A DNA stretch of 64,000 bases from NCBI GenBank assembly GCA_016932415.1, contig JAFGCX010000011.1:1-64000 (forward strand). Reading direction: 5' to 3'. The notes under the pieces were generated by a model, which was not told the DNA's origin, did not search any database, and saw only the letters and a program-made list of their open reading frames with translations. How positions within the stretch are numbered: position 1 is the first letter of the stretch; each line of letters opens with the position of its first letter. Both the position numbers and the translations under genes were made by a program. This stretch comes from Candidatus Krumholzibacteriota bacterium (GTDB lineage Bacteria; Krumholzibacteriota; Krumholzibacteriia; Krumholzibacteriales; Krumholzibacteriaceae). Positions 1 to 64,000 of the stretch are shown here, piece after piece.

Positions 1-3
1 ATC

Positions 4-79
4 TGGAGCGGGAAACGGGATTCGAACCCGCGACCCTCAGCTTGGAAGGCTGATGCTCTACCAACTGAGCTACTCCCGC
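4..79 (-). tRNA. tRNA-Gly (anticodon TCC)
   Basis: Read on the minus strand, this folds as a standard cloverleaf. The 7-bp acceptor stem pairs GCGGGAG with TTCCCGC, the D-loop contains AGCTCAGTTGG, the anticodon loop is CTTCCAA (anticodon TCC) and the T-arm contains GGTTCGAATCC. The 3' CCA is encoded (complement of 4-6). It is the last of three tRNAs transcribed together from the promoter at 455-483. In many bacteria a Thr-Tyr-Gly tRNA run precedes tuf, which would lie just beyond position 1; that is inference. Confidence 0.97.
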
Positions 80-128
80 TCATATCCCGCCGGTACCGGC
101 TTTCCGTAATACCTGCCGGGAAATACCG

Positions 129-213
129 TGGTGGGGAGGGGAGGATTCGAACCTCCGAAGGCTTCGCCGACAGATTTACAGTCTGTTCCCTTTGACCGCT
201 CGGGAACCTCCCC
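129..213 (-). tRNA. tRNA-Tyr (anticodon GTA)
   Basis: A class II tRNA with a long variable arm, read on the minus strand. The acceptor stem pairs GGGGAGG with CCTCCCC, the discriminator base is A and CCA is encoded. The anticodon loop CTGTAAA gives anticodon GTA (Tyr). The 85-nt length and extended variable arm are typical of bacterial tRNA-Tyr. It is the middle gene of the three-tRNA operon. Confidence 0.97.
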
Positions 214-338
214 ACAATCCTGTTTATTTCTTAAAGACCGCCGCAGCCTGATAAAGAAAAAAATTTCCCTATCAGCCGATTTTTTCATCGATTTTTCGTA
301 TTTTAAACGAAAAACCGCACCGGCCTCTCGGACTTCTT

Positions 339-415
339 TGGAGCTGGCGAAGGGAATTGAACCCCCAACCTACTGATTACAAATCAGTTGCTCTACCGGG
401 TTGAGCTACGCCAGC
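339..415 (-). tRNA. tRNA-Thr (anticodon TGT)
   Basis: A minus-strand cloverleaf with acceptor stem GCTGGCG/CGCCAGC, anticodon loop TTTGTAA (anticodon TGT, Thr), T-arm GGGTTCAATTCCC and an encoded CCA. It is the promoter-proximal tRNA, about 33 nt downstream of the predicted start site of the promoter at 455-483. Confidence 0.97.
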
Positions 416-454
416 AAAGGGCAGACCCTGCCCCCTAAAAATTTCAGGTGGTGA

Positions 455-483
455 ATAATAGGTTTACTGTAAGAACATGTCAA
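455..483 (-). promoter_or_regulatory. Sigma70-type promoter of the tRNA operon
   Basis: On the minus strand: TTGACA (complement of 478-483), a 17-nt spacer, then TATTAT (complement of 455-460). The spacing is ideal and the -35 is perfect. Transcription would start near 448 and run into tRNA-Thr at 415. Confidence 0.8.
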
Positions 484-592
484 GAGAAAAAATACAAGGA
501 ATATACGCTCATAAAAAAAATTTTCAGAGGTCATCCCGCGCGGCATTTGATCGGGCGATCGGAGGGAAGAAAGCCTGCGCGAAACTTTCTAC

Positions 593-621
593 TTGACGCG
601 CCTGGCCTGCTATGCTAGAAT
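593..621 (+). promoter_or_regulatory. Sigma70-type promoter of the exosortase island
   Basis: TTGACG at 593-598, a 17-nt spacer, then TAGAAT at 616-621, preceded by TGC (an extended -10). The predicted start near 628 gives a leader of about 285 nt before the ATG at 913. Between the tRNA promoter and this one (484-592) I see no gene. Confidence 0.75.
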
Positions 622-627
622 TCGGAT

Positions 628-912
628 TGTGGACAGTTGTCTCCAGGCCCTGAAAAAGGAGCTGTCCGGTTATACCTCACTTTGCTGGTAGAAGATAGAG
701 AACGGGAACGAGACCCGCCAGGGGTTGACCCGCGAGAGGAGGGCAGAAAAAACTAAATCCACGGGAAAGATCAACCTTCCAACCCTGAAGAACTGGATGT
801 GGATTGATTCAAATCCACGGTGAACCCTGCTTCAGGCCGATCAATCAACTGGAACCTGAAAAGGGATTGAAAGAAATATCCTTTTTCGATGTTGAATTTT
901 GGAGGAACAAAA
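628..912 (+). promoter_or_regulatory. Long structured 5' leader, unassigned (riboswitch-like)
   Basis: No coding signal is visible here, but complementary segments are dense. 631-636 pairs with 662-667 and, nested inside, 641-644 with 658-661. CGGG at 703-706 can pair with CCCG at 714-717 or with a second copy at 729-732. GTGGATT at 799-805 can pair with AATCCAC at 756-762 or with a second copy at 812-818. CCTGAAG at 784-790 pairs with CTTCAGG at 830-836 and encloses the second option. A last stem (AAAAGG with CCTTTT, about 859-886) lies just before the Shine-Dalgarno sequence. Two elements that each have two alternative partners look switch-like. I do not recognise a known riboswitch class. 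Confidence 0.45.
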
Positions 913-1848
913 ATGAAGAAGCTTATCGTACTGGCTGCGATGCTGGTTCTGCTTCCAGGTTTGCTCAATGCCGCTGAAATTACGCGAGAGGGCGATCCTG
1001 GATTTTTCTTTGGTTTCTATACCACCGCTAATGTGATCAGGGGCGAAACCTACTGCGACGAAGTTGCCGCCACGAACTTTGCCTGGATCTCCACATGTAA
1101 TACCGGTGCAGACACCTTCTGTCTCCACTACTGGGATGATCTCGGATGGCCGATCGTCGGAACGACCTTTGCCGATGGCGAATGCTTCATCGTTGGCGAC
1201 GCCAGCTACTATGTGGCTGAAGTCTGTATCACAGTCCCGTGCGACGCCGTAATCGGCCCCACGGGAATCAACAATCTCTGCGCTCACATGGCATACTGCG
1301 ATGTCAACATCGAATGCCAGCCCGACAGCGCTGACTGTATCGACCCGAACACCTATGGTGGCGGCGAGCAGTACAACGTTTCCTGCTGTGAGCTCACAGT
1401 CGTCGAGACACCGCCCTCCCTCTACGTGCTTCAGGATACCCTCTATCTCGTAGAGCAGGGTCTGACAGCCGCGTACATCCCGTTCTCACTCTGCAACGGT
1501 GATCCCTGCGCGCCTCCGTCCGACTATAACTGGGTCATCACGAGCACCGGCGTTGTTGGTCCCGCGATCAACCAGAGCGGTACCCTCGTCGGCGTTCCTG
1601 GCGGAAAGTGCCTCGATGTCTATGGTATTATCAATGCCGGCGCTGCGAACATCTGCGACTATGATGTCCTGACGATCATCGCCTGGGATCTTACCGGGTC
1701 GGTCTATGACACATGCGTCCAGGAAATCCATGTTGTAGAGCCTGTGCCAGTACCTCTCTTCTCGACACCTGTAGTCACGATCCTGGTTCTTGCCATGATC
1801 CTCGCTGCCGCTGTCATCATGAAGAGGACTGCCATAAGCAAGGCCTAG
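913..1848 (+). CDS. Secreted Cys-rich protein with C-terminal exosortase-type sorting signal
   Basis: A 311-residue protein starting at 913; GGAGG lies 7 nt upstream. An in-frame ATG at 889 has no such site and would put residues before the signal peptide. Residues 1-20 form a signal peptide ending near LNA-AE. The mature part has about 17 cysteines, many spaced like disulfide pairs, and no family I recognise. The C-terminus is a tripartite sorting signal: a short Pro-containing motif (PVPVPLFSTP), one hydrophobic helix and a basic tail (MKRTAISKA). This resembles the PEP-CTERM and IPTL-CTERM class but with a different motif. The exosortase gene follows after 29 nt, so this is probably its dedicated substrate, cleaved and anchored or released at the cell surface (inference). 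Confidence 0.8.
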   Translation: MKKLIVLAAMLVLLPGLLNAAEITREGDPGFFFGFYTTANVIRGETYCDEVAATNFAWISTCNTGADTFCLHYWDDLGWPIVGTTFADGECFIVGDASYYVAEVCITVPCDAVIGPTGINNLCAHMAYCDVNIECQPDSADCIDPNTYGGGEQYNVSCCELTVVETPPSLYVLQDTLYLVEQGLTAAYIPFSLCNGDPCAPPSDYNWVITSTGVVGPAINQSGTLVGVPGGKCLDVYGIINAGAANICDYDVLTIIAWDLTGSVYDTCVQEIHVVEPVPVPLFSTPVVTILVLAMILAAAVIMKRTAISKA

Positions 1849-1851
1849 AGA

Positions 1852-1874
1852 TAGTAAGTACTTGCTAACTTTTT
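1852..1874 (+). terminator. Weak hairpin plus T-run between substrate and exosortase genes
   Basis: A six-pair stem TAGTAA/TTGCTA (one G-T wobble) with loop GTAC is followed, after AAC, by five T residues at 1870-1874. It is too weak for full termination but could make expression polar, giving more substrate than enzyme. Confidence 0.35.
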
Positions 1875-1877
1875 GAC

Positions 1878-2489
1878 GTGAGGTATCAGTCTATTAATTT
1901 GGGCCACGGAAAGAAGCCAGAAGGTGAAGCGGGAGAAATCCGGAAAGGACGGTCTTTCCGGGGAGAGTTCATTACTTTCCTTATTCTCTTCTTTATCCTC
2001 TGGCTTTTTTCCTATATTCTCACTTTGAGGTTTCCCGGCTTTCTCGTCTCGGCAGGAAATTTCATCGCTTCAGAGATCGCCTGGCTGCTCTCGATCCTCT
2101 CTTACAGCCATACACTGAAAGATTCGACGCTTACCCTGTTTACCGCCCACGGGGGAGAACGCCTCGTGGTGATAGCCGAATGCACCGGGATCTATACGAC
2201 TATCATCTACCTGTCGATAGTAGGTTCGTACCCGGCGAGGATAAGTGAAAAACTGGCGGGACTTCTCATAGGTATTCCGGCGATACACATTCTCAATCTT
2301 ATCAGGATGGTCTTCGTAGCCCTCGTCCTCTATCATAAACGCGAACTTTTCGAATTCTTCCATGGATACCTCTGGCAGGGAAGCTTCCTGATTTTCATGC
2401 TGGTCCTTGTAGTCTTCTGGATGACAAAGATCGTCAAGCCCCGGAGGGCGCCTGACGCTAACGGGCCGGCTGAGGACGGATCGCCATGA
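1878..2489 (+). CDS. Exosortase/archaeosortase family transpeptidase
   Basis: A polytopic membrane protein of 203 residues. The family's catalytic triad is visible: Cys102 in ECTGIYT, Arg143 in NLIRM and His162 in FHGYLWQ, each next to a membrane segment. Exosortases cleave a C-terminal sorting signal of exported proteins at the outer face of the inner membrane. The short, single-domain form, without the EpsI-like extension of XrtA, resembles the XrtH-like small exosortases. The substrate gene directly upstream and the ATGA overlap with the next gene mark a dedicated three-gene unit. The start is uncertain: GTG at 1878 (TTG at 1899 is possible), and neither has a Shine-Dalgarno sequence. The residues before about 28 are hydrophilic and cytoplasmic. 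Confidence 0.85.
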   Translation: MRYQSINLGHGKKPEGEAGEIRKGRSFRGEFITFLILFFILWLFSYILTLRFPGFLVSAGNFIASEIAWLLSILSYSHTLKDSTLTLFTAHGGERLVVIAECTGIYTTIIYLSIVGSYPARISEKLAGLLIGIPAIHILNLIRMVFVALVLYHKRELFEFFHGYLWQGSFLIFMLVLVVFWMTKIVKPRRAPDANGPAEDGSP

Positions 2490-2980
2490 CGGCTGAAGGG
2501 CAGACCGAAAGAGACGGCAATGGGCAGAGCCTCCTGTGGTTCTTCCTCAGGTTCATAGCTGCTTCTCTCGCCCTTTTCGTGCTCCACATGAAAGCGGGAT
2601 TCATCTATATGCGGCTTCTCGCCTGGGGCGCCAGGCCCCTTCTCGCCATCTTCGGCCAGGAGATCATTATGGAAAGGGCCGAATCGATAGCGGCCGAGGT
2701 CTCGCTTAACCCGGCGGTATTCCTCTCTCTCGTGATCGCCCTTTCCGGAGTGGCGGCGAGAAAAAAGATCACGGCGGCGATCGTCGGTACGGCGATACTG
2801 ACCGCGGCAAACATCCTTACCGTCTTTCTTGTCTTTATGAGTTATTACATGAATAATGAAAAGCTCTGGACAGGCACGGAATTTCTCAATCTTACGATCA
2901 ACTTCTTCCTGCCCCTGCTGCTGTTTATCATCCTGATGCCGATAAAAAGACTTTTTTTTACCGATCCTTCGTCTCTTTGA
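2486..2980 (+). CDS. Small integral membrane protein, exosortase-associated
   Basis: 164 residues with four predicted membrane helices (about 15-35, 62-85, 94-120 and 134-156). It starts inside the exosortase stop codon (ATGA overlap at 2486-2489), so translation is coupled. No catalytic motif is recognisable. Small membrane partners are known next to some exosortases, notably the XrtH type, so a role as accessory subunit or chaperone of the sortase is likely but inferred. Its 3' end overlaps the convergent cysS gene by 23 bp. Confidence 0.7.
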   Translation: MTAEGQTERDGNGQSLLWFFLRFIAASLALFVLHMKAGFIYMRLLAWGARPLLAIFGQEIIMERAESIAAEVSLNPAVFLSLVIALSGVAARKKITAAIVGTAILTAANILTVFLVFMSYYMNNEKLWTGTEFLNLTINFFLPLLLFIILMPIKRLFFTDPSSL

Positions 2981-4403
2981 GCGCCGGCCCTTCAGCCCTG
3001 TCCTCGACGACATAGCCCAGCGCCAGTATCTCGCTCCGCAGCCGGTCGGCGAGCTCCCAGTCTTTTGACTTTCTCGCCTCTTCTCTTTTCTCGACAAGCA
3101 GGGAGACTTCCGCGGGTATCACCATCTCCGATCTCGGCAAACCTTCCCTGAAAAGCCCGAGTATCGTATCGAAAAGTTCGAAATGGCCGAGAAGCCTGCC
3201 TACCGCGTCCCGACCCGCTTCGGACATCCCTGGATTATCAGCCTTTATCCTGTTGATCTCCCTGACAAGCCGGAAGATATGACCGATAGCCTCACCGCTG
3301 TTGAAATCGTCGTCCATCGCCGCGATGAAATCTTTTCTCACCTCTTCGGCGAAATCGAGAAGTCTCGCGATCCCGTCTCCCGCCGTACTGCTTCCATCCT
3401 CAGGATCGTAGCGGGACAGCTCGTCGAGGTATACGCAGGTGTTCCTGATCCTTTCGAATCCCGATTCTGCTTCCTTCAGGCGGTCTCTGCCGAATTCCGT
3501 CCTGCTTCGGAAGTGGGTCGAGAGGAGGTAGAATCGAACGACCTCGCCCGAAAATTCCTGGCAGATATCCTCGATTGAGAAAAAATGTCCCGTCGACTTC
3601 GACATCTTTTCTCCGCGAAGGTTAAGAAGACCGTTATGCATCCAGTAATTGACGTAACTTTTTCCGGTCAGCGATTTGCTCTGCGCTATCTCATTCTCAT
3701 GATGGGGAAATACGAGATCCTGCCCGCCCCCGTGCATATCCACCGTCTCTCCAAGATACTTCATCGACATCACCGAACATTCTATATGCCATCCGGGACG
3801 GCCCCTGCCCCAGGGCGAATCCCAGGCCGGTTCACCCTCCTTGGCCGCTTTCCACAAAGTGAAATCGAGGGCATCCTGCTTGCTTTCCCCGATCTCTATC
3901 CTCGCTCCAGCCCTGAGATCATCTATCTTCCTTCCCGACAACTCACCGTAAAACGGGCACTCCCTGACCTTGAAATAAACATCCCCTCCCGATTCGTATG
4001 CCGCGCCGCTATCTATAAGCCTGCTGACCATATCGATGATATCTCCGATATGGTCTGTCGCCCTGGGATACCTGTCGGCGGGCAGGATGTTCAGTTCCTT
4101 TTCGTATTTGAAATATTCTCCGATATAACGCTCGGCGATCTCGCTGTATTCTTTTCCTTCTTCGTTCGCCCTCGCTATTATCTTGTCATCGACATCGGTA
4201 AAGTTCTGTATGTAGGTGACGTCGTACCCTGAATACCTGAGATACCTCTTTATCATGTCGCCGGCGACGAAAGCGAGCATATGGCCCATATGCGGTTTAT
4301 CCTGCACGGTCATCCCGCAGAAATAGATCCCGACCTTCCCCTCACGAACAGGCTTGAATTCCTCTTTTTTCCTTCGAAGCGTATCATAGACTTTCAGGAC
4401 CAT
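2958..4403 (-). CDS. cysS: Cysteinyl-tRNA synthetase
   Basis: 481 residues, full length. This class Ia synthetase charges tRNA-Cys. Visible motifs are the zinc and substrate site FCGMTV near residue 28, the HIGH-like box HMGH, WHIECS and HHENE (further zinc ligands) and KMSKS as GEKMSKSTGHF. It is the last gene of the long minus-strand block that starts at yicC. Its stop codon lies inside the 3' end of the convergent membrane protein gene. Having cysS downstream of ispD-ispF-gltX recalls the arrangement in Firmicutes. Confidence 0.97.
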   Translation of the reverse strand: MVLKVYDTLRRKKEEFKPVREGKVGIYFCGMTVQDKPHMGHMLAFVAGDMIKRYLRYSGYDVTYIQNFTDVDDKIIARANEEGKEYSEIAERYIGEYFKYEKELNILPADRYPRATDHIGDIIDMVSRLIDSGAAYESGGDVYFKVRECPFYGELSGRKIDDLRAGARIEIGESKQDALDFTLWKAAKEGEPAWDSPWGRGRPGWHIECSVMSMKYLGETVDMHGGGQDLVFPHHENEIAQSKSLTGKSYVNYWMHNGLLNLRGEKMSKSTGHFFSIEDICQEFSGEVVRFYLLSTHFRSRTEFGRDRLKEAESGFERIRNTCVYLDELSRYDPEDGSSTAGDGIARLLDFAEEVRKDFIAAMDDDFNSGEAIGHIFRLVREINRIKADNPGMSEAGRDAVGRLLGHFELFDTILGLFREGLPRSEMVIPAEVSLLVEKREEARKSKDWELADRLRSEILALGYVVEDRAEGPALKETKDR

Positions 4404-4486
4404 CTGTCTTATCCTTCCTCTGTCCGGCGGCCCCCTGCCGGGACCTTTCCATCTCTATCAGGTGTGTCCGTCTGCCGACATTTCTT

Positions 4487-5548
4487 TTAAATAAACCGGT
4501 CGACGGTCTTTCTATCCAGGCTCCTGACCACCTCGACCATCAATCTAACCGCGTTATCAAAATCCTTCCTCAGAAGGATCCCCGCCGGACTGTGAATATA
4601 GCGGGTCGGGACGCCTATGACAAGTGTCGGGACACCACTCTCATTCAGGTGCACCTTTCCCCCGTCTGTCCCTCCGAATGGTATCGCGCTGAAGTGATAA
4701 GGGATCTTCTTTTTCTCCGCGATCTGCGCGACATGATCCCTCAGCCCGACATTCGGGATAAGCGTGGCGTCATAGACGCATATCGATACGCCGGCTCCCA
4801 ACTTTTCGACCGCCCCTTCAGCCGAACCTGGCAGATCCTGGGCGACATTCACATCTATGGCAAAGCAGATATCGGGAGCGACCGCGTGGCTGCTCGTAAC
4901 CGCCCCCCTTATCCCGACTTCCTCCTGAACGGTCCCGACACCGAAGACGGCGTTGGGAAGCCGGAATTGTTTCAATCTCCTTATAGTCTCGACGACGACC
5001 ATGCATCCGATCCTGTTGTCCCAGGCTTTCGCCATATAAGCCTTTCCACCCCTGAGGATGGTAAACGGGCTTACCGGAACAACCGGGTCACCCGGCCTTA
5101 TACCGAGGCTTTCCGGTTTCTGTTTTCCCGAGAGTCCGACATCTATAAAGAAGTCTTTCGCCTTCAGAGGTTTGTCCCTCTCGTCCTTTTCCATTGAGAA
5201 AGGTGATTTCGAGGCTATGACCCCAGTTATATCACCTTTCATGCTCCTTATTTTCACAACCGCGCCAAGGACCCTCGGGGGCCACCATCCACCCAGCGTA
5301 TTGAACTTTATATAGTTACCGGAAAAATGCGATACCATGAACCCGATCTCGTCCATATGCCCGGCCAGCATTATCCTTGGCGATTCTTTTCCGCCCTTCA
5401 GGCGCCCGATAAACGATCCGAGCCTGTCCCTTTCCACGTCCACAAGCCCATCAAGGTGCGACACCATCAGATCGAAGATCTCTCCTTCCGCTCCGGAGAC
5501 ACCGGTAGCTTCCGTGAATTCCTTCATTAAGAGTTCGATGCGGTCCAT
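4487..5548 (-). CDS. M42 family metallo-aminopeptidase
   Basis: 353 residues. A cytosolic dinuclear-zinc aminopeptidase or endoglucanase-like protein of the FrvX/tetrahedral aminopeptidase family. Metal and catalytic residues are all present: AGHMDE (first His and the catalytic Asp), AWDNR (bridging Asp), QEEVG (catalytic Glu pair), FAIDVN (Asp) and TRYIHSP (last His). A strong Shine-Dalgarno sequence (GGAGGGGG) precedes the ATG at 5548. It probably trims peptides; the exact specificity cannot be read from sequence. It sits 24 nt downstream of ddl in the same transcription unit. Confidence 0.92.
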   Translation of the reverse strand: MDRIELLMKEFTEATGVSGAEGEIFDLMVSHLDGLVDVERDRLGSFIGRLKGGKESPRIMLAGHMDEIGFMVSHFSGNYIKFNTLGGWWPPRVLGAVVKIRSMKGDITGVIASKSPFSMEKDERDKPLKAKDFFIDVGLSGKQKPESLGIRPGDPVVPVSPFTILRGGKAYMAKAWDNRIGCMVVVETIRRLKQFRLPNAVFGVGTVQEEVGIRGAVTSSHAVAPDICFAIDVNVAQDLPGSAEGAVEKLGAGVSICVYDATLIPNVGLRDHVAQIAEKKKIPYHFSAIPFGGTDGGKVHLNESGVPTLVIGVPTRYIHSPAGILLRKDFDNAVRLMVEVVRSLDRKTVDRFI

Positions 5549-5572
5549 GACCCCCTCCTGTCTTTCAGGTAA

Positions 5573-6598
5573 TCATCTTTCCAGCGCCATAAAGCATATC
5601 TTCTCGACCAGTTCTCCGAAGGATATCCCCGCCTCGCGGGCTGCCATCGGAACAAGACTCAGGTCTGTCATGCCCGGCAGAGTATTCACTTCAAGGCAAT
5701 ATGGATCTCCATCATCCCCCAGCCTGAAATCTACCCTGGCATAATCCCTGCACGAAAGCGCGTTATAGGCAAGCAGCGCCTCCCTTTTGAGTTCAGCCCC
5801 GGTCCATTCGTCGATCTTGGCCGGAGCTTCATACCGGCTCGCTTCTTTCGTATATTTTGATCTGTAATCGTAAAAACCACTCTTCGGTACGATCTCGATA
5901 ACAGGGAGAGCTTCCCCGTCGAGTACGGCGACAGTGACTTCCCTGCCGGAGATATACCTTTCCACCATAAGCTCCCGCCCGAATCTTGACGCCAGCGACA
6001 GCGCTTCGGGAAGTTTTTCCGGTTCGGGGACATAGGAAAACCCGACGCTTGATCCCTGGCAGTTCGGTTTGATGATGACAGGGAACCCGATCCCGCTTTC
6101 AATCGCCGCTCTTACCCTCTGTATCTCGATATCTCCCGAGAGAACGGTAAGAAGATGGGGAGCCGTCCTTACTCCAGCCTGGTTGAAAAGGGCTTTTGAC
6201 CTGTCCTTGTTCATAGCGAGAGCGCTCCCCAGAACGCCTGTGCCCGTATATCTCGCTCCCGTCATCTCCAGGACCGCCTGGACCGTCCCGTCCTCTCCCT
6301 TTCCGCCATGAAGCGCCACAAAGACTACATCGGCCGACTGGATGAACTCGGAACCGGCCCAGAGGCACATCTTCTCCGGCGGCAGAGCACGCAGCCCGGC
6401 CGGAGGCAGTTCACCTATTGATATTTCCCTCTCCTCTCCCTGGCCTTCCACGGGAAGAGCGAAATCGAAAGTCCTGACCTTATGCCCCATCGCTGAAAGG
6501 GCGCGGGCGACTCCCATACCGCTTGCTATCGAGACATCCCTCTCCGGAGAATCTCCGCCGAGAAGGACTGTTATCCTGAGTTTTCTCTTTTCCCCCAT
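5573..6598 (-). CDS. ddl: D-alanine--D-alanine ligase
   Basis: 341 residues, ATP-grasp fold. It joins two D-alanines for peptidoglycan precursor synthesis in the cytoplasm. Recognisable parts are the N-terminal LLGGDSPERDVS, ALHGGKGEDG, the ATP-binding IIKPNCQGSSVGFS and the C-terminal metal and substrate site EVNTLPGMTDLSLVP. The gene stands apart from a mur cluster and is instead embedded between gltX and the M42 peptidase. GGAG precedes the ATG. Confidence 0.96.
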   Translation of the reverse strand: MGEKRKLRITVLLGGDSPERDVSIASGMGVARALSAMGHKVRTFDFALPVEGQGEEREISIGELPPAGLRALPPEKMCLWAGSEFIQSADVVFVALHGGKGEDGTVQAVLEMTGARYTGTGVLGSALAMNKDRSKALFNQAGVRTAPHLLTVLSGDIEIQRVRAAIESGIGFPVIIKPNCQGSSVGFSYVPEPEKLPEALSLASRFGRELMVERYISGREVTVAVLDGEALPVIEIVPKSGFYDYRSKYTKEASRYEAPAKIDEWTGAELKREALLAYNALSCRDYARVDFRLGDDGDPYCLEVNTLPGMTDLSLVPMAAREAGISFGELVEKICFMALER

Positions 6599-6677
6599 AT
6601 CATCTTCTCCACTTCATTCGACCCGGAAATCATCGCAAATCGACATTTCGACTCCTTCGAAGATCCGGCTGCTTTTA

Positions 6678-8111
6678 TCAGGTATCCACGGCGGCCCTTA
6701 CGAGGGCTGCGGCTACATCCTCTTTTCCCCTGATCAAAATGACCATGACAAGATCCGGGCCGTGCGAGACTCCGGTCACGGCGACCCTCAGCGGCATATA
6801 CAAATCCTTTCCCTTTATCTGAAGATCCCTGCCAGTCTCTTTAATTATCCGGCGTATCTCTTCCGCATTCCAGTCTTCAGCTGCTTCGAACCTTCCTTTG
6901 AGCTCAAGGAGCAACCTGCCGGCCCCGTTGAGCTGAACGAGAGCCTCTTCATCATAGTCGATCCCCCCTGGCTCAAACGCCGCCGCCTCGAAAGGAAGCC
7001 GGTCGAAAGAGGAAAGGTTTTCCGAAGATATTTCGAATATCGTTTTGAGTTCTTCCTCGCTGTATCTCTCCCTGAACCGCTCCGGGAAAAAACTCTTCGC
7101 GTCATTGAAATATTTTTCCGCTCCTCCTGCCCGGACATGCCGCGAGGTCACCCAGTTCAACTTTGCCTCGTCAAAAATACTCGGCGAATCCGATACCCTG
7201 GCAAGTTCGAATTCATCTACGAGTTCTTGGACCGAGAGTATCTCCTTCTCTCCCCTTGTCGCCCATCCGAGAAAAGCGAGATAGTTCAGAAGCGCTTCGG
7301 CGGGGTATCCCTTTTCCCTGTAGTCCCTGATATTGGGAGCTCCGTGCCTCTTGCTCAGTTTTGTCCGGTCCTGGCCGAGGATAAGCGGAATATGCGCGAA
7401 TCGCGGCGGCGAGAGTTCCAGCGCTTCATAGATCATGATCTGCCTGAGAGTGTTCGAAAGGTGTTCCGCCCCCCTGATCACATGAGTGATCTTCATCAGG
7501 GCATCGTCTATCGCCGCGGCAAAATTATATGTCGGCAACCCGTTCGACCTCAGAATGACAAAATCTCCGACCATCCCGGCTGGAAAGGAGACTTCCCCTC
7601 TTGCTATATCGTCGATCTTTCTGTCGACCCCGGCCTCGACCTCGAACCTGATGCTTTCGGGCAGGCCCTGGTCCCTTTTTTCCTTCCGTGCAGCTTCGTC
7701 AAGGCGCCTGCATGTCCCGTCATATTGCGGAGGGTTTCCGTCCTCGCGCATCATCGCGCGCTTTTCCGCGAGCTGGTCATCGGTGCAGAAACACGGGAAA
7801 GCCCTGCCGCTTTCAACGAGCCTGAGTGCGTATTCCCTGTATATCTCCACTCTTTCCGTCTGCCTGTAGGGTCCGTACTCTCCTCCGGCTTCAGGCCCTT
7901 CATCCCAGGAAAGCCCCAACCAGCGGAGATCATCGAGAAGCGAATCCTCGAATTCCCTTGATGAACGCTCACGGTCGGTATCTTCTATCCTTATTATAAA
8001 ACTTCCGCCGTTGTGGCGGGTGAATAGCCAGTTGAAGAGCGCGGTCCTCGCTCCCCCTATATGCAGCAGCCCCGTCGGACTCGGCGCGAATCGTACCCTG
8101 ATATCTTTCAA
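6678..8111 (-). CDS. gltX: Glutamyl-tRNA synthetase
   Basis: 477 residues, of usual length. The HIGH box is in FAPSPTGLLHIGGART, the zinc-type cysteines are in CFCT, and the KMSKS-like loop is KLSKRHG. It charges tRNA-Glu (and tRNA-Gln if the organism uses the amidotransferase route, which the window does not show). The start is TTG at 8111, with AGAGGAAG 8 nt upstream; no usable in-frame ATG lies near. It is co-directional with ispD and ispF upstream. Confidence 0.96.
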   Translation of the reverse strand: MKDIRVRFAPSPTGLLHIGGARTALFNWLFTRHNGGSFIIRIEDTDRERSSREFEDSLLDDLRWLGLSWDEGPEAGGEYGPYRQTERVEIYREYALRLVESGRAFPCFCTDDQLAEKRAMMREDGNPPQYDGTCRRLDEAARKEKRDQGLPESIRFEVEAGVDRKIDDIARGEVSFPAGMVGDFVILRSNGLPTYNFAAAIDDALMKITHVIRGAEHLSNTLRQIMIYEALELSPPRFAHIPLILGQDRTKLSKRHGAPNIRDYREKGYPAEALLNYLAFLGWATRGEKEILSVQELVDEFELARVSDSPSIFDEAKLNWVTSRHVRAGGAEKYFNDAKSFFPERFRERYSEEELKTIFEISSENLSSFDRLPFEAAAFEPGGIDYDEEALVQLNGAGRLLLELKGRFEAAEDWNAEEIRRIIKETGRDLQIKGKDLYMPLRVAVTGVSHGPDLVMVILIRGKEDVAAALVRAAVDT

Positions 8112-8199
8112 GCCATCACTTCCTCTATATCCTGCCGCTTAAGGCCGGCCACCACATCCGGCCCGCTAATATCCCCATGCCGCAAGGATCACACTCTTC

Positions 8200-8688
8200 C
8201 TACAGATCCACCTTTTCAAGAAGGACGACAGCTCTCGCGGCGATAGCTTTCTTTTCACCTACCGGTCCGAGTCCTTCACCCCTTGTCGCCTTGACCGATA
8301 CGCGGCCCTGTTCAGCCTGGAGTATCGACGATATCTTCTCTGTCATCCCTTTTCTGTAAGGAGAAAGCAGCGGTTCTTCGGCATGCACGATACAATCGAG
8401 ATTGACCAGCCTGTATCCCCTGTCGAGAATGATCCGGTAGACTCTTTCAAGAAGAATCACGCTCGATATATCCCTGTACTCCCGGGTCTCGGGGAAATAT
8501 TCTCCGAGATCGCCGAGAGCCAGCGCTCCGAGAAGGGCGTCAGATATCGCGTGGAGAAGGACGTCGGCATCTGAATGCCCCTTCAGCCCCATTTCGCTCT
8601 CTATATGCAGACCACCAAGGACCAGCTCGCGTCCGCTCACCAGAGGATGAATATCATACCCCGTCCCGATCCTGATATCACATTTCAT
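8200..8688 (-). CDS. ispF: 2-C-methyl-D-erythritol 2,4-cyclodiphosphate synthase
   Basis: 162 residues, full length. Fifth step of the MEP isoprenoid pathway: cyclisation of CDP-ME-2-phosphate with release of CMP. The metal site is in GTGYDIHPL (Asp-x-His) and the conserved LKGHSDADVLLHAI follows. C-terminal KATRGEGLGPVGEK matches the CMP-binding region. It lies 45 nt downstream of ispD, which supplies its precursor, and before gltX, a common arrangement. Confidence 0.97.
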   Translation of the reverse strand: MKCDIRIGTGYDIHPLVSGRELVLGGLHIESEMGLKGHSDADVLLHAISDALLGALALGDLGEYFPETREYRDISSVILLERVYRIILDRGYRLVNLDCIVHAEEPLLSPYRKGMTEKISSILQAEQGRVSVKATRGEGLGPVGEKKAIAARAVVLLEKVDL

Positions 8689-8733
8689 CGTCGTTTTCCT
8701 GTCCTGATATAAATCATTACCTTGCCGGAAATG

Positions 8734-9456
8734 TCATTCGGGATCATCCGTCTCCGGCAGGTCAAGTTTTCTTCCCGCGAGAAAGCTTTTTATAATATCG
8801 AGGTCTTCCCTGACCGTCACTTTGATATTCCACCTTTCCCCTTCGACTGCTTTTACCGGCATATCGGCCAGGAGGACCAGCGAGCTTTCATCCGTAGCCG
8901 TCCTTATAAGGTCCTCATCGTTGTGATAGGCCTTTTTCAGCACTTCCGCCCTGAATCCCTGCGGCGTCTGTATTCCCACGACCCTGTCTCTCGGCACCAT
9001 ACTCTCCAGTTCCTTTCCCCTGAGGCGCCCCAGCGTATCTGTCGTCTGCAGTACCGGCACGGCGGCACCCGAGACCCTCGCCTCCGCAACGACCCTTTCA
9101 ACCAGGGAAGGAGAGACAAAAGGCCTGCAGGCGTCATGGATCAATATCAGTTCTGCTCCATCGGCTTCCTTCAGGCCGATCGCTACTGATTCCTGCCTCG
9201 TACTTCCTCCCGCGACTACCCTTACAACGGCATCCGGGACTTCTTTCGAAAGGAGCTCCTCGGCCTTTTCCTCCCATCCCGGCGGAACGATCACCACGAA
9301 AACGCTTATTCCTCCCCATTTAAGGAGATTCTCGATCGACATGGCCAGCAGAGTGCGCCCTTCGACCGGATAGAAACTCTTCGGGATCTCCCGGCCAAGC
9401 CTGACCCCCCTGCCAGCGGCGGCAACGAGGCATATTATTTTCTCTTCAGATGCCAA
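8734..9456 (-). CDS. ispD: 2-C-methyl-D-erythritol 4-phosphate cytidylyltransferase
   Basis: 240 residues. Third step of the MEP pathway: transfer of CMP from CTP to MEP. The nucleotide-binding loop is VAAAGRGVRLGREIPKSF, and HDACRPF and QTPQGF are family signatures. The start is TTG at 9456 with a GAGG 7 nt upstream. Together with ispF and with ispG at 20431-21531 it shows that the organism uses the MEP route for isoprenoids. Confidence 0.96.
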   Translation of the reverse strand: MASEEKIICLVAAAGRGVRLGREIPKSFYPVEGRTLLAMSIENLLKWGGISVFVVIVPPGWEEKAEELLSKEVPDAVVRVVAGGSTRQESVAIGLKEADGAELILIHDACRPFVSPSLVERVVAEARVSGAAVPVLQTTDTLGRLRGKELESMVPRDRVVGIQTPQGFRAEVLKKAYHNDEDLIRTATDESSLVLLADMPVKAVEGERWNIKVTVREDLDIIKSFLAGRKLDLPETDDPE

Positions 9457-9500
9457 AATATCCCTCTTTCATAATGATGAATGCGCTCGTCGCGATTATC

Positions 9501-10403
9501 TCAGAATATCTCCACGGTAAGATATTTCTTCGGATTCTTCTTTACATCAGCGACGAGTTCGGAGATCCCATCGACCGCTTTTTCAAGTTTATCCAACAGT
9601 TCCCGGTCGTTGAGAAGAGTGCCGAAGGTGTTATCATCGGCCCTCAATCTTTCCATCACATCGATAAGGGCGATGGTAACGAGATTCATCTTTTCAAGCA
9701 GGCCGGGAAGATCCTGGCTGGCGTATTCAAGACGGGAAAAGAGGCTGTCTATCTCCGCGGAATTACGTTCAAGGATCGAATCGATCCTTTCAGCCGATCG
9801 GCTGAATGAGTTAAATCCTTTGTCGATCGTCTCCGAATTCTTCTTAATACCATCTCTGAGGTCTGTCGTTATCGAAGCGAGGTTTTCGATCACGGTAGAG
9901 AGTTTTCCTCCCTCTGTCAGCATCCTCGTGATCCTGTCCATGTCGGCCGCCAGTTTGGAGAGATCATCGATCACCTTTCCCATCGAGGCAAGGGCTTCCG
10001 AGATCCCGGGATCATAGACGCCGGTAAGGATCGATCCCGGCTGAAGAATATCCTGAGAATCGCCGAGAATGATCGAGACGATCCTCTCTCCCATGATCCC
10101 CCTTGTCTGGAGAACGACACGGGAATCTTCCGGGATCCTCGCCCTGACATCTATCGCCATTGTGATTATTACATCTTTTTCCCGCAGGTCGACCTGCTTG
10201 ACCTCACCCTGCTCCACTCCGTTGACATTTACCGCATCCCCGGGATCGATCCCCCCTACCATCGGAAAGACCGCGTGAAGCACGTAAGTCTTTCGCCCGA
10301 CATCAAACCCTTCAAACCACATCAATCCTATCGTAAAGACAAGGACAGCGATAAAAATAGTCAATCCTACACGAATCTCCAGCGTCTTGTAATCCATCAC
10401 CAT
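9501..10403 (-). CDS. mlaD: MlaD/MCE-family lipid transport substrate-binding protein
   Basis: 300 residues. An N-terminal membrane anchor (about residues 12-30) is followed by one MCE domain (about 38-115, with DAVNVNGVEQGEV) and a long helical tail rich in coiled-coil heptads (about 130-300). MCE proteins form periplasmic hexamers that pass phospholipids between inner and outer membrane. The gene follows the permease and ATPase genes of the same transporter. It supports a two-membrane envelope. Confidence 0.93.
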   Translation of the reverse strand: MVMDYKTLEIRVGLTIFIAVLVFTIGLMWFEGFDVGRKTYVLHAVFPMVGGIDPGDAVNVNGVEQGEVKQVDLREKDVIITMAIDVRARIPEDSRVVLQTRGIMGERIVSIILGDSQDILQPGSILTGVYDPGISEALASMGKVIDDLSKLAADMDRITRMLTEGGKLSTVIENLASITTDLRDGIKKNSETIDKGFNSFSRSAERIDSILERNSAEIDSLFSRLEYASQDLPGLLEKMNLVTIALIDVMERLRADDNTFGTLLNDRELLDKLEKAVDGISELVADVKKNPKKYLTVEIF

Positions 10404-10424
10404 TTCCCTGTGGTAGTGTGCTCC

Positions 10425-11195
10425 TCAGACTGCCTTGATAGGACCCACGGCCCTGCCTTCTATAAACTGCCTGACTATCTCGTTACCAGTCTCCCTGGTC
10501 TCATCCGGCGAACCCTCGAATATGATCTTTCCATTGTAAAGCATTGCCATGTGATCAGCTATCTTGTAGGCGCTGCCGATGTCATGAGTGACGACGACAG
10601 ATGTTATATTCAGTTCCCTCTGAAGGTCTCGTATAAGCTCATTGATGACATCCGCCATTATCGGGTCGAGCCCGGTGGTGGGTTCGTCATAAAGGACGAC
10701 CTCGGGATCCATTACTACCGCCCTGGCAAGGCCGACTCTCTTCTTCATCCCTCCGCTGAGCTCTGCGGGAAACTTGTCGTACACATCCTCAAGGCCTACC
10801 AGGCGAAGCTTCTCAAGCACGATATCCCGGATCTCTCCATCCTCTTTCCCCGAATGCCTGATCAGGGGCAAGGCGACATTATCCCCGACACTCATCGAGT
10901 CGAAAAGGGCCGATGCCTGAAAAAGCATACCAAAGTGCATACGCATTTCAAACAGTTTTCTCCTGCTAAATCGTGTTATATCTTCGTCTTTGAAAAATAT
11001 CTCCCCCTTGTCGGGTTTCAGGAGCCCGGTCAGGTGTTTCAGCAGAACACTCTTGCCGCAGCCGCTTCTACCGATAACGACGAGCGTCTCCCCGCGTTCG
11101 ATGTCGAGATCAAGGCTGTCGAGCACCGCCTCACCGGCAAAGACCTTTGATACTCCCCTTATACTTATTATCGCTTCCCTGCAGATATCGATCAT
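10425..11195 (-). CDS. mlaF: Mla-type ABC transporter ATP-binding protein
   Basis: 256 residues. Walker A GRSGCGKS, signature LSGGMKKR and Walker B VVLYDEPTTGLDP are intact, and the MKKR variant after LSGG is typical of MlaF. It powers lipid transport with the MlaE permease encoded just upstream (16-nt gap) and the MCE protein downstream. The ATG at 11195 has AAGGG too close to it, so the exact start may be a few codons downstream. Confidence 0.94.
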   Translation of the reverse strand: MIDICREAIISIRGVSKVFAGEAVLDSLDLDIERGETLVVIGRSGCGKSVLLKHLTGLLKPDKGEIFFKDEDITRFSRRKLFEMRMHFGMLFQASALFDSMSVGDNVALPLIRHSGKEDGEIRDIVLEKLRLVGLEDVYDKFPAELSGGMKKRVGLARAVVMDPEVVLYDEPTTGLDPIMADVINELIRDLQRELNITSVVVTHDIGSAYKIADHMAMLYNGKIIFEGSPDETRETGNEIVRQFIEGRAVGPIKAV

Positions 11196-11210
11196 TCCCT
11201 TCGCCGGAGA

Positions 11211-11999
11211 TTATTCCGGCGCGAAAATCACCCGGAAAATAAGCGAGGCGAGAAGATAATTCGCTATGAGAATAAGAAGGCATGAAGATACGACCGCTTT
11301 CATCGTCGCTATACCCACGCCCTCCGCTCCACCCCTGGTGGAAAATCCGTGATAGCATCCCATGAACGCTATTATAAATCCGAAAAAGAAAGTCTTTATA
11401 AGACCTCCGACAAGATCCTGCCTCTCGAAAAGAAGCCTCAACCCGTTCTGAAAGACATTGAAGCTTACGCCCATCGAAATCTTTGATACGACCATCCCGC
11501 CGAGTATCGCCAGAAGATCGGAAAAAACAGTAAGGACGGGCAGCATCAGGGTAGCCGCGATGATCCTTGGGAGGACAAGATAGTCTACCGGATCGATAGC
11601 TATCATCTCCATCGCGTCTATCTGCTCGGTCACCTTCATTGTCCCGAGTTCGGCAGCTATCGCCGCGCTTACCCTTCCTCCCACAACAAGCGCCGTAAGA
11701 ACCGGCCCGAGTTCGAGAGTCACTGATTTGCCGACAACGGCGCCTATATACCTCATCGGAACGAAACCCTGAAACTGATACGCCGCCTGTATAGCAGTGA
11801 CAGCGCCTACAAACAGAGACGTCACGAGAACGAGCGGAATGGAACCGAGCCCTATCCGCTCCATCTGAAAGACTATGTTCCTGAAATTTTTGAAGGCCCC
11901 CGGAGAGACCCTGACGATCCTGCAAAGGAGGATAAAGATCCCTCCGATCTCCTCCATTATTACCAGAAAGGATCTGCCTATCCAGGCAAAGAAACCCAA
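11211..11999 (-). CDS. mlaE: MlaE-family lipid ABC transporter permease
   Basis: 262 residues with about five to six membrane helices. Family signatures are the central VLTALVVGGRVSAAIAAELGTMKVTEQIDAM and GCYHGF near the C-terminus; only the pattern is quoted for the family match. The start is TTG at 11999 behind a perfect GGAGG with 5-nt spacing. It forms a complete transporter with the two genes that follow. A periplasmic MlaC or outer-membrane MlaA gene is not in the window. Confidence 0.94.
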   Translation of the reverse strand: MGFFAWIGRSFLVIMEEIGGIFILLCRIVRVSPGAFKNFRNIVFQMERIGLGSIPLVLVTSLFVGAVTAIQAAYQFQGFVPMRYIGAVVGKSVTLELGPVLTALVVGGRVSAAIAAELGTMKVTEQIDAMEMIAIDPVDYLVLPRIIAATLMLPVLTVFSDLLAILGGMVVSKISMGVSFNVFQNGLRLLFERQDLVGGLIKTFFFGFIIAFMGCYHGFSTRGGAEGVGIATMKAVVSSCLLILIANYLLASLIFRVIFAPE

Positions 12000-12065
12000 T
12001 TAAACCTCCAGCGCTTCATCACGGTCGTAAGAAACAGCGGTCCAGTCTGCTTTTTCCGGCTGATC

Positions 12066-13454
12066 TCAGAATACTTCTTCCGGACCGGCCGAATCGACAT
12101 TCGCCATCGAGCGGAACCGCGTGTACTGTTTTTCAAAATACAGGTGGACCGTCCCGGTAGGTCCATTTCGCTGTTTGCCGATAATAAGCTCAGCCCTGCC
12201 CTCTTTTTCGGGATCGCCCGGATCGTAAAATTCGGGCCTGTAAAGAAAGAGTACCAGATCGGCATCCTGTTCGATCGCGCCCGATTCCCTGAGATCGGAG
12301 AGCATCGGCCTCTTGTCGCCTCCGCGGGATTCGACAGCCCTCGACAGCTGTGAAAGGGCAATGACGGGAATCGAAAGTTCTTTTGCCAGAGCTTTCATCG
12401 AACGCGATATCGCCGATATCTCCTGTTGCCTGTTGTCAGTCCTCTCGCTTGCCCTGGCAAGCTGCAGATAGTCAATCACGACGAGCGAAAGATTGTGTTC
12501 CGCTTTCAACCTTCTCGCCCGGGCCCTGATATCGAGAGTCGTTATCGCCGGGGTGTCATCAATGAATATCTGAGCTTCAGAAAGCAGCCCCGCTGCATTT
12601 GTCAGCCTTTCAATATCCTTGGCCGAGGTGAACCCGCGCCTTACCTTCTGGGCGTCGACCTGCGCCTCGGCGCAGAGAAGTCTCTGAACAAGGAGTTCCT
12701 TGGACATCTCGAGACTGAAGATCGCCACAGGTTTCTTCTCTTCCAGCCCGATATGCTGAGCTATGTTCAGGGCGAAACTGGTTTTTCCCATCGACGGCCT
12801 GCCGGCAACGATGACCATATCGCTCGGATGGAGCCCCGCGGTATATTTGTCCAGGTCGATGAAACCAGTTGATATGCCGGTCGTCGATTCTCTCGTTTCA
12901 TGAATCCTCTGTATCTCCTCGAACCGTTCCTTAAGGACATCTTTTATATGGAGGAATCCCTGGCTTACGCGTGATTCGCTGACCCTGAATATCTTCTGTT
13001 CAGCTTCGTCGAGGATCGCGCCGGCTGTCGTTTCCGCCCTGTAGCACTCTCCCACTATCTCCGACGAGGCGTGAATAAGCTGCCTGAGGATATATTTTTC
13101 CATTACGATCCTGGAGTAATATTCGATATTCGCCGCAGTAGGGACCGAATCGACAAGTTCCGTCAGTGCGGCGATCCCGCCAGCAGTCTCGAGATCCCCG
13201 GCTTTTCTAAGCTCTTCCGACAGAGTCATTATATCTATCGGTTCATGCCTGGTGAAAAGAGAGATCATCGCCCTGAAGATCCGCGAATGGGACGGGCGGT
13301 AAAAAGCTTCCGGTATAACGATCTCGATCGCCCTGGTCGCCGCCTCCGCTTCAAGAAGCATCCCGCCAAGTACGGCTCGCTCAGCCTCGATAGCCTGAGG
13401 GGGCATCTTCTCTATCAGCGTGGTCGATCTGTCGATATCCTGATTCTCTATCAT
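12066..13454 (-). CDS. dnaB: Replicative DNA helicase
   Basis: 462 residues from the ATG at 13454. An upstream in-frame ATG at 13523 would overlap udg by 29 bp and add 23 atypical residues, while AAAGGA lies just before 13454. The N-terminal domain (about 15-115) is followed by the RecA-like helicase domain with Walker A GRPSMGKTS, the QQEIS region and LSQLSR. A hexameric 5'-3' helicase that unwinds the replication fork. No intein is seen; length is normal. Confidence 0.95.
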   Translation of the reverse strand: MIENQDIDRSTTLIEKMPPQAIEAERAVLGGMLLEAEAATRAIEIVIPEAFYRPSHSRIFRAMISLFTRHEPIDIMTLSEELRKAGDLETAGGIAALTELVDSVPTAANIEYYSRIVMEKYILRQLIHASSEIVGECYRAETTAGAILDEAEQKIFRVSESRVSQGFLHIKDVLKERFEEIQRIHETRESTTGISTGFIDLDKYTAGLHPSDMVIVAGRPSMGKTSFALNIAQHIGLEEKKPVAIFSLEMSKELLVQRLLCAEAQVDAQKVRRGFTSAKDIERLTNAAGLLSEAQIFIDDTPAITTLDIRARARRLKAEHNLSLVVIDYLQLARASERTDNRQQEISAISRSMKALAKELSIPVIALSQLSRAVESRGGDKRPMLSDLRESGAIEQDADLVLFLYRPEFYDPGDPEKEGRAELIIGKQRNGPTGTVHLYFEKQYTRFRSMANVDSAGPEEVF

Positions 13455-13494
13455 TACATCCTTTCGACACTCTTCTCCATCGTGGGAGATCTCT

Positions 13495-14334
13495 TTACGG
13501 CCGCCTTCCGGCAACCGACTCATCGTAGAGGCGCCGAAGAAGTTTCATATCCTCCCAGGTCGGCCTTTTGAAGTTCGGATTCCTTAAAAGCGCGGCGGGG
13601 TGATACGTGACAACGACTTTTATCCCATTATAACGATGCGTACTCTCCCTGAGTCTTTTCAATGTATCTTTCGTCTTGAGAAGGTTCTGCGCAGCGACCC
13701 GGCCGAGTGCGCAAATCAGGACAGGGTCGATTATTTTCAGCTGCTCGGCGAGATACCCTTCACAGGCGGCGACTTCGTCCTCGTTGGGATCACGGTTCGA
13801 CGGAGGACGACACTTGAGTATATTCGCGATGTATACGTCATCCCGGCTCAGTCCTATCGATTCTATGATCTTGTCGAGAAGTTTTCCCGCCCGGCCGATA
13901 AACGGTATTCCGCTGAGGTCTTCATCCCTGCCCGGAGCTTCCCCCACAAAGACGATAGCCGAAGAGTTGTTTCCCGCGCCGAACACCGTTTTTGTCCTCG
14001 TCTTATGCAGGTCGCAACGGGTACACCGGGAAACGGTCTTCTCAAGAGAATCGAGATCAATGCTCCCGCCGCCGGCGCCCGGAACAGCGCCGGAGGAGGG
14101 GAAAAGCGACCCTGCCGCAGTTTCAGTCACCCTGTCGATGCCATTCATCTTTTCCCCGCCCGCCGGACCGGACGCTACCGGACCAGCCGTTTCCGGTGAT
14201 GTCCTGATAATGATCTCTTCCCCGGCGTGGAAGCCACACCTCTCAAACCTGTGAAGAACAACACGTCCTCTATCGGTTAATCTCCCGAAATATCTTTTCA
14301 GGGAGACATTTATATCGTAGGCCTGCTCTTTCAT
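13495..14334 (-). CDS. udg: Uracil-DNA glycosylase, family 4 (Fe-S type)
   Basis: 279 residues. The last 190 match family 4 UDG: CTRCDLHKTR (first two Fe-S cysteines), VGEAPGRDED, LKCRPPSNRDP (third Cys; the fourth is in AACEGY) and TYHPAALLRNP. It removes uracil from DNA. The first 90 residues are an extension, partly Gly/Ala/Ser-rich, with no recognised domain; such linkers occur where the family is fused to or derived from polymerase-associated proteins. It overlaps coaBC by ATGA, so translation is coupled. Confidence 0.93.
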   Translation of the reverse strand: MKEQAYDINVSLKRYFGRLTDRGRVVLHRFERCGFHAGEEIIIRTSPETAGPVASGPAGGEKMNGIDRVTETAAGSLFPSSGAVPGAGGGSIDLDSLEKTVSRCTRCDLHKTRTKTVFGAGNNSSAIVFVGEAPGRDEDLSGIPFIGRAGKLLDKIIESIGLSRDDVYIANILKCRPPSNRDPNEDEVAACEGYLAEQLKIIDPVLICALGRVAAQNLLKTKDTLKRLRESTHRYNGIKVVVTYHPAALLRNPNFKRPTWEDMKLLRRLYDESVAGRRP

Positions 14335-15584
14335 CCACCAGCTTTCCTTATTCTTCCATCCTCGACGAGCCTCTCCACGATCAGGGCCGCGGCTTCTTTC
14401 TTCGATATCACCTGAGTAGCCTCGATCTTTTCGGTCCCCCTGAAAAGAAATATCTGGTTCGTGTCCGAGGCGAACCCTGTATCGTTACCTGCCATGTTGA
14501 GGACAAGGTAATCGCATCCCTTCTCTTTTATCTTTTTAATCGCGTTGGCCTCTCCATCTCCCGTTTCGAGAGCGAACCCGACAACTACCTGCCCTTTTTT
14601 CTTTTTTCCCCTGACCGCCTTCAGGATATCATCGGTCTTCTTCAGTTCAATACTCATCCCGCCGGCAGTCTTCTTTATCTTCTCTTTCGCCTTGCGCATA
14701 GGCGTGTAATCAGCGACAGCGGCCGCCATTACAAGGAGGTCGCACCCCGGTAAGGCCCTGAGAACCGACCTTTTCATCTCAGCGGCTGTAGTCACTTTCT
14801 TCGTTCTTTCGACCGCCGGAGGATCGATATCGACAACCCCGTGAATAAGGGTGACTTGGGCGCCAAGTCTTTTAAGCCTTTTCGCTATGGCGAATCCCAT
14901 CTTTCCGGTCGACCGGTTCGAAATATACCTTACCGGATCGAGCTCTTCCTCCGTCCTGCCCGCCGTCACTACAGCCCTGACCCCTTCGAGAAGCCGCGGG
15001 GCTAAAGCCGAATCCAGCGCCAGGAGGATATCTTCTGGTTCAGCCATCCTTCCCCTGCCGGATGTACCGCAGGCGAGATCACCCTCTGCCGGATCGATAA
15101 CAAAGATCCCGTCCCCTTTAAGAGCGGCGATATTCCTCTGGACCGCCGGATTGCGCCACATTCCATCATTCATCGCCGGAGCGATAAGTATTTCTGTCGT
15201 ATTTCCCCTCGCCGCGCACAGGACAGCGCTTGGCAGGTCGTCGGCAAGGCCGCAGGACAGTTTTGCTATGAAATCAGCGGTAGCCGGAGCTGCCAGTATC
15301 AGGTCGGCCCAGGCGGCAAGCTCTACATGTTCTACAGAGGGGGTGTCCCTTCGCGCGAAGAGCTCTTCCGGAACAGGATTTCCTGAAAGGACTTCGAAGG
15401 TCAGGGGAGTGACGAACTTTGTCGCCGCGCCGCTCATCAGGACTTTGACTTCCGCTCCGGCGCGCCTGAGAAGCCGGACCAGGAAAGCCGATTTATACGC
15501 GGAGATCCCGCCTGTGACTACAAGGAGGATATTCTTTCCGCCTAGCCGCTCCTCGTTCTTATTGCTCCTCCTCCGGCTCTTCAT
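14331..15584 (-). CDS. coaBC: Bifunctional phosphopantothenoylcysteine decarboxylase/synthetase
   Basis: 417 residues; two steps of coenzyme A synthesis. The CoaC half (1-190) has the FMN site TGGISAYK, the active-site His in SVEHVEL, PAMNDGMW and the redox Cys in DLACGTSG. The CoaB half has ISNRSTGKMG, AAVADYTP and the Lys pair in ELKKTDD. The ATG at 15584 lies inside rpoZ (26-bp overlap). It is the only start codon in frame before the fold begins, so the overlap looks real. Confidence 0.95.
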   Translation of the reverse strand: MKSRRRSNKNEERLGGKNILLVVTGGISAYKSAFLVRLLRRAGAEVKVLMSGAATKFVTPLTFEVLSGNPVPEELFARRDTPSVEHVELAAWADLILAAPATADFIAKLSCGLADDLPSAVLCAARGNTTEILIAPAMNDGMWRNPAVQRNIAALKGDGIFVIDPAEGDLACGTSGRGRMAEPEDILLALDSALAPRLLEGVRAVVTAGRTEEELDPVRYISNRSTGKMGFAIAKRLKRLGAQVTLIHGVVDIDPPAVERTKKVTTAAEMKRSVLRALPGCDLLVMAAAVADYTPMRKAKEKIKKTAGGMSIELKKTDDILKAVRGKKKKGQVVVGFALETGDGEANAIKKIKEKGCDYLVLNMAGNDTGFASDTNQIFLFRGTEKIEATQVISKKEAAALIVERLVEDGRIRKAGG

Positions 15585-15768
15585 AACCGAATTTCACTTT
15601 CCCTTCAATAAGACGGTTAATGGCTATGGTCGTTGGTTTTTCCTCGATTTCTTCCTCGGAGAATTTTATCTCGTCATTTACCCTTCGAGCTTCCTTCGCA
15701 AGGACCCGTACTGCTTCATATCTGTTATCAATCATCTTTACGATATCCTCTATATTATTGACCCTCAT
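15559..15768 (-). CDS. rpoZ: RNA polymerase omega subunit
   Basis: 69 residues from the ATG at 15768 (AAGGGG just upstream; a GTG two codons earlier is also possible). RVNNIEDIVKMIDNRYEAV and the ITINR-like TTIAINRLIEGK are omega signatures, followed by an acidic tail. It stabilises the beta' subunit. The position between gmk and coaBC is the common bacterial order. Its 3' end overlaps coaBC. Confidence 0.9.
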   Translation of the reverse strand: MRVNNIEDIVKMIDNRYEAVRVLAKEARRVNDEIKFSEEEIEEKPTTIAINRLIEGKVKFGYEEPEEEQ

Positions 15769-15920
15769 ATCCACCCCTTGAAATAAGTTTGATCTTGACC
15801 GGCCGGCAGCGATTCACCGCCAGCAATATCCATCCCTTTAGACCCGGGCTTCGCATCGTTCTTTCGAAAAGATCCCATTGCAGCCGGAATATATATTATT
15901 AATATAATTCATCAGGATTA

Positions 15921-16496
15921 TCAACTAATTTGATCGCGGCCGGATCGCCTCTGCCGAGCCGATTCGATTATGGCACGGATCTCCTCGACCGACCGGCTGA
16001 CAGCGTCGTTTATCACGCTGAAATCGTACCTGCCGGCAAACCCGATCTCTTTTCTGGCGTTAGCGAGCCTCTTGACAATCACTTCCTCACTGTCAGTATC
16101 CCTGCCCCTCAGTCTTTTCTCGAGTTCTTCCATTGACGGAGGCAACAGGAAGATCATCAAAGCTTCAGGCCTCTTCCCCTTGACGTTCAATCCGCCCTGG
16201 ACATCGATCTCAAGGAGCAGATCGTGTCCTCTCGCGAGCTCCATATCGACGAACGACGAAAGGGTACCGTAGAGATTCCCATGTACCTCGGCCCACTCAA
16301 GGAGTTCTCCCGCCTTGCGTTTCAAGTCAAACTCCTCTTCGGAGACGAAGAAATAATCTATTCCTTCTACTTCGCCTTTCCTCGGTTCCCGGGTCGTCAG
16401 AGAGACCGAAGGGACGATCGACGCCGAGGACTCAAGAAAGGCTTTTACCACAGTCGATTTCCCAGCGCCTGACGGGCCGGAGACTACGATGATCAT
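15921..16496 (-). CDS. gmk: Guanylate kinase
   Basis: 191 residues. Phosphorylates GMP to GDP. P-loop SGPSGAGKST, GMP-binding SLTTREPRKGEVEGIDY and the conserved EWAEVHGNLYGT are all present. It follows remA by 14 nt. The 152 nt between gmk and rpoZ hold no gene that I can see. Confidence 0.96.
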   Translation of the reverse strand: MIIVVSGPSGAGKSTVVKAFLESSASIVPSVSLTTREPRKGEVEGIDYFFVSEEEFDLKRKAGELLEWAEVHGNLYGTLSSFVDMELARGHDLLLEIDVQGGLNVKGKRPEALMIFLLPPSMEELEKRLRGRDTDSEEVIVKRLANARKEIGFAGRYDFSVINDAVSRSVEEIRAIIESARQRRSGRDQIS

Positions 16497-16510
16497 CGGT
16501 GTAGCTGTCT

Positions 16511-16771
16511 CTATTTTGTTTCACCTCCGTCTTCGGCCTCTTTCTCCTTCCACCTCTGGCCGATCGTTTCGACGGCAATCGCTGAAAGAATGATATGCCC
16601 GGAAACAGTCACTATTACGCTCCTTGTCTTTCTTCCCTGCGTGGCGTCGACCAGCATCCCCGACTGTCTGGCTTCCTCCCTGTAACGCCGCATCGGAGCG
16701 GAATCTGAATTTACCACGGCGACGACCTTCTCCTCAGCGACGACATTACCGAATCCTATATTTAGTAACAT
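16511..16771 (-). CDS. remA: RemA/DUF370 family DNA-binding regulator
   Basis: 86 residues. Signature stretches are LNIGFGNVV, NSDSAPMRRYREEARQ, GMLVDATQGRKTRSVI and GHIILSAI. In Bacillus RemA is an octameric DNA-binding activator of matrix genes; in many Gram-negative bacteria the homologue sits, as here, between yicC and gmk with no assigned target. Which genes it controls here is unknown. A GGAGG lies 11 nt before the ATG. Confidence 0.9.
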   Translation of the reverse strand: MLLNIGFGNVVAEEKVVAVVNSDSAPMRRYREEARQSGMLVDATQGRKTRSVIVTVSGHIILSAIAVETIGQRWKEKEAEDGGETK

Positions 16772-16835
16772 CGATTCTCAGACCTCCATGACACGTCCGG
16801 GCGGGACGAAACATAATCCCTCTCCCCTGATAAAC

Positions 16836-17711
16836 CTATTCCAGATTCTGTACCTGTTCGCGGATCTTTTCGACACTTTCCTTGATCGAAAGACAATCAC
16901 GGATAATCGCCGAATCTGTCGCCTTGTTTCCCATCGTCGTCACTTCGCGATGGATCTCCTGAAGAAGGAATGTGAGTTTTTTCGAGACTTCTCCACCATT
17001 TTTCAGGTGTTTATCGAACTGTCCGAGATGGCTTTTCAACCTGACGAGTTCCTCGGAGAAATCAGAACGATCGACCATAAGAGCAGCTTCCGCCTCCCAC
17101 CTGCTCCTGTCGAGCTTGTTTTCCCCGATCATCTGTTCTATTCTTTTTTTGACTCTCGCCAGCGAGCGCTTCTGAGCTGAAGGGGCGCTTTTTTCTATCC
17201 TCGCTGATATTTTTTCGATCCTGGCAAGCCTGGCTCTGATATCTTTTACCAGGTCCACGGCCTCTCTTCTTCTCATCCTGACACATTTGGACAATGCCTG
17301 CTCCAGAGCTTTCTCCACCGCCGCCTTGAGGGTCCTGTCGGGAATCGATTCCACATTATTGATAAATAGCTCGGGCAGCGAAAGAAGAGTGTTTATATCG
17401 ACCTCTCCGGGTATCTTCTCCTTTCTGGCAAACGCGGAAAGTTCCCTGTAGGCCCTTTTCAACAGCTTCGTATTGACGTTGGTATATTCTGATTCGAAAT
17501 TCTTGTCAAAGACAACGGTGACGTATACATGCCCGCGGTTTATTTTCCCCCGTACCGTTTTTTCGACAATATTCTCAAAACCGCCGAGCAGTCTCGGCAT
17601 CCTTATCGAAAAATCAATGAACCTGTGATTAACTGTCCGTATTTCAACGGTGATCTCTCCACTTCCGAGCAAAGCCGATCCTTTTCCGTAACCTGTCATG
17701 CTGGCGATCAT
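16836..17711 (-). CDS. yicC: YicC family endoribonuclease
   Basis: 291 residues. MIASMTGYGKG at the N-terminus, EIRTVNHRFIDFS and the C-terminal EIHREVTTMGNKATD are hallmarks of YicC (YloC), an RNA-degrading enzyme. It is the first gene of the 15-kb minus-strand block. GGAG precedes the ATG, and a strong promoter lies at 17759-17787. Confidence 0.93.
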   Translation of the reverse strand: MIASMTGYGKGSALLGSGEITVEIRTVNHRFIDFSIRMPRLLGGFENIVEKTVRGKINRGHVYVTVVFDKNFESEYTNVNTKLLKRAYRELSAFARKEKIPGEVDINTLLSLPELFINNVESIPDRTLKAAVEKALEQALSKCVRMRRREAVDLVKDIRARLARIEKISARIEKSAPSAQKRSLARVKKRIEQMIGENKLDRSRWEAEAALMVDRSDFSEELVRLKSHLGQFDKHLKNGGEVSKKLTFLLQEIHREVTTMGNKATDSAIIRDCLSIKESVEKIREQVQNLE

Positions 17712-17758
17712 TGATTACTCCTCTGATTCAAACAGACTCCCTGACCTGGCGCAGTCAC

Positions 17759-17787
17759 ATCTTAATAGCATTCGCCGCGATTGTCAA
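17759..17787 (-). promoter_or_regulatory. Sigma70-type promoter of yicC block
   Basis: On the minus strand: TTGACA (complement of 17782-17787), a 17-nt spacer, then TAAGAT (complement of 17759-17764). The predicted start near 17752 gives a 40-nt leader. It stands back to back with the rqcH promoter, with 22 nt between the two -35 boxes. Confidence 0.75.
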
Positions 17788-17809
17788 AGAGGCTTTCCGT
17801 CCATTGCGA

Positions 17810-17838
17810 TTGACATGGTTCCCGCCAGTTCTTATGAT
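17810..17838 (+). promoter_or_regulatory. Sigma70-type promoter of rqcH, leaderless arrangement
   Basis: TTGACA at 17810-17815, a 17-nt spacer and TATGAT at 17833-17838. The expected transcription start (17844-17846) falls on the ATG at 17846, which fits the family N-terminus. No Shine-Dalgarno sequence could be on such an mRNA. Confidence 0.75.
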
Positions 17839-17845
17839 GCAGGCG

Positions 17846-19564
17846 ATGAACAGCCTTACCGCATACGCCCTTGGAAAGGAACTCGGCCGCGCCCTGATTG
17901 GCAGAAAGATAACAGGCGTCGACTCATTCGATTACGGCCTCACTATTGGAATTGAAGACAAGGAGATACCCTTTCTTCATCTCATCTTCGCTTCAAGAGA
18001 AGCCGAACTGATCCCGGGGAAAAACCGCATCTTTCCAAAGAGCCGGTCAAGGCAGGCTTTCGAGACGATCGAAGGGGCGGTGATCTCAGCGATCAGGCCT
18101 GTCGGACTTGACCGGATCATACTTGTCAGCCTCCAGTCAAAAGACAGCTGGGGGAAAGAAAAGGAATATTCCCTGAGGATCGACATGGCTCCAGCGGTAA
18201 AAGCCCTTTCTCTTTTCGAGCTTCCCGAAAAGAAGCTGCTTGGATCGATCGGAGCCACCGGGTCACGAGCGCCGGAGAGCCCCTATGAATCCCCACCTTC
18301 GAAGCGCTGGGACCTTCTCTCGCTGCCGGGCGCATGTCCTGAGGATATCCTCTCCCAGGCGGTGCGGACGGCGAAAAAGGAAAACGGTGCACGGACAAGG
18401 AAGCAGAAATCCGGGGAATCAGATCTTGCCGATCTCCTCGTCAGGATGATATCGGGGATGGACCCGGTACTCTCATCTATCCTTGTCAGGAAAAATGACG
18501 GTGCGCTTCTTCGCGTATGGCACGATCTCGAAATAATATCCGAAAGGCTTTCATCATCTTCTTTCATCTGGAATATATACGACCTTCCTGAAATCGGTGA
18601 TGTTGGCCAGTCTCTCCTCTATCCCGTACCGATCCCTGCGCCCTCCAGACCGGAAGGACCTTCCGGCTTCATGGCGGGACTCGAGGCGATCGCCACGGAA
18701 AAAATCATCCCTCTATTCACGGAAAAATACCGAAACCGTATCCTCTCTATAGTCAGAAGAGACATTAACAAATCGAGAAAACTGTTTGAAAACCTCTCGG
18801 ACGATCTCGCCAGGGCCGACATGGCCGGCGAGATGAGGCTTTTCGGCAATCTGCTCTCGACTTTCAGGCATCTTTTAAGACCGGGAATGAAAGAGATAGA
18901 ATTGCGCGATTTTTCCGGCGAAAAGACGATCACCGTACCTCTCGATCCGGCGTTGAGCCCCGATCAGAATATAAAAAAATATTACAGGAAGGCGAAAAAG
19001 GGAGAAAAGGGAAGGCTTGTTATACGCAACCACCGCATTTCCACCGAGAAGGAACTGGGGAAAAAACTGGAAATGTTTGAAAAGATCTCGGCGACGACGG
19101 AAATGGAAGAACTGCTCGCCTTTCTTCCTGAAAAAAGCCCGGGCAGAGACAGATCGAAAGATCCCGGCGAAGTGGAGCGGTTCAGAAAATATATACTCGA
19201 CCGGGACCACATCGTCCTTGTCGGCAGAAACGACAGGGAAAACGATTATCTTACTCACCGCTATGCGTCACCGAACGACCTCTGGTTCCACGCGCAGGGT
19301 TCTCCCGGATCGCATGTAGTTCTGAGAAGATCGACTTTTTCGACGCCGGGAGAGTTCATTGAGAAGGCTGCCGAGATCGCCGCGTGGTTCAGCAAGGCGA
19401 GAAATTCCGCGACCGTCGCGGTAATTTATACCGAGAAAAGGTATGTCCGCAAACCGAGGAAATCCAGACCGGGCAGCGCGATATGCTCGAGAGAACGCAC
19501 AATATTCGTATCCCCCGTCAGGCCACCTGAAAAGGCCAAGAAGGATATCGGTGGAAAATCGTAA
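17846..19564 (+). CDS. rqcH: NFACT/RqcH family ribosome quality control protein
   Basis: 572 residues from the ATG at 17846, the usual RqcH length. Earlier in-frame ATGs at 17834 and 17837 overlap the -10 box. Domains in order: NFACT-N (1-180, with the Asp-Arg pair in GLDRII needed for tail synthesis), helix-hairpin-helix, a coiled-coil middle (about 290-440) and NFACT-R (about 445-565) with DLWFHAQGSPGSHVV. RqcH binds stalled 50S subunits and adds alanine tails that mark nascent chains for degradation. The gene is divergent from yicC and ends at a clear terminator. Confidence 0.9.
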   Translation: MNSLTAYALGKELGRALIGRKITGVDSFDYGLTIGIEDKEIPFLHLIFASREAELIPGKNRIFPKSRSRQAFETIEGAVISAIRPVGLDRIILVSLQSKDSWGKEKEYSLRIDMAPAVKALSLFELPEKKLLGSIGATGSRAPESPYESPPSKRWDLLSLPGACPEDILSQAVRTAKKENGARTRKQKSGESDLADLLVRMISGMDPVLSSILVRKNDGALLRVWHDLEIISERLSSSSFIWNIYDLPEIGDVGQSLLYPVPIPAPSRPEGPSGFMAGLEAIATEKIIPLFTEKYRNRILSIVRRDINKSRKLFENLSDDLARADMAGEMRLFGNLLSTFRHLLRPGMKEIELRDFSGEKTITVPLDPALSPDQNIKKYYRKAKKGEKGRLVIRNHRISTEKELGKKLEMFEKISATTEMEELLAFLPEKSPGRDRSKDPGEVERFRKYILDRDHIVLVGRNDRENDYLTHRYASPNDLWFHAQGSPGSHVVLRRSTFSTPGEFIEKAAEIAAWFSKARNSATVAVIYTEKRYVRKPRKSRPGSAICSRERTIFVSPVRPPEKAKKDIGGKS

Positions 19565-19608
19565 CACCGGAAATCCAGGCAGGGAATCCTTCCCCCGTGG
19601 ACAGAACG

Positions 19609-19642
19609 AAAAGGGGACACCATTTAAGGTATCCCCTTTTTT
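19609..19642 (+). terminator. Rho-independent terminator of rqcH
   Basis: A 13-bp stem (19609-19621 with 19628-19640, one mismatch) with a 6-nt loop ATTTAA, ending in six T residues at 19637-19642. It lies 45 nt after the rqcH stop. Confidence 0.88.
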
Positions 19643-19770
19643 CTGATAATCCCGGTTTCGGACCAGGCCCCCCACGGGACCTCATGCCAGCCGACCCCGA
19701 AACTATCCACTCTGCCTCACATCTTCCTGTTACTGCAGGCATATGTCTCTAACGCAAAAGTCGTACCACA

Positions 19771-19799
19771 AAAAAAACCACGGCCAGCGCCGTGTTTTT
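19771..19799 (-). terminator. Bidirectional-type terminator downstream of the small secreted protein gene
   Basis: The stem CACGGC/GCCGTG (19779-19784, 19789-19794) is flanked by seven A on the left and five T on the right. On the minus strand it ends in seven T, so it would stop transcripts of the gene at 19917-20276; on the plus strand it could catch read-through from rqcH. The rest of 19643-19916 has no coding signal. Confidence 0.75.
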
Positions 19800-19886
19800 A
19801 TATCTTGTTGATAACAATAAAGTTATATTGGCCGATTTTTAAGCTTAATCTACCCTGATCGTCATTTGAAAATACGCAAGTACTGA

Positions 19887-19907
19887 ATTTTAACCCCAGG
19901 TTAAAAT
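19887..19907. repeat. Perfect 9-bp inverted repeat
   Basis: ATTTTAACC and GGTTAAAAT are separated by CCA. It lies 10 nt downstream of the stop of the minus-strand gene. It may be a 3'-end stabilising hairpin or a protein site; there is no T-run, so it is not a classic terminator. Confidence 0.5.
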
Positions 19908-19916
19908 CTTTACCAC

Positions 19917-20276
19917 TTACTTTTCCGCATACCCCGTCTCGGTGCCGAGCAGATAGCTGTTTGTCCCTCCGGAACCGATATCAAGACGTACTGGCAAAAA
20001 GAATCCCCACTGGATATAAATATCATAGCAGGGAAGCGTCTCGTCGATCGGATCGATGTAGATCCTGTGATGAGTATTATCCACTCTCTCGAACGTGATC
20101 AGATAATTGGAGATAGTAAAGATCTTGTAGGTCGTCCCTTCAAAAACGAGGACTCTCACATCCGAGCTGACCGTCTTGTCAACGGCGATGCCAAGCGCTC
20201 CATCTGCCCTGACAGGAACTGACGCGAGGACCAACACCGAAACTGCCAGCAGGAATACCTTCGTCATCATCCTCAT
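19917..20276 (-). CDS. Small secreted protein of unknown function
   Basis: 119 residues from the ATG at 20276, which has GGAGAGGGGAGG upstream. A signal peptide (about 1-22, ending VRA-DG) precedes a beta-rich domain of about 95 residues with no motif I recognise and only one Cys. It is monocistronic, with an extended -10 promoter near 20380 and a terminator at 19771-19799. It is probably periplasmic. Confidence 0.7.
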   Translation of the reverse strand: MRMMTKVFLLAVSVLVLASVPVRADGALGIAVDKTVSSDVRVLVFEGTTYKIFTISNYLITFERVDNTHHRIYIDPIDETLPCYDIYIQWGFFLPVRLDIGSGGTNSYLLGTETGYAEK

Positions 20277-20377
20277 CAACGACCTCCCCTCTCCGGTTTT
20301 AAAGTAAAACTGCATCTCCACCTTCTCGGTGTTTTCAGCACATCGATGATATCCACAGATCTTCCCAGATCGGTGCC

Positions 20378-20386
20378 AATATAGCA
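20378..20386 (-). promoter_or_regulatory. Probable extended -10 promoter
   Basis: On the minus strand TGC-TATATT (complement of 20378-20386) makes an extended -10, with an AT-rich region upstream but no good -35. The predicted start near 20371 gives a leader of about 95 nt, which includes two CAGATC repeats (about 20356-20371), for the gene starting at 20276. Confidence 0.5.
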
Positions 20387-20430
20387 TATTTTATGAAATA
20401 TTTCTACAAATATTTACTTCATATCACAAT

Positions 20431-21531
20431 TTATTTTATCTTCTTTTTTTCGACTATAATTTTTTCTATCTCAGCCAGCAGTTCCTCAAGAAAACCGGTT
20501 TCAAGTCTTTTATAGACCTTTCCATCGCGGAAAAGGACAGCTCCTTTCCCGGTTCCCGCTATTCCGATATCAGCTTCCTTCGCTTCCCCCGGACCGTTCA
20601 CTTCACACCCCATGACAGCGACTTTCAGGCCTCGCGCTTTTCCAGGCATAGCTTTCTGAAGCGATTCGGCGATCATCGCCACATCAATATGACATCGGCC
20701 GCATGTCGGACAGGATATGATCGTCGGCACGTCACTCCTGAGCCCGAGAGAAGAGAGCATCGCATAGGTAACGACCACTTCATCGACCGGGTCTCCGGAT
20801 AAGGATATCCTGACCGTGTCTCCGATACCACTGATCAGCAGCTGCGTCAGGGCAACGACCGAACGAGCTGTTCCGGTCAGTTTAGGACCGGCCTCCGTGA
20901 CCCCGATATGCAGGGGATAATCATTTTCCGCGGCGAAGAGCCCGTTAGCCTCTACCGTGATAGCCGGGTCTGATGATTTCAGGCTGAAGACGGCATCTGC
21001 GAAGCCTTCCTTTTCGAGGAACCGCGCGCTGTCAAGCGCGCTCTCGCATAGAGCTTTTGCCGGATCCTTGACATAGAGGGAACGATATTTTTTTTCCAGT
21101 GACCCCGCGTTGACTCCGATCCGCACGACCAGCGACGCACCGGCGGCAGCATCGAGGACTTCCCCAACCTTCTGCCAGGAACCTATATTGCCCGGATTTA
21201 TTCTCAGTCCGGCAATGCCCGTACCGGCAGCCATAACCGCCAGCTTATGATCAAAATGGATATCGGCGACTACCGGTATCGGCGACACCTCGCAGAGATC
21301 GCTTAGAAGCTCAGCGTCTACGGCATCCCTGACCGCCACCCTGACGATCTCGCACCCCACCCTGGCAAGTTTTCCGATCTGTTCAACTACCGGATCAAAC
21401 GAGGTCACCGGTACCGAACACATCGACTGTACCGACACGGGCGCGCCGCCGCCTACGGCTACTCCGCCGTAAAACACCTTTCTCGTCTTTCTTCTTTTTA
21501 TACCGGGCGAGCGCAGCCCATTCTCTGGCAT
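20431..21531 (-). CDS. ispG: 4-hydroxy-3-methylbut-2-en-1-yl diphosphate synthase
   Basis: 366 residues, the short bacterial form. Sixth step of the MEP pathway, a 4Fe-4S enzyme reducing MEcPP to HMBPP. Fe-S ligands are in ISCPTCGRC and GCEVNGPGE; the N-terminal TIM barrel has SVQSMCS and ADIHFDHKLA. AAAGGAG precedes the ATG; selB ends 11 nt upstream. No recognised partner ferredoxin or flavodoxin gene is adjacent. Confidence 0.96.
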   Translation of the reverse strand: MPENGLRSPGIKRRKTRKVFYGGVAVGGGAPVSVQSMCSVPVTSFDPVVEQIGKLARVGCEIVRVAVRDAVDAELLSDLCEVSPIPVVADIHFDHKLAVMAAGTGIAGLRINPGNIGSWQKVGEVLDAAAGASLVVRIGVNAGSLEKKYRSLYVKDPAKALCESALDSARFLEKEGFADAVFSLKSSDPAITVEANGLFAAENDYPLHIGVTEAGPKLTGTARSVVALTQLLISGIGDTVRISLSGDPVDEVVVTYAMLSSLGLRSDVPTIISCPTCGRCHIDVAMIAESLQKAMPGKARGLKVAVMGCEVNGPGEAKEADIGIAGTGKGAVLFRDGKVYKRLETGFLEELLAEIEKIIVEKKKIK

Positions 21532-21542
21532 GGTCAGCTCCT

Positions 21543-23453
21543 TTACCGTTTCTCCTGGCCGAGTCTCGGGCCTGCCACCCTGGAGTCGCCTTTCCTTACC
21601 GTTATCCCTTCATTGTCAAGATACTCCAGAAGTGGAACGGCATATTTTCTTGACAGGTCGAAAAATTCCTTGAAATCACCGATCGAGAGGGATTCGTTCT
21701 TTTCGAATATCGAATCAAGCCGCCCGAGAAGATCGCCTACCACCGCCCTGCTGACGAACCTGTCTCCGCCAAGTTTAATTACCTTACCCTCTTCCTGGAG
21801 TATATGCATATATCTTTCAAGTACGATCCGGTCACCGGCGAGTGGAAGAAGATCGGCCGCAGAAGGGAACCTCAGCCGCGCCTTCTCTATCGACGAGAAA
21901 AGCCGTCCAAGCATTTCAGTGTCCTCACCGGTGAGTTCTATCAGATCGCTTCCCGTCCTGATCCTTCCACCCCTGAAGAAAATCACCCCTTCGTCACCGC
22001 TTTCCCTGAGTATATATTCGAAGAGTGGTCCTTTTCCGAATCCGGCCTCTTTTCTCGCCTGCTCCCGGTCGACACCCCAGACAAGCGGGTTTTCCGCGTT
22101 ATGAAGGTCGAGGAGATCGAGAAGCCTTTCTTTCGCTTTTCTTACGACGCCGGCAGAGATCAGCCTGTCCTGAACGGATATTATCCCGCCACCAGCAATC
22201 AGAGAGGCCACCGTGACACCAACTGCCTCATCCGAAAGCCCGAAGATCCCCAGCTCGCCGGCCGCCACCCCTTCCCCGTCGGATCTTTCAACGACAGCCA
22301 TCACAAGATCATGTGGAGACCCTCCCGACAGAGCGTTGAGAAAGGTGATATGCCCTTCCTGGAAACGTTTCGCCTTGGGGGCGACCGGATCGAGGATCCT
22401 GCCGCCGGCAAGTATGCGCATGGGGGAATATCTTCTAAGGACGAACCTGTCCGCTCCTATGGCGACTGTCGGCCTCTCCAGGCGGAGTTGCACCAGTCCC
22501 TCTTCCCCGGCGCCGAGCTCCTCCCTGTCCAGAAGGATCACCCTGGCGAGTATCTCTCCCGCCGCGTGATGAAATCTGACCCGCTGCCTGTTCTGAAGCC
22601 GCGAACCCTTTATCCTGCTTATCTCGATATGGGCGTCGATCATGCCGGAATTGACCGCTATGCCGGGAGAGAAGATCTGGTCGCCAGTATCGACTTCACC
22701 TGTCTTCACTCCATGCAGGGCGAGTGCCGTCCGAGTTCCAGCGCCGGCCCGGCCAAGGACTTCTTCAAAATTATGGACATCCCTGACCCTTACCTTTTTC
22801 GCCCCCGGTTCTATTACAAGCTCGTCTCCCTTACCCACTTCACCTCGCCACGTCGTCCCGGTAACGATAGTCCCGATCCCCGGCCTGGTAAATACCCTGT
22901 CGACCGGCATCCTGAAATAATCTCCGCCCGGTCTGACGACTACTTCGAGCGATTTTTCGAGTAGGAGCTTTTTCAAGCCGGCGATCCCTTCGCCGGTCAC
23001 CGACGACGTCCTTATGATTTGAGAATCCTCCAAGGGGGTCCCTTTCAAAAGCTCCCTCACGTCGCTTTCGACAATCTCCATTATCTCCGGATCGGCGATA
23101 TCGGCTTTCGTGATCGCTATGACTCCCGCCTCTACGCCGAGAAGTCTCAGCACCTCAAAATGTTCGATCGTCTGGGGCATCACTCCCTCGTCCGCCGCCA
23201 CGACGATCAGCGCCAGATCGACTCCGACAGCCCCGGAGACCATATTTTTAACGAATCTCTCATGACCTGGCACATCGACTATACCGGCCCTTATCCCTTC
23301 TCCGAGATCAAGGGGAGCGAATCCGAGGACGATCGAGATGCCTCTTTTCTTCTCCTCCTCGAGGCGATCGGTATTTCGTCCCGTAAGAGCCCTTACTATC
23401 TCTGTCTTTCCATGATCGACATGACCAGCCGTGCCTATGATGACGTTCCGCAA
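21543..23453 (-). CDS. selB: Selenocysteine-specific elongation factor
   Basis: 636 residues. An EF-Tu-like GTPase (GTAGHVDHGKT, DVPGHERF, TKAD; about 1-170) is followed by translation-factor beta-barrels and a C-terminal run of winged-helix domains (about 400-636) that bind the SECIS RNA. It delivers Sec-tRNA to in-frame UGA codons. The start is TTG at 23453; an ATG 20 nt upstream is out of frame. selA, selC and selD are not in the window, and I found no gene with a convincing internal UGA. It lies between murA and ispG. Confidence 0.95.
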   Translation of the reverse strand: MRNVIIGTAGHVDHGKTEIVRALTGRNTDRLEEEKKRGISIVLGFAPLDLGEGIRAGIVDVPGHERFVKNMVSGAVGVDLALIVVAADEGVMPQTIEHFEVLRLLGVEAGVIAITKADIADPEIMEIVESDVRELLKGTPLEDSQIIRTSSVTGEGIAGLKKLLLEKSLEVVVRPGGDYFRMPVDRVFTRPGIGTIVTGTTWRGEVGKGDELVIEPGAKKVRVRDVHNFEEVLGRAGAGTRTALALHGVKTGEVDTGDQIFSPGIAVNSGMIDAHIEISRIKGSRLQNRQRVRFHHAAGEILARVILLDREELGAGEEGLVQLRLERPTVAIGADRFVLRRYSPMRILAGGRILDPVAPKAKRFQEGHITFLNALSGGSPHDLVMAVVERSDGEGVAAGELGIFGLSDEAVGVTVASLIAGGGIISVQDRLISAGVVRKAKERLLDLLDLHNAENPLVWGVDREQARKEAGFGKGPLFEYILRESGDEGVIFFRGGRIRTGSDLIELTGEDTEMLGRLFSSIEKARLRFPSAADLLPLAGDRIVLERYMHILQEEGKVIKLGGDRFVSRAVVGDLLGRLDSIFEKNESLSIGDFKEFFDLSRKYAVPLLEYLDNEGITVRKGDSRVAGPRLGQEKR

Positions 23454-23477
23454 GAGAAGACTTCCTTCCGCATCATT

Positions 23478-24731
23478 CTACCCGGAGACGCGAACGATCT
23501 CGGCCCCGAGATTCCGGAATTTTTCCTCGACTCGTTCATATCCGCGGTCGATGTGGTATATCCTCAGGATCTTCGTATCTCCTTCGGCGACCAGAGCGGC
23601 AAGTATCAGGGCTGAACTCGCCCTGATATCAGTAGCCATTACGGGAGCTCCCTCGAGTTTTTCCACGCCGTTCACCACCGCCACGCTTCCATCGAGGCTG
23701 ATCTTCGCCCCGAGACGCTTCAACTCGGGGACATGGGTAAACCTGTCCGTATAGACATGTTCAACGAAAGTGCTCGCCCCTTCAGCGACAGCCATGACAG
23801 CCATCATCTGCGCCTGCATATCGGTCGGAAATGACGGGTAGAATCCGGTCTCTATATCGACCGGCTTTATTCTGTCAGGACCATCGACGACTATCGTTCG
23901 ATCGGAGACGTCGATCTTCGCGCCGCAGGATCGTAACTTGTCGATCACGGCGTGCATGTGATCCGGATCGCAATCGTTGATCTCGACTTTTCCTCCCGTC
24001 AGGACCGCCGCCGCCGCATACGTTCCCGCTTCGATCCTGTCAGGGATGACCCTGTGGGTGAATGGCTCGACGCGAGAGACGCCCTCTATCACTATTCTGG
24101 AGGTCCCTTCACCCTCGATCATCGCGCCGGCTCCATTGAGCGCTTTGGCCAGGGTAGCGATCTCCGGCTCCCGGGCGGCATTTTCGATTATCGTCTTTCC
24201 TTCGGCAAGCGCCGCGGCAAGCATGAGATTCACCGTCGCCCCGACACTCGGTATCGTCAGAAATATCTCGGCGCCCCGGAGTCTTTCCGCCGTAGCCTCT
24301 ATGTATCCATGATTTATCGTGATATTCGCTCCCAGCGACTGGAGGCCCTGCAGGTGAAGGTTTATCGGCCTTGGCCCCCACGCGCATCCGCCAGGGAGAG
24401 AGACGCGGGCTTTTCCGAAACGGGCGACAAGAGGACCGAGAGCGTAGATCGAGGCTCTCATCGTCCGGACCAGATCGTACGGCGCCTCGAAACCCGAGGG
24501 AGAGGAAGCATCGACATCAAGAACCCCTTCCTTCAGGACTGCCGGTATCCCGAGGACCTTGAGAAGTTCTATCATTGTTCTCGTGTCGCGTAGGTCAGGA
24601 ACGTTCTCAAGCCTGCATTTTCCGCCCGTATATATAGTCGCCGCCATAAGAGGCAACATGGCGTTTTTCGCTCCGCTTATTCTTACGCTTCCCTCAAGGC
24701 GGCACGGGCCCTTTATAGCGAAACTGTCCAT
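23478..24731 (-). CDS. murA: UDP-N-acetylglucosamine 1-carboxyvinyltransferase
   Basis: 417 residues. First committed step of peptidoglycan synthesis. The catalytic, fosfomycin-reactive Cys is present in PGGCAWGPRP (most homologues have CAIGARP). MEDRF-like motifs and the C-terminal region LAALVAEGDTKI match the family. It is flanked by prmC and selB with gaps of 19 and 24 nt. It is the only murA copy in the window. Confidence 0.96.
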   Translation of the reverse strand: MDSFAIKGPCRLEGSVRISGAKNAMLPLMAATIYTGGKCRLENVPDLRDTRTMIELLKVLGIPAVLKEGVLDVDASSPSGFEAPYDLVRTMRASIYALGPLVARFGKARVSLPGGCAWGPRPINLHLQGLQSLGANITINHGYIEATAERLRGAEIFLTIPSVGATVNLMLAAALAEGKTIIENAAREPEIATLAKALNGAGAMIEGEGTSRIVIEGVSRVEPFTHRVIPDRIEAGTYAAAAVLTGGKVEINDCDPDHMHAVIDKLRSCGAKIDVSDRTIVVDGPDRIKPVDIETGFYPSFPTDMQAQMMAVMAVAEGASTFVEHVYTDRFTHVPELKRLGAKISLDGSVAVVNGVEKLEGAPVMATDIRASSALILAALVAEGDTKILRIYHIDRGYERVEEKFRNLGAEIVRVSG

Positions 24732-24750
24732 AACAAGGTCCTCCTTAACC

Positions 24751-25614
24751 TCAGCCGGGCCTGAAAGCGATGCTCATCCGTTCCAAACCGTTATAGTCCG
24801 ATCTCATTTCTATTCTCTCATACCCTCTTGCTTCGAAGATACTCCTTATCATCGCCGCCTGTCCATCACCCGATTCGACAGCTATCATCCCTCCAGGCCG
24901 GAGCAGGGCCATCCCCGCGTCGGCCAGTTCCGGGTAGAAAAGAAGTCCATCCTTGCCTCCGTCAAGAGCCAGCCTGTTCTCATGGACCGAGACTTCTTTC
25001 TGCAGGCCTTCTATCGCTGCCGCGGGAATATATGGAGGATTCGAGACGAGAAGATCAAAAAGTTCTTTTCCCCTGACGGCATCGAACATCGATCCGACAA
25101 AGAGCGAGACGCGGTCTGACACTCCAAGCGCCTGAAAATTGTCCGAAGCGAGCCTTGCCGCCTTTTCCGAGAGATCGAACGCGATGCCGCTCCAGCTATC
25201 GTTTCGTTTTGCCAGTGTGCCGGAAATCACGCCGCTACCGGCCCCAAGCTCAAGAAACCTTACTTCCCCCCTCCCGGAAAAAGACTGTTCGATCCATTCC
25301 ACAAGAAGTTCCGTTTCAGGCCTGGGAATAAAGACTCCTTCCCTGACGGCGAAGGGAAGCGAAAAAAACTCCACCTGGCCGAGGATATATTGAAGGGGAT
25401 AGTGAGAAGCTCTTTTTTTCAGATATTCCCTGTATGAACGCACCGTCTCGTCCGCTAGCTCTTCCTCGAAACGCAGATAGAGATCGAGCCGGGAACAGTT
25501 CATCGCCCTTGCGAGGAGGTGTTCGGCGCTCAATCTCGGCGAATCCACGCCATAGCGGCCAAGATACTCTTCGGAGAGCCTGACTGCGTCGAGGACTGTC
25601 GGCGGCTTTGCCAT
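24751..25614 (-). CDS. prmC: Peptide chain release factor N5-glutamine methyltransferase
   Basis: 287 residues. An SAM-dependent enzyme that methylates the Gln of the GGQ motif of release factors. The SAM site LELGAGSGVIS and the catalytic VSNPPYIP are intact; the N-terminal helical domain (1-80) binds the release factor. It follows prfA, its substrate gene, by 74 nt, the widespread prfA-prmC pairing. Confidence 0.96.
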   Translation of the reverse strand: MAKPPTVLDAVRLSEEYLGRYGVDSPRLSAEHLLARAMNCSRLDLYLRFEEELADETVRSYREYLKKRASHYPLQYILGQVEFFSLPFAVREGVFIPRPETELLVEWIEQSFSGRGEVRFLELGAGSGVISGTLAKRNDSWSGIAFDLSEKAARLASDNFQALGVSDRVSLFVGSMFDAVRGKELFDLLVSNPPYIPAAAIEGLQKEVSVHENRLALDGGKDGLLFYPELADAGMALLRPGGMIAVESGDGQAAMIRSIFEARGYERIEMRSDYNGLERMSIAFRPG

Positions 25615-25688
25615 TCTGTCAACACCCTGCCTCTTCCTGCAAGCCTGCCCCGCGCGGATCGACTACGTGCAAGGTTCCTTCGGGGCAT

Positions 25689-26792
25689 CTAACTGCTTGT
25701 GGCCTTTCCCTTTTCCTTTTTCATCTCGAGAGCGAGAAGATTTTCGCGCTCGGCAAGAGCGAGTTCAGAGATCAATTCATCAAGCTCCCCGTCAAGGATC
25801 CCTCCAAGATTATGCGAGGTAAACCCAATCCTGTGGTCGCTTACCCGGCCCTGGGGATAATTGTACGTCCTGATCTTCGCCGATCTGTCGCCGGAGCCTA
25901 CCATCCCTTTTCTCGCCTGGGCGATCTCGTCCGCCTGTTCGCTTCTGTATTTTTCAAGCAGCCTTGAAAGAAGGACCTTCATCGCCTTGGCCTTATTCTT
26001 GTGCTGCGATTTCTCATCCTGGCAGGTGACAACCATACCGGTAGGAATATGGGTGATCCTGACGGCGGAGTCGGTCGTGTTTACGCTCTGCCCCCCAGGT
26101 CCGCTCGATCTGTAGACATCGACCTTCAGGTCCTTCGCCTCGACCTCGACATCGACCTCTTCCGCTTCGGGCAGTACGGCAACCGAAACGGCAGACGTAT
26201 GGATCCTTCCCCCCGATTCTGTAACGGGGACTCTCTGGACCCTGTGCACTCCACTTTCGAATTTGAGCTTGCCGTAAGCGTTATCTCCAGCCACGAGGAA
26301 TATGATCTCCTTGAATCCCCCCATCTCGGTCGGGCTGCTGCTCAGTATATCGACTTTCCATCTCTGGTTCTCGGCAAAAAGCCTGTACATTCTTGAAAGA
26401 TCATGGGCGAAAAGAGCCGCCTCATCCCCGCCGGTGCCAGCCCTTATCTCTATGACGGTGTTGCGCGAATCATCCGGGTCCCTGGGGATAAGCAACAGCT
26501 TGATATCTTCTTCGAGCTGATAAAACTCGTCTTCCACCTCTTCTATCTCCGCTCTCGCCAGTTCGATGAATTCCTCATCCTGTGACCCGGCGACCACTTC
26601 TCTCGCCTCATCAAGCCTCCCGGCAAGCTTCATATATTTCCTGATCGCTCCGACCGCCTCTTCGAGGTCGCTTCTCTCCTTGCCGAGTTTTCTGTAGAGA
26701 GCCTGGTTTTTTATATTCTCCGGTTTTGACAGCTCGTCACCCAGGCTATCATACCGATCGAGAATATTCTTGTATCGTTTGATATTTTCCAC
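25689..26792 (-). CDS. prfA: Peptide chain release factor 1
   Basis: 367 residues. Recognises UAA and UAG stop codons. The hydrolysis motif is in [16 protein letters not shown] and the codon-recognition loop lies in the preceding domain ([18 protein letters not shown] region). The start is GTG at 26792 with AAAGGA 8 nt upstream. Length and domain order are normal, without the frameshift found in prfB. Confidence 0.96.
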
Positions 26793-26867
26793 AAATGGTC
26801 CTTTCGCCTTCCCCGCCCGGACAGGAAATCTTCCGGACTGGCGGCAAGTACTGCCCGTTCGCGTACT

Positions 26868-27788
26868 TTAATTAATAATACCGTTTCTTTCCAGCAATTT
26901 GTCGTCAAGGCAGGCGTTGAGAGCCGCTATCGCGACCTCTATCTGATCGGCGGATGGCTCTTTCGTCGTGAATCTCTGAAGGAACAATCCCGGCCAGAAA
27001 AGAAAGCCGATCTTTCGATCGATCCCGGGACGGGCCGAAAGCTTGAGCAATTCGTATGATATCCCCGCGATCACCGGAATAAGGGAGAAGCGGACCAGGC
27101 GGTCAGCGATATTCTCGGGCCTGCCTAAAAAGACGAAAACCAGTACGCTGACGATCACAATAATTAGCAAAAAACTCGTGCTGCATCTCGGATGGAGCCT
27201 CGACCTTGCCGCCGCCTTTTCGCAGGTGACATCAGGGTCGTCCTCGAAGGCGAAGATCGTCTTATGCTCGGCTCCGTGATATTCAAAGACCCTTCTCATA
27301 TCCTTCCACCTGCTTATCAGCACTATATAGAGAAAAACAAAGAGAAGCCTCAGGATCCCATCGACGAGATTGAAGAAAAATCCACTTTTAAAGCCGAACG
27401 CCTCGGTTATCAGAAGGGGGATATAGAAAAAGACGAGAAAACCGAGAGCGAAAGCGCCGGCTACGACCATAACCATCTGAAAGGTCGAAAGCGATTTGCC
27501 TCCCTCCTTCTTTTTCTCATCTTCAGCTACCGCCTGGTCGGCGGAAAAAGAAAGGGCCTTTATCGCGACGCTCAGCGTTTCGATCATCATGACGGCCCCG
27601 CGGATCACCGGAAGGGCGAGGATCCTGTTTCTTTTTGTAAGGGAGATGAAATTTTCCGCTTTGATGACTATCCTGCCATCAGGAACGCGGACGGCAGTCG
27701 CGAGCCCACGGGGAGAACGCATCATTACACCTTCGATGACCGCCTGTCCCCCGACATGGAGATTCTCCGATCGTTCCCTTGCAGGCAT
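26868..27788 (-). CDS. DUF1385 (YqhQ-like) membrane protein
   Basis: 306 residues with four to five membrane helices. The N-terminal VGGQAVIEGVMMRSP and the central EYHGAEHKTIFAFE (conserved His and Glu, putative metal ligands) define DUF1385. The function is unknown; the family is often annotated as a metal-dependent enzyme and is regularly found next to rpmE and prfA, as here. It probably sits in the inner membrane. Confidence 0.9.
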   Translation of the reverse strand: MPARERSENLHVGGQAVIEGVMMRSPRGLATAVRVPDGRIVIKAENFISLTKRNRILALPVIRGAVMMIETLSVAIKALSFSADQAVAEDEKKKEGGKSLSTFQMVMVVAGAFALGFLVFFYIPLLITEAFGFKSGFFFNLVDGILRLLFVFLYIVLISRWKDMRRVFEYHGAEHKTIFAFEDDPDVTCEKAAARSRLHPRCSTSFLLIIVIVSVLVFVFLGRPENIADRLVRFSLIPVIAGISYELLKLSARPGIDRKIGFLFWPGLFLQRFTTKEPSADQIEVAIAALNACLDDKLLERNGIIN

Positions 27789-27832
27789 TTTTTCTCCGAT
27801 TGATTCCCGGTGAGAGAAGAAGGCCGGCTTTT

Positions 27833-28054
27833 TTATTCTTTTGCTTCTTTTTTACGATAATCGCCGTATTTGCGCTGGAATCTTTCAACGCGCCCTGCCG
27901 TATCGATAAGTTTCTGCTTTCCTGTAAAGAAAGGGTGGCAGTTGGAACATATCTCCACGTGAATATCTTCCTGCGTCGAAGATGTCTCGATCACGTTACC
28001 GCAAATACAGCTTATTTTCGTATTTGTGTACTTGGGGTGAATATCTTTCTTCAT
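27833..28054 (-). CDS. rpmE: 50S ribosomal protein L31
   Basis: 73 residues from the ATG at 28054 (GGAG about 9 nt upstream); an upstream in-frame start at 28096 would add unrelated residues. MKKDIHPKY is the typical N-terminus. All four zinc cysteines are there (CIC and CSNC), so this is the zinc-containing form rather than the zinc-free paralogue. Confidence 0.95.
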
Positions 28055-28191
28055 TTCTGTGCTCCGATTCCTGAATCTGGACCTGTTCGCGCTCATTTCC
28101 CGCGCAGAGGATACAATTTAATATTATTTTTTCCATAATTCAAACTATTTCCGTCATTTTATTATTTTTATATTCTTCTCTCCCGCCCCTC

Positions 28192-29439
28192 TCACGCGTT
28201 CATCGATGACAGGAATTTCGCGTTTGTCTTTGTCCTCGACATTTTCTCCATAAGGAATTCCATCGCCTCGACACAATTCTTGTCGCTGAGGAACTTCCGA
28301 AGGATATAGACCTTGGCAATGACCTTCTCGTCGAGAAGGAGCTCCTCTTTTCTCGTACCTGACCTGAATATATCTATGGCCGGCCAGACCCTCTTGTCTG
28401 ACAGCCTCCTGTCGAGCACTATCTCGAGGTTTCCCGTTCCCTTGAACTCTTCAAAGATAACTTCATCCATCCTGCTTCCCGTCTCGACGAGTGCCGTAGC
28501 AATTATTGTAAGCGAGCCCTGTTCCTCGGTGTTCCTCGCCGCTCCAAAGAACCTCTTCGGCCGCTGAAGGGCATTTGAATCGACACCTCCGGAAAGTATC
28601 TTCCCCGAATGAGGCACCACGGCATTATGCGCTCTGGCGAGCCGTGTTATGCTGTCGAGCAGGATAACGACATCCTTTCCATGTTCGACGAGTCTCTTTG
28701 CCTTCTCGATCACCATGTCCGAGACCTGGACGTGCCTGTCGGCCGGTTCATCGAACGTGGAGCTGATGACTTCTCCCTTGACCGATCTTTCCATGTCGGT
28801 CACTTCTTCAGGCCGCTCGTCTATTAGGAGCACTATCAACACTATCTCCGGATGGTTGGTGGTGATAGCGTTCGCTATCTTCTGCAGAAGGATCGTCTTC
28901 CCTGTTCTCGGCGGAGCGACGATCAAAGCTCTCTGGCCCTTGCCTATAGGGGTCAGAAGCGTCATCACTCTTGTCGAAAGGTCTTTCGGATCATGTTCGA
29001 GCTGGATGATACTCTCAGGATAAAGAGGCGTGAGGTTATCAAAGAACATCTTCTGGCGGGCCTTCTCCGGTGGTTCATCGTTTACCGCTTCCACCTTGAG
29101 CAGGGCGAAGTACCTTTCCGAATCTTTCGGGGGCCGTATCTGACCATATACCGTATCGCCGGTCCTCAGCGAAAACTTCTTTATCTGTGATGGTGAAATA
29201 TATATGTCATCGGGACCGGGAAGGTAATTGTACGATGGGGAACGGAGAAAACCAAAACCTTCCGGAAGTATCTGCAGGACACCCTGATTGAAGATCAGGC
29301 CGTTGATCTTGGCCTGCGCCTCCAGGATACTGAAGATAATCTCCTGTTTTCTCATATTGCTGGCGCCCTCGACATTGAGTTCATCGGCCAGCTCCATCAG
29401 TTCATCGATCTTCTTGCTTTTCAGTTCTGCAATATCCAT
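28192..29439 (-). CDS. rho: Transcription termination factor Rho
   Basis: 415 residues from the ATG at 29439 (a TTG at 29448 is possible). The N-terminal Rho domain (1-45, [14 protein letters not shown]), RNA-binding cold-shock-like domain (50-125, with GFGFLRSP) and ATPase domain with P-loop APPRTGKT are complete. It has no inserted acidic domain of the type seen in some phyla. It is the first gene of a unit with rpmE, DUF1385, prfA, prmC, murA, selB and ispG. Confidence 0.96.
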
Positions 29440-29448
29440 CGCACCCAA

Positions 29449-29836
29449 CCTTTTCTAATCCCTGGTTAATCTGCCTTATTGTTCATTTCCATGAAAAGGG
29501 CCAAAGGTCTCACTGGCCACCGATACTTTCTTTCGTTGATTTGTTTGAAATGATCGGTCTGATAACCGGTTGACACCGTTTCAACAATCGTCCTAAAGTC
29601 ACTCCATTGTTATCTGTATCTGTGGATTCACAATCTTTCAATCGACATGTAGCTCTGATACCTTGAGGGGGAATTATACAGAGCCGCTTTGGGTTCCGTC
29701 TCCAGGCTGTATTATATGGAGATCAAAAAAAACAACGAAGAAAGATGCTCTTTCTATATATCTGGCAATCTACCTGAAAAAAGCCCTCCTGTCAAGAAAA
29801 ATAGAAGATCGAATATTTCAAGTCCCGAGAAAGACG
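29449..29836. other. Gene-free region upstream of rho
   Basis: Nearly 400 nt between rho and the TPR lipoprotein gene with no credible coding sequence. It is AT-richer than its surroundings, with short inverted repeats such as GGCC at 29500-29503 and 29516-29519. It presumably holds the rho promoter and leader, which in many bacteria is autoregulated. I cannot pick one promoter with confidence. Confidence 0.4.
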
Positions 29837-29875
29837 CGCGAGAAGCGGGTGGGCCTGCCGGCCCTCCCGCTCGCG
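29837..29875 (-). terminator. GC-rich hairpin after the TPR lipoprotein gene
   Basis: An 11-bp stem (29845-29855 with 29860-29870, one mismatch) is extended outside by CGCG/CGCG (37-40 with 72-75 in the 29800s). It lies 5 nt beyond the stop codon at 29881. On the minus strand it is followed by TCTTTCTC, a poor T-run, so termination is plausible but not certain. Confidence 0.5.
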
Positions 29876-29880
29876 ATGAT

Positions 29881-30939
29881 CTACTGCTGTTGGGTGAGTT
29901 CCAGATATTTTTCCATGGCCTTTTCAGCCATCGTCTTCATCTGTTTCTTGTTATAGGTAAGCCCGAGGATCTGCCATCCGCTGGGATCGTCGGGCGCTAT
30001 CTCGGTAGTATACTTCTGCCCCTGCAGAATCACTTCATCCCAGAATTCCCCCTGATAATAAGCGAGAAGGAGGCTGTAATGAGCATGCCTGTTTTCAGGT
30101 TCTATCGCTATCACCTGCTGATAGGCATCGGCAGCTTTCATATATTCTTCCTGCTTGAGATAACAGACGCCAAGATTATAATAGACGTCGGCGCTCTCGG
30201 TCTCTGCACGCATGTAAGCGTTTATCGCCATCTCATAAAGCTTGATCGCTCCGGCATAATCGTTCCTGCGCAGGTAATCATTGCCGACGCCTTCGACCGT
30301 CTCGGCCTTGGCCGGATCAAAAAGGAGGAGTTTGTCGAAGATCTCAAGGGCCTTCTCATCCTCACCGCGTTTGACCATGATCCTTCCCGTAAGCGCCAGC
30401 ACCTTTCCGTAATCGGCATGGTCTTCCGTGATCCTGTCCATCAGCATATCAGCCGATTCGAAAGACGGTTCCAGATAGGTGCTGTCTTCGGCTGAAAGAT
30501 GGTTATAGACCATCGCCAGATTATACCAGCTTTTTACCTTCCTCGGATCCGCCTCTGTCGCTTCGGCGAATTCCTTGGCAGCGCCCTCGTAGTTTTCAGC
30601 CTGAAGCTCGTTAAGTCCCCTGTTGTAGTGCGAAGCCCAGTTCGACGCGATATTCTGAGATACCACCTCTTCCTTCTTCGGATCGAGCTCGGCGGCCTTC
30701 ATGAAAGAATCGTACGCCATTTTCATCTTTCCGGTATAGCTGTACGAAACTCCAAGCTGAAAATATGCTTCAGCGTCATCGGGTTTTTTCTCGATGGCAA
30801 GGGTCGCCATCTCTATCGCCTTATCGAAATTCTTGGTCTGGTTATGAAGCATCGCGCTGGTGGTCTCTACGCTTTTGCAGGCAAAGATGCCGAGAAGCAT
30901 GAAGACCAGCAGAGCCAGTACCGCCTGATTTCTTCTCAT
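29881..30939 (-). CDS. TPR-repeat lipoprotein
   Basis: 352 residues. The signal peptide ends in a lipobox-like LGIFAC with Cys21, so it is probably lipid-anchored, though Phe at -2 is unusual. About seven to eight tetratricopeptide repeats follow (for example AEAYFQLGVSYSYTGKM, VKSWYNLAMVYNHLS, ADVYYNLGVCYLKQEEY). It is likely a periplasmic or outer-membrane scaffold. GGAGG precedes the ATG. A possible promoter in the 140-nt gap to priA is weak. Confidence 0.85.
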   Translation of the reverse strand: MRRNQAVLALLVFMLLGIFACKSVETTSAMLHNQTKNFDKAIEMATLAIEKKPDDAEAYFQLGVSYSYTGKMKMAYDSFMKAAELDPKKEEVVSQNIASNWASHYNRGLNELQAENYEGAAKEFAEATEADPRKVKSWYNLAMVYNHLSAEDSTYLEPSFESADMLMDRITEDHADYGKVLALTGRIMVKRGEDEKALEIFDKLLLFDPAKAETVEGVGNDYLRRNDYAGAIKLYEMAINAYMRAETESADVYYNLGVCYLKQEEYMKAADAYQQVIAIEPENRHAHYSLLLAYYQGEFWDEVILQGQKYTTEIAPDDPSGWQILGLTYNKKQMKTMAEKAMEKYLELTQQQ

Positions 30940-31078
30940 CCCGAAGATACCTCCTTCAATACGGACAAAAACCGTAACACTAGTTGTATTACTATCTCTC
31001 CCGTCACCAGTTGAAAACTAGCAATCACTTTTTGCCATGTCAAGAATTATCGGGTCCCGCGCCGGGAAGCCGACAGGC

Positions 31079-33082
31079 TTAAAACAGGTTCCCCGGATCG
31101 ATGTTCCACTGGAGGTCGACTTCCCTCTTTCCGTCCAGTTCTTTTCTGAAGATATCAACTATCGCCTTTTTGGCGGCGTTCTCTCCCGTCCCCTTTACCA
31201 GGACCTGGAACCGGAACTTCCTTCTCAGTCTGCCGACGACCGCGGGCACCGGACCTAGTATATCCGATTCATCGACTATACCTGCCGAAACGACCGCGTC
31301 CCTCGCTCGCGAGGCGGCTGCCGACGCGGGGCCAGGTGAGTCGGAAGATAACGTAAAGAGGATCAGCCTGCTCACCGGAGGATACCTGAATTCTTTTCTG
31401 AGAAGGAGTTCATTCCTCGCGAAGCCGTCGAAGTCATGAGTCTTAAGGTAATCATAGAGGTAATGCTCCGGCGCGAGGGCCTGTATGATGACATTTCCCT
31501 TCTTTCTGCCTCTTCCAGTCCTGCCAGCCGCCTGTGAAAGGAGTTGAAAGGTCCTTTCGGCGGCTCTGAAATCCGGAAAATTCAATCCCGCGTCGGCCGC
31601 GATCACTCCGACCAGGGTCACTCCGGGATAGTGATGGCCTTTTGCCACCATCCTCGTGCCGAGGAGGATCTGAGCCTCACCTTTCGCGAATTTTTCAAGT
31701 ATCTCGAGATGGCTTCTCTTGCCCGCCGTCGTATCTAGATCCATCCTGAGGATCCTCGCCGAAGGAACAAGGTTGCCAAGTTCCATCTCGACTCTCTGGG
31801 TCCCGATCCCTTTCTGAATGATATTGAAATCTCCACATCTCGGGCACCTGTCGGGCAGAGAGCTCAAATAGCCGCAGTAATGACAGATCAGCCTGTGCCC
31901 GCTGCTGTGGTACGTGAGTGAGATCGAGCAGTTCGGACACCGGTCGATCCATCCGCACTTGCGGCACTGGATATAGTTGGCGTGCCCGCGCCTGTTCAGA
32001 AGGACGATAGCCTGTTCACCCTTTCCCACGCATCCCTCAAGCGCCTGGAGCAGTTCGTCCGAGATCAGCTCGGCCCGTCCTCGCATATCGACGATCTCGA
32101 CCGGAGGAAGGCTGCTCTGCGCTGGACGGGAAGAGATGCTGAAACTGGTCGTTTCATTTTTCAGGGCGCTGTCGTAGATCTCGAGCGAAGGCGTAGCCGA
32201 ACCGAAGACGACGACTGTTTTTTCGTTCCTCCCCCTGAACTTTGCGACTTCCACGGCGCTGTAGTGCGGTTTTTCCTCCTGTTTGAAAGAGGGGTCCTGC
32301 TCTTCGTCGACGATTATCATACCCAGGTCCTTCAGCGGCACGAAGACTGCCGAGCGCGGACCGATCACCACGCTGATATCTCCTGCCGCCGCTTTTTTCC
32401 ATATCGATGAACGTTGCGGGCCGGTTAGCCTGCTGTGCAGAACGGCGACGCTGCTGCCGAATCTCCTTCTGAACCTTGCCGTTGACTGCGGGATCAGCGC
32501 TATCTCGGGAACGAGGACAAGGGCTGTCCTGCCGGCCGCCAGTACTTCCTCTATGACGCGCAGGTATACTTCGGTCTTGCCGCTTCCCGTGACCCCATAG
32601 ATCAGGAAATTCTCCCCCCGGCCTCCATGAAACGCAGCCATTACCGCGTCGAACGCCGCCTGCTGGTCCTTTCCAAGAACCGGCCTGTGAGCCTCGCGGG
32701 GAAACTCTCCTTCCTTCTGGTCTTCCGCTGACTTCCTGCCCTTTCCCTTTATACTCGCCGGTAGCATCGCTCTGAGCACTTCGCCGAGCGAATGGATATA
32801 GTAATCAGATATCCAGCGCGCCAACCTCATCAGATCTTCGGTAACAAGAGGCTGATCGTCCACCTGGGCGAGGATATCCTTTATCCGGAATTTCCCTTCA
32901 TCGTCGGAATGGAGCGAGATGACGTATCCCGTCACCTTTCTTCTTCCCACGGGAACCATGACGCGGCATCCGGGAGAAAGGGTCCTGGCGAGCTCATCGG
33001 GCACTTTATATGTAAAAAGCCTGTCCACGGGCATGGGCAGGGCAACATCGGCAAAAGAGGTATGGCTTTTTTCATCGGTCAT
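31079..33082 (-). CDS. priA: Primosomal protein N' (replication restart helicase)
   Basis: 667 residues from the ATG at 33082, where the family N-terminus FADVALPMPVDRLFTY begins soon after. Walker A is GVTGSGKTE and Walker B reads DEEQ where most PriA have DEEH. The zinc cluster has all eight cysteines (CRKCGWIDRCPNC, CHYCG, CPRCG). It reloads DnaB at stalled forks. A TTG 13 codons upstream (33121) is the -35 box of a promoter, so I reject it as start. Confidence 0.93.
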   Translation of the reverse strand: MTDEKSHTSFADVALPMPVDRLFTYKVPDELARTLSPGCRVMVPVGRRKVTGYVISLHSDDEGKFRIKDILAQVDDQPLVTEDLMRLARWISDYYIHSLGEVLRAMLPASIKGKGRKSAEDQKEGEFPREAHRPVLGKDQQAAFDAVMAAFHGGRGENFLIYGVTGSGKTEVYLRVIEEVLAAGRTALVLVPEIALIPQSTARFRRRFGSSVAVLHSRLTGPQRSSIWKKAAAGDISVVIGPRSAVFVPLKDLGMIIVDEEQDPSFKQEEKPHYSAVEVAKFRGRNEKTVVVFGSATPSLEIYDSALKNETTSFSISSRPAQSSLPPVEIVDMRGRAELISDELLQALEGCVGKGEQAIVLLNRRGHANYIQCRKCGWIDRCPNCSISLTYHSSGHRLICHYCGYLSSLPDRCPRCGDFNIIQKGIGTQRVEMELGNLVPSARILRMDLDTTAGKRSHLEILEKFAKGEAQILLGTRMVAKGHHYPGVTLVGVIAADAGLNFPDFRAAERTFQLLSQAAGRTGRGRKKGNVIIQALAPEHYLYDYLKTHDFDGFARNELLLRKEFRYPPVSRLILFTLSSDSPGPASAAASRARDAVVSAGIVDESDILGPVPAVVGRLRRKFRFQVLVKGTGENAAKKAIVDIFRKELDGKREVDLQWNIDPGNLF

Positions 33083-33092
33083 CGTGCAGGAG

Positions 33093-33121
33093 ATTATATT
33101 ATCCCCGGGGCTCTTCGACAA
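33093..33121 (-). promoter_or_regulatory. Sigma70-type promoter of priA, near-leaderless
   Basis: On the minus strand: TTGTCG (complement of 33116-33121), a 17-nt spacer, then a perfect TATAAT (complement of 33093-33098). The predicted start near 33086 leaves about 4 nt before the ATG at 33082. Confidence 0.75.
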
Positions 33122-33168
33122 CTCAAAAGAACGGGTGGCGTGCGGGAGCCCATCTCCACGCGTAAAGA

Positions 33169-33192
33169 GGGAGCGGCCCGTCCGGCCGCCCC
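33169..33192 (-). terminator. GC-rich hairpin after the signalling operon
   Basis: A 9-bp stem with one mismatch (33170-33178 with 33184-33192) and loop CGTCC. It lies 26 nt beyond the stop of the response regulator gene and is followed on the minus strand by TCTTT. A plausible but weak terminator. Confidence 0.45.
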
Positions 33193-33217
33193 TTATTGAT
33201 AATACGGTGAATATGCT

Positions 33218-33595
33218 CTACTTCGCGCTGACCAGAAGTTTCTGGATCCTGTCGATGAGCTTGTTGGGGCTGAAAGGCTTTATTATGTAATCGGTCGCGC
33301 CTACCTCATAACCAAGCCTCTTGTCTATATCCCTTCCCTTGGCCGTGAGCAGAATGACCGGGATATTTTTCGTCAGAGGATTCGTCTTGATGATCCTGCA
33401 TGCTTCGTATCCGTCTATCTTCGGCATCATGATATCAAGAATGATAAGATCGGGCTGCTCCCTTCTCGCGACATCTATCGCTTCCTCGCCGTTCGAAGCC
33501 GTGATGACCTGATACCCTTCCGAACCGATGCTGAACTCAAGGATCTGCGTTATGTTGACCTCATCATCGACGACGAGAATCTTGCCCTTGCTCAT
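33218..33595 (-). CDS. Single-domain response regulator (CheY-like)
   Basis: 125 residues, only a receiver domain: acidic pair DD (10-11), phospho-acceptor Asp54 in LIILDIMMPK, Thr in LLTAK and the conserved Lys86. With no output domain it probably acts by protein contact or as a phosphate relay. It overlaps the preceding kinase gene by ATGA (33592-33595), so it is translated with it and is most likely its phosphorylation partner. It is the last gene of the five-gene operon. Confidence 0.92.
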   Translation of the reverse strand: MSKGKILVVDDEVNITQILEFSIGSEGYQVITASNGEEAIDVARREQPDLIILDIMMPKIDGYEACRIIKTNPLTKNIPVILLTAKGRDIDKRLGYEVGATDYIIKPFSPNKLIDRIQKLLVSAK

Positions 33596-36500
33596 GTAAT
33601 CTCCTCCTTCTTTGCTTCTTTTTCGTAGTTTTCCATATTTTCTTTTCTTGATTCTTCAAGCTCTTTCTCTATGACATCGAGATAAAAATCGCCGTTATCG
33701 ACTCTGGCCCCGGTGTCATGAAGCGCTTTTACGAAAGCTCCCACGATCTTCGGATCGAATTTCGTCCTCGAGCCCCTGATTATTTCATTTTTCGCCTCGT
33801 CGAGAGTGAACGCCCTTCTGTACGGCCCCTGCGAGACAAGCGCCCTGAACGAATCGACGACATTGATTATCCTTGCTTCGATCGGGATCTCCTCTCTGAC
33901 GAGCCCTTCGGGATATCCGCTTCCGTCGTAATGTTCGTGATGGTAGATGACCATCCTCATGATCCGCTCGTCTATTCCCATCGGCGAGAGGAGCGAGAAT
34001 CCGATATTCGGATGATCGATCAGTTTTTTCTTTTCCCCGGTCGTCAGTTCTTCCTTCTTGACCCTGATACTCCTCGGTACTTTCATCATCCCGAGGTCGT
34101 AGATGTTCATCCCCATCCTCAGCGCCGTCTTTGATTCTTCGGTAAGTCCCAGCCTGTCGGCAATCGCGAGAGCTATAAGCGTGTAGTTTACGAGGTTCCC
34201 GCTTCCGACGCCTTCTCTCATGTGGAGTATGCATCTCATCGCGTCCTTGACTTTTTCGAAATTGCCCGAGACTTTTTCATAAGCGTCAAGCTTCTTGAGC
34301 ATCCTTCCCACGATCTCGCTGAACGCTTCAAGGATCCCCGTATCGGCCCTTGTGAATTCACGCCCGTCAACGTGGTCGCTTACGTTAAGGACGCCGATGA
34401 TATCGCCATCGACCTTCACCGGGGAAGATATGAACGAGCTCGTACCGTAATAGGCGCTGTTGTTCGCTCTCGCCACTCTTTTGTCGTTTTCTATATCAAA
34501 GACCTGTACGGACTCTCCTTCGAGAAAGACTCTGCCTGCGATCCGGTCGCCTGTCTCCACCCTGGTATTCTGCACGAATTCCGCGTCAAGTCCCTTGGCC
34601 GCTATCACCCTCAAGACCTGCTTGTTCTGATCGAGGACCATTATCGAGGCTTTTCTGGCCTGCATGAACTCCGAAAGCATCTCGACCAGGAGGGAAAGAT
34701 ATCTTTCTCTTTCGAAACGGACCGACCCGATATTGCCGGAAGCCGTCGCCTGTCTGACGATTATGTCCTTCATCGGAAGGATAATCACGAATTTCGCGCC
34801 GGCTTCCTTGACATTTTCCACCCAGATCCTTCCATCGTGCCATTCCACTATATTCTTGCATATCGCGAGCCCGAGCCCCGATCCTCCATATTCACGCGTA
34901 TCAGTCGCGTCTGCCTGGTGGAACCTTTCGAAGATCTTTTCAAGCTGATCCTCGGGGATCCCGTTGCCCGTGTCCTGCACGACGATACGTGCCGCTGAAG
35001 CTTCTTCTTCGAGAGTGATCGTGACTTTCCCCTTTTCGGGTGTGAATTTTACGGCGTTACCGACGAGATTGAGGAGCAGCTGCCTTATAAGTTCCCTGTC
35101 AGCATCGATCAACACTTGATGCCGCGGCATCTTTATGTTCTTTTCTATATTACGCTCGACGAAATCATCATCTGCTTCATCGAGCACTTCGCTTATTATC
35201 TGATTGAGGTCGCACGACGATTTCTCGACTTTAAGACGCCCCGTCTCCATACTCGAATAGTTGAGGATATTATCGACCATCTTGATGATCCTGTCGGTCT
35301 CCTCTCCCATGACGTTCAGGAAATTCCCGATCGTATCGCGTTCAATCGTCTCGACGTTGTCTCGCAGGGTCTCAGAATAGGCCTTCACCGATGTCAGAGG
35401 CGTTCTGAGTTCGTGAGAGACTATCGAAAGAAAATTCGATTTCAGCTGGTTCGCCGCTTCGAGTTCATCCTTTACGAAGAGGAGTTCCTTCTGACCGTTC
35501 TTGATCCTGCTTCTGAAATTCTCGCGGGCAAAGATCTCTATGATATTGTTCGAATATATCCACATGCTTTTCGTCGCGGATGTTATCCCGTCATGCAGGA
35601 ATCCGGCCGTCATTACCCCTTTCAGGACCCCTTCGAACTTCACCGGCATCAGCAGAAGCGAACCCTCCTCCCATTCGATATCTTCCGGTACAAATTCGGA
35701 TATCTCCTCTCCCAGCGAATCTTTTTCAATCCTGTATCCGTAACCCGCGGCATTCTCGTCCCGGCAAAGGCTCTTGATCCTCGACTTCTTGACACTCTTT
35801 GAAAAGTGAGAGGCAAGTTCTCTGTCTTCTTTAACGACAAACGCCTGTGTCTCGAGTATCTCATCGGAACCGCCCGCCACCCTGATATGCGCAAAATCCG
35901 CGCCCGTTTCTTCGATCAGCGAATCAGCGATCTTTCTGTAAACGCTCTGTGTCCTCTCGTCCCTTATTACCATCAGGCTGATATCAACCAGGTGTCTCCC
36001 TTCCCCGGACGCGTCCGATACCGCCTCGGCGCTGTTAAATGGCGCCGTTATCCTTGGCTGGATCGATTCGGTCTCCCGGGCGATCCGGACATTCCCGGTG
36101 TCACTGACGAAAGCGCCAAGGAAAAGGAAAAATCCCGTTATATCTATCAGGGAGAAGAGCTGGCTCCAGAACGGATCAGCCCCCGTGATCCCGGAATGTC
36201 GAAGGCTCATCATCATCGTAGACACCATCAGAAACACCGCTGAAACGGTGAATAACGCCGGCGTCCTGGACCCTATCCTCTTTCTCGCGTGCAGATACCC
36301 AGCCATTACTCCCGCCGGCATGAATGCTGAAACGGAATAGAAGAAAGTCAGGACGACTATGCCGCCTATAACGGCGAACTGGATGATTCCTCCGATGATA
36401 AGGCCCACCGCGACAGCGGGAATAACGATCCTTTTGTTCCAGAAGGAAATATCCTCTTCCCTTCTGCCCGAAGCCATGATTGTCATGACGATATAGAAAC

Positions 36501-36753
36501 CTGCTATCGAAAGAATAGAGGATATGAAACCGAATCCGGCGTGCTGAAGCGGAAGCGTAGAAATATTTACCGCCCTGGAGAGAGAGATAAGCAGCAGTCC
36601 GGCAACAAGCCCCCGCGCTACCGTCGCGGTCCTTCCCCTCATCGCCGTGACTATTCGATAGACCGACAGGAGAGAGAGGAAAGCAACGAGGAAGACGTAT
36701 GTCAGAGATCCAGCGTCACCCATAAAAATGTTTTCAGCGCCCGACCTTAACAT
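33592..36753 (-). CDS. Membrane histidine kinase fused to GAF and degenerate HD-GYP domain
   Basis: 1053 residues from the ATG at 36753 (AAAGGA 8 nt upstream); an earlier in-frame ATG at 36834 would overlap the preceding kinase gene. Order: six to seven membrane helices (15-216), a GAF-like region (265-410), HisKA with His447 (SHELRTPL), HATPase (550-660; DTGNG, GSGLGLA), a second GAF (685-820) and HD-GYP (840-1020). In the HD-GYP the His of the HD pair is Tyr (YDLG, 885-886), while His914, HH938-939, GYP and Asp967 remain. It may therefore be a c-di-GMP sensor rather than an active phosphodiesterase. It shares its architecture with the next upstream gene, so they are tandem paralogues. Confidence 0.88.
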   Translation of the reverse strand: MLRSGAENIFMGDAGSLTYVFLVAFLSLLSVYRIVTAMRGRTATVARGLVAGLLLISLSRAVNISTLPLQHAGFGFISSILSIAGFYIVMTIMASGRREEDISFWNKRIVIPAVAVGLIIGGIIQFAVIGGIVVLTFFYSVSAFMPAGVMAGYLHARKRIGSRTPALFTVSAVFLMVSTMMMSLRHSGITGADPFWSQLFSLIDITGFFLFLGAFVSDTGNVRIARETESIQPRITAPFNSAEAVSDASGEGRHLVDISLMVIRDERTQSVYRKIADSLIEETGADFAHIRVAGGSDEILETQAFVVKEDRELASHFSKSVKKSRIKSLCRDENAAGYGYRIEKDSLGEEISEFVPEDIEWEEGSLLLMPVKFEGVLKGVMTAGFLHDGITSATKSMWIYSNNIIEIFARENFRSRIKNGQKELLFVKDELEAANQLKSNFLSIVSHELRTPLTSVKAYSETLRDNVETIERDTIGNFLNVMGEETDRIIKMVDNILNYSSMETGRLKVEKSSCDLNQIISEVLDEADDDFVERNIEKNIKMPRHQVLIDADRELIRQLLLNLVGNAVKFTPEKGKVTITLEEEASAARIVVQDTGNGIPEDQLEKIFERFHQADATDTREYGGSGLGLAICKNIVEWHDGRIWVENVKEAGAKFVIILPMKDIIVRQATASGNIGSVRFERERYLSLLVEMLSEFMQARKASIMVLDQNKQVLRVIAAKGLDAEFVQNTRVETGDRIAGRVFLEGESVQVFDIENDKRVARANNSAYYGTSSFISSPVKVDGDIIGVLNVSDHVDGREFTRADTGILEAFSEIVGRMLKKLDAYEKVSGNFEKVKDAMRCILHMREGVGSGNLVNYTLIALAIADRLGLTEESKTALRMGMNIYDLGMMKVPRSIRVKKEELTTGEKKKLIDHPNIGFSLLSPMGIDERIMRMVIYHHEHYDGSGYPEGLVREEIPIEARIINVVDSFRALVSQGPYRRAFTLDEAKNEIIRGSRTKFDPKIVGAFVKALHDTGARVDNGDFYLDVIEKELEESRKENMENYEKEAKKEEIT

Positions 36754-36769
36754 CGGGTGTTCCTTTCGC

Positions 36770-39766
36770 TTAAGAAATCGCCTTGTGCTTTCCGCCGAAC
36801 CTGAGCCTGTCCGAAAAAGCGGTAAACTCTTCAATATCTATGTAACCCTCATCCATAAGGACCTCTATGAAAGCCGAGACAGCCCTGGGATCAAACTGTG
36901 TCCCGGCATTTATCACCAGCTCCTCGATCGATTCCTCGACGGCAAGCTGCTTGCGGAACGGTTTCATGCTGATCATCGATACGTAAGCATCGAGGATGGA
37001 AAGGATCCTCGCTCCGACGGGGATCTGGTCTCCTTTCAATCCCATCGGGTATCCCTTTCCATCGATACGTTCGTGATGCGACAGCATTATCTGGCTGACC
37101 AGGTCGACGAACTCGAGAGGACGCAGAATATCCGCGCCCCGTTTCGGATGACGCCTTATCTCGTCTACTTCCGCGGGGGTAAGTTCGAGAGTCTTTTTGA
37201 GGATCTTCTCACTTACGGTAGTCATCCCCACATCATGTATACTCGAGACATACTGTATTACCTGGATCTCTTTTTCACTCAGCATCAGCTTCCTGGCTAT
37301 CTTGATCGACCAGTTGACAATCTTGCGCCTGAGACCGTTTTTGTCCCTTTTGCACATCTCGCGCAGGGAATGAAGCGAACTTATGGTCTCCTCGATAAAT
37401 GCCCCGTTATCCTCCGAAGTCCTGATGCGGTCGAGTATCTTGGAGAATCTCTGGCTCAGGGAGACAAGAAGCTGCAGGTCGTCTTCATTGAAAGATTCCC
37501 CTGACATCTTGTTGTTCACGTTGATGACGCCTATTATGGTCGTGCCTATTATCAGTGGTACGCTTATAAGCGATTTTGTCTCGTATTGCGGTTTGTTAGT
37601 GTTTCCGGCGATTCCGAGTTCCTCGACATTTTCGATGAGAAGCGGCTCGCCCGTTTCGGCGACCTTTCCCGCGATGCTCCTTCCCAGCTTCACTCTCGCC
37701 TTTTCCACAATCTCCTCATCAAGTCCATACGCGTTCTTGATATAGAGTTCTTTTCTTTCCTGGTCGATCAGCATGAGGGAGACGATCTTCGCGCAAAGCA
37801 TCTCGGCAACAACGCTCACCGTCAGCTGGAATATCTCGGTGATCTTGTTTTTTTCATCTGCCGATCCAAAAAGGAATCCAAGGAGATCGTTGAAGTGATG
37901 CTCTTTTGGAATGGTGAAGGTAAAGACGCTTCCCTTATCGATCTCGCTGCTGACCTGGATATATCCACCGTGCTGTTCTATAATATTCTTAACAATAGCA
38001 AGCCCCAGCCCGACTCCATCCCCGACTCCCTTGCCAACCTGGTAGAACTGCTTGAAGATACTCTTTAGATCATCCTCCGGTATACCCATTCCCTCGTCTT
38101 CTATCGTCACCCTTATGGAAACTGCATCCTCGACCGCGTCGACGCTGATCCTTCCCCCGGTCGATGAATATTTCACCGCGTTTCCGATGATATTTATGAA
38201 TACCTGCTTTATCAAATCCTCGTCCCCGTCAACCATGGGAAGCTCTTCGGGGAACCTGGTGATAAGATGCAGTCTTTTATCCTGAAGGTAGGGTTGCATC
38301 GAGGAATCGACCTCCTCGACGACCTTTCTCAGGTCGAAGACATTTCTTTTCAGGGTCCGCTGCCCGAATTCTATCTTCGAGACGTCGAGCACCTTGCTGA
38401 CCATTCTTATCAGCCTGTCCGTCTCGTTCGAGACGACCTCAAGAAAATCTCCCTTTTCCTTGAAAGAGGGGTCGTCAATATGATCCTTCAGAGACTCGAC
38501 ATAAGCCTTGATCGAGGTAAGCGGAGTCCTGAATTCATGAGAAAGATGAGAGATATATCCCATTTTAAGCTTGTTGGAGCCTTCAAGCCGTTCATTATCC
38601 TGTTCAAGCCTGTCTATCCGGGAGTTCATCACTTCAAAGAGCCTGCTTTTTTCTATCGCCGTGGCGACCTGGCCGGAAAGTATTGTCAACGAGCGAATAT
38701 CCTCGTGAAGAAACGGCGCCTGCTGGCGGTCGCAAGCGAGCAACAGACCGATCCTCTCCCTGCCGGCTACAATGGGAACGGCGAGAAGCGTCCTGAAACC
38801 CCTTCCCGAGATGAACCCGGATCTCGAGGCCGCCCGGCTGTCTGATATATCTTCGATGGTAAATCCGTCATCCTGTTTCAACGATTCGACAAGCAGCGGA
38901 TCATCATCGTATTTTCCGTCATGCTTGACGGTCACGATCCCTTTTTCGCCGAGCTCGACGAAATTGACTATCTCCTTCTTCTGGTTGACAAGGATCACCG
39001 CCGCCCAGGGCCTGCGAAGAAGAAGGGTGATCTCCTTGCATACCATCTTCAGGAGAGTATCGAGGTTTATCACCGAGTTGATACCGAGACTTATGTCATA
39101 CAGCCTGGCCAGCTCGACTATCCTTTTTTTGGAATTTACAAGCCGGTCCTCGGTCTTCCTGAAATATATGTCGAAATTATCGTAAAAAGTGCTGAACAGA
39201 TATGTCATGAGGCTCATGAACCCACCGATCACGAGGATCCCGCCGGACATATAATGAGGATCCGTCATACCGGCAGCCTGGGCGCCGAAACAGGAATGAT
39301 GAGGAATGACACCCCTGATCTCGAGATATCCGAGTAGAGAGATTGAAAGGACTGTCAGAGTGGTCACCGCTACTCCGGCTCTGATCGCCGGCAGAAGCCT
39401 TCCGGCGAAGAACAGCGGAATGACGAGTACAAATATGAAAGGACTCTCGATCGTCCCGGTAAAATAGACCAGGGCGATCACCGTTGCCAGATCGACCGAT
39501 ATCGTAACCCAGGAAAGAAAGTCCTCTCCGAGATGGCCGCTTCTCTGCATCCTGATTATCCGCGGCTCAACGCTCGTGAGAATAAGATTAAGGAAAGCCG
39601 AGCCGAGAAAAGTCGTGATTATAAGACCTGAATTGTAATCGAAAGCAGCTATTTCCTTGGCCACGTATACTATACAGAATATCACAACAAGCTCGATCAG
39701 TCTTATCTGCGGTATGCTGACGAATTTTCGCTGATTTTCTTCGATCTTCGCGCTTGCCGGCATCAT
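36770..39766 (-). CDS. Membrane histidine kinase fused to GAF and HD-GYP domain
   Basis: 998 residues. About six membrane helices (20-195), GAF (225-375), HisKA with His410 (SHEFRTPL), HATPase (515-620; DEGMG, GVGLGLA), a second GAF (640-780) and HD-GYP (800-985). The HD-GYP keeps His844-Asp845, His873, HH897-898, GKGYP and Asp926, so c-di-GMP hydrolysis is plausible. The usual first His of the fold is Asn or Trp (VNWS). HD-GYP fused C-terminally to a full kinase is rare; such domains normally sit on response regulators. The stop is 16 nt before the paralogous kinase gene, and the start is 6 nt after the soluble kinase gene. Confidence 0.9.
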   Translation of the reverse strand: MMPASAKIEENQRKFVSIPQIRLIELVVIFCIVYVAKEIAAFDYNSGLIITTFLGSAFLNLILTSVEPRIIRMQRSGHLGEDFLSWVTISVDLATVIALVYFTGTIESPFIFVLVIPLFFAGRLLPAIRAGVAVTTLTVLSISLLGYLEIRGVIPHHSCFGAQAAGMTDPHYMSGGILVIGGFMSLMTYLFSTFYDNFDIYFRKTEDRLVNSKKRIVELARLYDISLGINSVINLDTLLKMVCKEITLLLRRPWAAVILVNQKKEIVNFVELGEKGIVTVKHDGKYDDDPLLVESLKQDDGFTIEDISDSRAASRSGFISGRGFRTLLAVPIVAGRERIGLLLACDRQQAPFLHEDIRSLTILSGQVATAIEKSRLFEVMNSRIDRLEQDNERLEGSNKLKMGYISHLSHEFRTPLTSIKAYVESLKDHIDDPSFKEKGDFLEVVSNETDRLIRMVSKVLDVSKIEFGQRTLKRNVFDLRKVVEEVDSSMQPYLQDKRLHLITRFPEELPMVDGDEDLIKQVFINIIGNAVKYSSTGGRISVDAVEDAVSIRVTIEDEGMGIPEDDLKSIFKQFYQVGKGVGDGVGLGLAIVKNIIEQHGGYIQVSSEIDKGSVFTFTIPKEHHFNDLLGFLFGSADEKNKITEIFQLTVSVVAEMLCAKIVSLMLIDQERKELYIKNAYGLDEEIVEKARVKLGRSIAGKVAETGEPLLIENVEELGIAGNTNKPQYETKSLISVPLIIGTTIIGVINVNNKMSGESFNEDDLQLLVSLSQRFSKILDRIRTSEDNGAFIEETISSLHSLREMCKRDKNGLRRKIVNWSIKIARKLMLSEKEIQVIQYVSSIHDVGMTTVSEKILKKTLELTPAEVDEIRRHPKRGADILRPLEFVDLVSQIMLSHHERIDGKGYPMGLKGDQIPVGARILSILDAYVSMISMKPFRKQLAVEESIEELVINAGTQFDPRAVSAFIEVLMDEGYIDIEEFTAFSDRLRFGGKHKAIS

Positions 39767-39772
39767 GCTACC

Positions 39773-40603
39773 CTAACCTATTCTTTCATATGGATCCGGA
39801 TTCTCATCGTGGATCGGGATCGCTATCGTCGCCGTCACACCCCTGCCCGGTCCGCTCTTGATACGGATATCTCCCATCATGATATTCATGACATTTTTCA
39901 CGAGGGAAAGCCCCAGCCCCAGGCCGCTGACCTTCTCCCTGGCGCTGCCCCTGTAGAAGGGGTCGAATATCTCCTTTATCTCTTCTTCCGATATCCCTGA
40001 TCCGTAGTCCCTGACCGTGATAATCAACAGCCGTTTTCTTGATATTCCCCGCCTGTCGACCTGAAGGGTCGCCGACACCTCTACCGGCTCTGCATTCCCC
40101 CCGTGCTTCAACCCGTTCGAGACAAGGTTGTCCAGTGCTATCTCGAGGCACCCCGCCCTCAACAGGAATACCGGCATATCCCGGTCTATGTTGTTTACCA
40201 GGCCGGGGGAAGAGTCTGCATATTTGTTTTTCAGCTCTTCGACCATTTTATAAAGATCTACTTCCTGCAGATCGTCTCCGTTATCTGACGATCTGTCGAA
40301 GCGAAGCATCTGGATGAACGCCTCAACGAGATCCTGCAGTTCCTCGGCGGCTTTTTTCGCCTTGGAGAAATATCCCAGTTCTTTCTCTCCTGAAATATTC
40401 TCAAACCTTGATTCAAGAAGCTGAAGATATCCGCTTATCGATGTAAGGGGCCTGTTGAGTTCATGACCGACTATCATCCGCGCCGAATCGAATATGCTTT
40501 CATACCTCTTGATCTCGGAACGAAGCGCTTTGATCTCTTTTTCGATATCAAAATCGGCGAGCGCGGCTCCTGATTTTTTGTCGTCTTCCGAGATAATCGC
40601 CAA
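39773..40603 (-). CDS. Soluble sensor histidine kinase
   Basis: 276 residues with no membrane segment. HisKA with His47 in GHELNRPLTS, then HATPase with DNLVSNGLKHG, DYGSG and GLGLGLSLVK. The first 30 residues are charged and lack a sensor domain, so its input is probably another protein or a cytosolic cue. The start is TTG at 40603 behind GGAGG. It sits between the diguanylate cyclase response regulator and the two large kinases and may phosphorylate either regulator. Confidence 0.9.
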   Translation of the reverse strand: MAIISEDDKKSGAALADFDIEKEIKALRSEIKRYESIFDSARMIVGHELNRPLTSISGYLQLLESRFENISGEKELGYFSKAKKAAEELQDLVEAFIQMLRFDRSSDNGDDLQEVDLYKMVEELKNKYADSSPGLVNNIDRDMPVFLLRAGCLEIALDNLVSNGLKHGGNAEPVEVSATLQVDRRGISRKRLLIITVRDYGSGISEEEIKEIFDPFYRGSAREKVSGLGLGLSLVKNVMNIMMGDIRIKSGPGRGVTATIAIPIHDENPDPYERIG

Positions 40604-40651
40604 GATCGTTCCTCCATGATATCCGGCCCGGCCGTCTCAAGCGGCCAGGAA

Positions 40652-41629
40652 TCACTGCTCTATCTTCTCGGCAGGGCTCGTCTTCCTGCGTCTCTCCCTT
40701 ACGACGACGCTTCCGGTCATCCCCTTGCCGAATTTTTTCAGTTCCGACGCTATATCGCTGACCTGCGCAAAGTGGCGCAAACGCCTCTCTTCATTGACGA
40801 CGATCGCGACTGTCAGAGACATCAGAGGTACCCTCTTGATCTCTCCGAGACGGTTTCTGATCTCCAGATATCCCCTCCGGATATCTTCTTCGTTCATGAG
40901 GAAGAGGGATCCCTTGTCGAATTCATCTATTATGTGCCGTGAAACAAATTCAGCGCGGTCGACGGAGGTGAGGATGATAAAATCATCTCCTCCAATATGT
41001 CCCACAAAATCGTTCTGCCCGCCCAGGGAATTGACCGCTTCGGATATCGTGTCGGCGACAAAAAGGATCGATTCGTCGCCCTTCTGGTAGCCATAGTAGT
41101 CGTTATAAGCCTTGAAATTATCGATGTCGATATAGAGGAAGGCGAACGATTCCCCCGCCTCGATCCTTTTCTGAAGTTCCTTCTCGATCACCTTGTTTCC
41201 CGCGAACCCTGTCAGGGGATTGGCATTCTTCTGCTTCTGGCTCCATTCGAGGACATTTCTTACGCGGAGGATCAATTCTTCATTTGAATATGGTTTTACC
41301 AGGTAGTCGTTGGCGCCGCCCCCTAGACCCTTTATCTTGTCCGCCAGGTCGCTCTTGGCGGTAAGCATTATTATCGGTATCTGCGAAGTCTGAAAATTGG
41401 ACCGAAGTTTTTTACATACTTCGAATCCGTCCATCTTCGGCATCATCAGGTCGAGGATCAAAAGATCCGGTCTTTCGCGGTGTACCAGCTCGAGGGCTAC
41501 TTCGCCGTTCTCAGCTGTTATCACGTCGAATCCGAATTTTTCCAGCTGGAACTGCAGTATCCTTCTGATATGTTCCTCGTCATCGACGACGAGTATTTTG
41601 AATTCTCCATTTACGTCTTCCGACCCCAT
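40652..41629 (-). CDS. Response regulator diguanylate cyclase (REC-GGDEF)
   Basis: 325 residues. Receiver domain (10-125) with Asp60 and the Lys of VKPY; GGDEF domain (135-305) with active-site GGDDF (213-217). The guanine contacts Asn (YNDYYG) and Asp (KGDES) are conserved, which points to c-di-GMP rather than cGAMP. The inhibitory RxxD site before the active motif is missing (GQND). It is the first gene of the operon; it would make the second messenger that the HD-GYP domains of the downstream kinases bind or degrade. Confidence 0.92.
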   Translation of the reverse strand: MGSEDVNGEFKILVVDDEEHIRRILQFQLEKFGFDVITAENGEVALELVHRERPDLLILDLMMPKMDGFEVCKKLRSNFQTSQIPIIMLTAKSDLADKIKGLGGGANDYLVKPYSNEELILRVRNVLEWSQKQKNANPLTGFAGNKVIEKELQKRIEAGESFAFLYIDIDNFKAYNDYYGYQKGDESILFVADTISEAVNSLGGQNDFVGHIGGDDFIILTSVDRAEFVSRHIIDEFDKGSLFLMNEEDIRRGYLEIRNRLGEIKRVPLMSLTVAIVVNEERRLRHFAQVSDIASELKKFGKGMTGSVVVRERRRKTSPAEKIEQ

Positions 41630-41899
41630 CAGACATTGCTCCAGACACTCTATATTTCGATCTCTGCAGGATGTGCATAAAACTCATGCATTTGCGAGTT
41701 CGCAATTTATATGCCAAGGAGCAAGAGGAGGGAACTTGTTATAACTGGTTGTAATAATTGTCGATAGAAATAGTTTTTGTCCAGCGCGTGGAAAGTCCGG
41801 GAAATTTTATTCGCAGAATGACAGAAAGAGGAGAAACTCTTTTCGCATAAAGAGATATCATCCGGGGAGATAGCATCTGCAATGGTTGAGCAATTCCAC
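41630..41899. other. Intergenic region upstream of the signalling operon
   Basis: 270 nt with no convincing gene. It must hold the promoter of the five-gene signalling operon; the best minus-strand guess (TCGACA, complement of 41759-41764, with TATAAC, complement of 41738-41743) has a short 15-nt spacer. A 6-bp hairpin at 41825-41842 may end tsaD transcripts. Confidence 0.35.
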
Positions 41900-42910
41900 C
41901 TATGCCCAGGATTCGAGCTGTCCACGGGGAAAAGTGTTGAGTTCAAGACCGGCGGTCTTTCCCGCTGCAAAATGATAGTACCCGGCGCACGCGATCATGG
42001 CGGCATTGTCGGTGCAATAGTGAAAGTCGGGCCAGGAGACGCTCACTCCCTCCCTGCCAAGAGATCTTTTCATCACCTCTCTCAATCTTTTGTTTGCCGC
42101 TACTCCACCGGCTATATACAACCGGTCAACGCCTGACCTGCTTGAAGCCAGCCTCGCTTTGATGGTGAGGATATCGACGATCGCCTCCTGCGCCGAGGCG
42201 GCGATATCCGCCACGACGCTCCCTGTCCGGTCGTCCATCGATTCAAATCGCAATCTTACGGCGGTCTTCAGACCGGAGAACGAAAGATCGCATTCACCCG
42301 AATTTTTCAGCGCCCTTGGGAATTGATAGGCATCTCTTCTACCCTTTTCCGCTGCTTTTTCAATCGAAGGCCCTCCCGGATAGGAAAGACCGAGCATCTT
42401 CGCTATCTTGTCGAAAGCTTCTCCTGCCGCGTCATCCTTCGTCCCTCCAAGAAATTCATACCTGCCCGGCCTGTCGACCTTGAGGAACTGGGAATGTCCC
42501 CCGGAGACTACCAGCACGACAGATGGAGTCTCGAAATCCCCGTCGATCGCGTTGGCCAGGATATGTCCCTCTAGATGATGGACGCCGACAAGGGGTACGC
42601 CTGCCCCGTACGACAGGGCCTTTGCGAACGAGAGTCCGACCAGAAGCGAACCGGTCAGTCCCGGTCCGTTCGTCACCGCTATCCCCGAGAGGTCTCCGGG
42701 TTCGATCCCTGCCTTTTCCATGACGGAACAATAGAGAGGCAGAAGGGTGCGCATATGGGATCTCGAAGCTATTTCCGGCACGACACCGCCATACTTCTCA
42801 TGGTCGAGCTGCGCCGAGGTCATCTGGACCACTATCCCCCTTTCCGGTGAATAGATGGCGCACGAAGTGTCGTCGCACGAGGTCTCGATGCCTAGATAGA
42901 GTTCCTCCAC
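41900..42910 (-). CDS. tsaD: tRNA N6-adenosine threonylcarbamoyltransferase
   Basis: 336 residues, ASKHA fold. Transfers threonylcarbamoyl to A37 of tRNAs that read ANN codons. GIETSCDDTS at the N-terminus, the metal site HHLEGH, VSGGHSQF and FSGLKTAV are diagnostic. It works with TsaB, TsaC and TsaE, none of which is adjacent here. It is the last gene of the HAD-nnrD-thiL-phosphatase unit. Confidence 0.96.
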   Translation of the reverse strand: MEELYLGIETSCDDTSCAIYSPERGIVVQMTSAQLDHEKYGGVVPEIASRSHMRTLLPLYCSVMEKAGIEPGDLSGIAVTNGPGLTGSLLVGLSFAKALSYGAGVPLVGVHHLEGHILANAIDGDFETPSVVLVVSGGHSQFLKVDRPGRYEFLGGTKDDAAGEAFDKIAKMLGLSYPGGPSIEKAAEKGRRDAYQFPRALKNSGECDLSFSGLKTAVRLRFESMDDRTGSVVADIAASAQEAIVDILTIKARLASSRSGVDRLYIAGGVAANKRLREVMKRSLGREGVSVSWPDFHYCTDNAAMIACAGYYHFAAGKTAGLELNTFPRGQLESWA

Positions 42911-42928
42911 CTGAATTCCTTCCGGTTT

Positions 42929-43549
42929 TCAAATCCCTGACATGACGCTCTTCCACTTCCATGGCATCAGGTTCATATAGACGATCCTCGCCGTCCGGCC
43001 AGCCGGCAAATCAAGGAGACTTACCGAAGCATTGGCTATCGATATTCTGTGGATCGAATCGAGCCCGGTGCCGAGAAAGTGGGCTATGGCCGGTTTTATA
43101 ACATCGCTATGCGAGACAAGCGCCGCGCGGCCGCTTTTTTCTTCCCTGGCGATCCTGTCTATAGAAGCAAGCACCCTCTCCTGAATGTCGGCGATCCCCT
43201 CGTTCCGCGAAAAGGACGAAGCGGTGGGACGCGCTGAATAGAGGATGAAATCCTCGTCCTTTTCAAGCTCCGAATACCTCTTTCCCACCCATTTCTCGTA
43301 CGGAGATTCATTCAGCCTCGGTTCTTCGACTATCTGCGCGTCCCACGAGCTGGCCAGGATGCTGGCAGTCTCCATAGTCCTCACCAGCGTCCCGGAGTAT
43401 ATCGTTCCTATCTTCTCACCGGCAAGAAAGCGGCCGAGGCTTTCGACCATCTCCCGTCCCCTGGAATTGAGAGATACCGGGCTCAGGCCCATCACCCTTC
43501 GCTCATCGTTCCAGTCGGTCCTTCCATGCCTTACGATATACAGCAGCAT
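42929..43549 (-). CDS. Histidine phosphatase family protein
   Basis: 206 residues. The catalytic RHGRT (His at residue 8), an arginine in SGTLVRTMETA and the second His in VSHSD define the phosphoglycerate-mutase-like acid phosphatases (GpmB/CobC group). The substrate cannot be told: it could be a cofactor-independent housekeeping phosphatase or alpha-ribazole phosphatase, although no cobalamin genes are near. It lies 18 nt upstream of tsaD. Confidence 0.88.
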   Translation of the reverse strand: MLLYIVRHGRTDWNDERRVMGLSPVSLNSRGREMVESLGRFLAGEKIGTIYSGTLVRTMETASILASSWDAQIVEEPRLNESPYEKWVGKRYSELEKDEDFILYSARPTASSFSRNEGIADIQERVLASIDRIAREEKSGRAALVSHSDVIKPAIAHFLGTGLDSIHRISIANASVSLLDLPAGRTARIVYMNLMPWKWKSVMSGI

Positions 43550-43600
43550 ATCTCTCCGATCCCCCTCTCCCGCCTTACCACCCCGCCGGGACAGGCCGGA

Positions 43601-44698
43601 TCATTGAAAATCATGTTCATATCCACTTTCCACGATCTTTCGCTTCTTTCCGTCATACCCTCTTGCCTTCATACCCTCGATAGGATCTGTCAGTTCCCCT
43701 ATTACAGCGGCACCTTCGGGCACAGTACCGCCGGTGAGACCGCTTATCGCCGCCATCTGTGAATATTCCTCGCCGCTTGCAAGAGAGACTCTTTCGATCT
43801 GGTCTTCCCCGAACACCTGACCTGTCGCGAGAAAAGAGGGAACCGGGATAGCCTGAAGGTCTATCAAGGCCCCTGTTCCGCTCGCGCCGCAAAGAGAGGC
43901 AAGCTCTTCAGCGATCCCGTCGCTTATATCGGTCATCGCGGTGATCTTCAATCCCCTCGAATCAATATCTTTCCTGTTCACCCTGACCGCTCTCGGCACG
44001 AGATGCTGCTTGATCAGCCCGATTATTTCCACCACCCGCCGGTTTAATCCCTTTTCCCCCGCCATACCGGCTATATCTTCCATCGTCGTATCGGTCGACA
44101 GGGCCGGCATGATCTCTTTTATCTTATCCCTCTCTTTTTCCCCCAATCGCATAAAATCTCGCGCCATGCCGTTGCCTTCAGGAGTGTCAAAAATCTCTCC
44201 CAGCGTCCATAGTCCGGCCATGGAACCTCCGCATTCTCCGAAGAGGACCAGAGAATCCCCTTTCATCGCCCCTTCTCTCTTCAGAGCGGAACCTTTTTCC
44301 ACCGATCCGAGGATAGATATGTCAAAAAAGAAGAATTCCGGCGAAAAAACGGTATCCCCTCCGGCGAGCCGCAGATCGTAACAGGCGCATCCTTTTTTCA
44401 ACCCCTCGATCATATCCTCGACATCCTTCTCCTGGCAGCCTGCCGGCACACCGGCAGAGAGGAGTATCCTCAGAGGCCTGCCTCCCATCGAGTATATGTC
44501 TGAGACGTTTGAGGTTATCGCTTTCTGGACAGCCTGGCTGAGGGTCGAATATTTCCGTCTGAAATGGACACCCTCCACGACGGCGTCGGAAGCAAAAAGA
44601 AGGTCCCCCTCGGGGCAGGGAAAAACAGCAGTGTCATCACCGATGCCGCTTCCCGGAAATGCTTCCCTGATCCTCTCTATGATCTGCTTTTCCCTGAT
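43601..44698 (-). CDS. thiL: Thiamine-monophosphate kinase, apparent non-AUG start
   Basis: Phosphorylates thiamine phosphate to the diphosphate. The family core needs GIGDD (Mg-ATP site), ASDAVVEGVHF and GGDT, all present in one frame. The first AUG/GUG/UUG in that frame is the GTG at 44578, which lies after GIGDD and would delete the active site. Upstream the frame is open to the nnrD stop (TAA, 44735-44737) but offers no standard start. A perfect GGAGG sits 5 nt before an ATC at 44698, giving 365 residues that align with a full family N-terminus. I therefore propose initiation at AUC (or the ATC at 44701). A sequencing error is the alternative. Confidence 0.8.
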   Translation of the reverse strand: MREKQIIERIREAFPGSGIGDDTAVFPCPEGDLLFASDAVVEGVHFRRKYSTLSQAVQKAITSNVSDIYSMGGRPLRILLSAGVPAGCQEKDVEDMIEGLKKGCACYDLRLAGGDTVFSPEFFFFDISILGSVEKGSALKREGAMKGDSLVLFGECGGSMAGLWTLGEIFDTPEGNGMARDFMRLGEKERDKIKEIMPALSTDTTMEDIAGMAGEKGLNRRVVEIIGLIKQHLVPRAVRVNRKDIDSRGLKITAMTDISDGIAEELASLCGASGTGALIDLQAIPVPSFLATGQVFGEDQIERVSLASGEEYSQMAAISGLTGGTVPEGAAVIGELTDPIEGMKARGYDGKKRKIVESGYEHDFQ

Positions 44699-44734
44699 GA
44701 TATCCTCCCGGTATCTGCCACTTTTCCAGAGCTT

Positions 44735-46339
44735 TTATCCCCCCGGATGGTCGTTTTCGGAGAGCTGCGGCGTTAGGACCTCTTCAAGTTCCATCATGGC
44801 GAGAACGATCGCTTCGCAGCAGTCGGAGGCGATCATGCTTCGTTCCCCCGTCTCTTCGGCGGCAAGATCGGCAGCCCTCGAATGAAGATAGACCCCTGTT
44901 CTCGCCGCGGCCCCGGCAGTCACTCCCTGCGCGAGCATCCCTCCGATCGTCCCGGAAAGAACATCTCCACTTCCGGCAGTCGCCAGCCCGGGGTGGCCGT
45001 GGATATTTACGTCGATCTCTCCGATGCCGTGCGCTATCAGGGTCGGGGCTCCTTTCTGGACAAGGGTGATCTGAGAACCCTCGACGAGTCTTTCGAGTAA
45101 CCTCTCCCTCTCCGGAGGAGAGGCTGGAATCTCGCTTCCTGTCAGCCTCTTCAATTCACCGGCATGGGGAGTAAGAATCAGCTCCTGCCTTTCCGATATG
45201 GCCCGCAGATCGCCGAACCGGCCGGAAAAAGCGTTCAGTCCGTCGGCATCGACGAGGAACGGTCTTTCACATTCCGAAACAAAACTTGTCACGAAACGCG
45301 ATGTCTCCTCCTCCACAGTCAGACCCGGCCCTATGACGACGGCATCGTACCTGAGCCCCGCCGGAAAGGCTTTCAGAGCTTCCATCGATATCGAGCCGTT
45401 TTTCGTCTCTGGCAAGCTGATAAAGATTATCTCCGGGGCCATTGACTGGATGACCGTCCTTATAGATGACGGCGCGGCAAGGTATACGATTCCGCACCCT
45501 GTCCTGAGCGCTGAAACGGCGCTTAAATAAGCGGCGCCGCTATAGGCCACGCTACCGGCTATGACAAGAAGGGACCCGCATTCGAACTTGTGAGCCGAAG
45601 GATCCCTCGCCGGCATATTTTCGACGGCGAGGTCAATATCGAGGACGCGCTTTCTCAGACCCTTTTTTTCAACCAGCTCCTGCGGTATCCCTATATCGAC
45701 AACATCGACCGCGCCGCAATAGCTTTTCCCCGGGTAGTAGACCATTCCCGTCTTGGGAAAAGCCATCGTCACCGTCAGGTCGGCCACCACGGCCCGTCCC
45801 ATCACCTCGCCTGTCGTCGCGTCGATCCCCGATGGTATATCGACCGATACGACAGGTTCCCGGCAGCCGTTGATAAGGTCTATCACTTTAATATATTCAT
45901 CCCTTACCGGGCTGTTGATCCCCGTGCCGAGAAGGGCGTCGATAACGAGCGTACTCTTTTCCAGCGCGGCGGCCGCCTTGTGCCCGGCATCGGAGAGATA
46001 GAGGAATATCTCGTCTATTTTCCCTTCAGCCCTGGCCTTGTCGAGGCGGGAATAGTTTTTCGCGGCATCAGGGGTGAATTTTTCCGGTTCATGCATATAC
46101 AGCAGAACGACCTTTACCCCCGCAGCGGCAAGAAGACGTCCCGTGACGAGACCGTCTCCGGCATTATTCCCCCTGCCGAGAAATATCGATACGCATTCGT
46201 TCGACGGTTGTTCGAAACGCGACACGATCGACTCGAATATCCCCTGGCCCGCCCGCTCCATGAGAACGAGCCCCGGTTCGTACCTTTCAATCGTCTCGCT
46301 GTCGAGCGCTCTCATCTCTTCGCTTGTAACGAGATACAT
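44735..46339 (-). CDS. nnrD: Bifunctional NAD(P)H-hydrate epimerase/ADP-dependent dehydratase
   Basis: 534 residues from the ATG at 46339 (AAAGGA 8 nt upstream). The N-terminal YjeF epimerase domain (1-215; GRGNNAGDGL) is fused to the ribokinase-like dehydratase domain (225-525; GPGLTVEE, LTPHAGELKRL, TAGSGDVLSG). It repairs damaged NADH and NADPH hydrates. Its start overlaps the HAD phosphatase gene by 53 nt. Its TAA is in the same frame as thiL, which follows after 12 codons. Confidence 0.94.
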   Translation of the reverse strand: MYLVTSEEMRALDSETIERYEPGLVLMERAGQGIFESIVSRFEQPSNECVSIFLGRGNNAGDGLVTGRLLAAAGVKVVLLYMHEPEKFTPDAAKNYSRLDKARAEGKIDEIFLYLSDAGHKAAAALEKSTLVIDALLGTGINSPVRDEYIKVIDLINGCREPVVSVDIPSGIDATTGEVMGRAVVADLTVTMAFPKTGMVYYPGKSYCGAVDVVDIGIPQELVEKKGLRKRVLDIDLAVENMPARDPSAHKFECGSLLVIAGSVAYSGAAYLSAVSALRTGCGIVYLAAPSSIRTVIQSMAPEIIFISLPETKNGSISMEALKAFPAGLRYDAVVIGPGLTVEEETSRFVTSFVSECERPFLVDADGLNAFSGRFGDLRAISERQELILTPHAGELKRLTGSEIPASPPERERLLERLVEGSQITLVQKGAPTLIAHGIGEIDVNIHGHPGLATAGSGDVLSGTIGGMLAQGVTAGAAARTGVYLHSRAADLAAEETGERSMIASDCCEAIVLAMMELEEVLTPQLSENDHPGG

Positions 46340-47039
46340 CTCTTTTATCCTTTCCCTGCCTGCTGCCGAGTTCATCGACTATCTCGAGGATCCGCGAGAT
46401 ATCATCGATGTCGTAATCGGCCCCTGAGACCTCCGTACCGAAAGTGTCTCCGTATCTGGCGAATATGGTCGTGATACCGAGCTCGGAGGCCCCTACGATA
46501 TCGCGCTCTGGCCAGTCTCCGACCATTATCGCTTCATGAGGCTCGATTCCAAGCTCGTCGAGGACCATTCTGAATGGCCGCGGGCTCGGTTTATGTTCTC
46601 CTGAGTCCTCGAACGCCACCACCGTGTCGAATATATGCTGGAGCTGAAGGTAGCAGAGCCTCAACCATGCCTCTTTCCGCGGAGCATCGGAAATAACGGC
46701 CAGTTTCAATCCTTTCTTAACGAGGGCCAGAAGCGTGCTATTCACGTGCGGATAAAGGACGAGCGCGGCCTCTCGCGCCTTTCTGTAAGCGACGATCGCC
46801 GCCGCCAGGGCCCTGTGGTCGACTCCTCCGAGAAGATCGGCAAGAAGTTTATCGAAGACCTTCTGATACTCGATCCCCTCTTCATCGTAGATATGGAGTA
46901 TCCTCTCTTTTATTTTCTGAGCGGGAAGATCGACTCCCGAGTCGATCATCGCCTTTATCGCCGCCTCGATCGAATTTTCCTTCATCCGGATAAAGTCGGT
47001 AAGCGTGTTATCGAGATCGAATATTACGAGTTTTATCAT
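46287..47039 (-). CDS. HAD-superfamily hydrolase
   Basis: 250 residues. Motif I FDLDNTLTD (nucleophile and acid Asp), motif II ISDAP, the Lys in HKPSPRPF and motif IV GDWPERDI are intact; a helical cap lies between residues 15 and 90. A small-molecule phosphatase of unknown substrate. The last 25 residues are charged and overlap the 5' end of nnrD. AAAGGA precedes the ATG. It is divergent from the CAAX protease gene across 51 nt. Confidence 0.88.
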   Translation of the reverse strand: MIKLVIFDLDNTLTDFIRMKENSIEAAIKAMIDSGVDLPAQKIKERILHIYDEEGIEYQKVFDKLLADLLGGVDHRALAAAIVAYRKAREAALVLYPHVNSTLLALVKKGLKLAVISDAPRKEAWLRLCYLQLQHIFDTVVAFEDSGEHKPSPRPFRMVLDELGIEPHEAIMVGDWPERDIVGASELGITTIFARYGDTFGTEVSGADYDIDDISRILEIVDELGSRQGKDKRDVSRYKRRDESARQRDD

Positions 47040-47053
47040 CGGGTCCTTTCCTC

Positions 47054-47082
47054 TTGTGGCAAAAATCCATCGACTGTATATT
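47054..47082 (+). promoter_or_regulatory. Sigma70-type promoter of the CAAX protease gene, leaderless arrangement
   Basis: TTGTGG at 47054-47059, a 17-nt spacer and TATATT at 47077-47082. The ATG at 47091 is 8 nt beyond the -10, where transcription should begin; the sequence between is all pyrimidine and has no Shine-Dalgarno site. Confidence 0.7.
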
Positions 47083-47090
47083 CTTCTTCC

Positions 47091-47930
47091 ATGAATGACG
47101 ATTCAGAAAAAGACGATCTCGAACGTGAGCCGGAAGATATCCCCTTCACTCTCGCCGGTTACGTGAATAACTACATCCTACTCGTTTATTCCGTTTCCTG
47201 TCTTCTGATCTACCTGACCGTATCGATAATGTTCTTTCTCGAGGGACTGACAGTGCTATCCCTGATACTACCATCGATCGCCGGGATCGTCCTGCCCCTC
47301 TATTTCCTAACGAGAAGATTCGGACTTTCATTCCGCCGGGAGTTCAGGCTGAGCCGCCCCGACCCGGCGCTTACAGCGATCGTCCTTCTGATAGCTGCCG
47401 GTTCTATTCTCCCGGCAAACGCCATCACATGGCTGATCGAGGAGGAAAGCTCCGTAAATAATGATTATATCGAATTCCTTATTTCAATCAAGCCCAAAGG
47501 GCTGCTTTCCTTTATCGCCATATTGTCCGGAACGGTAATAATCTCCCCTTTCGGGGAAGAACTTCTCTTCAGAGGATTCATACAACAGATCTTCCACAGG
47601 AACATGACGGCAGGGAGAGCAGTGATCCTTTCAGGTCTGGTCTTCGGAGCATCCCATTTCAACCTGCCCCACCTGGCGAGCCTCGTCATACTGGGGATCA
47701 TCCTTGGATTTATCTTCTGCATGACGGGCAATCTTGTCTATCCGTTCATGGCTCACGCCGCTTTCAACCTTGTCTCGCTGATCGATCTCAATATGACCAG
47801 CGAAGAGGTGATACGGCTCGGCGAAAGGACCCCACCGTCACTCTCTTGGACGATCCTTTCCGTCGCGGCGTGCGCGGCGGGGGTCTATCTTCTTAGAAGA
47901 TCTTCCGCTTCCGGCAAAAAAACGGGATGA
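47091..47930 (+). CDS. CPBP-family (CAAX-type) intramembrane metalloprotease
   Basis: 279 residues with about seven to eight membrane helices. The Abi motifs are clear: FGEELLFRGF (EExxxR, catalytic Glu and Arg), FGASHFN (metal His) and the C-terminal HAAFN. The first 20 residues are acidic and cytoplasmic. In bacteria this family covers prenyl-protein-like proteases and bacteriocin self-immunity proteins; no bacteriocin gene is nearby, so the role is open. The stop codon lies inside the terminator of the convergent zinc-ribbon gene. Confidence 0.88.
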   Translation: MNDDSEKDDLEREPEDIPFTLAGYVNNYILLVYSVSCLLIYLTVSIMFFLEGLTVLSLILPSIAGIVLPLYFLTRRFGLSFRREFRLSRPDPALTAIVLLIAAGSILPANAITWLIEEESSVNNDYIEFLISIKPKGLLSFIAILSGTVIISPFGEELLFRGFIQQIFHRNMTAGRAVILSGLVFGASHFNLPHLASLVILGIILGFIFCMTGNLVYPFMAHAAFNLVSLIDLNMTSEEVIRLGERTPPSLSWTILSVAACAAGVYLLRRSSASGKKTG

Positions 47931-47956
47931 CGGCATTACCACGCCATCATCCCGTT
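47916..47956 (-). terminator. Rho-independent terminator of the zinc-ribbon gene
   Basis: A 14-bp stem (47921-47934 with 47943-47956, one mismatch), 8-nt loop and, on the minus strand, seven T (complement of 47916-47922). It overlaps the last codons of the convergent CAAX protease gene. Confidence 0.82.
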
Positions 47957-47975
47957 AAAAAGATATAAGATATCT

Positions 47976-48167
47976 CTATTTTGTCGAATGACTCAGTTCT
48001 TTTCCCAGGCTCAACTCGCCGTTATCTATCCGCATGTTGAATCCGCATTCAGGATTGTTGCATACCCAGGCTTTATAGCGGATCGGTGCTCCATCCCTCC
48101 CGTAATCGGAAAGGGGAAGCAGCACTCCCTTATTGCACTTAAGACATCCCGTAAATGATTCCGACAT
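47976..48167 (-). CDS. Small zinc-ribbon protein
   Basis: 63 residues. Two cysteine pairs (CLKC near residue 8 and CNNPEC near 36) frame a zinc ribbon; the spacing and the GFNMRID strand that follows resemble other short bacterial zinc ribbons of unknown function. The upstream ribosome-binding site is weak, but a strong terminator follows the gene. The 217 nt up to the Mut7-C gene hold no other gene and must carry both divergent promoters. Confidence 0.7.
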   Translation of the reverse strand: MSESFTGCLKCNKGVLLPLSDYGRDGAPIRYKAWVCNNPECGFNMRIDNGELSLGKELSHSTK

Positions 48168-48384
48168 AATCCCGATCCGGTTCCCAACAAAACCGGATCT
48201 TTCACCTCCATCTCCACGTTAGTCCCAGCAAAACCTCACATCCTTACCTTGAGGATTTTCATATTCGGCGGTTTCTGATATGCTGTCAAGGAAAAATGAT
48301 GCGTGATCGAGGTAGTGTCGGCCGGTCCGACGCTCTTACAAGCTGATTTCCGATCGGCCGATAGCGGCGGGAAGGAAAATACTG

Positions 48385-48876
48385 GTGACGGAGAGGCCGA
48401 GGTTCATATTCGACGGTATGCTCGGAAAGCTCTGCAGAAAGATGCGGATGCTCGGCTATGATTCCCTCTTCTATATGTCGACTTCTCCCTCGAGATTTCT
48501 TGAAGATGCCGGGGCGGCAGACAGGATAGCCGTTACGGCAGCGACGAGGAAAACCGACCGCCGCGGGCCTCAGCCCCTTGTCCTTCGGTCAGTAGAGACA
48601 ACTCGCAGGATAAGCGAGATCTTCTCTCTTCTCCCCGAATCTCCGCGGTTTCAACCTTTTACGATATGCCTGGAATGCAATACTCCCGTCGAGAAGAGGG
48701 AAAAGGAGAAAGTTACGGGCAATGTTCCGGAAAAGATCCTGGCGCGCTTCGAAGAGTTCTTTTTCTGCCCTGGATGCCGAAAGATATACTGGAAGGGAAG
48801 CCACTACGAAGCGATGCAAAAAGAGATCGACAGGATAAGAGATGTCTGCCGCGCCAGGGGAGGAAATGCCCCTTGA
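48385..48876 (+). CDS. Mut7-C RNase-like domain protein with zinc ribbon
   Basis: 163 residues starting at GTG 48385 (AAGGA 9 nt upstream). The N-terminus FIFDGMLGKLCRKMRMLGYD matches the Mut7-C PIN-like fold, with its first Asp, and the C-terminal half has the characteristic CLEC...CPGC zinc ribbon and KIYWKGSHYE. The second acidic motif, usually LLTRD, is changed here (VTAATRKTDRR), so nuclease activity is uncertain. It is probably an RNA-binding or RNA-cleaving protein. Confidence 0.82.
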   Translation: MTERPRFIFDGMLGKLCRKMRMLGYDSLFYMSTSPSRFLEDAGAADRIAVTAATRKTDRRGPQPLVLRSVETTRRISEIFSLLPESPRFQPFTICLECNTPVEKREKEKVTGNVPEKILARFEEFFFCPGCRKIYWKGSHYEAMQKEIDRIRDVCRARGGNAP

Positions 48877-48900
48877 CAGGATTGCAATTATTATTAATAT
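48873..48900 (+). promoter_or_regulatory. Sigma70-type promoter overlapping the Mut7-C stop codon
   Basis: TTGACA at 48873-48878 (it contains the TGA stop of the preceding gene), a 16-nt spacer and TAATAT at 48895-48900. The predicted start near 48907 gives a leader of about 100 nt for the gene at 49007. Confidence 0.72.
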
Positions 48901-49006
48901 TTTTAGCAGGAGATCCACAACAAATATTTTGCATCGACACCCGCCGACTCGCCAGCCGGTATCAAAGCAGGGGAAAGAACCGCCTTTAAACCCGGGAGGG
49001 GATGAT

Positions 49007-50401
49007 ATGAAACAGATCATCTTATCGATCGTCATTTTTCTCGCCTTCGCTTCACCTGCCTGGCCTCATGAAGGCATGCTCGCGCTATTCACCGATATGG
49101 ACAGGACCTCTCGTGATGAGAATGTCGAACTCTATACGATCCAGGATATCTATCTTTTCTATATCAGGGACAACGGCCCGGAGCAGATCAATGCCTATGA
49201 ATTCCGATTCCTCGTATCCTCCCCCGATGTGCTCATCATGAATCCGGAATGGCCGCCGAATACGATGGCTTTCGGGGATGTGACTGTCGACGTCTCGGTA
49301 GCCGGCACGGTCGACCTCTGCGAGGAATGGGGCTCGGCAGATTATTTCTATCTTGGTACTATACCGGTGATCAATTACGGGGATCCCGACACGTTCACAA
49401 TAAGCATAGTCCCTCCGGCAGATCCAGCTTCGAACTTTGCCGTATGCCTGTGCGATCCATCCCATTCAATACATCCCGTTATCGGAGACTTTTTCCTCTT
49501 TAACGGAGATTACATCCCGCCATGCGTCATCGGAGCTGAAGCTTCGTCGGAGAACTCGATAGAGATCACCTTCGACAGGGAACTTTCTCCCGCCTCCGCT
49601 CATAACCTCGCCAACTACAATATATATAACGATATGCTTCCTGAATCCGCTCTTGGTGTCACAGGCGTCTCGCTTGGAGAGGGAAACAGTATGGTCGAGG
49701 TGTCGCTCGAAGAGCAGCTTGTATGGAATGAGGATTATGTCGTAGAGGCCGGCGGCATAAAAGACGTGAATGGATTTACAATACTCAACGATACGGAAGG
49801 GTCCTCGCTCGTCTTTACCGCCCAGGAGGTCACCGCCACCCTCCTGCTGGGATACGAGATCGAAGACCGGGGCGAATCGATCGTGATATCGTGGGAACTG
49901 AGCGAGATTGACGAAGGAGCGCTATTCCATCTTCTGCGTTCGGAGAATTCATCGCCGGTCTTCTCCCTGCTGCCGTCCCAGGACCTTTCGAGGGAGGGGA
50001 TGAAATTCAGATACGAAGACACCTCCTGCCAGGCCGGGGAAAAATACAGGTACCGTATCGTTGTCGATAACGACGCAACGAGAAAGATCCTTTTCGAGAC
50101 TGAGGAGATATCTCTCCCAGAGCTGCAGATCTCTCTCGACCAGAACTACCCCAACCCCTTCAACCCGGCGACATCGATAAGTTTTACTCTTCCCCGGGGG
50201 GGAAAAGCCGATCTTTCCGTGTACAGCGTCGAAGGCAAGTTGATAGCGACGCTTCTCGACAGGGTCTGCGTGAAGGGGGAAAATACCGTCGTATGGAACG
50301 GATCGGACAGGAAGGGGAATCTTGTCCCGTCCGGAGTCTATTTCTACAGGCTCAGCGCCGGGAAGAAAGTCCTGACACGCAAGATGGTCCTGTTGCGCTG
50401 A
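49007..50401 (+). CDS. Secreted protein with Ig-like and FlgD-like C-terminal sorting domains
   Basis: 464 residues from the ATG at 49007 (GGGAGGGG just upstream). Signal peptide 1-17 (ending AWP-HE). The middle part has an SbsA-like Ig domain (about 170-270, with IEITFDRELS) and an FN3-like domain (about 275-370). The last 90 residues are the FlgD-like/type IX-like domain: LDQNYPNPFNPATSI, SGVYFYRLSAG and RKMVLLR. That domain marks proteins exported to the surface in FCB-group bacteria. It converges on the gene at 50415 with only 13 nt between stops. Confidence 0.85.
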   Translation: MKQIILSIVIFLAFASPAWPHEGMLALFTDMDRTSRDENVELYTIQDIYLFYIRDNGPEQINAYEFRFLVSSPDVLIMNPEWPPNTMAFGDVTVDVSVAGTVDLCEEWGSADYFYLGTIPVINYGDPDTFTISIVPPADPASNFAVCLCDPSHSIHPVIGDFFLFNGDYIPPCVIGAEASSENSIEITFDRELSPASAHNLANYNIYNDMLPESALGVTGVSLGEGNSMVEVSLEEQLVWNEDYVVEAGGIKDVNGFTILNDTEGSSLVFTAQEVTATLLLGYEIEDRGESIVISWELSEIDEGALFHLLRSENSSPVFSLLPSQDLSREGMKFRYEDTSCQAGEKYRYRIVVDNDATRKILFETEEISLPELQISLDQNYPNPFNPATSISFTLPRGGKADLSVYSVEGKLIATLLDRVCVKGENTVVWNGSDRKGNLVPSGVYFYRLSAGKKVLTRKMVLLR

Positions 50402-50414
50402 AAGCCGCGGACTA

Positions 50415-50987
50415 CTAGTCGAGAGATTTAATCCTGCCCCACGAGGAGCGTTCCCTGTCGATCGGCCCTATGAAGAGCTGAAACGAGTTGTTCAGTTCGT
50501 CGGTTTCGGCTATGGCGTCGATGAGATCAAGTTCGAATGAGACGATCGCCTCTCCGGCATATGCCACCGTGGAGAACCAGCGTATATTTACCGTACACAT
50601 GCATACCGCCAGCAACGAATCCCTCGGATCCTGCCAGAAGATGCATATTCCGCTTTTGCTGACTCCATTGATCATATCCTGGCAATCACCGGTGCAGTCT
50701 TCCTCCTCTTTTCCGAAGCATTCATCTGCCAGTGCGGTTATTTCGAGGGGCGTATACCCCGCTGAAACCCCGTCGAGAAAAGTCCCGATGTCGCTGAGAA
50801 AGAAAGTGTCGCGCGGATTCGATGAAAACAGCGTGAAGTCGGCGGTGATCGCTATCGAATCGGGAGCGGGAAAATAATAGAGGATCGTATCGGCGCGAAG
50901 ATCAAAGCTGATTTCACCAGCTGCCGAACTGGAGAAAGATCCCGAAAGGGCAAGGGCGAGAATCACGAAACAGAGAGAATATCTCAT
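50415..50987 (-). CDS. Secreted protein with CARDB-like fold
   Basis: 190 residues from the ATG at 50987, with GGGGGAAAAG upstream. Signal peptide 1-23. The last stretch (AETDELNNSF) looks like the end of a CARDB adhesion domain (typical form ETNE.NN), and the alternating strands before it fit an Ig-like fold. Six to seven cysteines, including a cluster CFGKEEEDCTGDC, suggest disulfides and a calcium-like acidic loop. No C-terminal sorting domain is present. The function is unknown. Confidence 0.7.
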   Translation of the reverse strand: MRYSLCFVILALALSGSFSSSAAGEISFDLRADTILYYFPAPDSIAITADFTLFSSNPRDTFFLSDIGTFLDGVSAGYTPLEITALADECFGKEEEDCTGDCQDMINGVSKSGICIFWQDPRDSLLAVCMCTVNIRWFSTVAYAGEAIVSFELDLIDAIAETDELNNSFQLFIGPIDRERSSWGRIKSLD

Positions 50988-51117
50988 CACTTTTCCCCCA
51001 TTGCTATATAATGGCCCGGTCGGAGGGCGGCATCCTGATACTTTCAGCTTGAATAATGTTGTGAGCCCGTTTATCTGATCGAGACAGCAACCACTATACC
51101 GCCATCCCCTGGGTCCC

Positions 51118-51146
51118 ATTATACCACAGGACGAGAGAGATGACAA
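51118..51146 (-). promoter_or_regulatory. Sigma70-type promoter of the CARDB-like gene
   Basis: On the minus strand: TTGTCA (complement of 51141-51146), a 17-nt spacer and a perfect TATAAT (complement of 51118-51123). Start near 51111, leader of about 124 nt. The 377-nt divergent region 50988-51364 holds this and the next promoter and no gene. Confidence 0.75.
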
Positions 51147-51243
51147 CCTTCCCGTTTGTCCGGAGACGGTTCCTCCAACTATTCATCATGCCGATGATTG
51201 CCGTCACTATCCGGCACGAATCAATCGGCGGAGCCTGATTCGG

Positions 51244-51280
51244 GATTTGTTTTGACAAATCAGAGGCGCGGAAATAATAT
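51244..51280 (+). promoter_or_regulatory. Sigma70-type promoter with operator-like dyad
   Basis: TTGACA at 51252-51257, a 17-nt spacer and TAATAT at 51275-51280. A perfect 7-bp inverted repeat (GATTTGT-tttg-ACAAATC, 51244-51261) covers the -35, as expected for a repressor site. Start near 51287; leader about 78 nt. Confidence 0.75.
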
Positions 51281-51364
51281 CACCCGATCAGGTATCATCT
51301 ATCACCAGCGCATAACAGAGACTGTTCTCTTTATGCTTTAATAATTGATCCACTGGAGGTGGTT

Positions 51365-52159
51365 ATGAAGAACACCTTTTTGCTGTCACTCGCCTGCTTC
51401 CTGCTGCTGACGGCGCATGCCGCGCAGGCGCAGTACCAGGTGGGTGACTACGTCGTAAGCGGAGGAGGCAATTACGCGTCCGGGGAAAGGATAATAATCT
51501 TCACCCTGGGGCAGACCGGCTTCACTTACGCGAGCGGGGCGGAAAACACGATCGAGGCGGGGTTCTGGAAAGTCGCGTGGATCTCGTCGACTATCGATGT
51601 GGCGATCTCTTTATTCTCGGCCGAGTGCGGCGCTGAAGGCGTCCTGCTGAGATGGGACGCGGCAAGCGCTGCCGTCTTCGACGGATTCAACATCTACAGG
51701 GGGGAAGGAAGGAAGCCAGAGCGATTCATCAGGATAAACGGCGCCATCATCCCCCCGGCCGGAAAGCAGGAATTTCTAGATGAAAACGCCGGGCAGGGGA
51801 AAATATACACATACAGGATCGCGGCCGTCGAAAACGGGATCGAGACGATCTCGTCAGAGACTGTCGTTGAAACGCCTCCCGGCAGGGTGACTCTCTATCA
51901 GAATTATCCAAACCCTTTCAATCCCTCTACAAATATTTCCTTCTACATCCCTTCCCCAGCGGCGGTAAGCCTTGATATCTTCGACGTAGCCGGCGCAAAG
52001 GTGAAGACTGTCGTCAAAAGATCGATGCCGGAAGGAAAATATTCGTTCACCTGGGACGGGGCGAACGATCTCGGGGCGAGCGCAAGTTCCGGAGTCTATT
52101 ACTGCCGGCTGAAGGCGGGTAAAAAAATCATCACCGGCAAACTGGTCCTGCTCAGATAG
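51365..52159 (+). CDS. Secreted protein with FlgD-like C-terminal sorting domain
   Basis: 264 residues from the ATG at 51365 (GGAGG 5 nt upstream). Signal peptide 1-22 (ending AQA-QY). The N-terminal YQVGDYVVSGGGNYAS...GFW pattern is typical of small surface proteins in FCB genomes. An FN3-like module (about 70-170) follows, then the sorting domain with LYQNYPNPFNPSTNIS and GKLVLLR. It leads a probable operon with the 630-residue protein 76 nt downstream. Confidence 0.85.
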   Translation: MKNTFLLSLACFLLLTAHAAQAQYQVGDYVVSGGGNYASGERIIIFTLGQTGFTYASGAENTIEAGFWKVAWISSTIDVAISLFSAECGAEGVLLRWDAASAAVFDGFNIYRGEGRKPERFIRINGAIIPPAGKQEFLDENAGQGKIYTYRIAAVENGIETISSETVVETPPGRVTLYQNYPNPFNPSTNISFYIPSPAAVSLDIFDVAGAKVKTVVKRSMPEGKYSFTWDGANDLGASASSGVYYCRLKAGKKIITGKLVLLR

Positions 52160-52235
52160 AAGAAAGCGTTTTCGCGGAATGAGGCAGAGAAGCAAAAAGA
52201 AAAAAATCGATCTTGCAAAGGGAGGACTTGAAGTC

Positions 52236-54128
52236 ATGAAAAAATCGGTACTTTTCGCGTTGATACTCATCCTGGCCTCGCACTCGGCGATGGCGATGCC
52301 TACCAGATTGCTCAACTACCAGGGAGTCCTTCTCGGAAGCGGTGGGAGCGTGGCCGAAGAAGGTTATTATGACATAACCTTCAGGATCTACGATATTCTC
52401 TACGAAGGAAGCCCTCTGTGGGAAGAAACGGATAATGTCTTTGTCTCCAATGGAATATTCGCCCTGACCCTGGGCACTGTCACGCCCCTCGCCCTTCCAT
52501 TCGACGACGTATATTATATCGCGATGTCGGTCGACGGGGGAGAAGAGCTCTCTCCGCGGAATATACTCACTTCCACTCCGTACAGCTACAGCTCGATGAA
52601 CGTCTGGGGGACAGATAATATTTTCCCCTCGACCGGGAATGTCGGAATCGGGACGGCTTCGCCGGGAGAAAAACTCGAAGTAGCCGGCGCGATCAAGATT
52701 GGAACGGCGTCAGGGGCTCAGGCGGGAACGATACGGTGGAATGGCGGAGATTTCGAGGGTTATGACGGCGGTTCATGGGTATCACTTACTTCGACGGGAG
52801 GAAGCGCCCTCCCCGCGGGATCGTCCGGCGCCACGCTGAGGCATAACGGATCCGAGTGGACATCATCGACAAGGATCTATAACGACGGGACCAGCGTCGG
52901 GATCGGCACTTCATCCCCGGAAGCCGATCTTCATCTCTATGCTTCCAACTCAAGCGACCTTTTCGTCGAGAGCGCGAACGCTTCCGGAATCGCCGACCTC
53001 CTGCTGAAGACTCCCGGCGGCATCTACGACTATTTCGGCTTCTTCAAGTATGGCGCGTCGGCAGCGGGTAGCCTCGGCGGCATATCGACAATGAACCTTT
53101 CCGCCCTGACGGCGGGTACTGCCGCGGGGGCTTTACTGATGGGCACGCAAAGCGCCAGTCCAATACATTTTCTCACCGACAGCGCCGAGCGCTTGAGGAT
53201 AGAGTCGGACGGGGATGTCAACCTCGTCTCAGATGGAAGCGTAACAGCGTCGAGCTATTCGAACACCAACGGCGGCGCTCTGGAAATATACAGCGAAACG
53301 GGGGCGCGCAACTTCGCCCTGCAACCTGACGCAAACGGCAGCGGCGGGTATTTCGGAGTCGCCCGCAACAACTCCAGCAGCTATGGATTCAGGGTCGATG
53401 GCAGCTACAATGGGACCGAAGAGCCATATGTCACCATAACCGGCTCATTACGTTCGGCGAGTTTCAATATGTCGTCGACGGGGAACGCTTCGGTCGCTCT
53501 CCCCGTCGGTTCAATCTCAAGCACAGAGATGGCGGATGAACCGGGCGTAGCGTCGTACGGCACCAGCGGTGGAGCGACCCTTCCCAACAACTTCGTATTT
53601 GTATTCGGTTCCTGTACGATCACAACCCCCGATGTGGGATACGTATTCGTCATCGCCTCCGGCAACGTGACGATAGATCACACATATGGTACCGAATCAT
53701 TGGTATTCTTCGGTGTTTCCGATAATACGACGGCGTTCCAGAGCGACCAGGAAATCCCTGTCCGGGTCCCGGAAGATGCCCCCAGCGGAATGTACAATTT
53801 CCCGCTTACGTCGCACACTATCCTTGAAGCCAACGCGCCGGGGAGCAATACATATTATATGATCGGTCAGAGGGCTTCCGGAGGCGTGATCGGTTTCTTT
53901 GATTACAGGTTATCGTGCGTCTTCATTCCAACAACGTACGGAACGGTATCTGCTTCCTCCGGTTCCTACTCAGCAGACGATATCAGGCAAGTCTCTCAAC
54001 CTCTGACCGAAGCTGATATCGCCGATGAAAGGGCCAGGGCAATCGAAGCCAACGCCGAACGGATACAGCGCGAACTCGACGCGATGAAAGCGGAGCTTGA
54101 AGCGATAAGGAGAGAAGGGTCGAACTGA
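52236..54128 (+). CDS. Large secreted fibre-like protein with GIGT repeats and coiled-coil C-terminus
   Basis: 630 residues from the ATG at 52236 (GGGAGG about 10 nt upstream). Signal peptide 1-20. After a domain of about 120 residues (LLNYQGVLLGSGG) come two copies of the tail-fibre-type motif VGIGT-S-P (NVGIGTASPGEKLEV, SVGIGTSSPEADLHL), then a long Gly/Ser/Thr-rich region, a compact domain near 430-590 and a C-terminal coiled coil (595-628). The make-up suggests a trimeric fibre at the cell surface. There is no sorting domain like those of its neighbours. Confidence 0.75.
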   Translation: MKKSVLFALILILASHSAMAMPTRLLNYQGVLLGSGGSVAEEGYYDITFRIYDILYEGSPLWEETDNVFVSNGIFALTLGTVTPLALPFDDVYYIAMSVDGGEELSPRNILTSTPYSYSSMNVWGTDNIFPSTGNVGIGTASPGEKLEVAGAIKIGTASGAQAGTIRWNGGDFEGYDGGSWVSLTSTGGSALPAGSSGATLRHNGSEWTSSTRIYNDGTSVGIGTSSPEADLHLYASNSSDLFVESANASGIADLLLKTPGGIYDYFGFFKYGASAAGSLGGISTMNLSALTAGTAAGALLMGTQSASPIHFLTDSAERLRIESDGDVNLVSDGSVTASSYSNTNGGALEIYSETGARNFALQPDANGSGGYFGVARNNSSSYGFRVDGSYNGTEEPYVTITGSLRSASFNMSSTGNASVALPVGSISSTEMADEPGVASYGTSGGATLPNNFVFVFGSCTITTPDVGYVFVIASGNVTIDHTYGTESLVFFGVSDNTTAFQSDQEIPVRVPEDAPSGMYNFPLTSHTILEANAPGSNTYYMIGQRASGGVIGFFDYRLSCVFIPTTYGTVSASSGSYSADDIRQVSQPLTEADIADERARAIEANAERIQRELDAMKAELEAIRREGSN

Positions 54129-54163
54129 CAGACACTCTGAAAAAACACACGCCTGGCAAATAT

Positions 54164-54197
54164 ATGGCGGCCGAATGATCTTTCAATCGGCCGCCAT
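54164..54197 (+). terminator. Hairpin terminator after the fibre-like gene
   Basis: An 11-bp perfect stem ATGGCGGCCGA/TCGGCCGCCAT (54164-54174, 54187-54197), extended inward by three pairs, followed by TTCCTC. The stem is strong but the T-run is poor. Confidence 0.6.
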
Positions 54198-54234
54198 TTC
54201 CTCACTCACCGGGGTCTGTCGAAATTAAAATTTC

Positions 54235-54263
54235 TTTTCAATAGAATGCTTTTAAATTACAAT
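54235..54263 (+). promoter_or_regulatory. Probable promoter of the phosphofructokinase gene
   Basis: TTTTCA at 54235-54240, a 17-nt spacer, then TACAAT at 54258-54263. The -35 is weak. Start near 54270; leader of about 100 nt. Confidence 0.5.
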
Positions 54264-54371
54264 CCGGTATGAATCGATCTTCTTCGACACCGGTGTTGAA
54301 CGCCGGCCGGAGAAGGCTCCAGACCGCGAATGCTCTCATCTAAAAGATCGTGAAGAAACGGAGTCGCAGAT

Positions 54372-55574
54372 ATGAGTAATATAAACAGGATCAAGGGCAG
54401 AATCGCCATACTGACGGGGGGCGGAGACGTTCCGGGCCTTAATCCGGCAATAAGGAGCGTAACGATCAGGGCGATCCGGGAAGGATTCGATGTCATAGGG
54501 ATAAGGAGAGGCTGGGCGGGGCTGGTCGAGATAGTCCGGGATAAGGACGCCGATAACAGCAAGAATTTCGAGATCCTGACCGAAAACATGGTTAACAGGA
54601 TTGGCCGTACGGGCGGGACTTTTCTGCACAGTTCAAGGACGCGCCCGAGTCATATCGCAGCCGCAGACGTCCCGCTGCACCTGCAGGATAAATATTCCGA
54701 GGAGATGAACGACCTCACGCCCGAAGTGTTGAAAAACCTTGATTACCTGGGAATAGATTACCTGATCCCGATCGGAGGGGATGACACGCTCAGCTACGGC
54801 GTAAGGCTTCATCATGAAGGCGTGAAAGTCATTGCGATCCCCAAGACGATGGATAACGATGTCCCCGGGACCGATTACTGTATCGGTTTCAGTACCTGCG
54901 TAACCAGGACGATCGAGATGACTCACAGCCTGCGAACTTCAGCGGGATCTCACGAACGGTTTCTCGTGATCGAGGTCTTCGGCAGGTATGCCGGATTCAC
55001 TGCCCTTCTTCCGACGATGGCCGGGGCGGCAAACCGCTGCGTCATTCCCGAGTATCCATTTAAAATGGAAAGGCTATGCGAACTCCTCGTGGCCGACTGG
55101 TTCACAAACCCCAGTCATTATTCCGTCGTTCTCGTCTCCGAGGGAGCGATGCACGAAGGGGGCGAGATGACTTTTTCCGAAGAGGAAAAAGACGCTTACG
55201 GCCATAAAAAGCTTGGAGGCAACGGGGATTATATATCGAGGCATCTTAAGGATATCTCGCCGAAATTCAATAACGGCCGGAGGATAAACGTCATCAACCA
55301 GAGGCTTGGATATCTCGTACGCTGCGGCAATCCAGACGCGATCGATTCGATAGTTCCGATGGCTTATGGCAACCTCGCGCTTAACCTCGTCCTTGAGGGA
55401 GCGTCGGGAAGACTCGTCGCCCTCAAAAACGGAAGATATGACAACGTCCCGATTGAGATCGTAACGAGTTTTAAGAAGGTCGTGGATGTAGACCAGTATT
55501 ACAACAAGGAGCGCCTGAGACCGTATTATGAAAGTTTCGAGGGCAAACCGCTGTTTATTATGGCAAGCGATTGA
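54372..55574 (+). CDS. pfp: Phosphofructokinase, pyrophosphate-dependent type by signature
   Basis: 400 residues. Phosphorylates fructose 6-phosphate. Two residues decide the donor: the GGDD of IGGDDTLSYG (Asp138, Gly in ATP enzymes) and Lys158 in PKTMDND (Gly in ATP enzymes). Asp plus Lys is the pyrophosphate-type signature, so the reaction is probably reversible and PPi-linked. GGAG precedes the ATG. The gene is monocistronic, converging on the gene at 55652. Confidence 0.9.
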   Translation: MSNINRIKGRIAILTGGGDVPGLNPAIRSVTIRAIREGFDVIGIRRGWAGLVEIVRDKDADNSKNFEILTENMVNRIGRTGGTFLHSSRTRPSHIAAADVPLHLQDKYSEEMNDLTPEVLKNLDYLGIDYLIPIGGDDTLSYGVRLHHEGVKVIAIPKTMDNDVPGTDYCIGFSTCVTRTIEMTHSLRTSAGSHERFLVIEVFGRYAGFTALLPTMAGAANRCVIPEYPFKMERLCELLVADWFTNPSHYSVVLVSEGAMHEGGEMTFSEEEKDAYGHKKLGGNGDYISRHLKDISPKFNNGRRINVINQRLGYLVRCGNPDAIDSIVPMAYGNLALNLVLEGASGRLVALKNGRYDNVPIEIVTSFKKVVDVDQYYNKERLRPYYESFEGKPLFIMASD

Positions 55575-55651
55575 TCAGATAACAGGTTTTCCGTTATCCC
55601 GGCCGTACGCAAATCAGAGATATCTTCTCTCTCTTCTGAAAAGGGATGCTA

Positions 55652-56920
55652 TCAGGTCTTCTGTTCTTTTTTTCTGGCGGCGGGGAAAAGCACATTGTTA
55701 AGGATGAGCCTGTAGCCTGGAGACCTCGGATAGAGGTTGAGGTCTGTCGGTGGATCTCCCACAAGATGTTGGTAATCCTCCGGATCATGCCCGCCGAAAA
55801 AGGTAAAGGTCCCCTTTCCGAAATTGCCGTGAAGATATCTGACCTCTCCCCGGTCTTTCACCTCGCCAAGAACGAGGACCTTCTTTTTCAGAAGGCTCTT
55901 TCTGAAAGATGTCGTCTGCCCCATGAAACCTTTGATGACCGACACGTGATTCTGCACAAGCATCGTCGCTACCGGATCGTACTTTGCCGAAAATTCGAAA
56001 AGGGTGAAATAGTCTCTCCCTTCACCTCTTTCGGCCGCCTTTTCCGTCATGTCAATATCAGAGAATTCATAAATGTAGGGGTCCGTTATCAATTCGAAAC
56101 CCTCAAAAGCGAGACACCGGCCATAATCGAGTTTTTCCTGACAGCCCGGGGTCACCGGGTCATGGTCGTACTCGCGCGGGGCAATATCCACGCCATAGGC
56201 GGCAAGAGCGAGATCGATCGTGTCGCACGCTGAACACATCGCGAATACAAAACCGCCAGACCTTATATATTCCCTTATCATCCCGGCAACGGCCTTTTTC
56301 TCATCGGAGACTTTGTCGAATCCCAGCGAGATAGCGATCTTCTCAAAGAGGATCTGCTGCTGTATATACCAGTCGGCGTTTCTGAACCCTCTATAGAATT
56401 TGCCGTACTGCCCCGTAAAATCCTCGTGATGAAGGTGCAGCCAGTCGTACCTCGACAAAGCGCCGGTAAGGACCTCGCGGTCATAGACTACGTCATAAGG
56501 GATCCCGGCGTATTCGAGAGCCATCATGACGGCGTCATCCCAAGGCTGCTTGTTAGGCGGAGCATATATCGCTATAGCGGGAGCTTTTTCCAGAAGGACA
56601 ATATCCATGTTTTCCTTTTCTATCCTGCCCAATATCGCGGCAACCTCTTCACCGGTAATCCTTTCGAGCAGTATGCCGCGAGCCTGCGCCTCGAGCGATA
56701 ATCCGGCGAACTCCCTGACGAGAAATGCTCCGCCGCGATAGTTAAGAAGCCATTTGACTTCGACCCCTCTTGAAAGCGCGTACCACGCCAGGCCGTACGC
56801 CTTCAGGTGGTTTGTCTGGGCAAGATCCATCGGAACAAGGATCTCGGCCCGCAAGCCGGTCGAGGAAATGATCACAATGGCGGCCAGCGCGACCGCTTTT
56901 ACCAAGCCGGATCTTTTCAT
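55652..56920 (-). CDS. Secreted protein of unknown function (family often mislabelled asparagine synthetase B)
   Basis: 422 residues from the ATG at 56920 (GGAG 6 nt upstream); an ATG at 56959 overlaps the preceding stop as ATGA, but the signal peptide (1-24, ending LRA-EI) starts at 56920. LVPMDLAQTNHLKAYG and WLLNYRGGAF are conserved in homologues from FCB bacteria that I recall being named asparagine synthetase B, yet no synthetase or N-terminal glutaminase motif is present. The layout, with GGFVFAMCSACDTID, resembles a glutamine-amidotransferase-like fold. It is probably periplasmic and works with the cluster upstream. Confidence 0.65.
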   Translation of the reverse strand: MKRSGLVKAVALAAIVIISSTGLRAEILVPMDLAQTNHLKAYGLAWYALSRGVEVKWLLNYRGGAFLVREFAGLSLEAQARGILLERITGEEVAAILGRIEKENMDIVLLEKAPAIAIYAPPNKQPWDDAVMMALEYAGIPYDVVYDREVLTGALSRYDWLHLHHEDFTGQYGKFYRGFRNADWYIQQQILFEKIAISLGFDKVSDEKKAVAGMIREYIRSGGFVFAMCSACDTIDLALAAYGVDIAPREYDHDPVTPGCQEKLDYGRCLAFEGFELITDPYIYEFSDIDMTEKAAERGEGRDYFTLFEFSAKYDPVATMLVQNHVSVIKGFMGQTTSFRKSLLKKKVLVLGEVKDRGEVRYLHGNFGKGTFTFFGGHDPEDYQHLVGDPPTDLNLYPRSPGYRLILNNVLFPAARKKEQKT

Positions 56921-56955
56921 TATCTTCTCCATTTTCCCAGGCTCGCCGGTCCGGA

Positions 56956-58848
56956 TCATCTGCGCGCCTTTTCCTGTCTTTCGACCTTATCTTCAGATTT
57001 TTTCAACGCGATGTATTTTTCTCTCACCCTGCTTATAAACGGATATTCGGGATATCTTTCAAGGAGAGCCCCGAAACAGGCCGATGCCGAATCAGGATCG
57101 TCCTTTTCCATCATCTGCCCGAGCAATTCAAGGGCCTTCGGCGCGCAATCATCAAGGGGATATTTATCAACGAACCTGGCAAGCTCTTTTTTGGCAAGTC
57201 CTCTCTCCGAGCTTCTTTCCAGCATCGACCCCCTGAAGCAGACCGCTCTGGCAAAGAGCACCGAATCGGGATATCTGTTCACGATCGACCTGAGGGTATC
57301 GCTGGCGCCCGCGAACTCCCCTTTAAGTCTCATCCTGACCGCCACCGCGTAGATATCGAGGCTTTTTCTGTCGCTGTCTATCGCTTTTCTTGCGATCATC
57401 GCGGTTTCCAGGGCGTCATTTGCCCATTCGCTCGCCGGCCAGTTCTGCGCCAGTACCGAGAGCTCCTCTATTGCTTTTTCATAATCTCCCTCGAGAAAAT
57501 GGAGCATTCCACCTGCGTATCTTCCAAGGGCGGCTATATTCGAGTCCGCGCGCGATGACAGATCGATGAATGCTGCCGCGGTTTCATCACCACCGCCGAC
57601 GGCCAGCAGTGAAAAAGCTTTTATTCTTTCGCTTTCCCTTATATCCCCGGGAGAATCAAACCTGATGCCGGCCAGCGTCCGCATCGCTTCATGATGGCGG
57701 TACAGGCTGCCGCCCAGAAATCGCGCTTTAAGGAGAGCCGCTTTTTTCCTGTAAGAAGCTCCATGCCTGTGATCGATCACCCGATCGAGAAGCGAGAGGA
57801 TCGAATCTCCTTCGACCGGCGAATACTCCCCCTCCCTGTCATACTGATCCAATCGTGATTCAGCCGCCAGAAGCATTACCTGGGGAACCATCGGTGACTG
57901 CGGATATCTATATATGAATCCATTGAGGAATCTTCCGACGAACTCGTTATACTTCTCCGTCGGTGACCTGTCGCCGGCGTTGAAAAGGATCTGCGTAAAA
58001 TATAAAGCCTCGCTGTCGGTCAGTCCCACATCTTCGATCATCGAACCGGCTTCTTCGTAATCACCATTTTCAACATGAAGCAGCGCGAGGATGATCCTGA
58101 AATACCTTCCGTTTTTTTCCGAAACGAGCGAAAGAGAATCTACGGCTGAAAAATGATCTTCCCGGCACCCCGCCCTTCTGAATGAATCGAGAAGGAAATC
58201 TATCCTTTCCGACGCCGGATCCTTGTCCGCTTCCAGCAGGGCGAGGCCATCCCTGAAAGCGGAATCATGATATTCCAGAATTGTCTCATACCTGATCAGC
58301 TTTCTCAGTGCCTGCTGAAGATATTCAGCGTGTCTGCTCCCTTCGCGCAGGGTCGCTATCGCGTTTTCGAAAAGCCCCTCTGACCATTCAAGGTCCGCGA
58401 TTATTGAATAATTGACCGGGTTGGAGCTCTTTTCGCCGAGGATACCGTGCCAGACCTCGACTGCTTTTTCCCTTTGTCCCATATCAAGATAGGCTTTCCC
58501 GAGCAAGGTGACAAACCCGGTCCTTCCGGGAGTCTTTCCAAGCTCTTCTTCCAGAAGAAAAACGGCTTTTTCCGGCGCGCGTATCTCTATATATGCCCTG
58601 GCGAGAAGTTCAGCCAGGTCGTGGAACCCGGGAGCTTTTTCCCGAAGTTCCTCGAGAAGGATTATCGCGTCGTTGAAATTCCCATCCCTGATCAGTTCCC
58701 TTGCCCTGGTACGCTCACGGTTTATTGATTTCGCGTCTACCGGCACCATCGCTGCGCGGGATCTTTCCTGCCCCATCCCAACCCGGGGAATCGCCATGAA
58801 GACGATGAGAACCAGGATCATATTGATTTTTTCCAGTCTGCTCGTCAT
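56956..58848 (-). CDS. Secreted TPR-repeat protein
   Basis: 630 residues with a signal peptide (1-26). The whole length is helical, with many tetratricopeptide-like repeats (for example DLAELLARAYIEIRAPEKAVFL and TLLGKAYLDMGQREKAVEV near the N-terminus; PLDDCAPKALELLGQMM at the end). It is a scaffold in the periplasm or on the outer membrane. It overlaps the DUF4175 gene by ATGA on one side and nearly abuts the next gene on the other, so the four genes 55652-62898 form a coupled unit. Confidence 0.85.
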   Translation of the reverse strand: MTSRLEKINMILVLIVFMAIPRVGMGQERSRAAMVPVDAKSINRERTRARELIRDGNFNDAIILLEELREKAPGFHDLAELLARAYIEIRAPEKAVFLLEEELGKTPGRTGFVTLLGKAYLDMGQREKAVEVWHGILGEKSSNPVNYSIIADLEWSEGLFENAIATLREGSRHAEYLQQALRKLIRYETILEYHDSAFRDGLALLEADKDPASERIDFLLDSFRRAGCREDHFSAVDSLSLVSEKNGRYFRIILALLHVENGDYEEAGSMIEDVGLTDSEALYFTQILFNAGDRSPTEKYNEFVGRFLNGFIYRYPQSPMVPQVMLLAAESRLDQYDREGEYSPVEGDSILSLLDRVIDHRHGASYRKKAALLKARFLGGSLYRHHEAMRTLAGIRFDSPGDIRESERIKAFSLLAVGGGDETAAAFIDLSSRADSNIAALGRYAGGMLHFLEGDYEKAIEELSVLAQNWPASEWANDALETAMIARKAIDSDRKSLDIYAVAVRMRLKGEFAGASDTLRSIVNRYPDSVLFARAVCFRGSMLERSSERGLAKKELARFVDKYPLDDCAPKALELLGQMMEKDDPDSASACFGALLERYPEYPFISRVREKYIALKKSEDKVERQEKARR

Positions 58849-61800
58849 CTTCCCGCACCTTCCCTTGCCTTCCTCGAAAGCGCCCTGAAATACGCCTGTA
58901 TCAATTCCTCATACTCGACAGGTCCCTTTTCCTGCATCCCCTTTCGGATCTTCTCAAGCAAAAGATCGAGGTCATCGCCGGGGCCGTCGATCTCCCCCCC
59001 TTTTTCCGCATTGATATTTTCCGCTGTCCTGCTTATACGTTCCCTCTTGTAGTCACGTCTCTTAAGCGATTTATTCGATTCGAGCATCCTGCTGAGGATC
59101 CTCTCCTCCCTGTCTATCAGGTCCCGATCAAGCTTTCCGTCTTCAAGGCTCTCAGCGACCTCTTTCATCTCATCACCGATATCGTCGAGCCTTCCGAGGA
59201 CTTCTCCTGTTCCATAGCTTTCTTTTGATATCTGCCTTAACAATTCCTCCATTTTTCTCTGTTCTGCCGCCATCCTTGACATACGGGCTCTCGATTCAAG
59301 GGAAAAACTGTCTTCTCCGCCTCCGGCCATCTCCTTCAACTGCTTGTCGATCGACGTCTGGCCTCTTAACATATTCTCCATTTTCTGCCCGGTGCTTCCA
59401 CCGCTTCCTCCCGATGCCGAACTGACTTTCAACAGCTCTATCACCGCCCGGTTCAGTCCGGCGGTGACCCGCGTCGATATCCCCGCCGCTTCGCCGAACC
59501 TGCGGTCCTGGGTCCGCGCGATGACACTCTCCATATCGATCAGAGCCCCGGAGAGATGGCTGAACGTATCTCTCGAGATCCCCAGCCTCATCCTTGCCGC
59601 CTTGAGGATGCCGGCAAGTATCTTTCTGATCGCGTCTCTTATCACCGCTTCTTCTTCAAGCAGATATTCCAGTCTGGCCGGCGCGTTCCTTTCTCCGAGC
59701 GCGCCGGAGAACCTTTCGGAGAGTTTCGAGACTTCGACCAGCTCCCAGGCAGCTTTTTCGACAGCTTTTACAGCTTCCGCGTCGACCGCCATATTCATGC
59801 TCATCTGGCATCGCCCGAGGCTTGTATAGAGACTGAGCATCTCGCTGATCGTCTTGTTTTCCGTCGATCGCGCTTCATTTCTCCTGTCCGATTCCATCTG
59901 GGCTGCCGCCTCCCGCATCAGCGAATCGATTTGAGACTTCTTCAGGTCATCGATCATCTCCCCGGTCGCATTCTCTTTTTCTTCAGCAGCGCTTCTGTCG
60001 CTGAACTCTTCAAGATCCTTTTCGAGCCTGTTATATTCCTCGCGCAGCTCATTCTCCTTGACGGCAAGCCTTTCGAGGTCTCCCTTTTCCGTTTCATCTC
60101 TCATCTCTTTCTGCCGCTCGATGACATCTTCCATCCTGCGCAGAAGCTCTTCCATCTTCTCTTCTCTCATTATCCTGTTGAGAAGTTCGATCGTCCTGTC
60201 GAGTCTCTCCGCCAGATCATCAGCCTGCATGTCGATTTCGTCCATCGCGTCGGAGATCTCATTGTCCGGAATATCGCGCATCATTTTCTGGAATTTTTCC
60301 ATCGCTTCAAGAAGATCCTCGTTCTCTATCTTTTTAAGGAGATCCTGGATCTCCTCGATTTTTTTGCCTATTTCCATCGAGGTCATCCTGTTTTCCTCGA
60401 ATTCCCGCAGCGTGTTCTCAAGGCTTCCTGCCGCTTCCTGGATCTTCTCTTTGAGTCTTTCCTGCATTTCGAGAAGTTCTTTGCCTTTTTCCCTGCTTTC
60501 CCAATCCATTTTACCTGTTGCTCTGAATTCGTCGGAAAGTTCTTTCATCCTGTCACGTATTTCCCTGCTTTCGTCGACGATCTCGTCAAAGGCCCTGTCT
60601 CTGAGTTGTTCCTCCTTCCGCGCCTCGACGTAGAGATCGGCAAGGGAAGGAACGGTCAGCACTCTCGTCTCCGTCCTGGCGTACCCCTGCTGATCCGCTG
60701 AGTTGTTATCACGAGCTTCCATATAATAAAGGATCCGGTCTCCGGGAAAGACCCTCTCTCCTTCCAGCGACCATTCATAGTCATTTTCAATCACCCTCGG
60801 AGCTTCTCCGGCACCTTTTTTAACGTCTATCGATAAGAACCTGCTGTCCCTGCCTTCTTTCATGAATCTCAGATTCAGTTCCACGATCCCGTAATCGTCC
60901 GCAGCCCTGAACAAGACCCGCGTCCTGAGGGAACGGGGGAGGACATCCGGGTCAGGGGGGGAGAATATCTCGACGGCCGGAGGCCTGTCGCTTCTGCAGA
61001 TAAAAGGATAACTGATCGACGACTCGTTCGACAGCCCCGCGGAATCGATGACCGCGAGAGTCATCGTATCGCTTTTTATAACCTTGAATTCTCCGTAAAA
61101 TCTTTTTCCCGCGGGTTTAAAATCGATTCTCTCGCCCGAAGAGAACTCCGCCGCGGCCACCATGACAGATTTGCTCACCTCTCCGGAAAGAAGCACTTTC
61201 GTTCCGGACAGGACTGATCTCTTTCCGGAAAGAAAAGACAGCGTGTCGGGAACCTTTCCCGTATATGGCGGATATTCCAGGACCGCTTCAACAACATTGA
61301 TGACAGGCCTGTGCATGACCGCTATATGCCGGCTCGCTGACTTTTCTCCCCCCGCTTTGAAGTAATAATCGACATCTTCCCTTATCTCCCTGAACTGGTA
61401 AGTAAACGACCGGAACGTATTCCCGCCTTCCGGGCCGGCAGCAGTCATCGTCTTGAAGCTTTTCCACACACCCGGGACCGTTGAGAATCTTATTTCGACA
61501 TCTCCCCGTGCCGATCCCATCCTGACCGCCCCGACCGTAACATCCTCTCCGGCAAGTACCGTCTGATCGACTTCCGTGACAATAAGATTATTAGCCGGTG
61601 ATGAGGCAAAGCTCAGGCCCGGATCGAGTATAGCTCCCGCCAGCTGAGCGGCATCCCTGTTTCCAAATATGACAACGGCCAGCATCATCACACCAAGGAC
61701 TGATCCGGATATCAGCCACCCCGGCTTTCCCTCGCCTCCGAAGATCTCAAGCGCTGAGACTGTCTCGAGTCTTCTTGCCCCTCTTCTTGCCGTTTCTTTC

Positions 61801-62180
61801 ATAAGATAGGGAGAATAATTCCCGAGTCTTTTTTCTTTTCCCGTAAACTCCAGCGCAGCCGCGAAGAGGCTTCCGTTGCCCGTGCTTCTCCCGATATCTT
61901 CAGCGATATATTCGATCGGTCTGAACAGGCGCCACAATCTGAATCCGATATAGATTACAGCTATGATTGTTCCGGCCCAGAAACAGACAAAACCAGCCAG
62001 CGGCCAGTACCTCCACTGGCCCAAAACGAAACTGATGCCGAAAAGGAATAAAAACAGCCCCATCTCGGATGAGACGAGAAAGGTAAAAAGACCCCTCATA
62101 ATGAAGCGTCTGCGCGAGGAAGACAGGGAACGAAGCGCGGAAAGCAGCTCGTTAAAAATATTGTCATTCAGTAAGAGCAT
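58845..62180 (-). CDS. DUF4175-family membrane protein with long coiled coil
   Basis: 1111 residues. Three membrane helices near the N-terminus (about 30-52, 55-85 and 155-175) are followed by a periplasmic beta-rich part (about 190-510) and then a very long charged helical region (about 520-1050) rich in Glu, Lys and Arg heptads. That matches DUF4175, found beside DUF4159 and BatA/MoxR-type genes in many FCB and other bacteria, function unknown. It overlaps the DUF4159 gene by 17 bp. It may form a rod that spans the periplasm. Confidence 0.82.
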   Translation of the reverse strand: MLLLNDNIFNELLSALRSLSSSRRRFIMRGLFTFLVSSEMGLFLFLFGISFVLGQWRYWPLAGFVCFWAGTIIAVIYIGFRLWRLFRPIEYIAEDIGRSTGNGSLFAAALEFTGKEKRLGNYSPYLMKETARRGARRLETVSALEIFGGEGKPGWLISGSVLGVMMLAVVIFGNRDAAQLAGAILDPGLSFASSPANNLIVTEVDQTVLAGEDVTVGAVRMGSARGDVEIRFSTVPGVWKSFKTMTAAGPEGGNTFRSFTYQFREIREDVDYYFKAGGEKSASRHIAVMHRPVINVVEAVLEYPPYTGKVPDTLSFLSGKRSVLSGTKVLLSGEVSKSVMVAAAEFSSGERIDFKPAGKRFYGEFKVIKSDTMTLAVIDSAGLSNESSISYPFICRSDRPPAVEIFSPPDPDVLPRSLRTRVLFRAADDYGIVELNLRFMKEGRDSRFLSIDVKKGAGEAPRVIENDYEWSLEGERVFPGDRILYYMEARDNNSADQQGYARTETRVLTVPSLADLYVEARKEEQLRDRAFDEIVDESREIRDRMKELSDEFRATGKMDWESREKGKELLEMQERLKEKIQEAAGSLENTLREFEENRMTSMEIGKKIEEIQDLLKKIENEDLLEAMEKFQKMMRDIPDNEISDAMDEIDMQADDLAERLDRTIELLNRIMREEKMEELLRRMEDVIERQKEMRDETEKGDLERLAVKENELREEYNRLEKDLEEFSDRSAAEEKENATGEMIDDLKKSQIDSLMREAAAQMESDRRNEARSTENKTISEMLSLYTSLGRCQMSMNMAVDAEAVKAVEKAAWELVEVSKLSERFSGALGERNAPARLEYLLEEEAVIRDAIRKILAGILKAARMRLGISRDTFSHLSGALIDMESVIARTQDRRFGEAAGISTRVTAGLNRAVIELLKVSSASGGSGGSTGQKMENMLRGQTSIDKQLKEMAGGGEDSFSLESRARMSRMAAEQRKMEELLRQISKESYGTGEVLGRLDDIGDEMKEVAESLEDGKLDRDLIDREERILSRMLESNKSLKRRDYKRERISRTAENINAEKGGEIDGPGDDLDLLLEKIRKGMQEKGPVEYEELIQAYFRALSRKAREGAGR

Positions 62181-62898
62181 AATAGAGAATATTCACCGCC
62201 ATCCTGATCGCCGCCTCCCTTTTTCCCGGCGGATCCCCATGCACATCAGGATCTTCAAGCCCGTCGCCGATATCACTTTCATATGTATAGAATATCATAA
62301 GCCGCTCTCCGTCGAAGACTCCAAGACCCTGTGGAGGCGATCCGTTATGTTCGTGGATCTTGGGAGGGCCATCGAGATGGTAGAAAGAATGATATATGGG
62401 ATGATCGAGAGATACGGCCACAAGTTCCCTTTCCGGAAAAAGCTCTCTGACCATCGAACGGAAAGATTCATCCATGCCGTAATTGTCATCGGCATAGAGG
62501 AACCCTCCGGCAAGAAGATGCCCGCGGAGATTTACAAATTCCTCACGATCCAGTGAGATATTCCCATGACCGGTCATATACAGAAAGGGGAATGAAAATA
62601 ACCCGGGATCAAGCAGAGAGACGACCGTCTCATTTGCCGCCGTCCTGATACCTGTTCTTTTATTGAACTCTCTCAACAGGTTTGGTATCGACGACGGGTC
62701 CCCATACCAGTCCCCGCCCCCTCCATATTTGATCCTGCCTACGCCTGTCCTGGACCTTTCGATATTTATCCGGTCCTCTTTTCCTTCCCCGGCATCATCA
62801 GCCGCCTTTTCCGGCCTCTGATATCCCTGGCTCCTCGCCGAGACTGCCGGAAGGATCAGGATCATGAAAAGAAAGAGGTGCGTCGCAATCTTTTTCAT
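62164..62898 (-). CDS. DUF4159-family secreted protein
   Basis: 244 residues with a signal peptide (1-23, ending RSQG). The domain (about 45-240) has IKYGGGGDWYGDPSS, LYMTGHGNISL, GGFLYADDNYG and PIYHSFYHL, all typical of DUF4159, a ThuA/amidotransferase-like fold without an assigned reaction. It starts 3 nt after the kinase gene stop and overlaps DUF4175. In related genomes MoxR- and BatA-type genes are often adjacent; here they would lie beyond the window end, if present. Confidence 0.85.
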   Translation of the reverse strand: MKKIATHLFLFMILILPAVSARSQGYQRPEKAADDAGEGKEDRINIERSRTGVGRIKYGGGGDWYGDPSSIPNLLREFNKRTGIRTAANETVVSLLDPGLFSFPFLYMTGHGNISLDREEFVNLRGHLLAGGFLYADDNYGMDESFRSMVRELFPERELVAVSLDHPIYHSFYHLDGPPKIHEHNGSPPQGLGVFDGERLMIFYTYESDIGDGLEDPDVHGDPPGKREAAIRMAVNILYYALTE

Positions 62899-62901
62899 CA
62901 G

Positions 62902-64000
62902 TTACTCCAGCGCGGCCGGGATCCTTACTATAGCTTCTACTCCCTGGCCGTCTTTCCTGTTCCTGATAATTATTTCTCCTTCCATCTCCCGGGCGATACT
63001 CTCGCATATCGCGAGGCCGAGGCCCGTACCGTTAGTCTTGGTGGAAAAGTACGGTTCGAAAAGTCTTTCCTCTATCTCGCCAGGGAGGCCGCATCCGTTG
63101 TCGATCACCGAGATCTCCGTCATTTCCCCGTCGCGGGCGGTACTTATCGAAAGAATGCCGGAACCTTCCATGGCGTCAAGGGCGTTCTCGATAAGATTTA
63201 CCAGGATCTTGCGCAACCCCTCCCTGTCAGCTTTGACCGCGATTTCTTCAGTATCTTCAAAGCTTATCTCCACTCCCGGAGCTCCTTTATATCCCGATAT
63301 TATCTTCTGAATGAAATCTCCAGCGACGATCCGCTCAGGACTGAGGTCTATCGACTTTCCAAAGCTGGAGAACTCGGAAGCGATCTTCCTGAGGATCTCC
63401 GTCTGCTGTATTACCGTCTCGGCGCCTTCTTCGAAGATCTTCCCGAACTCTTCCCTGTTTCCGCGATATGCTCTCTGCATCAACTGGACAGACAGCTTTA
63501 TAGGAGTAAGCGGATTTTTCACTTCGTGCGCTATCTGTCTTGCCATCTCGACCCACGCCGATAATTTTTTCGTCTTTATCAGCTCGGTCAGGTCATCGAA
63601 GACTACTACCGTTCCGAGACTCTCATTCTCGGCTGAAAGGCTTGTTATCACCGCCTTGATTATCCTCTTGTCTTTTCCGGGAAGGGACAGTTCTTTCTCA
63701 ACAGTATTTTCGGAGGAACCCGAGAACAGTTCCATGAAAGCCCTGAGGTCCTTCCTCTCCACATCTTCCGGTTTCTTTCCAGCCAGATTCTCCTCTCCCA
63801 GGTCGAGCAATCTCGCCGCGGAGGGATTGACAGTAGCTATCCGTCCGTCACGACCGGTAGAGACTACTCCGGTCGCTATATTTTCAAGTATAGCGGAAAG
63901 GTATCTCTGTCTTTCCAGCAGATCACGCCTTGCTCCCCTGAGAGCGGTCGTCATCGTGTTGAAGGAATCGACAAGGTCGCCTATTTCGTCCTGCGCTTCC
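62902..64000 (-). CDS. NtrY-like sensor histidine kinase (5' end beyond the window)
   Basis: Partial: 366 codons, open at 64000. The visible part starts at the end of a HAMP domain (DEIGDLVDSFNTM), followed by PAS (about 30-130), HisKA with AHEVKNPLTPIKLS and HATPase with NLIENALDAM, DNGCGLPG and GTGLGLAI. This is the NtrY group. An internal ATG at 63954 is in the HAMP helix and is not the start. The gene is the first visible of the cluster with DUF4159; a response regulator is expected nearby, either outside the window or elsewhere. Confidence 0.92.
   Translation of the reverse strand, partial: EAQDEIGDLVDSFNTMTTALRGARRDLLERQRYLSAILENIATGVVSTGRDGRIATVNPSAARLLDLGEENLAGKKPEDVERKDLRAFMELFSGSSENTVEKELSLPGKDKRIIKAVITSLSAENESLGTVVVFDDLTELIKTKKLSAWVEMARQIAHEVKNPLTPIKLSVQLMQRAYRGNREEFGKIFEEGAETVIQQTEILRKIASEFSSFGKSIDLSPERIVAGDFIQKIISGYKGAPGVEISFEDTEEIAVKADREGLRKILVNLIENALDAMEGSGILSISTARDGEMTEISVIDNGCGLPGEIEERLFEPYFSTKTNGTGLGLAICESIAREMEGEIIIRNRKDGQGVEAIVRIPAALE

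Follow-up and report, generated by a model that had tools for sequence, protein, structure and literature searches.

Among described protein-sorting systems, XrtH (TIGR04177) with its IPTL-CTERM targets (TIGR04174) comes closest to the locus presented here. It likewise combines a small exosortase with a tagged protein nearby, and the membrane protein encoded downstream is a homologue of the one in our locus. Further points of reference are i) archaeosortase B/VPXXXP-CTERM (TIGR04144), whose VP...P motif is like the tag found here, ii) PEP-CTERM/EpsH (TIGR02595/TIGR02602), which follows the common general logic, and iii) dedicated sortase-type systems, defined as single-target, in which the genes for enzyme and target are neighbours (Haft and Varghese, 2011; PMC3237569).

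The three-gene island analysed here lies in a 64,000-nucleotide stretch (the window) from the genome of an uncultured member of Candidatus Krumholzibacteriota. It carries VPLF[ST]xP where the XrtH system has IPTLxxWG, and its enzyme reaches 72 bits against an XrtH cut-off of 86. Compared with archaeosortase B, the system is bacterial and its tag has four residues between VP and the closing P. The PEP-CTERM/EpsH type, which the same genome also contains, differs in enzyme subfamily, motif and locus, and dedicated systems have a single target where this one has two. We consider it likely, with good confidence, that the island encodes a protein-sorting system of the exosortase/CTERM kind, peculiar to a single order of Krumholzibacteriota, with a catalytically dead relative of the enzyme as partner and at least two targets.

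Layout of the island

All three genes (913-2980) lie on the plus strand in the order substrate 1, exosortase, partner (Table 1), and the positions from 593 up to substrate 1 hold only upstream non-coding sequence. About 50 bases separate substrate 1 from the exosortase, and the start of the partner overlaps the exosortase stop in an ATGA, through which the two genes are predicted to be translationally coupled. An earlier note on this DNA had proposed just such a gene set, a 17-cysteine protein with a VPLFSTP-helix-basic tail, a small exosortase and an ATGA-coupled four-helix protein, and this was borne out. The arrangement is not a matter of chance, because the exosortase occurs in 19 of the 20 genomes of the family and a VPLF-tailed open reading frame always ends just upstream of it.

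Table 1. Coordinates of the island and of the second target (window positions unless a contig is named)
Feature	Position	Strand	Remark
Substrate 1, secreted, 311 aa, 17 Cys, C-terminal sorting tail	913..1848	+	ORF 889-1848; start at 889 also possible
Tandem beta-sandwich domains of substrate 1	about residues 24-165 and 165-276		structure model
Signature motif VPLFSTP (family consensus VPLF[ST]xP)	1750..1770	+	17 tails compared
Hyperconserved tail helix VVTILVLAMILAAAVIM and basic end KRTAISKA	1771..1845	+	
Exosortase, Krumholzibacteriota clade, XrtH-like, below XrtH cut-off	1899..2489	+	probable start TTG 1899; GTG 1878 possible
Presumed catalytic Cys102 codon	2181..2183	+	invariant; numbered from GTG 1878
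Presumed catalytic Arg143 codon	2304..2306	+	invariant; numbered from GTG 1878
Presumed catalytic His162 codon	2361..2363	+	invariant; numbered from GTG 1878
Partner (membrane protein), probably an exosortase homologue that is catalytically dead	2486..2980	+	ATGA-coupled
Second target, papain-family protease, 735 residues	G000:C7:35483-37690	minus	

Downstream, a convergent gene on the minus strand (2958-4403) reads as a cysteinyl-tRNA synthetase on inspection of its translation, and the contig starts with three tRNA genes (7-415, minus strand). Between substrate 1 and the exosortase gene lies a conserved stretch, GGGCCAnGGAAAGAAGCCAGAAGGT. An RNA element at this place was rejected, as the stretch has no Rfam match and its core has no second copy in the genome at up to one mismatch.

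For substrate 1, ATG 913 is the better start, being preceded by GGAGG at 900-904. The protein has a hydrophobic N-terminus (its signal peptide was assessed by eye and hydropathy alone), exactly 17 cysteines and, towards the C-terminus, a single hydrophobic segment followed by a basic end. Together with the N-terminal signal, the order of motif, helix and basic end is that of a CTERM-type sorting signal. The structure model (mean pLDDT 78.7, built with 7 sequences) has two beta-sandwich domains, with the tail helix following them. Foldseek matches it best to RbmA of Vibrio and to further proteins with tandem Ig-like or FnIII-like domains, at low TM-scores. RbmA, which serves Vibrio cholerae as a biofilm scaffold protein (4kkp and others), also has two tandem beta-sandwich domains, but at TM-scores of about 0.25-0.34 and ~14% identity there is no evidence of shared membership or function, and we read these matches as indicating a type of fold only.

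The tail, its enzyme and their distribution

The tail of substrate 1 reads VPLFSTP-VVTILVLAMILAAAVIM-KRTAISKA. Across 17 tails, V8, P9, L10, F11 and P14 of the motif are invariant or nearly so, and alongside P-L-F and the second P much of the helix is invariant as well. A helix this conserved is unusual among sorting (CTERM) tails. Mean amino-acid identity is 82% in the tail versus 48% in the ectodomain, and the fraction of identical codons at conserved residues is equal in this comparison (0.54 and 0.56). Higher identity of the tail at equal synonymous divergence argues for selection on the peptide, so that the tail, helix included, appears to be under strong constraint at the protein level; a constraint on the DNA itself was rejected, since synonymous codons diverge as they do in the ectodomain. 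The tail is absent from the NCBIfam and Pfam models searched: neither substrate 1 nor the papain-family protease is matched by NCBIfam at E up to 1, and the tails of both are without a Pfam match.

Regarding the enzyme, the open reading frame spans 1878-2489, and conservation among relatives favours the TTG start at 1899. At the N-terminus (LGHGKKPEG, window 1878-1925), most genomes have a TTG start. Three loci (L004, L005, L007) lack an in-frame ATG, GTG or TTG there and may therefore use a rarer start codon. Cys102, Arg143 and His162 are all present and invariant across 21 homologues. With 56.6 bits against a curated cut-off of 23 (TIGR04178), the protein belongs to the exosortase/archaeosortase superfamily. 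Its best specific family is XrtH, at 72.2 bits, below the curated cut-off, to which a homologue fused with its partner (L018) comes closer with 79.3 bits; archaeosortase B follows second at 68.9 bits with a cut-off of 150. A sequence search of the PDB returned nothing, and the named relatives belong mostly to Candidatus Krumholzibacteriota or Krumholzibacteriia. In the tree, the Krumholzibacteriota clade stands apart from the XrtH loci, with weak deep support and long branches meeting, and for that reason the tree is given no weight in placing the enzyme. The exosortase probably cleaves and sorts the tagged proteins.

Tail and enzyme share their distribution. The exosortase clade is present in 19 of 20 family genomes and in two of five genomes of the sister family, with only remote relatives elsewhere. 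The earlier note had recommended searching related genomes for the exosortase and aligning the C-termini of its neighbours; done so, a VPLF-tailed open reading frame was found to end just upstream at all 19 family loci. A profile search of the genomes with a broadened tail profile gave strong matches (E < 1e-8) in 24 of the order's 25 genomes, whereas the 55 other genomes of the class gave none (best 0.004), and the exosortase clade is confined to the same order. This co-occurrence is confounded by shared ancestry, as all positives come from one order. In family f2 no tagged gene was found directly upstream of the exosortase, and three genomes (G014, G022, G024) have tails and no exosortase that we could find, two of them being only 82-84% complete. 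Many of the genomes have a contig end within the substrate gene that adjoins the exosortase (L003, L006, L008, L013, L014, L016, L018, L020), which may be caused by the repetition of ectodomain and tail in two target genes.

Target proteins and the membrane partner

The earlier note had taken the island for a one-substrate system, and here it has to be corrected. In its own genome the tail profile has two strong matches, substrate 1 and a 735-residue protein, and in related genomes up to three. With two tagged proteins found by the tail searches, a dedicated single-target system was rejected, and the system is therefore one of few targets rather than one. The second target consists of a protease domain (PF00112) with the papain Cys, His and Asn motifs in place (GTCW, NHG, KNSWG), a lectin-like domain (PF18560), an ectodomain of the substrate 1 type and the same kind of tail.

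As expected of a suffix, the tail is found on otherwise different proteins, although the two targets of this genome do share their ectodomain. In G020, a near-complete genome of family f2, the tail is joined straight to the protease, with no shared ectodomain in between, and tagged proteins of relatives include some with PKD or CARDB domains, among others (e.g., a tailed PKD protein in G007). Within our genome, ectodomain and tail of the two targets (window 913-1740 and L065, G000:C7:35483-37690) are 83% identical, compared with only 66-69% between orthologues in a neighbouring genus, which points to gene conversion or a recent duplication. In three genomes of the family, the protease gene has the same large genes for neighbours (loci L065, L066, L072, L076); two of these neighbours look by eye like an AddB/AddA pair and are kept in the sister family.

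The membrane partner that the earlier note had assigned to the exosortase is conserved, and its nature can be specified beyond what was proposed there. Its four hydrophobic segments follow the spacing of those in the exosortase, and its structure model is helical (mean pLDDT 83.6), without a Foldseek match in the PDB at E <= 0.001. Taken together, 18 partner homologues match seven NCBIfam families, of which five are exosortases or archaeosortases, and the archaeosortase D model matches nine of the 18 weakly. Compared as deep profiles, partner and exosortase align with a probability of 96.7% (E 3.3e-10, score 67.6), a result that requires more distant members selected by the analyst; 60 block-shuffled controls reached at most 25.7 and reversed ones about 17, and the Krumholzibacteriota alignments by themselves match weakly (probability 5%, E 0.0075). 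Cysteine is absent from 16 of the 18 partners, with one each in the other two, and the position of the exosortase arginine is, by eye, a threonine. Judged from these comparisons, the most probable reading of the partner is an exosortase homologue that is catalytically dead.

In Caldisericota and Coprothermobacterota, XrtH-like enzymes are followed by a membrane protein to which the partner is also homologous (probability 95.7%). At L018 enzyme and partner are fused in one open reading frame. A second exosortase of G007 (L027, 1387-2478, a 363-residue open reading frame) also appears, by eye, to be a fusion of an enzyme with a partner-like half. Accessory membrane proteins are mentioned as neighbours of XrtF and CrtB (PMC12188702), which does not imply kinship to the partner described here.

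Proposed mechanism and alternative explanations

Gene order, catalytic residues, conservation of the tail, co-occurrence, the second tagged protein and the profile homology of partner and exosortase are read directly from the sequences; recognition, cleavage, transfer with anchoring, and complex formation are what we infer from them. The tagged proteins would be exported by Sec and held in the inner membrane by the C-terminal helix, with VPLF[ST]xP at the outer face. The exosortase would recognise the motif together with the unusually invariant helix and cut near the motif through Cys102, assisted by Arg143 and His162, whereupon the protein would be passed to an envelope acceptor and thereby anchored at the cell surface. 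The dead exosortase relative would form a complex with the enzyme. In this way at least two proteins could be served, the adjacent tandem beta-sandwich protein and the distant papain-family protease, which carries the same module and tail.

The most serious alternative, possible if rather doubtful in our opinion, is a plain XrtH system with a drifted motif, so that VPLF[ST]xP would be a variant of IPTLxxWG without functional difference. XrtH is indeed the best-scoring specific family (72 bits), tagged gene, enzyme and homologous partner follow one another in the same way at XrtH-like loci elsewhere, and the motifs can be superposed ([IV]P-x-[LF]-S...), with the Caldisericota loci showing intermediate tails (PLPSLGWMG, AMPSMSWWG). 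Such intermediates point to an origin of the VPLF signal in a wider XrtH-like group. However, the enzyme stays below the XrtH cut-off, the tails retain neither the W nor the G of IPTLxxWG, and their helix is invariant. Moreover, the IPTL_CTERM model has no match in the genome at E up to 10, yet it does find the tails at two loci with XrtH-like enzymes (L024, L028). An identity of the tail with IPTL-CTERM or PEP-CTERM was rejected by these family-model searches. According to the earlier note, the VPLFSTP type is a different motif matched to this enzyme, an idea that would have failed for an XrtH-family enzyme whose known motif is widespread in the genome and missing from the upstream protein. 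Instead, the XrtH score is too low, IPTL-CTERM matches number zero and the upstream protein is among the tail matches. The comparison thus supports a distinct motif of this exosortase clade, and the proposal of a new motif-enzyme pair stands because of the XrtH score below cut-off and the lack of an IPTL-CTERM tail in the genome.

It is improbable that the tail is simply an uncut C-terminal membrane anchor, conserved by packing on the exosortase, the partner or another membrane protein. Such packing would fit a helix conserved far above the usual CTERM tail, but the layout of motif, helix and basic end, its spread as a suffix and the intact triad next door follow the pattern of a sorting signal. 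The same genome has a second exosortase of the EpsH type (L001, contig 7, 153274-153990), and just upstream (151157-152992) lie three PEP-CTERM matches over the cut-off, two of them clearly related; we regard this locus as a separate sorting system. That the EpsH-type enzyme (C7:153274) processes the VPLF-tailed proteins and the window enzyme has another role is very improbable, given that the former adjoins three PEP-CTERM matches of its own and that VPLF-tailed genes adjoin the window-type enzyme at 19/19 family loci.

Returning to the sorting system with its own motif and a degenerate partner, one may extend it: XrtH-type systems in general could be pairs of an active exosortase and a dead relative acting within the enzyme, e.g., by holding the substrate helix, and the order studied here would have coupled this pair to a new VPLF[ST]xP signal, with the helix itself being recognised. 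We hold this extension tentatively, at somewhat less than an even chance.

Our literature search found no exosortase report in this phylum, nor any paper joining Krumholzibacteri- with exosortase; many subscription papers lie outside that search, and a prior description is possible. With this system, sorting signals would gain a type that NCBIfam and Pfam, as searched, do not contain. The pairing of enzyme and target is unusually clear and testable, because the genome has only two tagged proteins, one of them beside the enzyme. If the partner is a dead exosortase, this provides a concrete hypothesis for accessory membrane proteins encoded beside exosortases. For the organism, having a papain-family protease among the proteins to be anchored at its surface suggests a role in the degradation of external protein.
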